DNA of 36,045 nt, from the NCBI RefSeq assembly GCF_000832015.1, contig NZ_JXCJ01000001.1:3210364-3246408 (forward strand), written 5' to 3'. The notes under the pieces were generated by a model. It worked only from the letters and a program-made list of their open reading frames with translations, searched no databases and was not told the origin of the DNA. This document shows positions 1 to 36,045 of the stretch, one piece after another (the stretch's first letter is position 1; the number at the start of each line of letters is the position of its first letter). This DNA is from Gilvimarinus agarilyticus. GTDB lineage: Bacteria; Pseudomonadota; Gammaproteobacteria; Pseudomonadales; Cellvibrionaceae. A program made the position numbers and the translations under genes.

Positions 1-459
1 CCCGCCGGCAACACCATTGCCCTCAATAAAAAGGCGAAATTTGATTACCACCTACAGGACAAACTGGAGGCAGGTATCGTACTGCTGGGCTGGGAAGTCA
101 AAAGCCTACGGGCCGGAAAAATACAGCTCACGGACACCTACGTGATTTTTCAAAATGGCGAGGCGTTTTTGGTAGGTGCTCAAATCTCGCCCCTTGCGAC
201 CGTCTCGACCCACTACGTAGTGGAGCCCAACCGCTCACGCAAACTGTTAATGCATGAAAAAGAGCTGGCCAAACTGCGCCAGGCCACCGAGCAAAAAGGC
301 TACACCGTTATTGCCACCGCCATGTACTGGAAGCAGCACTTAGTTAAGGTCGAGGTGGCGCTGGGTAAAGGGAAGCAGATGCACGACAAGCGCGAAACCG
401 AAAAAGAGCGCGATTGGAACCGTCAAAAGCAACGGCTATTTCAAAGCGACGCCCGTTGA
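1..459 (+). CDS. smpB: SsrA-binding protein SmpB (5' end outside window)
   Basis: SmpB binds tmRNA (SsrA) and delivers it to stalled ribosomes for trans-translation. The frame is open from base 1 and encodes about 152 residues. It starts inside the N-terminal region ([12 protein letters not shown]) and continues through the conserved [13 protein letters not shown] segment. The basic C-terminal tail ([18 protein letters not shown]) is the helix that enters the ribosome. Only about the first 8-12 residues are missing, judged from the usual length near 160. The GTG at 142 is internal and is not the start. No tmRNA gene is visible downstream in this window. A GC-rich hairpin follows the stop codon. 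Confidence 0.97.
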
Positions 460-465
460 CCTCCT

Positions 466-490
466 GCGCGCAGCCTCCGGGCTAGCGCGC
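466..490 (+). terminator. Hairpin after smpB
   Basis: GCGCGC (466-471) pairs with GCGCGC (485-490), with an inner GCC/GGC and a TCCG loop. It lies just after the smpB stop. No U-run follows, so intrinsic termination is possible but not certain. Confidence 0.4.
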
Positions 491-613
491 CCCCTCCCAT
501 CCCCAATTTTCCGATTGTGAATACAAACGAGCCCTGATACGCGCGGTTGCACCGACAATCGGTTGAGTTATAGTGGCAATTTATTGCGTCAAATAACAAA
601 CGGCAAACAGGCT

Positions 614-1960
614 ATGGCAGCGCGCGGACAATTTTCGAGCAAAATCGGCTTCTTACTGGCAGCAGCAGGCTCGGCCGTAGGGCTCGGCAATATCTGGGGG
701 TTTCCAACGCAAGCTGCCAGCAATGGGGGCGCCGCATTTTTATTGGTGTATCTGATTTTGGCGTTTGTGCTTGCCTACCCGGCATTGATGGCCGAGCTTA
801 CCATTGGCCGCTACGCCCGCGCCAATGTCGTTACTGCGCTCTCCCAGCTTCATCCATCAGCTCTGCTTAAACGCACTGGGTTCGTGGTAGGCTTGAGTGC
901 ACTTACCGTAGCCGTGCTTATTTTAAGCTTTTACGCCATCGTTGCCGGCTGGATGCTCGCCGAGTTTTTGAGCCCGGCGGCGCAACTGCTGCAATGGGGC
1001 GCGGGAACCAATTGGCTCAGCACTCAAGGCTTTGGGCGCAACGCGCTAATGTGTGCGGTAATGTCGCTGGCAACCATCATGATCATCGCCAGAGGCGTCG
1101 AGCAAGGCATTGAGGCGTGGTCCACCCGGTTAATGCCCGCCTTATTTTTGATCCTGCTAGGCATGATCATTTATGTGTTTACCCAGCCGGGTGCCACCAC
1201 GGGGCTTAAGGCTTACCTAATTCCCAACCTCAGCCAGCTGGGTGACCCATCATTAATTTTAAGCGCTATGGGGCAGGCCTTTTTCTCGCTCTCACTCGGG
1301 GTGGGCACCATGCTAATTTACGGCTCGTACCTGCGTGACACCGACAACCTACCCCGCATGGGGGCCGCCGTCACCTTGCTCGATACCGGCTTTGCGTTTA
1401 CCGCCGGCCTGCTTATTTTACCCGCGATTTACGTTGCTCAAACCAAAGGCATAACGGTATTTAACGACGCAGGGACACTAATCGCCGGGCCAGATCTGAT
1501 CTTTCAGGTATTGCCCGCCTTATTTGACAGCATGGGCGCTGCCGGCAGTTGGCTAGCCCTGGCGTTTTTTGCCCTGATGAGTATTGCCGCTCTAACCTCA
1601 GCGATTTCGCTGCTAGAGGTGCCCGTCTCGGTGGCCGTGGAACGCTGGGGCTTTAGCCGGCCACTGGCCGCGCTATTCTCGGGCGGTATCATTTTTGCCA
1701 TTAGCTTATTGATTATCTGGCAGTTCGATGCCCTATTTAACGGGGTAATCACCCTCACCACCGTGTACGGCCAACCCTTACTCGGTGTGGCACTTTGCCT
1801 GTTTGCCGGCTGGGTGATGCATCGCCATCAATTGCTTAAAGAGCTGAGCAACGGCCACCCCGAAATTGAATCGACATGGTTCTGGAAGCTGTGGCCTTTT
1901 TACGTAAAATTTATTTGCCCGGCACTTATTCTGGTGACGTTTTTGCAAAGCGTTCGGTAG
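614..1960 (+). CDS. Sodium-dependent transporter, NSS (SNF) family
   Basis: This is an inner-membrane Na+-coupled symporter of the neurotransmitter:sodium symporter family, which usually imports amino acids; the substrate cannot be read from sequence. The first segment carries the family hallmark GSAVGLGNIWGFP, the TM1 unwound region that forms the sodium and substrate sites. About 11-12 hydrophobic segments follow over 448 residues, which is typical of bacterial members. The frame stays open upstream to a TTG at 563. I chose the ATG at 614 because it gives the usual short cytoplasmic lead (MAARGQFSSK) before TM1; there is no strong ribosome binding site at either position. It appears monocistronic. 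Confidence 0.9.
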   Translation: MAARGQFSSKIGFLLAAAGSAVGLGNIWGFPTQAASNGGAAFLLVYLILAFVLAYPALMAELTIGRYARANVVTALSQLHPSALLKRTGFVVGLSALTVAVLILSFYAIVAGWMLAEFLSPAAQLLQWGAGTNWLSTQGFGRNALMCAVMSLATIMIIARGVEQGIEAWSTRLMPALFLILLGMIIYVFTQPGATTGLKAYLIPNLSQLGDPSLILSAMGQAFFSLSLGVGTMLIYGSYLRDTDNLPRMGAAVTLLDTGFAFTAGLLILPAIYVAQTKGITVFNDAGTLIAGPDLIFQVLPALFDSMGAAGSWLALAFFALMSIAALTSAISLLEVPVSVAVERWGFSRPLAALFSGGIIFAISLLIIWQFDALFNGVITLTTVYGQPLLGVALCLFAGWVMHRHQLLKELSNGHPEIESTWFWKLWPFYVKFICPALILVTFLQSVR

Positions 1961-2065
1961 CCTTAACTGCACCACAAAACATCTGTTAAAAATTGTACCT
2001 AAGCGACCTATTTTTCGATAACTCACTTACACTCTCGTAATCAAATTAACCTACGGGAGATCAGG

Positions 2066-3886
2066 ATGACACTCACAGGCTATTTCGGACCAGCCGCCAT
2101 CTCGGCTTGCTCATTGTTGTTAGCCGCTTGCGGCGGCGATTCGGATAATGAAGGAAGTTCAAACCCTGCCACTGAGCAAATTACAATTTCTACCGAGTCA
2201 TCCGCGGGCGGCACTCTCACACCCAGCGAGCTAACGGTCGACGTACAAAGTGAAGCGACGCTTACAGCCACCCCCGATGCGGGTTACCGTGTAGCCTCAA
2301 TATCCGGTTGCGGTGGTGAGCTCAGCGGTAACGACTATGTGATTAGCAGCGTCAACAACGACTGCATGGTGACAGCAGATTTTGAAATAACGCCGCCGAT
2401 GCTTACGCTAACCGCGAACCCCGGGCGACAAGTTACCCTGCAATGGAGTGACACAGAGGCCGCTGTCGACGAGTATCGTGTGCAACGTTTGGCGCCGGAG
2501 CCGGGCACATTTGACACCCTCTCCACGGTGCCCGCAACGACCCATGAGTACACATTTACCGCCTCGGTTGAGGAAACCACCTCTGGCACCTATAAAGTTC
2601 AGGCGTGCGTTAATGATACTTGCACCGAGTCAAACACGGCGGATATGATCGACCAAGCGGCGGGTTTTATAGAAACATTTGCAGTGCCCGCGACCGATGA
2701 ATCCCATTACAGTGAGATAACCTTCAGCCAAAATGGACGTGCCGCCTATATGGTCACCCCCGAAGGCGACTGCCACGGGTGTTATGGCGTTGATGTTTAC
2801 AACAAAACAGACGATCAATGGAGTAAGACCGATCGCCTTATTTTACCCGTATCTGAGCGGCTCATAGAAAGTGGAACTACGACACCTACAGTAACAACCT
2901 CTGAAAATGGCGATGTGTTGGTGGTGGCGGCTGAACAACACTCAGTGCAACTGCCCGACCAAAGTGAGCAGAGCCGGCGCGCCGGCGTTATTTACCTTTA
3001 CAGCAAAACCAACAACCAATGGGGCGAGCCGCAAAAAATTGTCTCGCAGTGGCCAGGAGAATTGCGGCGCTTTGGCGGCTCGGTGGCACTCTCGGCCGAT
3101 GGAGAAACCTTAGTAGCCGGCTCGTCTTATCTTGGCCCTGGCGCCTGGCTCGATATCACGCCGCAACCGCCATGGTCGTATTGGTTTAGCACCGAAAAGC
3201 TTGAGTTTTGGAGCCATAAAACCGGTGAATGGCAATTTGAGCAGGCCGTAGGCATCGATACCGGGGAATATTTTGGGGCCGACGTTAGACTTTCGGACGA
3301 TGGCAATGTTCTGGTAGCACGATCCAGCGATGAGTTGGGCAGTCATCGCGACGCCAGCGGCAGCATTCATATTTTCGCCCGAACGGACAATACCTGGACG
3401 CGGCAAAACAGCTTTTCGACACAGCTGGACAACTCCGTTACACACCCAAACTCTACCTATGGGGCCAACGCGCACCTCAGTGGTGACGGCGAGACCCTCT
3501 ACGTCGAAAGCACAAACTTTTTCGGAAATGACCATAACCTGGTTGAATCTATTGATACTTTTACAAAAACCGATGGCGAGTGGCAACTGTTATCGAGCGA
3601 TGTCATCGAAACCAATTCATTGCCCCCGGCTCGCACAGTTACAGTCGATGGGCAATTTTATAAAGCGCAAGAAGTCGACACCTGCCCCACAGACAACGTT
3701 ATTTCGATATCAAGCAGTAGCGACAGTGATTACATCGATTTACGCGAGTGGTATGAAGGGCAATGGCACCACCGGCTCTGCTTTCAGGCAGAAGGCGATG
3801 CTCAGTACATACAGGCGTTGGAAGACGGCACGATGGTATTAATGCTTAATCAAAATGCCGACAATCTCTTATTTTTATTCTTTTAG
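2066..3886 (+). CDS. Large surface lipoprotein with InlB-like repeat, Fn3-like and propeller-like regions
   Basis: The function is not recognised. The protein has 606 residues, a signal peptide and a lipobox LAAC, making Cys22 the likely lipidation site. Residues about 40-108 resemble a bacterial InlB-type beta repeat (GGTLTPSELTVDV, then TATPDAGYRVASISGCGG). Residues about 112-193 look like a fibronectin type III domain (VTLQWSDTEAAVDEYRVQR). The remaining 400 residues contain recurring units such as VALSADGETLVAGS, VRLSDDGNVLVARS and AHLSGDGETLYVES, which suggests a beta-propeller of integrin-alpha/FG-GAP or WD40-like type. A GGGAG ribosome site lies just upstream. The product is probably anchored in the outer membrane and exposed or periplasmic. 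The domain calls are inference from visible motifs. Confidence 0.75.
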   Translation: MTLTGYFGPAAISACSLLLAACGGDSDNEGSSNPATEQITISTESSAGGTLTPSELTVDVQSEATLTATPDAGYRVASISGCGGELSGNDYVISSVNNDCMVTADFEITPPMLTLTANPGRQVTLQWSDTEAAVDEYRVQRLAPEPGTFDTLSTVPATTHEYTFTASVEETTSGTYKVQACVNDTCTESNTADMIDQAAGFIETFAVPATDESHYSEITFSQNGRAAYMVTPEGDCHGCYGVDVYNKTDDQWSKTDRLILPVSERLIESGTTTPTVTTSENGDVLVVAAEQHSVQLPDQSEQSRRAGVIYLYSKTNNQWGEPQKIVSQWPGELRRFGGSVALSADGETLVAGSSYLGPGAWLDITPQPPWSYWFSTEKLEFWSHKTGEWQFEQAVGIDTGEYFGADVRLSDDGNVLVARSSDELGSHRDASGSIHIFARTDNTWTRQNSFSTQLDNSVTHPNSTYGANAHLSGDGETLYVESTNFFGNDHNLVESIDTFTKTDGEWQLLSSDVIETNSLPPARTVTVDGQFYKAQEVDTCPTDNVISISSSSDSDYIDLREWYEGQWHHRLCFQAEGDAQYIQALEDGTMVLMLNQNADNLLFLFF

Positions 3887-3916
3887 TCTTATCGACATCT
3901 GGGGGCGCGGCACCCC

Positions 3917-3969
3917 CCCAGCAATGCACTGACAGTTACCACAACTAACGCTGTCGGTGCATTACTGGG
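3917..3969. terminator. Long hairpin between convergent genes
   Basis: CCCAG plus AATGCACTGACAG (3917-3935) pairs with CTGTCGGTGCATT plus CTGGG (3951-3969) with only small mismatches. It lies between the converging lipoprotein and Met/His-rich genes, so it could end transcription from both sides. There is no clear U-run. Confidence 0.5.
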
Positions 3970-3976
3970 TTACCCG

Positions 3977-5056
3977 TTAAAAAGCGTATGACAGGTTCAC
4001 GTTAACGCTGTCATCCAGCCCCAGCTGGTAGCCGTTGTAATCTTCCTCTAAACGAGTCACCCACTCTACCCCCAGGCGTAGCCCGGCAAAATCACCGCCA
4101 GTAACCACGGTATTAATACCCAAAGCACCATCAAGAAATTCACCGCCGTAGTTGGCTTGAATATCCGCCGGGCTCGAGTGATTGTGCGCACCATTGTAAT
4201 GGCCGCTAATGGCGTCTTGATCGGTCCAGTTAACCCGAGCGGATACACTCACCCAATCGAGTACGCGCACCGCGCCCCACGCCGTGGCACCGTAGGTGTC
4301 GCCCAGCGCATAACCTGAATCGTTGGCATCCTCCAGGCGAATCACTGCCGAAGCTTGCGCACCCCAGTTAAGCACGCCTGCGGTACCGGTATAAGTAACA
4401 GAGGGCGTGGCATCCCAAGTACCGGAGCCTAGTTGCATACCATAATGCACAAAGGTGCCATCGGGGTTTTTCAGATCGGACTTACCCGTTGGCGCATTCA
4501 CCCCGAGCGTACCGAGCAGCGTGTGGTGCTCGGCGGCAATCAATTTATACAGCGCACTAAAATTGGTATCGCCAAAGCCGTCTACCTCGTGGGACATGTG
4601 TCCCATCGCATGACCGTGACCATGGTCCATCTCCATTGAGTCACCCATACCCATTTCCATGCCGTGACCATGATCCATCATACCGGTGCCCGCCATATCC
4701 ATACTCATGGTCATGTACATGGGCATAACCATGAGCGTCAGGCGATCGGTGGGCGCGTACATAATGTCCAGCATGGTCATTTCCATGGTCATAGCTGTCG
4801 GCATCATAGAGTAGCCAGCCGCGGCCAACTCATCGGCACCAATGGCGTCACTACCCTGATAAAGGCCGTTATAGCTGCTGTGGCTATAACGGTAGCCAGT
4901 CATCACCTCGCCTTTATTGTGGGCGTGATCTACCATAACGCCTGCAGGGGCGTGAGACTCTGGTCGAAATGTCTGCTCGTGAGCACTCGCACTGGTCGCC
5001 GCCAACGCCGCTGCCACTGCGCTCAAAGCCCATCCCCGTATCCTATTTATCGTCAT
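3977..5056 (-). CDS. Met/His-rich outer-membrane protein, MetA-pathway/transporter-like beta barrel
   Basis: The protein has 359 residues and a signal peptide (about 1-25, ending ATSASA before HEQ). The body resembles the outer-membrane family annotated as transporter or MetA-pathway of phenol degradation (APTDRLTLMV, VDGFGDTNFSALYK, GVNAPTGKSD). The C-terminal Phe in LSYAF is typical of beta-barrel insertion by BAM. Residues about 84-155 form an exceptional Met/His tract (for example MEMDHGHGHAMGHMSHE), suggesting copper or other soft-metal binding in a loop or periplasmic turn. It is transcribed alone, divergent from the DUF4136 genes. The metal role is inferred from composition only. A CueR-type regulator lies 28 kb away in the same window, but no CueR-like operator is visible upstream of this gene. 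Confidence 0.8.
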   Translation of the reverse strand: MTINRIRGWALSAVAAALAATSASAHEQTFRPESHAPAGVMVDHAHNKGEVMTGYRYSHSSYNGLYQGSDAIGADELAAAGYSMMPTAMTMEMTMLDIMYAPTDRLTLMVMPMYMTMSMDMAGTGMMDHGHGMEMGMGDSMEMDHGHGHAMGHMSHEVDGFGDTNFSALYKLIAAEHHTLLGTLGVNAPTGKSDLKNPDGTFVHYGMQLGSGTWDATPSVTYTGTAGVLNWGAQASAVIRLEDANDSGYALGDTYGATAWGAVRVLDWVSVSARVNWTDQDAISGHYNGAHNHSSPADIQANYGGEFLDGALGINTVVTGGDFAGLRLGVEWVTRLEEDYNGYQLGLDDSVNVNLSYAF

Positions 5057-5296
5057 TGCCTCGCTCCTACGTCCTATTTATCGAGTCGCTAAAATCAAAG
5101 GCCCGTATTGTACCCTGCCTGAGAAGAATGTGAGTGTGTCAAAATGTCGCGCCTTGGGTAGCCAGACGCAATCAGAGTATGGATTTTTGTCATGATTTAA
5201 GGGTCAAATGCTATTCTGACGCAACTTTGAAGCGTATTTATCGATATACTAGGCCCAATCAACTCGATAACAAACCATGTACTGGGAGAATAGAAT

Positions 5297-5905
5297 ATGA
5301 ATCACGTAAGTAAGCGAGCCGCTCGCTGGGCAAAGCTCGTCGCCGTATGTGTGCTGGGTAGCGCATTACTGGCTGGCTGTGCCTCCAGCGGCCCGACCAT
5401 TCAAAGTGATTACAACCGTGACGCGGACTTTACGGCCTACCAAACCTTTGCCTTTGTCGACCCTCTCGGCACCGATAAATCGGGCTACTCCACATTGGTA
5501 ACCAGCCACTTTAAATCCGCCGCTCGCGACGAGATGGAGCAACTGGGTTACACCTACTCGGAGCAGTCACCCGATTTGCTGGTCAACTTTTTTTCCAACA
5601 CCGAAAACCGCACTGACATCCGCAGCACGCCGTCGATGACAGCCTCTTATGGTTACTACGGCTACCGCAGCGGGTTGTACATGGGGCTGCCACTGTACGG
5701 TTCTGAAACCGAGACCCGCCACTATAAGGTCGGCACGCTTAATATCGACGTGGTTGACGCCGAAAAAGAGCAGCTTATTTGGGAAGGTGTAGCCGAGGGC
5801 AAACTCAGTAAAGAAGCCATGGCCAATCCGCGCGACGCGATACGCTCGGCTGTGCAGCAAATTTTTACCACTTATCCGACGTACCCTACGCCAGACGACA
5901 AGTAA
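5297..5905 (+). CDS. DUF4136 lipoprotein (copy 1)
   Basis: The protein has 202 residues with a signal peptide and lipobox (LLAGCASSG), so it is a lipoprotein of the envelope. It matches the DUF4136 pattern: a start like DADFTAYQTFAFVDP, a middle with a conserved LLVNFF strand, and an end with GTLNIDVVDAEKEQLIWEGVAEG. The family's function is unknown. A shorter paralogue follows after 54 bases, and the two share the same motif order, which points to tandem duplication. The region between this gene and its divergent neighbour is 240 bp and must carry both promoters; I see no confident -35/-10 pair. A GGGAG ribosome site precedes the ATG. Confidence 0.88.
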   Translation: MNHVSKRAARWAKLVAVCVLGSALLAGCASSGPTIQSDYNRDADFTAYQTFAFVDPLGTDKSGYSTLVTSHFKSAARDEMEQLGYTYSEQSPDLLVNFFSNTENRTDIRSTPSMTASYGYYGYRSGLYMGLPLYGSETETRHYKVGTLNIDVVDAEKEQLIWEGVAEGKLSKEAMANPRDAIRSAVQQIFTTYPTYPTPDDK

Positions 5906-5911
5906 CGGCAT

Positions 5912-5939
5912 GTCGCGGGCAGGCTAGCCTGCCCGCGAC
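5912..5939 (+). terminator. Perfect 28-nt palindrome between the two DUF4136 genes
   Basis: A 13-base arm starting GTCGCGGGCAGG (5912-5924) is exactly complementary to 5927-5939, with only TA between. It lies directly after the stop of copy 1 and has no U-run. It is more likely an mRNA-stabilising or attenuating hairpin than a full terminator. Confidence 0.55.
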
Positions 5940-5959
5940 GCCCCGACTCAGGATTTCAT

Positions 5960-6541
5960 ATGATGCACCTGCGCCACTCCGGCTTTCTGTTCGCGCTCAT
6001 CAGCGCTTTCTTGCTCAGCGCTTGTACAACGGCGCCAACACCGCACATACAAAGTCACGCGGACAAAGACACCGACTTTAGCGCTTATCAAACCTTCTCG
6101 CTCACCAGCTCCCCAGAGGTTAGCGTATACGGTGAACCTACGCCCTTCACGCAAGATATGGCAGACGCCATCGCTCATGAGTTAAGTAAGAAAGGCTACC
6201 AACAGGTGCCTAGCGACGGCGACTTATTTATCAACTTCCGCCTGGAGATTGATAACGACGTGGAAGCCTTTAATAATGCTGTACCCGTCACGCCTGACCG
6301 GGTTGGGTATTACCGCTCCTGGTCGTCGCTTTACGGCCCGCTGCCTCAAGAGCGCGAAGGCGGAACTACGCGCATTACCTACACGGGTGTAATCAATATT
6401 GATGTGGTAGATCGCGAGGCCAACCATGCTGTCTGGCAAGGGGTGTATCAGCGCGCCCTGACGGCCGACGATGAAACCGGCCACAGCAAGGCAATTGAGC
6501 AAGCGGTTAAATCATTGCTGTTCTCACTCCCCAGCCCATAA
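5960..6541 (+). CDS. DUF4136 lipoprotein (copy 2)
   Basis: The protein has 193 residues, a signal peptide and a lipobox (LLSACTTAP). The DUF4136 features are the same as in copy 1: DTDFSAYQTFSLT near the start, GDLFINFRLEI in the middle and GVINIDVVDREANHAVWQGV near the end. There are two adjacent ATG codons (5960 and 5963), and AGGA (5950-5953) is a reasonable ribosome site for either. It is probably co-transcribed with copy 1, with the intervening hairpin possibly tuning the ratio of the two proteins. Divergence from copy 1 is large outside the motifs, so the duplication is old or maintained for different roles. Confidence 0.87.
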   Translation: MMHLRHSGFLFALISAFLLSACTTAPTPHIQSHADKDTDFSAYQTFSLTSSPEVSVYGEPTPFTQDMADAIAHELSKKGYQQVPSDGDLFINFRLEIDNDVEAFNNAVPVTPDRVGYYRSWSSLYGPLPQEREGGTTRITYTGVINIDVVDREANHAVWQGVYQRALTADDETGHSKAIEQAVKSLLFSLPSP

Positions 6542-6589
6542 ACAACACCAATCTAACACCCGCGGTCTATACTTTATTGTAGCCGTCAA

Positions 6590-6620
6590 TTAGCCTCAGA
6601 TCGGACGATCCTGAGGCTAA
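6590..6620 (+). terminator. Terminator-like hairpin after DUF4136 pair
   Basis: TTAGCCTCAG (6590-6599) pairs perfectly with CTGAGGCTAA (6611-6620), followed by TTTGCTTCTG. It is a strong 10-bp stem with a short T-rich tail after the second lipoprotein gene. Confidence 0.7.
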
Positions 6621-6677
6621 TTTGCTTCTGCGGCAACGTTAAGCGCTACCGACTTGTAACCAATATACGGAGATTCC

Positions 6678-7265
6678 ATGAAACCCCATTCCTCACTGGC
6701 CTTCGTCGCCACCTGTTGCTTACTAGGATCCGCCTGCGCCAACGGCGTTAATCAGAGCGATATGAATTACTCCATCAATATCAACTACGGTATTGTCGAG
6801 GCGGTAAACCCGGTTAAAGTTGATTCAAATGCCGGCGGTGGAGCCGCGATGGGCGGTATCATCGGTGCGGCTACGAGCAATCATCACAAACGGGGCGAAC
6901 ATGCGTTAGTCGGTGCCGTAGCCGGTGGCTTGCTAGCGGCGGTTATGCAGGGTAATCGAGAGGCATATGCATACCAAATTAACCTGGCCAGCGGCGGCAC
7001 CTTAAAAGTAATGACCGAGCAGGGAGATATTAGAGTCGGCGACTGCGTTAGCATTGAACAGGGCCACACGACTAACGTGCGCCGTGTAGCCAGCGTGTAT
7101 TGCGACTCCCACGGCGATGATGCGCTGCAACATCCCCACGTCGTATCCTCTGCCCATGAAGACGCCGCCGAGTGCCACACCGCCAAACAAATCGCCCTCA
7201 AGGCCGAAACCGAAGAAGAAATCGATATCGCCATCAAACGAGTGCGTGCACTCTGTGACGGTTAA
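6678..7265 (+). CDS. Glycine-zipper outer-membrane lipoprotein, SlyB/PcP-like
   Basis: The protein has 195 residues and a signal peptide with a likely lipobox-like LLGSAC near residue 19. Residues about 52-95 form a glycine-zipper two-helix segment (GGGAAMGGIIGAATS, then HALVGAVAGGLLAAVMQG), as in the SlyB/Rickettsia 17-kDa antigen family. A small beta domain follows (INLASGGTLKVMTEQG, then VGDCVSIEQG), which is also usual for SlyB-like proteins. The C-terminal 45 residues (AAECHTAKQIALKAETEEEIDIAIKRVRALC) are an extra charged helix not standard for SlyB. Such proteins sit in the outer membrane and respond to envelope stress. The precise role here is unknown. A GGAG ribosome site is present just before the ATG. 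Confidence 0.8.
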   Translation: MKPHSSLAFVATCCLLGSACANGVNQSDMNYSININYGIVEAVNPVKVDSNAGGGAAMGGIIGAATSNHHKRGEHALVGAVAGGLLAAVMQGNREAYAYQINLASGGTLKVMTEQGDIRVGDCVSIEQGHTTNVRRVASVYCDSHGDDALQHPHVVSSAHEDAAECHTAKQIALKAETEEEIDIAIKRVRALCDG

Positions 7266-7629
7266 CCCCACCAGGGCCCGGCTGCAAGTGCCGGGCACCC
7301 TTCCCCATGTAGCGCCCCCATTAAGTGCACCAAACCTTGCGCGCAACGCACATCATGGGCGACGCTATTTCTCTGGATAAGCCCGACACTTCGCCCGCCC
7401 CACATTGAAGCAACTGCGCGCACGACGTGCTGGATTGGTGCGCAGAAACAGTGCAAGCTCAGCTAAATTCGCGGCTACACCTCTTCGTTTCAGCTTAAAA
7501 CAGCACCAAAAAACCGCGCCATTACTTGGCTTAGCGTCTCATGCATTGCCATTATCGGTGTTTGGCACACTTCATGCTCAACGGCTAGTACGTCTAATAC
7601 AACCACGATAATGCGAGCCTCGAGAAACC
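7266..7629. other. 364-bp non-coding region upstream of allophanate hydrolase
   Basis: No convincing gene is present; a 68-codon plus-strand frame (7405-7611) has Arg/Leu/Ala-rich, atypical composition and no ribosome site. The region holds a sigma-54-type promoter near its right end. It also has several isolated GCAC/GTGC half-sites, for example TGCACCA near 7327 and TTGGTGC near 7436. These could be NtrC contacts, but none forms the full GCAC-N7-GTGC palindrome. Confidence 0.6.
7562..7578 (+). promoter_or_regulatory. Sigma-54 (RpoN) promoter for allophanate hydrolase
   Basis: TTGGCACACTTCATGCT matches the YTGGCACGNNNNTTGCW consensus with the -24 GG and -12 GC separated by exactly 10 bases; the mismatches are A for G at the end of the -24 box and A for the first T of the -12 box. 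The predicted start is near 7589, about 40 bases before the ATG. Sigma-54 control fits nitrogen-limitation expression of urea catabolism. Confidence 0.75.
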
Positions 7630-9432
7630 ATGCAAACAACCGGATGGACACTGACAGATTGGCGCACAGCCTACTCAGAAGACAATGTATCCCCCAAGGA
7701 GCTGCTCACATCGTTAGTAGCTGGGCTGGATGCCAGTGATCCCGCATGGACTCATATCGTCAGCCCAGCTGAGCTAACCCGTCAGCTCGACACCCTGGAG
7801 GGTAAGTCCGTGGTTGACCTACCCTTGTACGGCGTCCCTTTTGCGGTTAAAGACAACATTGATGTGGCCGGCTTACCCACCAGTGCCGCCTGCCCCTCTT
7901 ACGCTTACGAGGCTCGTATTAGCGCAACCACCGTCGCCCGCTTAACCGAGGCCGGCGCCATTGTCATTGGTAAAACTAACCTCGATCAGTTTGCCACCGG
8001 CTTGGTGGGTACACGCTCGCCCTACGGTGCGGTGCCCAACAGCGTTAATCCCGATTATGTATCCGGTGGTTCAAGCTCCGGCTCGGCCGTTGTGGTCGCT
8101 CGTGGCATCGTGCCTTTTAGTTTAGGCACCGATACTGCGGGCTCAGGCCGGGTTCCGGCGGGCTTTAACAACATTGTTGGCCTAAAACCAACCAAAGGTC
8201 GCTTTAGCACCCGCGGAGTCGTCCCGGCGTGCCGCAGTATCGACTGCGTCTCGGTATTTGCCCTTGGGGTGAGCGACGCTACCGCCATCGCCCAACAGCT
8301 CGAAGCCTTTGATCCAAAAGATGCGTATTCGCGCAGGCCCTCGGTTAGCGTGCAAACCCATGTATTTGGCAACGCGCCGACACTCGCGATTCCCTCCCAC
8401 ATCGACTGGTGCGGTGATGACGCCCAGCGCGAGGCTTGGTTAACGGCGCTCGAAGATTTGAGCGCGAGCGGAGCCAAAATTATCACCATGGATTTTGCGC
8501 CCATGCAGGCGCTGGCGCAGCTTTTGTACGGGGGGGCCTGGGTCGCCGAGCGCGGCGCCGCCGTGGGAGACTTTATCGCCAAACAGTCACCGGATATTAA
8601 CCCGGTGGTCGGCGGCATTATCTCACAGGCCAATAAATTTAGTGCCATCGATGTGTTTAACGCTGAGTACCGCCGCGCCGAACTGGCCCAGGAAATTCAG
8701 GGGTTAATGAATGAGGTGGATGCCTTAGTGGTGCCCACCACTGTGCGGTTTCCGACTCAAGCTGAAGTCGCCGACGACCCCGTGGGCGTTAACAGCCAAC
8801 TCGGCCTGTTTACCAACTTCGTTAACTTAGCCGATTGCGCCGCACTGTCGGTACCGGCCAACAAACGCCGCGACAACCTGCCCTTTGGTATTACGTTTAT
8901 TGCACCCGCCTGGAGCGACAACGCCCTGGCCGAGCTAGGAGCTACCTGGCAGCAACATCAACCCTGGAGCAAAGGCGCGCTGTCACAAGCATTAACGGTT
9001 CAGCCTGCTCAGCCAACCGGTATAGACGAGCAAATGATCCGCATCGCCGTGGTGGGGGCGCACCTTCGCGGTATGCCGTTAAATCACCAGCTTATCAGCC
9101 GCGATGCCCGCTTTATTTGCGAAACCCAAACCGCCGGCGAGTATCGTCTGTACGCCCTAAACAACACTCAGCCGCCCAAGCCCGGCTTGGCACGAGAGTC
9201 CTCGGGCAGCAAGATTGTCGTCGAACTATGGGATATGCCGCTGCATTTGTTTGGCAGCTTTGTCGCCGAAATTCCGGCGCCACTGGGCATTGGCAGCGTG
9301 AGCTTAGCCGACGGCAGCAGCGTGAAAGGGTTTATCTGCGAACCCCAGGGGATTGCTAACGCCACCGACATCACCGAGTACGGCGGCTGGAGAAATTACT
9401 TAAACAGCACCAAGACGGCGGCCAATTCATGA
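7630..9432 (+). CDS. atzF: Allophanate hydrolase
   Basis: This enzyme hydrolyses allophanate to ammonia and CO2, the second step of ATP-dependent urea degradation after urea carboxylase. The 600 residues show the full two-domain layout. An amidase-signature domain (about 1-450) has the Ser-cis-Ser-Lys triad visible as Lys74 (AVKDNID), Ser148 (GGSSSGSA) and Ser172 (GTDTAGSGR). The C-terminal domain (about 470-595) has the family motifs VGAHLRGMPLNHQL, GIGSVSLADGSSVKGF and GGWRNYL. The spacing of the triad matches other amidase-signature enzymes. It lies upstream of urtABCDE behind a sigma-54 promoter. The odd point is that no urea carboxylase gene is next to it, so its substrate must be made by an enzyme encoded elsewhere. 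The symbol is used by family analogy with atzF. Confidence 0.93.
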   Translation: MQTTGWTLTDWRTAYSEDNVSPKELLTSLVAGLDASDPAWTHIVSPAELTRQLDTLEGKSVVDLPLYGVPFAVKDNIDVAGLPTSAACPSYAYEARISATTVARLTEAGAIVIGKTNLDQFATGLVGTRSPYGAVPNSVNPDYVSGGSSSGSAVVVARGIVPFSLGTDTAGSGRVPAGFNNIVGLKPTKGRFSTRGVVPACRSIDCVSVFALGVSDATAIAQQLEAFDPKDAYSRRPSVSVQTHVFGNAPTLAIPSHIDWCGDDAQREAWLTALEDLSASGAKIITMDFAPMQALAQLLYGGAWVAERGAAVGDFIAKQSPDINPVVGGIISQANKFSAIDVFNAEYRRAELAQEIQGLMNEVDALVVPTTVRFPTQAEVADDPVGVNSQLGLFTNFVNLADCAALSVPANKRRDNLPFGITFIAPAWSDNALAELGATWQQHQPWSKGALSQALTVQPAQPTGIDEQMIRIAVVGAHLRGMPLNHQLISRDARFICETQTAGEYRLYALNNTQPPKPGLARESSGSKIVVELWDMPLHLFGSFVAEIPAPLGIGSVSLADGSSVKGFICEPQGIANATDITEYGGWRNYLNSTKTAANS

Positions 9433-9536
9433 TAACAATAAATCGCCCGGTTCACTGAATACCGTTGAATTTTGCCGAAGCTACCTATCGTTTCGGCGGC
9501 ATTAATTTACAGACATTTCGAGTTGTTTCGCTAAGT

Positions 9537-9709
9537 TGGCAATACAAACTGCCCGCTGTGGGAGGCGCTTGTCTGTAGATCCGAAGTCAAAGCTTCGGAG
9601 GAGGCGCGAGATGTATCAAAGCGCCCGTAATAACGCGTTGTCTAGGAATACAACTGGAGCTCACCGCACGCGGTGCTGCTCATCTAACCTCAAGCTATGG
9701 AGATCGACC
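9537..9709 (+). ncRNA. Candidate structured leader of urtA
   Basis: Four consecutive stems can be drawn in the 170 bases before urtA. GGCGCTT (9564-9570) pairs with AAGCGCC (9619-9625) and encloses a perfect TCCGAAG/CTTCGGA hairpin (9580-9599). GTTGT/ACAAC follows (9637-9654), then CACCG/CGGTG with a CACG loop (9662-9675). A near-sigma-54 motif at 9537-9552 would start transcription close to 9564, but its GG-GC spacing is 11 rather than 10. The structure is seen in the sequence; a regulatory RNA role is inference. Confidence 0.4.
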
Positions 9710-11008
9710 ATGATAGTAAAAAAACTGGTAAAAACCGTTGGGGCGTGGGGCCTTGCCTGCGGGATGGGTTTATCCGCGGTAACGACACAAGCCGAAGAAG
9801 ACACCATTAAAGTCGGCGTATTGCACTCGCTATCGGGCACGATGGCGATATCCGAGACCACGCTAAAAGACACCATGCTCATGTTGATTGAAGAGCAAAA
9901 CAAAAAAGGCGGCCTGCTCGGTAAAAAACTCGAGCCCGTGGTGGTGGACCCTGCCTCTAACTGGCCACTGTTTGCCGAAAAAACCCGCGAGTTAATATCG
10001 CAAGAAGGGGTCGATGCGATCTTTGGTTGCTGGACATCCGTTTCGCGCAAATCAGTATTGCCTGTTGTTGAGGAGCTAAACGGCCTGCTGTTTTACCCTG
10101 TGCAATACGAAGGCGAAGAGTCTTCACGCAATGTCTTTTACACCGGTGCCGCTCCAAACCAGCAAGCGATTCCCGCTGTCGATTACCTGATGAAAGACCT
10201 CGAAGTCGAGCGCTGGGTACTGGCCGGTACCGACTATGTGTACCCGCGCACCACCAACAAAATTCTTGCCGCCTATTTAAAATCGAAAGGCGTTAAAGAG
10301 TCCGACATCATGATCAACTACACCCCGTTTGGTCACTCCGACTGGCAGAACATTGTCTCGGACATCAAGCGTTTTGGTAGCGCCGGTAAGAAAACCGCTG
10401 TTGTCTCAACCATTAACGGTGATGCCAATGTGCCTTTCTACCGCGAGCTGGGCAACCAAGGCATTTCGGCTGAGGATATCCCGGTAGTGGCCTTCTCTGT
10501 AGGTGAAGAAGAGCTGTCCGGTATCGACGCCAAGCCTTTGGTTGGCCATATGGCGGCCTGGAACTACTTTATGAGCGTTGAAACTGACGAAAACAGCCAG
10601 TTCATCGACCAGTGGTTAGCGTTTATTGAAAACGACAAGCGCGTTACCAACGACCCGATGGAAGCGCATTACATTGGTTTTAACATGTGGGTAAAAGCGG
10701 TCGAAAAAGCCGGCTCTACCGACTCGGATAAGGTAATTGATGCCATTGTTGGTGTCGAGGTTCCCAACCTGAGCGGCGGCACCAGCAAAATGCTTCCCAA
10801 CCACCACATCACCAAGCCTGTGTTAATTGGTGAGATCCAGGAAGATGGCCAATTCTTAACCGTCTGGGAAACCGATGGTTTAGTGCCTGGCGATGCCTGG
10901 TCTGATTATCTGGAAGGCTCTAAGGATCTTATCTCTGACTGGACCGCACCCATCAGCTGCGGCAACTACAACGAGATGACCAAAAAATGTCTGGGTGCCG
11001 CTGAGTAA
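9710..11008 (+). CDS. urtA: Urea ABC transporter substrate-binding protein UrtA
   Basis: UrtA is the periplasmic receptor of the high-affinity urea importer UrtABCDE. From the ATG at 9710 the product has 432 residues with a signal peptide (about 1-27, ending VTTQA before EEDTIKVG). The mature start IKVGVLHSLSGTMAISE and the segment DAIFGCWTSVSRKSVLPV are hallmarks of UrtA within the branched-chain amino acid/amide binding family. A GGAG site (9699-9702) with 7-base spacing fixes this start. The frame is open further upstream to a TTG at 9536, but that extension is Arg-rich and would bury the signal peptide, so I reject it. A hairpin after the stop separates this gene from urtB. Confidence 0.96.
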   Translation: MIVKKLVKTVGAWGLACGMGLSAVTTQAEEDTIKVGVLHSLSGTMAISETTLKDTMLMLIEEQNKKGGLLGKKLEPVVVDPASNWPLFAEKTRELISQEGVDAIFGCWTSVSRKSVLPVVEELNGLLFYPVQYEGEESSRNVFYTGAAPNQQAIPAVDYLMKDLEVERWVLAGTDYVYPRTTNKILAAYLKSKGVKESDIMINYTPFGHSDWQNIVSDIKRFGSAGKKTAVVSTINGDANVPFYRELGNQGISAEDIPVVAFSVGEEELSGIDAKPLVGHMAAWNYFMSVETDENSQFIDQWLAFIENDKRVTNDPMEAHYIGFNMWVKAVEKAGSTDSDKVIDAIVGVEVPNLSGGTSKMLPNHHITKPVLIGEIQEDGQFLTVWETDGLVPGDAWSDYLEGSKDLISDWTAPISCGNYNEMTKKCLGAAE

Positions 11009-11024
11009 GCAGCACAACAGACAA

Positions 11025-11050
11025 ATCAAGGGTGCTCACGCACCCTTGAT
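11025..11050 (+). terminator. Intercistronic hairpin between urtA and urtB
   Basis: ATCAAGGGTGC (11025-11035) pairs perfectly with GCACCCTTGAT (11040-11050) around a TCAC loop. There is no U-run, so partial termination or protection of the urtA mRNA 3' end is likelier than complete stop. This is a common way to make more binding protein than permease. Confidence 0.65.
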
Positions 11051-11106
11051 GCATAACAACGATAAGCGCTTAACCCGTATTAAGCGCAACAACGCCCTCA
11101 AACACC

Positions 11107-12756
11107 ATGATAGTGACTAATGCCATGTTCAATTTACAGAACTCGGTTCGTGGTTGCCTACGTATTACCTTACTGCTGGCAATAACGCTGGGATCTCTTA
11201 CAAGCCACGCACAAAGCGCTAGCGAAGAGCCCGCCACTTTTAATGACCTCGTCGACCAACTTGCCGAAGGCAGCTTAAGCCGCCGGGGAAAGACCGTTAC
11301 CACCATAGCTGAGCTTAACCACGAGCGCAGTATCGTGGTACTGAATGCCCTGCAAGCGGGAACCCTTAAGGTGACCCGTAACGACCCAAAACAAGTTGTG
11401 ATCGAGCAGGCCGACGACTCCTTAGTGAATGCACAAAGCGGCGCCGTTATTAGTGACGACCTAGGCCGCCTTAAACGTATTCCGATCCACAACAAACTGC
11501 GCAGCCAGCTGCACACTGTGCTGGCTCAGCTGAATCTGGCAAGCCCGGATAAAACCGCCAGACTAAGCGCGGTTAACCGCTTAATTACCGATGGTGGCGA
11601 TGCCAATACCGCCACGCTATTGCAGGCGCTTGTAGCGGACGAAGCAGAAGCGGACGTACGCGACGCCATGCAAACGGCCATCGCCATGTATGACATACAA
11701 AGTGACGATGCCGAGGTGCGTCTTGCGGCGGTTAAAGCGCTGCGCGGATCTTTAATCCCGGAGGTTCGCGGCCCGCTGCTATCACTGGCCGACAACGACC
11801 CCAATCAAAACGTTAAGCTTGAGGCGCAAAGTGCACTCGAATCTATTGAGGGTCGTTTAAAAGTATTTCGCTTTACCGAAAACGTATTTTTTGGCTTAAG
11901 CCTCGGCTCAGTTTTCCTACTCTCGGCCATTGGTCTCGCCATTACGTTTGGCGTGATGGGCGTTATTAATATGGCTCACGGCGAGCTGATGATGATTGGC
12001 GCTTACACCACTTGGGTGATTCAGCAGGCGCTGCCCAACCATATTGGTGCGAGTCTATTTATTGCTATCCCCACGGCTTTTATCGTCGCAGGCTTAGTGG
12101 GCATTGCCATCGAGCGCGGTGTGATTCGCTTTTTGTACGGCCGGCCACTGGAAACCCTGCTGGCCACCTTCGGTATCAGCCTTATCCTGCAACAGGCCGC
12201 CCGCTCGATATTCTCACCGTTAAACCGCGCCGTTAGCCTACCCGAGTGGATGAGTGGCTCGCTGGAAATTAACCCTGCGCTGTCCATCACCTTTAACCGA
12301 CTGTACATTTTAATCTTCGGCCTGATGGTGTTTTTTGCCCTGCTGCTTATCCTTAAAAAAACATCCCTCGGCCTTAAGGTGCGCGCTGTATCGCAAAACC
12401 GCCCCATGGCACGTGCGGTAGGCGTGCGCGCCAGCTGGGTAGACGCACTGACGTTTGGCCTGGGCTCGGGTATTGCCGGCATCGCCGGTGTTGCACTGTC
12501 GCAACTTACTAACGTTGGGCCTAACCTGGGGCAGGCCTACATCATCGATTCTTTTATGGTGGTGGTATTTGGCGGCGTTGGTAACTTGTGGGGCACGCTC
12601 GTCGGCGCCATGGGTATTGGCTTACTCAATAAATTTATGGAGCCCTACGCCGGCGCCGTACTCGCCAAAGTGTTGATTCTCGTCTTGTTGATTCTGTTTA
12701 TACAGAAAAAACCCAAGGGGCTGTTCCCACAAAAAGGACGTGCCGCTGCTGATTAA
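11107..12756 (+). CDS. urtB: Urea ABC transporter permease UrtB
   Basis: UrtB is one of the two membrane permeases of the urea importer, in the LivH class. The product has up to 549 residues. A signal-like N-terminus (ITLLLAITLGSLTSHAQS) is followed by an approximately 220-residue non-membrane region rich in Ala/Leu helices (HEAT-like: DVRDAMQTAIAMYDIQ, EVRLAAVKALRGSL, NVKLEAQSALESI). This extension is characteristic of UrtB and absent from LivH. The permease domain starts at about residue 260 (FFGLSLGSVFLLSAIGLAITFGVMG), includes NMAHGELMMIGAYT and the EAA-like loop VRAVSQNRPMARAVGV. Two ATG codons (11107 and 11125) are possible starts; neither has a clear ribosome site. Confidence 0.95.
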   Translation: MIVTNAMFNLQNSVRGCLRITLLLAITLGSLTSHAQSASEEPATFNDLVDQLAEGSLSRRGKTVTTIAELNHERSIVVLNALQAGTLKVTRNDPKQVVIEQADDSLVNAQSGAVISDDLGRLKRIPIHNKLRSQLHTVLAQLNLASPDKTARLSAVNRLITDGGDANTATLLQALVADEAEADVRDAMQTAIAMYDIQSDDAEVRLAAVKALRGSLIPEVRGPLLSLADNDPNQNVKLEAQSALESIEGRLKVFRFTENVFFGLSLGSVFLLSAIGLAITFGVMGVINMAHGELMMIGAYTTWVIQQALPNHIGASLFIAIPTAFIVAGLVGIAIERGVIRFLYGRPLETLLATFGISLILQQAARSIFSPLNRAVSLPEWMSGSLEINPALSITFNRLYILIFGLMVFFALLLILKKTSLGLKVRAVSQNRPMARAVGVRASWVDALTFGLGSGIAGIAGVALSQLTNVGPNLGQAYIIDSFMVVVFGGVGNLWGTLVGAMGIGLLNKFMEPYAGAVLAKVLILVLLILFIQKKPKGLFPQKGRAAAD

Positions 12757-12840
12757 GTTAGCCCTTGAATAGCCGCTAATGACCCGCGCGATGCAATGTA
12801 AGCGCCGTACACGAGAAACAAACACGAATTGGACAAAATT

Positions 12841-13965
12841 ATGTTAACGCAACGTTTACTAACCAGCGATAAAGGCGGTATGTGGGTACTGGGGATACTC
12901 GCCCTCACCTGCATACTCGTGCCTATCTTAAATCTGGCGGTGCCCGAAAACTCACCGCTTCATGTATCAACCTTTACCGTAACATTACTCGGTAAATTTT
13001 TATGTTATGCCTTACTGGCGTTAGCACTGGATTTAATCTGGGGCTATGCCGGCATTTTATCGCTCGGGCACGGCGCTTTTTTTGCGCTGGGCGGTTATGC
13101 CATGGGCATGTATTTGATGCGTCAAATTGGCGATCGCGGTAAATACGGCGATCCGCTCCTGCCGGACTTTATGGTGTTTTTAAATTGGGATAGTCTGCCC
13201 TGGTATTGGCTTGGGTTTGATATGTTTTGGTTTGCCATGCTGATGGTGATAATGGTGCCTGCGATACTTGCCTGGGTATTCGGCTGGTTGGCGTTTCGCT
13301 CACGGGTTACCGGCGTGTACTTTGCCATTATTACCCAGGCACTCACCTACGCTTTAATGCTGGCGTTTTTCCGCAACGAAATGGGCTTTGGTGGCAACAA
13401 TGGTTTAACCGATTTTAAAGATATACTCGGTTTTTCCATCACCGCTGACTCAACCCGTATCGGTCTGTTTTTAGCCTCGGGCATTATGCTTATCATCGCC
13501 TATCTTGCCTGCCGCTATATCGTGACCTCGCGCATGGGCCGGGTAATCGTTTCTATTCGCGATGCCGAAACGCGCACCCGCTTTTGCGGTTATCAAGTGG
13601 AGTCCTACAAGCTATGGTTGTTTGTCTTCTCGGCGGTTCTGGCGGGTATCGCCGGCGCCCTGTATGTGCCACAAGTAGGTATTATCAACCCGGGTGAGTT
13701 CTCGCCGCTTAACTCCATTGAGCTGGTGGTTTGGGTAGCTACGGGCGGGCGCGGCACGCTGTACGGCGCCATTGTCGGTGCCTTTAGTGTCAACTATGGC
13801 AAGACCATTTTTACCAGCTTTTACCCAGAGGCTTGGCTGTTTCCCTTAGGTTTATTGTTTGTCTTAGTCACACTGGTATTGCCGAAAGGTCTCGTGGGTT
13901 TATTCAGCCGCTTTAAGCGCCACGACAAAAGAAGCGATGACGCCAAACAGGAGGATGCACCATGA
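12841..13965 (+). CDS. urtC: Urea ABC transporter permease UrtC
   Basis: UrtC is the second permease (LivM class) of the urea importer. The product has 374 residues and about 9-10 membrane segments. Family features are LALDLIWGYAGILSLGHGAFFALGGYAMG near residue 60 and the cytoplasmic loop SIRDAETRTRFCGYQVESYK, which contacts the ATPases. The ATG at 12841 is preferred to the in-frame TTG at 12829. The stop codon overlaps the urtD start in an ATGA arrangement, so translation of the two genes is coupled. The stretch between urtB and urtC (84 bp) shows no terminator. Confidence 0.95.
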   Translation: MLTQRLLTSDKGGMWVLGILALTCILVPILNLAVPENSPLHVSTFTVTLLGKFLCYALLALALDLIWGYAGILSLGHGAFFALGGYAMGMYLMRQIGDRGKYGDPLLPDFMVFLNWDSLPWYWLGFDMFWFAMLMVIMVPAILAWVFGWLAFRSRVTGVYFAIITQALTYALMLAFFRNEMGFGGNNGLTDFKDILGFSITADSTRIGLFLASGIMLIIAYLACRYIVTSRMGRVIVSIRDAETRTRFCGYQVESYKLWLFVFSAVLAGIAGALYVPQVGIINPGEFSPLNSIELVVWVATGGRGTLYGAIVGAFSVNYGKTIFTSFYPEAWLFPLGLLFVLVTLVLPKGLVGLFSRFKRHDKRSDDAKQEDAP

Positions 13966-14786
13966 ATCCGTTTAAGCACGCGCGCAACTGGAGCACCCGC
14001 GCCCTACCGGTAAAAGACCCAAACTTCGGCCACGCGGTGGATACCAGTCACGGCCCCATTTTGTACATCGAAGACGTCAACGTCAGTTTTGATGGGTTTA
14101 AAGCACTGAATAACCTCAACCTGTTTATCGATGATGGCGAACTGCGCTGTATTATCGGTCCCAACGGCGCCGGTAAAACCACCATGATGGACGTGATTAC
14201 CGGCAAGACCAAGCCCGATTCGGGCAGTATCTTTTTTGGTCAACAGATTAACCTGCAGCACCTGTCTGAGCATCAGATTTCCCGCGGTGGTATTGGCCGG
14301 AAATTTCAAAAACCCACGGTGTTTGAAGCACTCTCGGTGTATGAAAACTTAGAACTCGCCACCGCCGACGACAAACGCGTGTGGCATATTCTAAGCCACC
14401 AGCTTACGGGCGCGCAGCGCGACAAAATCGATGAAGTGCTCTACACCATCGGCCTGAGTACGCAGGTGCACAACAGCGCCGGCAACTTATCCCACGGGCA
14501 AAAACAATGGTTAGAAATCGGCATGCTGTTGATGCAAAGCCCGCGGGTGTTGCTGGTCGATGAGCCAGTAGCCGGTATGACCGGCGAGGAAACCGAGCGT
14601 ACCGCCGAATTATTAACGTCCCTGGCCGGTAAACACTCGGTCATTGTGGTTGAGCACGATATGGCCTTTGTTCGCTCTATCGCCAAAAAAGTCACGGTGC
14701 TGCACCAGGGCTCAGTATTGGCCGAAGGCACAATGGATCAGGTGCAAAGCAATCCCAAGGTCATTGAGGTGTATTTGGGGGAATAA
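13962..14786 (+). CDS. urtD: Urea ABC transporter ATP-binding protein UrtD
   Basis: UrtD is one of the two cytoplasmic ATPases (LivG class). In the 274 residues the Walker A motif GPNGAGKTT lies at 66-74, the signature LSHGQ at 176-180, Walker B VLLVDEP at 196-202 and the switch His in VVEHDM near 228. The N-terminal extension of about 33 residues before the ABC fold is usual for UrtD. A strong AGGAGG site inside the end of urtC serves the ATG at 13962. The gene is followed by a 121-bp spacer containing a heptameric repeat array before urtE, although the other junction in this part of the operon overlaps. Confidence 0.95.
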   Translation: MNPFKHARNWSTRALPVKDPNFGHAVDTSHGPILYIEDVNVSFDGFKALNNLNLFIDDGELRCIIGPNGAGKTTMMDVITGKTKPDSGSIFFGQQINLQHLSEHQISRGGIGRKFQKPTVFEALSVYENLELATADDKRVWHILSHQLTGAQRDKIDEVLYTIGLSTQVHNSAGNLSHGQKQWLEIGMLLMQSPRVLLVDEPVAGMTGEETERTAELLTSLAGKHSVIVVEHDMAFVRSIAKKVTVLHQGSVLAEGTMDQVQSNPKVIEVYLGE

Positions 14787-14800
14787 TGGTTGGCGATGAA

Positions 14801-14886
14801 GGGAAACGGAGAACGATGGACGGAGAACGAAATACAGACTTCACTTGGCCGTTAACCGTTTTCCGTCAACCGTCCCCCGTTCTCCC
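14801..14886. repeat. Inverted heptameric CCGTNNN repeat array between urtD and urtE
   Basis: The right arm is a run of 7-base units at 14849-14886: CCGTTAA, CCGTTTT, CCGTCAA, CCGTCCC, CCGTTCT and a final CCC. The left arm (14801-14833) carries the opposite-strand units ACGGAGA, ACGATGG, ACGGAGA, ACGAAAT after GGGAA. The arms can pair imperfectly around a loop of about 15 bases. The 7-base period is not a codon multiple, and the array lies entirely between genes. Confidence 0.75.
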
Positions 14887-14907
14887 AACAATAATTGGAG
14901 CAACACA

Positions 14908-15603
14908 GTGCTAAACATACAATCAATTAACCAATACTACGGCCAAAGCCATATCCTCTGGGATCTGGATTTGGAGCTGCCCGAAGGCACCTGCGGCTGC
15001 CTAATTGGCCGCAATGGCGTGGGTAAAACCACTTTACTTAAATGCATTACGGGCTTACTGCCTATTAAAGATGGCAGCATCATCTTTAACGGCAAAGACA
15101 TCAGTAAAACCTCCACCGAAGCTCGCGCCCGCGCTGGCATCGGCTATGTGCCACAGGGCCGCGAGATCTTCCCGCTGCTAACGGTCGAAGAGAACCTAAA
15201 AATATCCCTTGGTGCTCGGCCCGACGGCAAAAGCCATGTGCCCGACTTAATTTACGAGCTGTTTCCGGTACTTAAAGAGATGAAACACCGCCGTGGCGGC
15301 GACTTATCCGGCGGCCAGCAACAACAACTTGCCATTGGCCGCGCGCTGGTACTCGACCCTAAACTGCTAATCTTGGACGAGCCCACCGAAGGCATCCAAC
15401 CTAATGTGGTGCGTGATATCGGCAACGTCATCCGCCGGCTGAACCATGAGTTTGGTTTAACGGTTTTACTGGTGGAACAAAAACTACCCTTTGCCCGTAA
15501 AGTCGCCGACCATTTTTACATTATGGAGCGCGGTAAAGTGGAGGCCACCGGCGCCATCGACCAGCTAAACGACGACTTGGTGCAAAAGTATTTAAGCGTA
15601 TAA
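14908..15603 (+). CDS. urtE: Urea ABC transporter ATP-binding protein UrtE
   Basis: UrtE is the second ATPase (LivF class) of the urea importer. From the GTG at 14908 it has 231 residues: Walker A GRNGVGKTT at 34-42, signature LSGGQQQQLAIG, Walker B LLILDEP, and the UrtE-typical LFPVLKEMKHRRGGDLSGGQ context. TTGGAG (14895-14900), 7 bases upstream, selects the GTG. The frame is open back to 14845, but that extension reads through the repeat array and is not protein-like. A perfect palindrome follows the stop. No urease or urea carboxylase genes follow. Confidence 0.95.
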   Translation: MLNIQSINQYYGQSHILWDLDLELPEGTCGCLIGRNGVGKTTLLKCITGLLPIKDGSIIFNGKDISKTSTEARARAGIGYVPQGREIFPLLTVEENLKISLGARPDGKSHVPDLIYELFPVLKEMKHRRGGDLSGGQQQQLAIGRALVLDPKLLILDEPTEGIQPNVVRDIGNVIRRLNHEFGLTVLLVEQKLPFARKVADHFYIMERGKVEATGAIDQLNDDLVQKYLSV

Positions 15604-15610
15604 CCCCAAA

Positions 15611-15634
15611 GGCGGTGTGTAGCTACACACCGCC
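15611..15634. terminator. Perfect 24-bp palindrome between urtE and a convergent gene
   Basis: GGCGGTGTGTAG is directly followed by its reverse complement CTACACACCGCC. It sits 7 bases after the urtE stop and 8 before the end of the opposing MFS gene, as expected for a shared terminator. Flanking U-runs are weak on both strands. Confidence 0.65.
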
Positions 15635-15642
15635 CACTTACC

Positions 15643-16860
15643 TTACTGATACTCGATATGCTTACCGCGCCACACCGAGTGCCACATAAAACCCTGTGCC
15701 AATAACCCACACGCTACCATGGCCAACACGACGGCCAAAAGTGTGTGCGGCAATAGGCCCGACAGTGCACTTAACACCCCCGCCCCGCCAAACTGACACG
15801 CACCGAGCAAAGCCGCAGCGGTGCCGCTGTTTTGCCCAAAGTGCTCCATATAGCACGCCTGAATATTGGGCGAGAGCGCACCGTGAGCGCCGATAGTAAC
15901 CATCATAGCCGGTAAAAACAGCCACACAGGCCACTGCAATACAGCTGCCAAGGTTAATGCCACCAAGCCAATACCTTGCAGCATGGTAGCCAACTGTAAA
16001 ATACGCAGTGAGCTAAAACAGCGAGCGAGCAGCGCCCGGTTAATTAAATTACAGCAAAACATCGCCACAATATTGGCGGCGAACATCAGCGCAAATGCAT
16101 CGGCCGACTGGTCAAAATGATCTTGATAAATAAACGAGCCGTGGGTGATAAACACCATCATCACGGAAAAGGCTCCCACCTGCCAGGCAATGTACGCCAG
16201 TGCCGTACGATTGTTAAACACCGCGATATAACGCCTGATAAAACTGCTTTGGGACTTCTCCGTCGAGCGTGGTAACCGTGGCTCGCTGAAGACTATTTTT
16301 ATCAATAGCGGAATCATCAGTACCGCGTAAATCGCCATAAACACAAAAATGCCAGACCAATGACCGACCTTTAACAACAAGCTACCGATGCTGGGGGCAA
16401 TGCCCGGTGCCACCACTAAAATCAGCCCCAAAAACGAGAACAGCTTAGCGGCCTCTTGCCCACTGATACGATCGCGCACCAACGCCGGCACCGATACCAG
16501 CACCCAGCCCGCACCGACGGCTTGCAATGCGCGACCAATTAAAAAGTGCGGCAAGGTATGCAACGTCGCCAACAGTGCGCTCGCCAAGGCGAATATCACC
16601 AGCCCCGCCATCAACACCTGCTTGCGGCCCCATTTATCCGACAAAGGACCACCGATTAGCTGGCCAACCGCCAGCGCAAACACATACACCGACACACTCA
16701 CCGCTACCGCTTGCGATGACACCCCCAAATCATCGGCAATGGCGGGAAAGGCCGGTAAGTAGGTATCCAGCGAGAAGGGCCCCAACATCATCGTCGCCGC
16801 CAAAGTAACCACCAGCGGCAGCGAGATCTTAGGAGCTTGGGAAAGAGGTGAATTAGGCAT
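15643..16860 (-). CDS. Bcr/CflA-family multidrug efflux MFS transporter
   Basis: This is an inner-membrane proton-driven exporter of the DHA1 (Bcr/CflA) group, likely for drugs. The 405 residues contain twelve hydrophobic segments, the TM1 pattern MMLGPFSLDTYLPAFPAIADDL typical of Bcr/CflA, and the loop 2-3 MFS motif GGPLSDKWGRKQVL. Motif C-like glycine/proline residues occur in LILVVAPGIAPSIGSLLL. In-frame start codons exist at 16860, 16872 and 16920. I chose 16860 because it gives the standard family length, but no ribosome site decides the matter. It is transcribed towards the urea operon and appears unrelated to it. Confidence 0.88.
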   Translation of the reverse strand: MPNSPLSQAPKISLPLVVTLAATMMLGPFSLDTYLPAFPAIADDLGVSSQAVAVSVSVYVFALAVGQLIGGPLSDKWGRKQVLMAGLVIFALASALLATLHTLPHFLIGRALQAVGAGWVLVSVPALVRDRISGQEAAKLFSFLGLILVVAPGIAPSIGSLLLKVGHWSGIFVFMAIYAVLMIPLLIKIVFSEPRLPRSTEKSQSSFIRRYIAVFNNRTALAYIAWQVGAFSVMMVFITHGSFIYQDHFDQSADAFALMFAANIVAMFCCNLINRALLARCFSSLRILQLATMLQGIGLVALTLAAVLQWPVWLFLPAMMVTIGAHGALSPNIQACYMEHFGQNSGTAAALLGACQFGGAGVLSALSGLLPHTLLAVVLAMVACGLLAQGFMWHSVWRGKHIEYQ

Positions 16861-17335
16861 AGAGGAAACCATCAAATCAGGCGAGGACAATAACGACAGT
16901 GTAGACCCGGCAACAGGCATCAGCCGCCTGTGGTGTGCAAACGGGCCCGTGTAACCTGCGGTTGAGCCAGAAAATCCGGCTTAGACCAAATATTCTTAAG
17001 GAGAACAGCCATTATGTCATACATAAATGACACAGTAATTTAGCCCCCAACGCCATTTCAACGCACAGTAACCCCGCATTACTGCGTCCCACTTTTTATT
17101 TTTTGATTCACCGTTGTCGATACCTGTGCCTAACTCAGTGCTCTGAACTTTTTCACGCCTCAAGCAGCGTCACACTTAAGTAACGGCGTTAAAAACTCAA
17201 ATTTCACACTTCAGCTACCGCACCGCTCATGTCCCACTTTGGCAGGCTCTCCTAGATGGGACGAACGTATCAGCTTCTCGCGTCATAATACTTTTATGCA
17301 ATGTATAACAGCTAACAATAACAACGAGACTCTCT
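16861..17335. other. Non-coding region upstream of the GH5 gene
   Basis: No gene of normal size is present. The 10-mer GTCCCACTTT occurs twice in direct orientation (17086-17095 and 17231-17240). The second copy begins an inverted repeat, GTCCCA (17231-17236) with TGGGAC (17257-17262). These could be regulator sites for the GH5-GH3 pair. A 9-codon frame at 17014-17043 follows an AAGGAG motif (16998-17003) but is too short to call. No convincing -35/-10 pair was found. Confidence 0.5.
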
Positions 17336-19909
17336 ATGTTTCACTCAATCATTAACCACCGATCTTGGCGCTCTCTGGCGCTCGCATTGATTGGCACCTC
17401 ACTCGCCGGTTGTGGCGGTGGTGACAGCTCGACCGTAACCAATTACTCAAGCAGCTCACTAAACAGTAGCTCCAGCAACTCGAGCTCTAGCAGCGAGCAA
17501 TCAAGCAGCTCATCGGTAGCCAGTGAACTCTCCCGGCTGCACGCTGCCGGTACGCAGTGGGTCCAAGCCGACGGCACACCGATTGTGCTAAAAGGCACCA
17601 ACCTCGGTAACTGGCTGTTACAAGAATTTTGGATGATGGGCCAGAGCACCGACGCCGTAAACGACCAGTGCACCTTAGAAGGCGTGTTTGACCAGCGCTT
17701 TGGCACCGCCGAGCGCGAACGGTTGATGGAGCTGTTTCGCGATAACTGGATCACCGAGCGCGACTGGGATCAGATGGCCGAGTTTGGCCTCAACGTCGTG
17801 CGTGTACCTTTTATGTGGAACCTGATTGAAGACGAGGCCAACCCCTATACGCTGCGCAGCGATGCCTGGGAGTACCTCGACCGGGCGATCAGTGAAGCCG
17901 AGTCGCGAGACATGTACGTCATTTTAGATTTACACGGCGCCGTGGGCGCGCAGGGCTGGGAGCACCACTCTGGCTGCGCCGAGCAAAACTGGTACTGGGA
18001 TGGCGGCAACGGCCAAGATGCGGCTTACTATCAGGATCGCACGGCCTGGCTTTGGCAACAAATTGCCGAGCGTTATAAAACCAGCGATACCGTTGCCGGT
18101 TACGGCCTGTTAAATGAGCCGTGGGGCACCACGCCAGAGACGCTTGCCGATAATATCGAGTCGCTTTACCACAAAGTGCGTGAAGTCGACCAAGAGCACA
18201 TCATTATTTTACCCGGTCACAGCCAGGGCATTGATGCCTACGGCAACCCTGCCGACCGCGGTATGGAAAACGTCGCCTTTGAGATGCACTTTTACCCCGG
18301 TATTTTTGGCTGGGGTGAAATCGGCTACCAAGTACACCGCGATTGGCTAACCTGCGGCATTAACGGCACTGGCGGTGTGTGTGAGTGGCAGGCGCGCTTA
18401 AGCGCACTGAACACGCCCTTTTTAATCGGCGAGTTTCAGCCCTGGACCGGTTTAGGCGGCGAGCTGGGCGGCAAAATCGCCCGCGCCACTTACGACACTT
18501 ACGCGCAACACGGGTGGGCCGCCACCAGCTGGGCCTACAAAGTGCTCAGCAACACCGGTGGTCAGGGCAACGGCACCTGGGGCATGGTGACAAACCAAGC
18601 CAGCCTGGGGCTACTGGCCAAAGCCGACACCTGGGCCTGCTCAAGTTGGGACAGTACGTTTAGCAGCGCTTGCGGCGCCTCGACGCCAACCTTTACCGCA
18701 CCCGGCGAGGGCGCTCAGGATTACTATCTAGTGATTAAAGCAGGCGCCTGCTGCGAGGCCGGCAGCCTGGATGTCAGCCTCGACAGTATTAGCCTGCAAG
18801 ACAGTGCAACCGATGCCGAGCTATTAAGCAACGGCGAGTTTAATGACAACAGCGGTTGGACAGCCTGGACGGCCGGGGACCCGGTGAATCTCGAGTTTAA
18901 TCAAACCGAGCACATCCCCAGCGGTGGTAATGGCGCCTCGCTGCGCTTAACCAGCGCCAGCGTAAGCAATGGCGGGCTTTACCAAAAAGTGAGCTTGACC
19001 GGCGGCCAGCAATATCAGTTTAGCGGCGTCTTTAAAGACAACGGCAGCACCGATGCCTGGGCCGAAATGTATTTGGTGCCCACTCAGCCTGTCGATGGCG
19101 AGGACATAACGGGCAACGCCCTGCCGCAACTCGATTTTAACACTGCCTCAATGGCCGAGATCGAAGCGCTATTTAACGAGTTTGGCTCGCTTGACTACGA
19201 TGTTCATACCGAACTCAAGCACTGGCTGACCACCGAGCAAGCGCCTGAACTATTTACCCTAAAAAACCCACCCAGCAATGTCACACTGGTGGAAACCGGC
19301 GGCGGTAACCAGCTGAGCTGGAGCGCCAGTGTTGAGCCCGGCGTTGAAGGTTACCGCATTTACCGCAGTACCGTTGTCGGTAGCGCCGGAGAGCTTATCG
19401 CCCAAGTCGACAACTTACAGTACCTGGATAGTACCGCACCCGAGCAAACCACCTACTACCAAATCAGTAGCTACGCAGGCGACGCCGAGAGCTACCCATC
19501 GACGAGTGTTGCCACCACTACCGTAGCCAGCGCTTTGCCCGGTACGGTTCAAGCCGAACACTTCAGCGCCATGAGTGGCGTGCAACTCGAAACCACCAGC
19601 GATGCCGGCGGCGGCCACAACATTGGTTACATCGATACCGGCGACTGGCTCGACTACCTTGTGACGATTGAAGCCGCAGGCACCTACACCATCGAGTACC
19701 GGCTAGCGAGCGCTGGCGGCTCCGATGGCTTTAACCTTCTGCTTGGCGATAACACACTCGATACCGTCGCGGTGCCCGACACCGGCGATTGGCAAGCGTG
19801 GCAAAGCGTCAACCACAGCATCACGCTGCCCGCCGGCGAGCACAGCCTGCGGGTTAAAGCATTAGCCGGCAGCTGGAATTTTAACTGGCTGCGCGTTAGC
19901 GCGCCTTAA
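17336..19909 (+). CDS. GH5 glucanase lipoprotein with carbohydrate-binding modules
   Basis: This 857-residue secreted enzyme probably cuts beta-glucan. Order of parts: signal peptide and lipobox LAGC (Cys26), a polyserine linker (about 38-61), a GH5 domain (about 65-445), a CBM4/9-like beta sandwich (about 455-590), a fibronectin type III-like domain (about 644-730) and a C-terminal CBM6 (about 734-857, VQAEHFSAM through [11 protein letters not shown]). The GH5 acid/base is Glu261 (GLLNEPWG) and the nucleophile Glu366 (LIGEFQPW). The entry motif [14 protein letters not shown] resembles fungal exo-beta-1,3-glucanases, so beta-1,3-glucan is a plausible substrate; beta-1,4 cannot be excluded. 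Polyserine linkers are typical of Saccharophagus-like degraders. The GH3 gene follows after 44 bases. Confidence 0.9.
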
Positions 19910-19953
19910 TAACACAGTGCTTAGGCACATTTTTTAGAAGTATGGAGTCCACC

Positions 19954-22218
19954 ATGAAAAAACTCTTAACCTATTGCCTGCCGGCGCTTGTGGCGGCCAT
20001 GCCACTGGCACAGGCCGCCACCGATGCCGAGATCGAGCAGCGCATCGATGCCCTGCTGGGCAAAATGACGCAAAAAGAAAAAATCGGCCAGCTCGCGCTG
20101 CGCGACTTTGGTATGTACAGTGGTGAATCACTCGCCGATATCAAACAGCAAATTCGCGATGGTGAAGTGGGCGGTTTTTTAAACGTTAACTTCTCCTCCG
20201 CCGAAGGCAACGCCTTTGCCGACTTGCAAAAATTAGCCGTAGAAGAAAGCCGCAATGGTATCCCGCTTATTTTTGGACAGGACGTTATTCACGGCTACGA
20301 GACCATCTTCCCGATCCCACTGGGTCAGGCCGCCAGCTGGAACCCCGAACTGATTGAGCAAGGCGCGCGCGTCGCCGCCGAAGAAGCCACCGCCGACGGT
20401 ATCCGCTGGACGTTTGCGCCGATGATTGATATCTCGCACGACCCGCGCTGGGGCCGTATCGCCGAAACTCTGGGTGAAGATCCGTACCTGACCTCGACCT
20501 TGGGCGTTGCCATGACCCGCGGTTTTCAAACCGACGACCCCACCCGCACCGACGCCATGGCCGCCTCGGCCAAGCACTTTGTCGGCTACGGCGCGGCAGA
20601 AGGCGGCCGCGATTACAACGCCGCCTACATTCCCGAAGCGACCTTGCGGGACGTGTACCTGCCACCGTTTAAAGCCAACGTCGATGCCGGCCTAATGACG
20701 GTTATGAGCTCCTACAACACGCTCAACGACATACCCGCTACCGCCAACGACTTTGCCCTAAAAACCATCTTGCGCGATGAATGGGGCTTTGATGGTTTTG
20801 TGGTGAGCGACTGGAACGCGGTGATGGAAATGATTCCCCACGGCTACGCGCGCGATGCAAAACACGCCGCCGAGCTTACCGCGAATGGCGGTGTCGACTT
20901 TGAGATGCACACTGACACCTTCCGTAAACACCTGCCCGAACTGATTAAAGAGGGCAAGTTTACCGAAGAAAAACTCAATACCGCTGTGCGTCATATGTTG
21001 CGCATCAAAATGCGTTTAGGTTTGTGGGATAACCCCTACCCCCGGGGCAACCGCGACAAGATTATTCTAAGCGATGACCACTTAGCGGCCGCTCGCGAAG
21101 CCGCGCGTCAGAGTTTTGTATTGCTTAAAAACGACAACAACCTTTTACCGCTCACCAAAAAAACCAAAATCGCCTTAATCGGCCCCTTGGCCAATGTTCC
21201 CCACGAGCAATTAGGCACCTGGATTTACAACGGCAACAAAAAAGATTCGCACCCCTTAGTGCCTGCACTCAAAGACTACTTAGGGGGCGACAGCCAATTT
21301 ACCTTTGTAAAAGGTTTAGACTACAGCCGCGACACAAGTACCAAAGGCTTTAAAGACGCGATTAAGGCCGCTAAAAAGGCCGACGTGATTGTGTACGTAG
21401 GCGGTGAAGAATCAATTTTATCCGGTGAAGGCCACAGCCGTGGCGACATTGCTCTGCCCGGTGCGCAACAAGCGCTGGTTACTGCTTTAAGTGAAACCGG
21501 CAAGCCGTTAGTGACGGTTATTATGGCGGGCCGGCCCATTGAGCTTGGCGCTATTCGCGAACAATCGGATGCCATTATGATGGCGTGGCACCCAGGCACC
21601 ATGGCCGGCCCGGCGCTGGTTGATGTGCTGTACGGCGATTACTCGCCGGTGGGTCGCCTGCCCATCACCTGGCCCAAAGGCGAAGGGCAAATACCGGTGT
21701 ACTACAACCACATGGCCACCGGCCGCCCGGCCACCGATGATAATTACACCCGCATTGCGGATATCGAAATTGGTGTATTTCAGCACGTGCCTGGCAATTC
21801 GTCTAACCACTTAGATTATGGCCACACACCTGAGTATCCGTTTGGTTACGGCTTAACCTACACCAATTTTGACTACTCAGATTTAAACGTCGAAACCGCA
21901 AAAGTGAGCATGGGCGGCACGGTAAAAGCCAGTGCTGTGATTAAAAATACCGGTAAAGTCGCCGCCACCGAAGTGGTTCAGCTTTATGTACAGGATGTGG
22001 TCGGCAGTCGCACCCGCCCGGTGCGTGAGCTTAAAGGCTTTAAACGGGTAACCCTGGCGCCCGGCGAATCAAAAACCGTTGCCTTCACCTTGCCCACCAG
22101 CCAACTCGCTTTCCACAACCGCGATATGCAGTTAGTGACCGAGCCGGGTAAGTTTAACCTTTGGATTGCAAAAGACTCAGCCTCAGGCCTACAGGGAGAA
22201 TTCGCAATCACCGAGTAA
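19954..22218 (+). CDS. bglX: GH3 beta-glucosidase, periplasmic (BglX-like)
   Basis: This enzyme releases glucose from the non-reducing end of beta-linked gluco-oligosaccharides. From the ATG at 19954 it has 754 residues with a signal peptide (MKKLLTYCLPALVAAMPLAQA). The GH3 N-terminal barrel contains KHFVGYGAAEGGRDYN and the nucleophile Asp286 in GFVVSDWNAV. The alpha/beta C-terminal domain contains GEGHSRGDIALPGAQQAL, and a C-terminal fibronectin III-like domain begins near YSDLNVET, all in BglX order. GGAG (19944-19947) supports this start over the ATG at 19942. It is probably co-transcribed with GH5 and processes its products in the periplasm. A strong terminator follows. Confidence 0.94.
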   Translation: MKKLLTYCLPALVAAMPLAQAATDAEIEQRIDALLGKMTQKEKIGQLALRDFGMYSGESLADIKQQIRDGEVGGFLNVNFSSAEGNAFADLQKLAVEESRNGIPLIFGQDVIHGYETIFPIPLGQAASWNPELIEQGARVAAEEATADGIRWTFAPMIDISHDPRWGRIAETLGEDPYLTSTLGVAMTRGFQTDDPTRTDAMAASAKHFVGYGAAEGGRDYNAAYIPEATLRDVYLPPFKANVDAGLMTVMSSYNTLNDIPATANDFALKTILRDEWGFDGFVVSDWNAVMEMIPHGYARDAKHAAELTANGGVDFEMHTDTFRKHLPELIKEGKFTEEKLNTAVRHMLRIKMRLGLWDNPYPRGNRDKIILSDDHLAAAREAARQSFVLLKNDNNLLPLTKKTKIALIGPLANVPHEQLGTWIYNGNKKDSHPLVPALKDYLGGDSQFTFVKGLDYSRDTSTKGFKDAIKAAKKADVIVYVGGEESILSGEGHSRGDIALPGAQQALVTALSETGKPLVTVIMAGRPIELGAIREQSDAIMMAWHPGTMAGPALVDVLYGDYSPVGRLPITWPKGEGQIPVYYNHMATGRPATDDNYTRIADIEIGVFQHVPGNSSNHLDYGHTPEYPFGYGLTYTNFDYSDLNVETAKVSMGGTVKASAVIKNTGKVAATEVVQLYVQDVVGSRTRPVRELKGFKRVTLAPGESKTVAFTLPTSQLAFHNRDMQLVTEPGKFNLWIAKDSASGLQGEFAITE

Positions 22219-22243
22219 ACCCTGCTCAGATACTCATTAAAAA

Positions 22244-22277
22244 ACCGGGAGCCGAACAATCAGCTCCCGGTTTTTTT
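22244..22277. terminator. Strong bidirectional terminator
   Basis: ACCGGGAGC (22244-22252) pairs with GCTCCCGGT (22263-22271), followed by a run of seven T. Six A on the left give a U-run for the opposite strand too. It serves both the GH3 gene and the converging GH18-like gene. Confidence 0.92.
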
Positions 22278-22299
22278 ATAACCCAACAGACAGTCCGCC

Positions 22300-23304
22300 T
22301 TACGCCGTATAAACGGCCGTATCCGATGTGGCCGGCTGGTGTTTTGCCAGCCCCTCACGTATCGCCCCGGTGTAGTCCGACATGTGCGGCACAACGCCAG
22401 AACAAGGCTGAGCATTGCTGAGTACCGAGTCGTACTTCCACAAAAAGCCCCCCGCCAATGAGTACTGGCTGACGCTCGCCAGCGATTCACAGACACCCCC
22501 TAAACCAAAGGGGCACTCTTGCGGGTTAGAATCGTTTGCCCCGCGTACCGCGAGCCCGGCAACAAGGTAAGCGGCGCCGCGCCCCTTGCCCACCACTTGC
22601 GACAAAGCATCCACCCAGCGCTCTAGCTCATCCGGATCGAGATTTTCCGCCCCTCCGGAGTAACACTGCAAATTCCACCAGCTCACTTTGTAGCCCTTAT
22701 CCCACAAGGTTTGCATATAACCTTGCCACTGAACGGGATTACTGTAGGGGCAAAAGGTCACCTCAAAACCCAGCTCAAAAAGCATCTGAGAAAATTCGGT
22801 AATCGTGTTGGCCTTTACTGGCTCTTCGTTATCTAAATCAATCCCGTCAATCAGGCATTGTCCGTCAATGGTAAAGGCATCACGCAGTGTTTGAAAATTG
22901 CGCCGCAATACATCCTGCATGCCGTGCTCTAACATATACTCGATCGTCTGAAAGTCGCAGACCCGCCAGCCGCCTATCGAGATAAAAATCTTACTGACAT
23001 GACTGCCGTTTTGTTTCATCTGCAGCAAGTCGTGGGGCCAGTCGGCCACCTCTGGATCGTTATTGGGGTTAAAGGTCTCGTCATCGACAATGCGAATATC
23101 ACCGTCGTTAAACACCAGCTCACCCCAGGATTGCCCGGCTATCGCCTGACAACCCGAGGGATTTACATCCCCGGCGCGGCCCAAATGCATAGACCACAAG
23201 ATAATTGTTGTTAAACCACTTTGCTGCACGTCCTGAATGTGCGTTTTACACTTCCCTGGCCCAAAATCACCACTGCAATAGGCAGCTATATTCACAGCGC
23301 GCAT
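22300..23304 (-). CDS. GH18-like (chitinase-fold) protein without signal peptide
   Basis: The 334 residues carry both GH18 signatures: the strand-3 motif KIFISIGGW near 105-113 and the catalytic motif LIDGIDLDNE, placing the proton donor at Glu160. GH18 enzymes cut chitin or related N-acetylglucosamine glycans by substrate-assisted catalysis, but some members are inactive lectins. The barrel starts almost immediately (MRAVNIAAYCSG). A GGAG site with 7-base spacing supports this ATG, so there is no export signal, which is unusual beside secreted glucanases. Many Cys residues (10, 19, 52, 116, 150 and others) would be more at home outside the cell. Substrate is unknown. Confidence 0.78.
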   Translation of the reverse strand: MRAVNIAAYCSGDFGPGKCKTHIQDVQQSGLTTIILWSMHLGRAGDVNPSGCQAIAGQSWGELVFNDGDIRIVDDETFNPNNDPEVADWPHDLLQMKQNGSHVSKIFISIGGWRVCDFQTIEYMLEHGMQDVLRRNFQTLRDAFTIDGQCLIDGIDLDNEEPVKANTITEFSQMLFELGFEVTFCPYSNPVQWQGYMQTLWDKGYKVSWWNLQCYSGGAENLDPDELERWVDALSQVVGKGRGAAYLVAGLAVRGANDSNPQECPFGLGGVCESLASVSQYSLAGGFLWKYDSVLSNAQPCSGVVPHMSDYTGAIREGLAKHQPATSDTAVYTA

Positions 23305-23437
23305 TGTTGTTCTCCGGCAGGAAACAAAATAACAACGCTATGGCAGTGAGCGCACAGGTGCAATTACACGCCATTACAGATGAGAAAAGCCGCCGTCGGT
23401 GGCTAATACGCCACCGAGACAAACAGTGCGCTTCAAC

Positions 23438-24451
23438 TTAGCCTGGCTTACCGGTGGATTCACGCTCCAAAATGCGGCAGCTCATAATCGCCGCCGGCAT
23501 CTGTACCGATTTGCCTTTAAGCTGTTTTAACAGTAGCTCCACGGCTTTGGCGGCCATCTCGGCAATAGGCTGGCGCACAGTGGTGAGCGAGGGGTAGATC
23601 TGATGTGCCACAGGGGTGTCGTCAAAGCCCGCCACTGATAGCTCGGCTGGCATAGCGATACCGCGATGGTGCGCCTCGATAATTACCCCGGCCGCCATGT
23701 CATCGTTACTGGCAAAAATGGCACTGGGGCGCTCGGCTAATGACAACAGCTGCTCGGCGCACTCCCGGCCCGAATCAAACGAGTTGTAGCCCTGCACCAC
23801 CAGGGTTTTATCCAGCGCTAAATCGTTCTCTTTAAAGGCGGCTACGTAGCCCGCATAGCGCTGAGTCACGGCGCGGTGGTCCGGGTGGCCGATAATAAAA
23901 CCGATACGCTGATGGCCCAGCTCGATCAGCCGGCAGGTCATATCGTAGGCGGCCTCCTGATCGTTGGTTTGCACATAGGGGCAGGCGTCTGTGTGCTCAG
24001 TGGGCGATAAACGCACAAAAGGCACAGCGGCGTCGACCAACGCCTGCACTAGCGTGGTCATATCCGACAGCGGCGGCGTCAAAATTAAGCCATCGACACG
24101 CCCCTGGCGCACTAGCGCCAGCACCTCGGCCAAAATGTCGTCGGCATCGCGCTTACAGGGGTGAATCAGCAAGTCATAACCCGCCCGGCGGCAGGTCTCG
24201 AGCGCGCCATCTTGCACGTCTATCACGTAGCTGGCACTGGGGTTGTCGTAGAGTAAGCCCAATACATAAGAGCGATTGGCCGCCAGCGACCGAGCCGACT
24301 GGCTGGGACGGTAATTGAGCTCATCAATCGCCGCCTGCACCTTATCGCGGGTACTGGCACGCACATTGGGCTCTTTGTTTACCACTCGCGAGACGGTCTT
24401 CATCGAGACGCCAGCAAGTGCGGCGACATCGTCAATGGTTGCCTTAGCCAA
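23438..24451 (-). CDS. LacI-family transcriptional repressor of the glucan/glucose cluster
   Basis: This is a DNA-binding repressor controlled by a sugar ligand. The 337 residues contain the LacI helix-turn-helix and hinge (TIDDVAALAGVSMKTVSRVVN, then YRPSQSARSLA) and a periplasmic-binding-protein-like effector domain (IGFIIGHPDHRAVTQRYAGY, ASNDDMAAGVI, LSVAGFDDTPVAHQIYPSLTTV). It is divergent from the sugar transporter gene, and a perfect 16-bp palindrome of LacI type lies between them, so control of the transporter and of itself is likely. The ligand is probably glucose or a beta-gluco-oligosaccharide, inferred from neighbours only. Confidence 0.92.
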   Translation of the reverse strand: MAKATIDDVAALAGVSMKTVSRVVNKEPNVRASTRDKVQAAIDELNYRPSQSARSLAANRSYVLGLLYDNPSASYVIDVQDGALETCRRAGYDLLIHPCKRDADDILAEVLALVRQGRVDGLILTPPLSDMTTLVQALVDAAVPFVRLSPTEHTDACPYVQTNDQEAAYDMTCRLIELGHQRIGFIIGHPDHRAVTQRYAGYVAAFKENDLALDKTLVVQGYNSFDSGRECAEQLLSLAERPSAIFASNDDMAAGVIIEAHHRGIAMPAELSVAGFDDTPVAHQIYPSLTTVRQPIAEMAAKAVELLLKQLKGKSVQMPAAIMSCRILERESTGKPG

Positions 24452-24513
24452 GAGTTACTCCCCCCATAAAAAGTGCATTCTACCCTATTGCCCGCATTCT
24501 TGGCTGAAACCGG

Positions 24514-24529
24514 CTGACAGCGCTGTCAG
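24514..24529. promoter_or_regulatory. LacI-type operator overlapping the transporter promoter
   Basis: CTGACAGCGCTGTCAG is a perfect 16-bp palindrome with the central CG step usual for LacI-family sites. Its left half doubles as a -35 box (CTGACA, 24514-24519). A -10 box TATAGT (24536-24541) follows after 16 bases, on the strand reading into the MFS transporter. Repressor binding would block RNA polymerase directly. Confidence 0.82.
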
Positions 24530-24535
24530 TTTGTT

Positions 24536-24541
24536 TTATAG
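24536..24541 (+). promoter_or_regulatory. -10 box of the sugar transporter promoter
   Basis: TATAGT, 16 bases after CTGACA (24514-24519), is a good sigma-70 promoter. It predicts a leader of about 145 bases before the transporter ATG; that leader contains two further palindromes, at 24564-24575 and 24653-24664. Confidence 0.65.
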
Positions 24542-24563
24542 TAACGCCGCCTGATAACGGTAA

Positions 24564-24575
24564 CGGCCTAGGCCG
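24564..24575. repeat. 12-bp palindrome in the transporter leader
   Basis: CGGCCTAGGCCG is a perfect palindrome about 25 bases after the predicted -10 box. It may be a regulator site or a small hairpin; no family is assigned. Confidence 0.35.
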
Positions 24576-24652
24576 CACACCTAACAACCACAAACATAAT
24601 CAAGGCACACCTGACGCAAACCGCTAGGGCCTGCTCCCCCTAACAACAGCAA

Positions 24653-24664
24653 TTGCGTACGCAA
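24653..24664. repeat. 12-bp palindrome before the transporter ribosome site
   Basis: TTGCGTACGCAA is a perfect palindrome about 20 bases before the GAGG ribosome site. It could bind a second regulator; this is not assigned. Confidence 0.35.
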
Positions 24665-24695
24665 ACTTAATAACAAATTTTCTTGAGGTGTATTT

Positions 24696-26012
24696 ATGGC
24701 AACAGCCCCCCAGAGTGTCGGCGCCACCACGGTGAGCGGCAACACCAACCAGAGTTACACTGGTCCGCTGGTGATTATTACCATCTTGTTCTTTATGTGG
24801 GGCTTGCTCACAGCGATGAACGACGTGTTAATCCCCCACTTAAAAAACGTCTATACCCTGACTTACACTCAGGCCATGATGGTGCAATTTTGCTTCTTCT
24901 TTGCCTATGCGGTGGTGTCGTTACCGGCGGGCGCTCTAATTCGTAAGATTGGCTATCAAAATGGCGCCGTTACCGGCCTGGTGATTGCAGGCTTTGGCTG
25001 CTTCTTGTTTTACCCCGCCTCCATGAGCACCTATACCGTGTTCTTGATAGCGTTTTTTATCCTGGCCGCCGGCATTACCATTTTGCAAGTTGCTGCCAAC
25101 CCCTACGTGACGGTACTGGGGCCGGCTCGGACGGCGTCCAGTCGGTTAAATTTAACCCAAGCATTTAACTCGCTGGGCACCACAATTGCCCCCGCCTTGG
25201 GTGGCCTGTTAATTTTGGCCGCCGCCGGTGAAGCGCTGGACCCAGCCGCTATGTCAGAGGTCGAGACAGCGGCCGCTAAGGCAAAAGAAGCCGCCGCAGT
25301 GCAAATGCCTTATCTGGTGCTCGCCGGCTCGCTCATTGCTTTGGCCATTTTCTTTAAGCTCGCCAAGCTGCCAAAAATCTCACACGAGGATGAACCTGCC
25401 GATGTGAGCGACGCGGTAGACAACCTGTCGCACCCGGCCAGTAAAGACTCCATCTTTACCAAAACTCATTTGATACTCGGCGCCCTGGGCCTGTTTATGT
25501 ACGTGGGTGGTGAAGTGGCTATTGGCAGTTTTCTAGTTAACTTTTTTGGCGAACAAAATATTGCCGGCCTAAAAGAACATGAAGCCGCCGCTTATGTAAG
25601 CTTTTACTGGGGCGGCGCGATGATCGGCCGCTTTATCGGCTTTGTGGTAATGCGCCACGTGCAGCCTGGCAAAGTTCTGGCCTTTAACTGTATCGCCGCC
25701 ATCGTATTGGTACTAATGGCTGTGTTCTTTGACGGCAAAGTCGCCATGTGGTCAATCTTGGCGGTGGGCCTGTGCAACTCGATTATGTTCCCCACCATTT
25801 TCAGCATGGCGCTGTACCGTTTGGGCAAGTTCACCAGTCAGGGCTCGGGCTTATTGTGTGTAGCCATTGTCGGCGGCGCCTTTATCCCACTGCTGCAAGG
25901 CTTTATGGCCGATAAAATCGGCATTCAACTGTCATTTTTAGTGCCCGCGCTGTGCTATGGCTACATACTGTTTTTTGGCCTGAAATACGCCAATCTGTAC
26001 AACGATCAATAA
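24696..26012 (+). CDS. gluP: Glucose/galactose-type MFS transporter (FucP/GluP family)
   Basis: This inner-membrane proton- or Na+-coupled sugar importer belongs to the FucP/GluP branch of the MFS. The 438 residues show the family opening ILFFMWGLLTAMNDVLIPHLKNV followed by QAMMVQFCFFFAYAVVSLPAG, and the diagnostic LQVAANPYVTVLGP and LNLTQAFNSLGTTIAP. Twelve hydrophobic segments are visible, with a longer central loop (about 185-265). GAGG lies 8 bases before the ATG. The LacI operator and the adjacent glucanase genes suggest it takes up glucose released by GH3; galactose or fucose cannot be excluded. The gene ends at a terminator shared with the opposite operon. Confidence 0.92.
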   Translation: MATAPQSVGATTVSGNTNQSYTGPLVIITILFFMWGLLTAMNDVLIPHLKNVYTLTYTQAMMVQFCFFFAYAVVSLPAGALIRKIGYQNGAVTGLVIAGFGCFLFYPASMSTYTVFLIAFFILAAGITILQVAANPYVTVLGPARTASSRLNLTQAFNSLGTTIAPALGGLLILAAAGEALDPAAMSEVETAAAKAKEAAAVQMPYLVLAGSLIALAIFFKLAKLPKISHEDEPADVSDAVDNLSHPASKDSIFTKTHLILGALGLFMYVGGEVAIGSFLVNFFGEQNIAGLKEHEAAAYVSFYWGGAMIGRFIGFVVMRHVQPGKVLAFNCIAAIVLVLMAVFFDGKVAMWSILAVGLCNSIMFPTIFSMALYRLGKFTSQGSGLLCVAIVGGAFIPLLQGFMADKIGIQLSFLVPALCYGYILFFGLKYANLYNDQ

Positions 26013-26032
26013 ACACCGGCTATAACTACCGG

Positions 26033-26070
26033 CCACAAAAAAGCCCAGAATGTTCTGGGCTTTTTTGTGG
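26033..26070. terminator. Perfect bidirectional terminator
   Basis: GCCCAGAA-TG-TTCTGGGC (26043-26060) is extended by CCACAAAAAA on the left and TTTTTTGTGG on the right, giving an 18-bp perfect stem with U-runs on both strands. It ends the sugar transporter on one side and the prfB-to-DUF4380 run on the other. Confidence 0.95.
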
Positions 26071-26085
26071 CTATTAATAATTTAT

Positions 26086-27045
26086 TTATAACGTACGAGC
26101 CCGGCCAGCTAAGGTTCGCGCGCGCTGAATAAGCTCGTCTGGCGTGGCGTTTGGCGCTACCCGCTCACACACCCACACCACCCGCCACTGCAAGGCTTGC
26201 TCTGGCATTAAGGTGGTTAAAAAGCCCTGCTGCTCCAGCTCGATGTAGGTGTTCTCACCATTGGCGTATACCTCAATCTCACCTTCACCCGGCGCCATCA
26301 GTTGCGCCGGCACATTGCTAAACACTTTGAGTAACAGCCAGTCGGCGTTGTGGTAGGCCAACCAACCCTCTTCACCATCGGTCATCAATTTATGGTTGTC
26401 GGGGCCAATACCGCTAGCCGGGTAATCAAACCAACTAACATTGCCCTGGTAGGTTAACGGTAATGGGGCAAACTGCCCTTTAACCGGGCCGGTTTCACCG
26501 GTGGGGAAAAATACCGAGCCGGCGGCGGGCAGGCGGGTAATCTCCCAGGGCGCCAAGGTCAACTCTTGTTCGGCGTGACTAGTGATGCGGTAATCCGCCA
26601 CCAACGTATTTGCGAGAGAGCCAAGCTTATAATGCTTAGAAAAAGACACCTTTAGCTCAGAATCAATATCGCTTGTTAAACGCACCCCCGTGTCGGTGAC
26701 AGCCACCTGATACGGGTTAGTATCCAAAGTCTCTGGCGGCGGCCAGCCCCATAGTGATTGCGGACTGGGCCAAAGCACACTGCCCCAGTTATTGCCGCCC
26801 TTGGCGTCGCGCTGGGTAATCAGCCGCTCTTTACCGGCAAAGCGCAGGGAGCTAATTCGCCCGCCAGCGGCCGGATTAATGCTTAGCGTTAAATCGCCGC
26901 GACGAAACTTAATGGCGTTAGAGTTAAGCGTTACGTAATCCGGTGGGGTAACCGCCTGCTCAGAGGCAGGCGAAGTTGCTGAAGACGGCGCCGGGCCGCA
27001 GCCGGCGGCCAATACAACAGCGGCAAGCAAGGGGCACAGGCGCAT
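26086..27045 (-). CDS. DUF4380 lipoprotein
   Basis: The 319 residues have a signal peptide with lipobox LAAGC (Cys16), then a beta-rich domain of the DUF4380 type. Visible motifs are LTLSINPAAGGRISSLRFAGKE, NNWGSVLWPSPQSLWGWPPPETLD and LAPWEITRLPAAGSVFFPTGE. The fold of this family is related to galactose mutarotase-like beta sandwiches, and members often sit near carbohydrate genes. Function is unknown. It follows the cnoX-like gene by 33 bases with an AAGGAG site, so it is probably the last gene of the prfB operon, ending at the bidirectional terminator. Its position next to the glucose transporter may reflect a sugar role (inference). Confidence 0.82.
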   Translation of the reverse strand: MRLCPLLAAVVLAAGCGPAPSSATSPASEQAVTPPDYVTLNSNAIKFRRGDLTLSINPAAGGRISSLRFAGKERLITQRDAKGGNNWGSVLWPSPQSLWGWPPPETLDTNPYQVAVTDTGVRLTSDIDSELKVSFSKHYKLGSLANTLVADYRITSHAEQELTLAPWEITRLPAAGSVFFPTGETGPVKGQFAPLPLTYQGNVSWFDYPASGIGPDNHKLMTDGEEGWLAYHNADWLLLKVFSNVPAQLMAPGEGEIEVYANGENTYIELEQQGFLTTLMPEQALQWRVVWVCERVAPNATPDELIQRARTLAGRARTL

Positions 27046-27078
27046 GGCGTCTCCTTATGTTATTTTTGAGTATCGCTT

Positions 27079-27927
27079 TTAGTACAGCAGCGTAAAGAGC
27101 TTGCGTTGATACTCTACCGCTAACGGGTCGCCTTTACCCAAAGTCGCCAGAATATCTGTCATGGCTTTACGCGCGGCGCCATCGTTAAAGGCGCGATCGC
27201 GCTTAAACAACTCAAGCAGTATTTCTAACGCTTGGCGGTGCTGCCCCTCGGCATTGAGCTGCAGGGCGTAAGCATAAGCGGTTTCGTTATCCGCCGGGTT
27301 TTGCTCGTAGGCCGCGGCAAGTTTTTCCAGCTCAGGCGAGCCTGCCGACTGTTTTTTAAGCTCCACCAAAGCCACTGCTTGCTCGTAAATGCCGTCTTGT
27401 TCGGCCAGCTTTACAGAGGCCAATAACGCCTCGGCCTCTTCTACCCGATTTAACTCGGCGTAGCATAAAGCCGTAAGCGAGGCGATCTGCGGCATCTGGT
27501 TAGACTCCTCCAATGCCTGGCGCAGCAGCGGCAACGCCTCGGAGTAGCTGGCCTCATCCAACAGCGCACGGGCCTGACCCAAGGTCGCCTCCCACGCTTT
27601 AGGCAAATACTTATCCAGCATCTCGCGTATTTGTGCTTCCGGCTGAGCACCGGTAAAGCCGTCAACCGGCTGGCCATCTTTAATTAACATGACCGTTGGC
27701 AAACTGCGCACGCCAAATTGCGAGGCGAGCATTTGCTGATCATCGGCGTTAATTTTAGCCAAAACCAGATTATCGGGGTACTCAGCGGCAATTTTTTCCA
27801 GCAGAGGCATTAAACTTTTACAGGGCTCACACCAATCGGCCCAAAAATCGACCATAACCAGTTTGCCAAAAGAGGCATCGATGACTTGTTGCTGAGCGTT
27901 TTCTGCGGTGACATCAATGATATTCAT
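27079..27927 (-). CDS. CnoX/YbbN-like thioredoxin with TPR domain
   Basis: This is a thioredoxin-fold co-chaperone or holdase. From the ATG at 27927 it has 282 residues. An N-terminal thioredoxin domain (about 1-105) has an intact redox motif WCEPC. An all-helical TPR-like C-terminal part (LGQARALLDEASYSEALPLLRQALEES and onwards) ends in the family motif RKAMTDILATLGKGDPLAVEYQRKLFTLLY. E. coli CnoX lacks the CxxC pair; this protein keeps it and could act in thiol exchange. The frame extends upstream to 28029, but that part overlaps yaeQ and reads as non-conserved sequence. It lies 28 bases after yaeQ, in an operon. Confidence 0.9.
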   Translation of the reverse strand: MNIIDVTAENAQQQVIDASFGKLVMVDFWADWCEPCKSLMPLLEKIAAEYPDNLVLAKINADDQQMLASQFGVRSLPTVMLIKDGQPVDGFTGAQPEAQIREMLDKYLPKAWEATLGQARALLDEASYSEALPLLRQALEESNQMPQIASLTALCYAELNRVEEAEALLASVKLAEQDGIYEQAVALVELKKQSAGSPELEKLAAAYEQNPADNETAYAYALQLNAEGQHRQALEILLELFKRDRAFNDGAARKAMTDILATLGKGDPLAVEYQRKLFTLLY

Positions 27928-27955
27928 AGCCGTATTCTTTTGTTCGTTTAGGTAA

Positions 27956-28492
27956 TTAAAGTAACTCGCCAACGGGTGTGACAGTAACCGACTGCTCGGC
28001 ACTACTGATAAAGGCGCTGCCGTCGGCAATACACACCGACAAGGTCATATTCTTGGCCGCCAACGTGGCAAGTTCGGCCATTTCCAGCTCGCTTAAATGC
28101 CATACGGTTAAGTTCGGCAGTTTGGCAAACTCACTGGCATTCGCCTGCCACCACTGATCGCGGCCGCGGCCGGCACTGTAAATAATTTGCGCCGCCGAGC
28201 GCGAACGGCCTTTTTTAACCCGCTCGAGGCTCGGCTGCCCCACCTCGATCCACTGGTGAATAACACCGGCCGGATCAACCTCCCACAGGTCAGGTTCGTC
28301 ATCGGTCGACAACCCCTTGCCAAAGGTTAGATCCTCCGAGGCATTAAAGCAGTAGGCCACAAGGCGAATCATCATTCGCTCTTCGGTCTCGGAGGGGTGC
28401 CGCGCCAGCGTTAATTTGCTGTCGTTGTAAACATGCCGGTCAGTATCCGACAAGTTGAGGTGTACTTTATAAACACTGGCGCCTAGGGCCAT
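27956..28492 (-). CDS. yaeQ: YaeQ family protein
   Basis: The 178 residues match YaeQ from end to end: start MALGASVYKVHLNLSDTDRHVY, LARHPSETEERMMIRLVAYC, DDEPDLWEVDPAGVIHQWIEVGQP and the tail of a PD-(D/E)XK-like alpha/beta fold. YaeQ was once linked to compensation for loss of RfaH, but its molecular role is not settled. It starts 3 bases after the lysS stop, so the two are co-transcribed and probably translationally coupled. Nothing unusual is seen in the sequence. Confidence 0.93.
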   Translation of the reverse strand: MALGASVYKVHLNLSDTDRHVYNDSKLTLARHPSETEERMMIRLVAYCFNASEDLTFGKGLSTDDEPDLWEVDPAGVIHQWIEVGQPSLERVKKGRSRSAAQIIYSAGRGRDQWWQANASEFAKLPNLTVWHLSELEMAELATLAAKNMTLSVCIADGSAFISSAEQSVTVTPVGELL

Positions 28493-28495
28493 AAA

Positions 28496-29986
28496 TTACT
28501 CCGGGCGCATGTGCGGAAACAGCAGCACATCGCGAATGGTTGAGGCGTTGGCAAATAACATCACCAAACGGTCAATACCAATACCCTGCCCAGCGGTGGG
28601 CGGCAAGCCATATTCTAGTGCGCGCACATAATCGGCGTCGTAGTGCATAGCCTCGTCATCCCCGGCATCTTTTTCGGCCACCTGTTCTTTAAAACGCGCG
28701 GCTTGATCTTCAGCATCGTTAAGCTCACTAAAGCCGTTAGCCACTTCACGGCCACCGATAAAAAACTCAAACCGATCGGTAACAAAATCGTCTTCATCCG
28801 AGCGACGTGCCAGGGGTGATACCTCGGTGGGGTACTTAGTAATAAAGGTTGGCTGATCGAGTTTTTCTTCGACAGTGGCTTCAAAGATTTCGATTTGCAC
28901 TTTACCCAAGCCGTAGCTGTCTTTTAACGGCACGTGGAGTTTTTTGGCCACCGCGCGGGCCGAGTCTAAATCGCTAATGTCCGCTGCGGTTAGATCCGGG
29001 TTGTACTTCAAAATCGAGTCGAACACGCTTAAGCGGGCAAACGGCTTGGCAAAATCGTATTCGCTGTCTTGGTACACCACGGTGGTGCTGCCGATCACTG
29101 TTTCGCACAGTTTGCGCAGCATGTCTTCGGTTAAGTCCATTAAGTCGTTGTAATCGGCGTAGGCCTGATAAAACTCCAGCATGGTGAACTCGGGGTTATG
29201 GCGCGTCGATACCCCTTCGTTGCGGAAGTTGCGGTTGATCTCGTACACACGTTCAAAACCGCCTACCACCAAGCGCTTAAGATACAGCTCGGGCGCGATG
29301 CGCAGATACATATCGATATCCAGCGCATTGTGATGCGTAACAAACGGACGCGCGGTGGCACCGCCGGGAATCACTTGCAGCATAGGCGTTTCGACTTCCA
29401 TAAAGTCTTTGCCATCTAAGTAGCTACGGATAAAACTGATGCACTTAGAGCGCAAGCGAAAGGTATCGCGCACTTCAGGATTCATAATCAAATCTACGTA
29501 GCGCTGGCGATACCGCAACTCCTGGTCGGCCAGACCGTGGTATTTTTCCGGTAGCGGGCGCAGCGACTTAGTCAGCAGCGTCCACTCGGTTAAATTCACG
29601 TACAAGTCACCTTTGCCCGATTTGTGCAGCGGGCCGGTACCGCCAACGATATCGCCAATATCCCACTGGCCATCGCTTTCTTTAATGGCTTTTTGCGTGT
29701 CTTTATCGGCGTAGAGCTGAATCGACCCTACAGCGTCCTGAATCAGCATAAAAGGGCCACGCTTGGCCATGATACGGCCGGCGACGGTTACCTGATGGTC
29801 TAGCTGCTCGAGCTCGTCTTTTTCCTTTTCACCAAACTCGGCCTGTAAGTCCGCACTGGTATCGGTGCGGCGAAACTTATTGGGAAAGGGGTTGCCGCGC
29901 TCGCGAATAGCGGCGAGCTTGGCGCGGCGCTCGGCAATGAGTTTGTTTTCATCTTGCGCACTGGTTTTTGGAGTATCGTTGCTCAT
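28496..29986 (-). CDS. lysS: Lysyl-tRNA synthetase, class II
   Basis: This enzyme charges tRNA-Lys. The 496 residues contain the OB-fold anticodon-binding domain ([19 protein letters not shown]) and the class II catalytic core. Motif 2 is [23 protein letters not shown] and motif 3 is [19 protein letters not shown]. Length is normal for LysS. The ATG at 29986 is preferred to the GTG at 29995. It follows prfB by 27 bases, the same prfB-lysS order as in E. coli and most gammaproteobacteria. Both genes are likely transcribed from upstream of prfB. Confidence 0.97.
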
Positions 29987-30013
29987 AGGGGTCACTTAAT
30001 AATGTGAGTTCGA

Positions 30014-31109
30014 TTAAAGTCCGGCCTTAAGGCTCGCCTCAATAAATTGATCCAGCGAGCCGTCCAAAACACTTTGACAGTTGCTGGTTTGCACGCTGGT
30101 GCGCAAGTCTTTAATGCGCTGATCATCCAACACGTAAGAGCGAATTTGACTGCCCCAGCCAATATCCGACTTGGTGTCTTCCAGCGCTTGTTTGTCGGCG
30201 TTACGTTTTTGAATTTCCAGCTCGTACAACTTAGCGCGCAGCATTTTCCAGGCTTTGTCGCGGTTGGCATGCTGCGACCGCTCGCTTTGGCACTGCACAA
30301 CAACATTGGTCGGCTCGTGGGTTAAACGCACGGCCGAGTCGGTTTTGTTAATGTGCTGGCCACCGGCGCCGGAAGCGCGGTAGGTATCGGTACGGACATC
30401 CGATGGACTAATATCGATTTCGATATCGTCGTCAATCTCGGGCGAAACAAACACCGAGCAAAACGAGGTATGGCGACGGTTACCCGAGTCGAACGGCGAT
30501 TTGCGCACTAAGCGGTGCACGCCGGTTTCAGTACGCAACCAGCCAAAGGCGTATTCACCTTCAAAGCGAATAGTAGCACTTTTAATACCGGCCACTTCAC
30601 CGGCCGAGGCCTCCTCTAATGAGACTTTAAAGCCTTTTGCCTCGCCCCAGCGCAGGTACATACGCAGTACCATTTCGGCCCAGTCCTGTGCCTCGGTGCC
30701 GCCCGAGCCCGACTGAATATCCAGGTAGGCGCTGTTTTCGTCCATCTCACCTGAGAACATGCGACGAAACTCCAGCTTTTGCAGCTGCTGATCAAGTGAA
30801 TCGATCTCTTCGATCACTTCATTCAGGCTGTCTTCGTCCCCCTCCTCTTTGGCCATCTCCAACAGTTCTTCACAGTCGGCGACACCGGCATCCAAATCGT
30901 CAATGGTTTTCACCACAGTTTCAAGGGATGAGCGCTCTTTACCCAGCGCCTGAGCCCGGTCGGGCTCGTTCCAAACGTCGGGCTGACCGAGCTCTAGCTC
31001 AACCTCGGTTAAGCGCTCCTTTTTGGTGTCGTAGTCAAAGATACCCCCTAAGCACGTCGGTACGCGCCTTGAGATCTTTTAATGCGGTGAGATGCGGATT
31101 GATTTCCAT
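30014..31109 (-). CDS. prfB: Peptide chain release factor 2, with programmed +1 frameshift
   Basis: RF2 terminates translation at UGA and UAA. The gene begins with ATG at 31109, reads 24 codons, then meets an in-frame TGA (31037-31035) within CTTAGGGGGTATCTTTGAC. This is the classic RF2 site: a Shine-Dalgarno-like AGGGGG, then slippery CTT before TGA and C. A +1 shift joins frame to GAC (31036) and continues to 30014, giving about 364 residues, the usual length. The stop-recognition motif SPF (about 204-206) and the catalytic GGQ (about 249-251) are intact. Low RF2 raises frameshifting and so RF2 synthesis, an autoregulatory loop. A large palindromic element lies 22 bp upstream of the start. 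Confidence 0.98.
31035..31049 (-). promoter_or_regulatory. RF2 programmed frameshift signal
   Basis: On the minus strand AGGGGG (31049-31044), TAT, CTT (31040-31038) and TGA (31037-31035) are in the same arrangement as in E. coli prfB, with the TGA followed by C, a weak termination context. Confidence 0.97.
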
Positions 31110-31457
31110 GGGTGCACACTGCCTAATATTGAGGGCACCTCTAATCATTCAGAACCCCCTCTGGCCTTCATGGCTTTTCGCTATCAAGGCGGGTTTGCGA
31201 CGATGGGCTGGTTGCCCATATAGCAAAGCCAACGCAGAGAGCGGGAAGCCATGAAGGCCCCTCAGGGCGCGGCCAAAACGCCCACCCGCGTCATTGCTCT
31301 TTTTGCAAGGGCTTCGGCCATTGCCGGCAAAGAGCGCCTAGCGGTTGAACGTTTTGGACCCGCGCAGAGGTGATTATGAATTGTTAGAGTTGCCCTTAAG
31401 TCTAAAAGGCGCGCATTCTACCTTAGATACGGCCTGTACACTACCGCCAGGGTGCAT
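31110..31457. other. Non-coding region between prfB and the efflux permease
   Basis: This 348-bp region holds no gene; it is almost filled by the palindromic element at 31132-31397. The prfB promoter must lie here or within the element. No clear promoter was found. Confidence 0.7.
31132..31397. repeat. Two-lobed palindromic element, MITE/REP-like or structured RNA
   Basis: Imperfect terminal inverted repeats (AGGGCACCTCTAATCATTC from 31132; its partner 31366-31397) enclose two palindromic lobes. Lobe 1 has a perfect 14-bp stem, GGCCTTCATGGCTT (31163-31176) with AAGCCATGAAGGCC (31246-31259), an inner GCTAT/ATAGC and a tip ATGGGC/GCCCAT (31203-31219). Lobe 2 pairs CCAAAACG (31273-31280) with CGTTTTGG (31350-31357), GCTCTTT (31296-31302) with AAAGAGC (31329-31335), and ends in GGC-TTCG-GCC (31310-31319). 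No protein reads through it. Confidence 0.75.
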
Positions 31458-32546
31458 CTAGGCACCGCCCCAGAGGTTCATAATCACCGCGACCAAGAGC
31501 ACTTGAGGCAACACCACCAGCGGCAAAAACAACGCTGTTTTCCAAGACTTCATGGTGTCTTTGATCACCATAATCTCGGTGTAGTCGGTGGCCACCCCGG
31601 CCATTAAAAACATAAAGCTATTGCCCGGTGCGCGAGCGCGATTCATTAAATCGGCGGCGATGGGGGTCGAGCCTTCTGAGCACACCTCAATAATGGTGGC
31701 AGCCACCATGGTTAACAACAGGCCCACAACGGACGGCCCAAACCACTGCTGAAACATCTCGACCGAGACAAACGCCCGGATAGCGGCGGCCAGCAAGACG
31801 CCAAACAACAACCAACGCAACACCATCCTCGAGCCCTTTAAGCCCTCGCTTAACACGCCACCCCACGCACCGGGGTGCCAATTAATAGTGCCCCACAAAT
31901 CGCTCAGCTGCGTCTTTAAGGGAGTGTGTGGGGCGTTTTCTTGCGACTCGGCGGCAGGGTTATCTTGTAGCCGGCGGCGCTTCACCAAAGCGTCAAACAC
32001 CAGCCCCGCAATAACGCCAATTACCATCGACACCGCAATAAACAGTAGCGTCCAGCCCACACCAATAAGGGCAAACATAATTAGGGTAAGCGATAGTGAG
32101 TTCCAGGGGCTGGCAATCAAAAAAGCCATCACTTGGCCGAGGCTTGTCCCCTTTTGATAGAGCTTCATACCCACCATTAAGATGCCATGGCTGCACAAAT
32201 CCAGCAGTACCCCAGCGGCGGTCGCCCGCACAATACCCGACACGGTGCCACCGCGCCCCAACAAAGAAACCACCAACTGCTGGGGCACATAGTGCAGCAG
32301 GCCAACAAACAAAATACCTACCAACACCCCCCACCACATGGTGTTTAACAGCTCAAATACGCCGTGACTAAAATGTTCAAACCAATCGGGGCCAGTAAAC
32401 CCCAAGGCGTAAGCGCCGTAAAATACCGCGCACAACGCAAGCGAGCCCCACAGCAAATAATCGATCCGCCTCTTACTAGCACTGGCGCAGTGATCGTCGG
32501 TGTTGTGTTCATCTTTAGGCGGTTGTGGTTCACAGCAACTACTCAT
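31458..32546 (-). CDS. Cu/Zn efflux permease, SO_0444-like (DUF318/YraQ-type)
   Basis: The 362-residue multi-pass inner-membrane permease belongs to the group annotated as SO_0444 family Cu/Zn efflux transporters. It has a cysteine-bearing N-terminus (MSSCCEPQPPK), then TM segments with LLDLCSHGILMVGMKLYQKG, SPWNSLSLTLIMFALIGVGW and in the second half VCSEGSTPIAADLMNRARAPGN and FLMAGVATDYTEIMVI. The ATG at 32546 has a GGAGG site 6 bases upstream, and it overlaps the end of the cueR-like gene by 8 bases. Its regulator is CueR-like, so copper or silver export is the most likely job. Transport direction and metal are inferred from family and context. Confidence 0.87.
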   Translation of the reverse strand: MSSCCEPQPPKDEHNTDDHCASASKRRIDYLLWGSLALCAVFYGAYALGFTGPDWFEHFSHGVFELLNTMWWGVLVGILFVGLLHYVPQQLVVSLLGRGGTVSGIVRATAAGVLLDLCSHGILMVGMKLYQKGTSLGQVMAFLIASPWNSLSLTLIMFALIGVGWTLLFIAVSMVIGVIAGLVFDALVKRRRLQDNPAAESQENAPHTPLKTQLSDLWGTINWHPGAWGGVLSEGLKGSRMVLRWLLFGVLLAAAIRAFVSVEMFQQWFGPSVVGLLLTMVAATIIEVCSEGSTPIAADLMNRARAPGNSFMFLMAGVATDYTEIMVIKDTMKSWKTALFLPLVVLPQVLLVAVIMNLWGGA

Positions 32547-32988
32547 GAGAATCCTCCGGCAAATTTGGGGTATCGCCCAGCAAGGTAAACGGCATGGGCC
32601 GATTAGCCGCACTCAGATCATTTAAAATGGCGCATTGAGCCTGCTCATCGCCCTGACAACGTTGCGCGAGCTCTTCAAGGGTGTCCCGCATACGCGTCAG
32701 GTTATCGAGCTGCTCATCCAACTGGGCAATTTTCTGTTGCACGGCCTTTTTTACGTCGGCACTGTGACGCTCGGTGTCGTCAAACAACGCCAGTAACTCG
32801 GCGCACTCTTGCAGCGAAAACCCCACCCGACGGGCACGGGCCAACAATGTCAGCTGTTTTATATTGTCGCGGCCGTAGTCGCGGTAGCCGTTATCCCGGC
32901 GCCGACTCTTAACCAAACCCTGAGATTCGTAGTAACGGATTGCTTTTGCCGTTAAGCCTGTTTCTCGGGCTACTGCGCCAATCTTCAT
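32539..32988 (-). CDS. cueR: CueR-like MerR-family copper regulator
   Basis: This transcription activator senses Cu(I) and probably Ag(I)/Au(I). From the ATG at 32988 it has 149 residues. The winged helix (MKIGAVARETGLTAKAIRYY) is followed by a dimerisation helix and a metal loop. Two metal ligands, Cys111 and Cys119, are spaced C-x7-C (CQGDEQAQC) as in CueR. Ser76 in RHSADVK is in the position of CueR Ser77, the residue that marks monovalent-metal sensors; divalent sensors such as ZntR have Cys there. GGGAG is placed 8 bases before the start. The upstream operator shows that it activates its own operon with the efflux permease. Confidence 0.93.
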   Translation of the reverse strand: MKIGAVARETGLTAKAIRYYESQGLVKSRRRDNGYRDYGRDNIKQLTLLARARRVGFSLQECAELLALFDDTERHSADVKKAVQQKIAQLDEQLDNLTRMRDTLEELAQRCQGDEQAQCAILNDLSAANRPMPFTLLGDTPNLPEDSHE

Positions 32989-33019
32989 AGACTTTCTCCC
33001 GTGCTCCACCGTTTTCACC

Positions 33020-33050
33020 ACAATAAACCTTACCCCAGGGTTAAGGTCAA
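33020..33050 (-). promoter_or_regulatory. MerR/CueR-type promoter and operator with 19-bp spacer
   Basis: Read on the minus strand, -35 TTGACC (33050-33045) and -10 TATTGT (33025-33020) are separated by 19 bases. Inside lies the inverted repeat ACCTTA...TAAGGT (33027-33047). The over-long spacer and central dyad are diagnostic of MerR-family activation by DNA untwisting. The promoter drives the cueR-permease operon. Confidence 0.9.
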
Positions 33051-33238
33051 CGCTTTGATGCTTAAATAATTTGCGAAATAATCGTCAGATTTACCGGAGA
33101 AAACGCTATAGACTCCTTTTTAAACAGAGCTTTGAGCTCAAAAAAAGAAAGCAACCAGCAAAGAAATATTAAGCTAATCAATGCTTTAAGTAACACTCTT
33201 GACAATAAGCGTGAAACATCGACAATAACGGGACGATA

Positions 33239-33490
33239 ATGATTGAGCACTGGGAAGAATCGATGGAATATTTGGATACATCTCACCCAGAGTGGGCCAG
33301 AATGTGGGATGAGCTAGCCTACTACCCCATGAACGATGGTGATCACCTGTGTATTAATGGCAGCGACTGCTGGGAGTATATGGGATCTAGCGCCGATCAC
33401 CACCACTTGCGCCACCCCAACCATCCCGCTACCGGCAGCGCCGAGTATTTTTATATAGAGCGGCCCCGGGCGGCTGTTGGCTGGGCCTAG
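33239..33490 (+). CDS. Small conserved-looking protein of unknown function
   Basis: The product has 83 residues from the ATG at 33239 or 75 from the ATG at 33263, which has a closer GGGAAG site. The sequence is rich in Trp, Tyr, His and acidic residues (EWARMWDELAYYPMN, DCWEYMGSSADHHHLRHPNHP, EYFYIERPRAAVGWA). It has no signal peptide and no membrane segment. Two Cys and a HHH/HPNH cluster could bind a metal. The even, protein-like composition and defined start support a real gene. I recognise no named family. A good -35-like TTGACA (33199-33204) is upstream, but its -10 is unclear. Confidence 0.62.
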   Translation: MIEHWEESMEYLDTSHPEWARMWDELAYYPMNDGDHLCINGSDCWEYMGSSADHHHLRHPNHPATGSAEYFYIERPRAAVGWA

Positions 33491-33531
33491 CAATACAGCG
33501 GCGCGTTACGCACGCCGCCTATCAACAACGG

Positions 33532-33798
33532 CTAGACCCCCATATTTTTTAAGGCGTTAACAATCTGCCCCAGCACCGCCGATACTTGCGGGTGCTCTTG
33601 CTCGTACTCTCCGAGCATCGCCTCTAAGGTATCCACCGGCCGCGGATCCTTTACGTCGTCGGTACCGCGCGCATGAGTATGGCGCTCTAACTCACTCATC
33701 AAACGTTTCTGTGCATCGCTCTCCCCCTCGCCGGCAAACAGTTCATGTAACCGGCCGATGAGCTGGTCGAGTTGCGAATCGGGCTCTTGTTGCGCCAT
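33532..33798 (-). CDS. DUF4404 family small protein
   Basis: The 88-residue, acidic, mainly helical protein has the DUF4404 layout: a leading LDQLIGRLHELFAGEG segment, a middle linker with Asp/Pro, and a terminal helix YEQEHPQVSAVLGQIVNALKNMGV. It has no signal peptide or membrane segment and is likely a cytoplasmic dimer or coiled-coil-type protein. Function is unknown. The gene is monocistronic, convergent with the small protein at 33239-33490 and divergent from the GtrA gene. Confidence 0.82.
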   Translation of the reverse strand: MAQQEPDSQLDQLIGRLHELFAGEGESDAQKRLMSELERHTHARGTDDVKDPRPVDTLEAMLGEYEQEHPQVSAVLGQIVNALKNMGV

Positions 33799-34077
33799 AA
33801 ATCACCTCTTAGCAATTATTGTGAATAATCTAATAACCATTAGATCATCTGGCAAAGTTAGAACTTCGCCCTGTGTCGGCTCGCAGAGTATGGTATAAAC
33901 TCCGCTGGGACCTGGGCGACTGTCTGGACTGATTTTCAGACCTCCCTGCCAAGCCCCAATATAACTGCCTCTGACAGAGCGCGTCCAGAAGCGCCTTGCA
34001 GCAATAAGAAATAACCTTAAAATCTTGAGAGTTTTATCGCCAACCCAGAGTCGCCCGCAAGCCCCAGGAGATTAAAG

Positions 34078-34503
34078 GTGGAAACACCTGTGCACAGTAA
34101 AGCATCGCCGCGCTGGTTGCGCTCTATACAGCAGCTTTTAAACTCGCAGTTCGGGCGTTTTGCCTTAGTGGGGGCCGCTGCGACGGCACTACAATACTTG
34201 CTGCTGATTGCGTTTGCCGAGTTAACATCATTAACGCCCGTCGCCAGCTCGGCGTTGGCGTTTTCGCTATCGGCGCTGGGTAACTATACCGCCAATTACT
34301 ATTTAACTTTCCAGTCCAATAAGCGCCACACCGAAGCCTTTAGCCGTTTTGCCGTTACCGCTTTAATTGGCCTATCAATAAACACGCTGGTGTTTTATCT
34401 GGCACAATTCGTATTACCGCACTACTTATTATCACAGTGTGTAGCGACCATAATCACACTTATCAGTAACTTTTTGCTGCATAAATACTGGATTTATAAA
34501 TAA
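34078..34503 (+). CDS. GtrA-family membrane protein (lipid-linked sugar flippase-like)
   Basis: GtrA proteins are proposed to flip undecaprenyl-phosphate-linked sugars across the inner membrane. The 141 residues contain four hydrophobic helices and the family motifs FGRFALVGAAATALQYLL, LSALGNYTANYYLTF and the closing TLISNFLLHKYWIYK. The GTG start at 34078 is supported by AGGAG (34066-34070) with 7-base spacing; an internal GTG is less likely. The stop is 4 bases before the next ATG, so it forms a translational unit with the GT2 gene, the usual GtrA-GtrB pair. Confidence 0.9.
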   Translation: METPVHSKASPRWLRSIQQLLNSQFGRFALVGAAATALQYLLLIAFAELTSLTPVASSALAFSLSALGNYTANYYLTFQSNKRHTEAFSRFAVTALIGLSINTLVFYLAQFVLPHYLLSQCVATIITLISNFLLHKYWIYK

Positions 34504-34507
34504 ACCT

Positions 34508-35482
34508 ATGTCGGAACCAACGTTAGCCATCGTCGCACCCTGTTACAACGAACAGGAAATGCTGCCCACCAGTATCCCGGTACTGCTAGAAACATTAGAC
34601 CGGCTCATTGCCGCCAATAAAATCAGCCCGGCCTCGCAGCTGTATTTTGTAGACGACGGCAGCCGGGACACCACATGGCAACAGCTAATCGATGCCTGCG
34701 AGCAGCACCCTGGGCGTATCGTCGCATTACGATTGTCGCGCAACAAAGGTCACCAGAATGCGTTATTGGCCGGGCTTGAAAACACCTGTGAGGATATGGT
34801 CGTCAGTATTGATGCCGACCTGCAGGACGACCCGATTAATATCGATAAAATGGTCGATGCCTATCGCGCCGGTAGTGAAGTCGTGTACGGCGTACGAGCA
34901 GCGCGCGACACCGACACCAAGTTTAAGCGCATGACCGCCGAGGGCTACTACCACGTAATGCGCAAGCTCGGCGTTGATTTGGTATTCAATCACGCCGACT
35001 TTCGCCTGATGAGCCGCCGGGCTCTTAATGCCTTGCTGGAATACCCTGAGAGCCAGTTGTTTTTGCGCGGCATGGTGCGCGAGGTGGGGTTTGACTCCGC
35101 CATCGTCGAATACGACCGCCAAAGCCGCCTTGCCGGTGAGAGCAAATACCCTCTCCGCAAGATGTTGTCACTCGCCTGGCACGGCATCTCGAGCTTCTCT
35201 ACCGCGCCGCTGCGCGCCATTACCCTACTGGGCATTACCGCCAGCGCTCTTTCGCTGTTAACCCTTCTTTGGGTTCTTGCGACACGGATGTTTACCGACA
35301 ATGCGATTCCTGGCTGGACGTCAATTCTGTTACCGCTGCTGTTTATTGGCAGTGTGCAGCTGCTTAGTTTGGGGGTTATTGGTGAATACTTGGCGAAACT
35401 CTATACCGAAGTAAAAAAACGCCCACGCTATCACATAAGCGAGCGGGTTAGCGGCACAAACCAGAGCAACAGGCGTGTGTAA
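34508..35482 (+). CDS. GT2 glycosyltransferase, GtrB/DPM1-like
   Basis: The 324 residues belong to the polyprenyl-phosphate glycosyltransferase branch of GT2, which transfers a sugar from a nucleotide donor to undecaprenyl phosphate. Visible are the opening LAIVAPCYNEQEMLP, FVDDGSRDTT, and the metal-binding SIDADLQDDP region. A lipid-acceptor segment follows (RQSRLAGESKYPLRKMLSLAWHGISSFS), then two C-terminal membrane helices. It pairs with the preceding GtrA. The third gene normally needed, a periplasmic-side integral-membrane glycosyltransferase, is not seen in the 560 bases that follow. The sugar is unknown (glucose or mannose-type are common). Confidence 0.92.
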   Translation: MSEPTLAIVAPCYNEQEMLPTSIPVLLETLDRLIAANKISPASQLYFVDDGSRDTTWQQLIDACEQHPGRIVALRLSRNKGHQNALLAGLENTCEDMVVSIDADLQDDPINIDKMVDAYRAGSEVVYGVRAARDTDTKFKRMTAEGYYHVMRKLGVDLVFNHADFRLMSRRALNALLEYPESQLFLRGMVREVGFDSAIVEYDRQSRLAGESKYPLRKMLSLAWHGISSFSTAPLRAITLLGITASALSLLTLLWVLATRMFTDNAIPGWTSILLPLLFIGSVQLLSLGVIGEYLAKLYTEVKKRPRYHISERVSGTNQSNRRV

Positions 35483-35598
35483 TCAGCCGCGCCTGTGCTA
35501 TCCTCTCGCGGTATAGCCTGCCACCCAGAGCCGAACCATAAAGCCCTGCAGATGAGGCTACTGTAGTTTTATAAAGCTTTTATTGGATGTAAATGAAA

Positions 35599-35625
35599 GG
35601 CCCCGTCGTTTCACAAAACGAGGCC
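35599..35625 (+). terminator. Hairpin downstream of the GT2 gene
   Basis: GGCC (35599-35602) and TCGTTT (35606-35611) pair with AAACGA (35616-35621) and GGCC (35622-35625) around CACA, with a 3-base bulge. No strong U-run follows. It may be a weak terminator or a leader hairpin of the next gene. Confidence 0.4.
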
Positions 35626-35659
35626 AGCGGCTTAGTTTAGCCTACATGGAGTGCTGTAT

Positions 35660-36045
35660 ATGGCAAAGTTGGAATGTCAGTTTTTTCCCGGAACACCAGC
35701 CACCTGGAGCTGCGCCGAGTGCGATACCGTGTATGGCGAACGGTGTATACCTGCCGGCCATAGCCACCACTGGGGCCAACGCCATCCGGCGTGCATCCGC
35801 TGCAATCAACCCTTGTCCTATCTCGGCAACGCGACCGACGCCAAGCCCTTTTGGCAGCAACTCCCCCATTTTTTCAGTTACCCACTGCAGGCCCGTGCCC
35901 TTGTGGTTTTAGGGCTGCTAACCCTGCTTAACACCTTCATCAATGGTGGGCTTACCGGTCTGATTGCAAGCTTATTCAGTATGGCGGTGCTGATCAAATA
36001 CGGTTTTGCCATCATTAACGAGCGCGGCCAGGGGCTTACTGAGGC
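35660..36045 (+). CDS. Zinc-ribbon/B-box-like membrane protein (3' end outside window)
   Basis: The frame from ATG 35660 stays open to the last base and encodes at least 128 residues. A GGAG site lies 8 bases upstream. The first 55 residues carry Cys and His pairs (WSCAECDTVYGERC, then HSHHWGQRHPACIRCNQ), a likely zinc-binding ribbon or B-box-like module. Two hydrophobic helices follow (ALVVLGLLTLLNTFI and LTGLIASLFSMAVLIKYGF). The layout, an N-terminal zinc ribbon followed by membrane helices, is common among uncharacterised gammaproteobacterial proteins. Function cannot be assigned, and the missing C-terminus may hold another domain. Overlapping frames at this site are not protein-like. Confidence 0.8.
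   Translation, partial: MAKLECQFFPGTPATWSCAECDTVYGERCIPAGHSHHWGQRHPACIRCNQPLSYLGNATDAKPFWQQLPHFFSYPLQARALVVLGLLTLLNTFINGGLTGLIASLFSMAVLIKYGFAIINERGQGLTE

Follow-up and report, generated by a model that had tools for sequence, protein, structure and literature searches.

For REP / REPIN repeats, mobilisation has been proposed to proceed as single-stranded DNA. In the MITEPsy1/ISPsy2 (IS5 family) system of Pseudomonas syringae, transposition of MITEPsy1 has been shown (PMC3189936), and in a group of structured repeats comprising Correia/NEMIS, ERIC, RUP and CIR, the CIR RNAs consist of two arms and a linker, and NEMIS and ERIC affect neighbouring mRNA (PMC2229807). The element analyzed here lies in front of prfB in a 36,045-nucleotide stretch of Gilvimarinus agarilyticus DNA (the window). 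By the descriptions in the available parts of the respective papers, it is, like MITEPsy1, non-coding with IS5-type ends (GTATCCTCTGAAAAAGCC at one MITEPsy1 end) and a 4-nt target duplication (CTAG or YTAA targets in MITEPsy1; PMC3189936); like Correia/NEMIS, ERIC, RUP and CIR, it is a small, non-coding, dispersed repeat that folds (PMC2229807); and like REP / REPIN and the TIR repeats with RAYT/TIRYT transposases, its family consists of inverted palindrome pairs dispersed between genes (PMC3733652). Among the titles and abstract openings listed in searches of open-licence literature, there was no description of this family.

An insertion in the prfB leader

A sequence-only reading of the window had described a 266-bp palindromic segment before prfB. 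The 266 bases from 31132 to 31397 indeed fold at -140.3 kcal/mol vs -94.4 ± 5.0 in 200 dinucleotide shuffles, 0/200 of which were as good (z = -9.26), which upholds the structural part of that claim; its borders, however, were refined by comparison with other copies to 31133-31395, i.e., a non-coding element of 263 bp (a MITE with a two-lobed core), whose ends are defined by 55 end-bounded copies and an empty site. The vicinity to prfB was also correctly seen, although 23 bases, not 22, separate the element from the ATG. In the predicted fold, terminal inverted repeats enclose two lobes, each a long hairpin, with a small hairpin between them. The left repeat with its outer stem (GGGCACCTCTAATCATTCAGAA..., 31133-31162, plus strand) and the right one (31366-31395, minus strand), both assigned by fold and pattern, are imperfect as had been reported, reading AGGGCACCTCTAATCATT at one end and AGGGCAACTCTAACAATT at the other (2 mismatches to the pattern used). 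Lobe 1 (31163-31259; fold, covariation and lobe comparison) is a long hairpin with inner AAGGCG / CAACGC motifs and its module sense on the plus strand; it holds a perfect 14-bp stem, and its arms, 31163-31185 and 31237-31259, are 87% complementary over 23 nt. The central hairpin CC-TCA-GG (31260-31266; fold and covariation) separates it from lobe 2 (31267-31365; fold, covariation, covariance model and lobe comparison), the homologous module inverted, with its sense on the minus strand and, in the window copy, a cUUCGg loop at its tip (about 31312-31317). The two lobes, the 14-bp stem and the loop had all been pointed out by the sequence-only reading, and fold and sequence agree with it; the UUCG loop, one of its signs of RNA-level selection or a mobile element, is not a family feature, CTTCGG occurring at the lobe tip in only 4/85 non-redundant elements, window copy included.

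On the minus strand, the order is MerR-like regulator (32539-33021), permease (31458-32612), both named by reading their translations, then the element and prfB. The prfB start codon (31107-31109, minus strand) is followed by the programmed frameshift TATCTTTGA. The usual programmed-frameshift site of prfB, CTTAGGGGGTATCTTTGAC, lies at 31030-31060 on the minus strand, and this pattern is present in 8/8 genus genomes. The gene itself was found in all eight, the window genome included, and the element is absent at prfB in the 7/7 other Gilvimarinus genomes examined. When its flanks are joined, the window leader aligns to the seven other leaders, with TAGAATGCGC and the start region common to all. 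A conserved -10-like box, TAGAAT (31415-31420, minus strand), lies upstream of the insertion when read towards prfB, where TAGAATGCGC is identical in 8/8 genus genomes; in a consensus scan, the leader had no full sigma-70 promoter and no terminator, so that it is by conservation that the box is identified.

The nearest relative (G005), with a PrfB 95% identical, has the empty site TTTTAGACGGCAATATT, and at the same place the prfB strand of the window reads TTTTAGACTTAA, then the element, then TCAATATT; comparison of the two gives a duplicated target of TTAA/TCAA with one mismatch. Contrary to the earlier statement that no target-site duplication was obvious, an imperfect one is therefore present, its left copy TTGA at 31129-31132 and its right copy TTAA at 31396-31399. 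Absence of the element from relatives' prfB had been named as damaging if there was no sign of insertion; it is indeed absent in 7/7, yet the empty site and the duplication are both seen. The element is thus an insertion and not a conserved prfB leader. It inserted at a YTAR-type site between the conserved -10-like box and the start codon and, because of this location, is probably transcribed together with prfB. The placement at prfB looks incidental: locally, about 265 structured bases have been placed in the leader of a translation-factor gene, and the prfB mRNA leader is probably just longer by about 265 nt and stiffer.

A dispersed family with IS5-type ends

In its own genome (G000, 4.19 Mb) blastn found one copy only, with nothing else convincing at E <= 10; a single copy was part of what the earlier reading had named as refuting it, but many copies with conserved ends were found in related genomes, so that by blastn the anticipated dispersal was seen among relatives. 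Of 58 genomes (G000 included), 10 had matches to the element, with up to 13 places scored in each. With up to one mismatch, the end pattern occurs in 6/8 genus genomes at 2 to 31 places each, compared to 0 or 1 per strand for the reversed pattern; there were none in G000 or G005. From 143 loci, 55 end-bounded elements were extracted, 48 of them from six Gilvimarinus genomes. Among these 48, the lengths were 250-272 bp in 30 copies, 361-364 bp in eight and 273-330 bp in three; the remaining copies were of 226 bp (two), 160-180 bp (three) and under 60 bp (two, ends only). Since some loci were collected by core searches and others by the end pattern, the scarcity of core-less end pairs is only indicative. 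Two such pairs, nearly alone, were seen in G004 (L197, 1463-1516, 54 bp; L236, 210-266, 57 bp). Lobe 2 of L054, L068, L229, L230, L231, L234 and L029 contains additional hairpin modules (about 46 and 58 bp), at the same places across different species, giving length classes of 280, 312 and 361-364 bp.

One insertion is common to two species (L032 in G002 and L041 in G003), its 300-bp flanks being 0.95 and 0.97 alike; the L041 copy has lost about 9 bases of lobe 1. In Saccharospirillum impatiens a copy (L180, 1664-1943) adjoins three tRNA genes, which were the only matches in an Rfam scan of 20 loci with related copies. In L229, GGTGCTG-type units are repeated in a short tandem array next to an element copy, over about the last 110 bases. 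The window element had no match in plasmids or phages; among three related elements searched against plasmids, two had none, and the third matched an Azotobacter plasmid over 19% of its length. Of 71 elements with flanks, 61 could be scored for gene context by a crude longest-ORF rule, or 58 once three double entries were removed: 15 were co-directional with the plus strand, 16 with the minus strand, 12 convergent and 15 divergent. No orientation preference relative to neighbouring genes was thus seen.

The ends most often seen (about GGGAACCTCTGAATAA, YTAR targets) are the same as those of IS5-family elements, and most ends read about GGG(A/C)(A/G)CCTCT(A/G)(A/T)TTAA. Of 40 copies of class B, 12 had identical 4-mers on the left and right, one end base included, vs 5.4 when shuffled (p = 0.0015), with CTAG, TTAG and CTAA predominating; in 16 copies of class A, to which the window copy with its imperfect duplication belongs, 3/16 were identical (p = 0.13). 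A 2-bp TA duplication was considered and dropped, since 4 bp including one end base suits the class-B copies better. Genome G041 has a broken IS5-like transposase between family-type ends and also contains the element; one 63-aa piece of this transposase retrieved three plasmid records, each with the annotation IS5 family transposase, and matched in 20/293 genomes of the order. Among the 32 IS5-type loci so obtained, the end consensus (up to 3 mismatches of 16) was found at both ends in 16, 1.14-1.19 kb apart, compared to 0/32 for the reversed consensus, with 7/32 loci clipped by contig ends; the window-class ends differ from this consensus at some positions. Genome G029 has both IS5-type copies with family ends and the element. 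A search of G000 with one 63-aa transposase query gave no match, and the PF01609 loci of six congeners contained no IS with family-type ends. Since no IS5-type enzyme was found in its own genome, we infer that the element would have been mobilised in trans by such an enzyme.

The suggestion of a non-autonomous mobile element is thus supported by dispersed copies, conserved ends, target duplication, empty site and IS5-family ends: it is a MITE whose ends are of IS5 type and whose double-hairpin core is unusually conserved. This core, moreover, is not confined to one kind of end. A lobe-2 covariance model built from 19 copies matched in 60 of 293 genomes and 36 of 119 genera of the order (E <= 1e-4, stricter filters, up to 12 places scored per genome). 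In the own genome it found four places at E <= 0.1, the window copy included, so that the covariance search that had been proposed added three to the single blastn copy. The second place (C1:811271) is a single-lobed copy with IS5-type ends; the weaker ones, C1:1519694 and C1:1483223 (L383, L384; E = 1.3e-7 and 2.4e-4), have ends GCAGGCTGTTGAAAAACCCC unlike those of the window copy. Elsewhere, L338, L340, L344 and L334 carry a two-lobed core of similar length behind ends AGTGCCCTG or AGTGTCGTG. Covariance-model matches at L332 (about 1114) and L346 (about 830) have inverted ends of further sequences, 160 and 265 bp apart. A pattern search for AGTGCCCTG-type ends gave counts at best about twice those of the reversed-pattern control. 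The occurrence of the same core behind several end types is shown by these loci.

Paired modules and the form in which they are kept

Covarying stems, which had been called for as evidence of an RNA, were found. In 38 copies (alignment A2), 66/103 pairs change on both sides, compared to 37.6 ± 2.7 when shuffled (reached in 0/500 shuffles), with a covariation score of 0.314 vs 0.121 shuffled and 0.057-0.092 with slid partners, the structure being favoured over the slid versions by having been derived from the same alignment. In a set of 32 elements from 32 genomes, consisting of 25/30 loci of the lobe-2 model search and seven earlier copies, at least two Watson-Crick types occur in 88/104 pairs. 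Left out of this set and of the 85-element set below were L328 (single-lobed, 155 bp), L341 (wrongly bounded) and L332 and L346 (misplaced, as their contigs begin close by); L318 was left out of the 32-element set, its ends matching L319. The two lobes are themselves related: lobe 1 aligned to reversed lobe 2 with a mean score of 20.5, vs 15.1 on the same strand and 14.2 ± 2.3 shuffled, and AGGCG is found in 24/32 elements in lobe 1 on the plus strand and in 23/32 in lobe 2 on the minus strand, with 5 and 1 on the wrong strands. The lobes are therefore homologous modules on opposite strands that face each other, so that one module is in sense on either strand of the DNA.

In RNA and single-stranded DNA, G-T is better tolerated than A-C, so that a strand on which G-T is in excess would be one with a single-stranded function. 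For the RNase P RNA of 30 relatives the G-T:A-C ratio was 29:4, in contrast to 40:41 for the whole element in the 38 copies (Fisher p = 1e-4) and 61:57 in the 32-element set. RNA-level selection as earlier proposed is favoured by the covarying pairs but finds no support in the whole-element wobble. A purely double-stranded-DNA reading, based on the 40:41 ratio, was dropped once the lobes were separated, which revealed excesses on opposite strands: on the plus-strand reading of the 32-element set, lobe 1 gave 32:12, lobe 2 12:27 and the outer stem 17:18. The set was enlarged by 80 copies, 72 of them with recognisable ends, to 115 in total, or 85 from 39 genomes without near-duplicates; here the pair-by-genome counts were 126:43 in lobe 1, 38:113 in lobe 2 and 52:42 in the outer stem. 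Counted as events in the module sense, the ratio was 69:45 (p = 0.031), and 46:18 for events in two or more genomes (p = 0.0006); a stricter pairing cut-off gave 52:41 (p = 0.3) and, for shared events, 31:17 (p = 0.059). By pair, the module-sense excess was 31 vs 8 with at least three observations (p = 0.0003) and 38 vs 17 with any observation (p = 0.0065), or 21 vs 8 (p = 0.024) and 28 vs 17 (p = 0.14) at the stricter cut-off; the outer stem had no excess, and RNase P gave 22 vs 2. The 38-copy set alone had no per-lobe split in events (14:11 and 16:17), the per-lobe test being post hoc, on overlapping sets, with a split first visible in cell counts and not in unique events. A strand-biased mutation process could also imitate the split. 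We take the split as a post hoc hint, and as moderate evidence that weakens at the stricter cut-off, that each lobe may be maintained in the form of a single-stranded hairpin, whether of RNA or of DNA; excesses on opposite strands suit single-stranded DNA as well as RNA.

Three other explanations were considered. Palindromes might persist without selection if template switching in replication copied arm onto arm (quasi-palindrome correction), giving paired double changes; the available parts of two papers describe such a mechanism in inverted repeats and RNA stems (PMC8794818, PMC8604942), and the whole element does lack a wobble preference. However, copies less than 3% apart show 3 double vs 100 single pair changes, which counts against fast arm-to-arm correction as the sole cause; in the 0-6% range, all 16 runs of double changes were of length 1, none comprising two or more adjacent changes. 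In copies more than 30% apart double changes prevail (6756 vs 4771 single), all these counts being of non-independent pairs of copies. Once landed, copies thus seem to decay with no repair, whereas pairing is maintained in the lineage that spreads. The unpaired lobe motifs AGGCG and CAACR are also conserved, and the wobble is strand-specific per lobe, so that template switching appears a rather unlikely, though still appreciable, explanation. We consider far less likely a cis-acting leader RNA that regulates prfB, despite the probable transcription of the element and its very stable fold: the absence at prfB in 7/7 congeners rules out a conserved leader RNA, related copies lie beside other genes in both orientations alike, and Rfam has no family above threshold in the window.

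A REP-type tyrosine (HUH) transposase might instead have moved the repeat, using the lobes as hairpin substrates, and the IS5-like ends would then be a later addition; this would agree with the strand-specific wobble of each lobe and with a core found behind several ends. By the available text of one report, REP dimers are also typically inverted palindrome pairs, and some RAYT-like genes are flanked by long inverted repeats that contain self-complementary tracts (PMC3733652). On the other hand, the lobe ends have no consistent tag, GTAG being found in 31/340 windows (18.6 shuffled, i.e., slightly enriched) and CGTC in 3/340 (35.9 shuffled), and a scan of 464 loci for the HUH signature motif returned one weak match, which leaves this origin improbable. 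Overall, the explanation that we favour with good confidence is an IS5-end MITE inserted at prfB with two paired, inverted modules. These would stay paired because copies that still propagate need them as single-stranded hairpins, most likely in DNA that is being replicated or transposed and possibly in RNA. A broader and tentative idea, possible but doubtful in our judgement, is that the inverted hairpin-module pair is a portable device working as a single-stranded hairpin, with one sense copy per DNA strand, which different transposon ends have repeatedly enclosed because it promotes their propagation; it would then be a previously unrecognised internal, cis-acting part of bacterial miniature elements.

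Comparison with known systems

Within the text available for each system, the family also departs from those with which it was compared above. MITEPsy1 is 100 nt long and the window element about 265 nt, and by its description, on which this comparison is based, no paired double-lobed core is mentioned for MITEPsy1 (PMC3189936). Correia/NEMIS, ERIC, RUP and CIR are described as about 105-155 bp, with CIR resembling MITEs only partly, and, unlike the window family, their description there is without homologous inverted modules or several end types (PMC2229807). REPs measure 20-40 bp and bear GTAG or CGTC tags (PMC3733652), in contrast to window lobes of about 97-99 nt that have no consistent tag and are located inside IS5-type ends. 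The per-lobe count of G-T vs A-C offers a simple way to ask whether a repeat maintains its structure in double-stranded DNA or in single-stranded form, and if the core helps copies spread, the role of internal structure in miniature elements becomes testable. In bacterial miniature elements, whatever lies between the two ends is usually regarded as filler; in this family it is that interior whose architecture persists across an order, with stems that change in sequence and stay paired.
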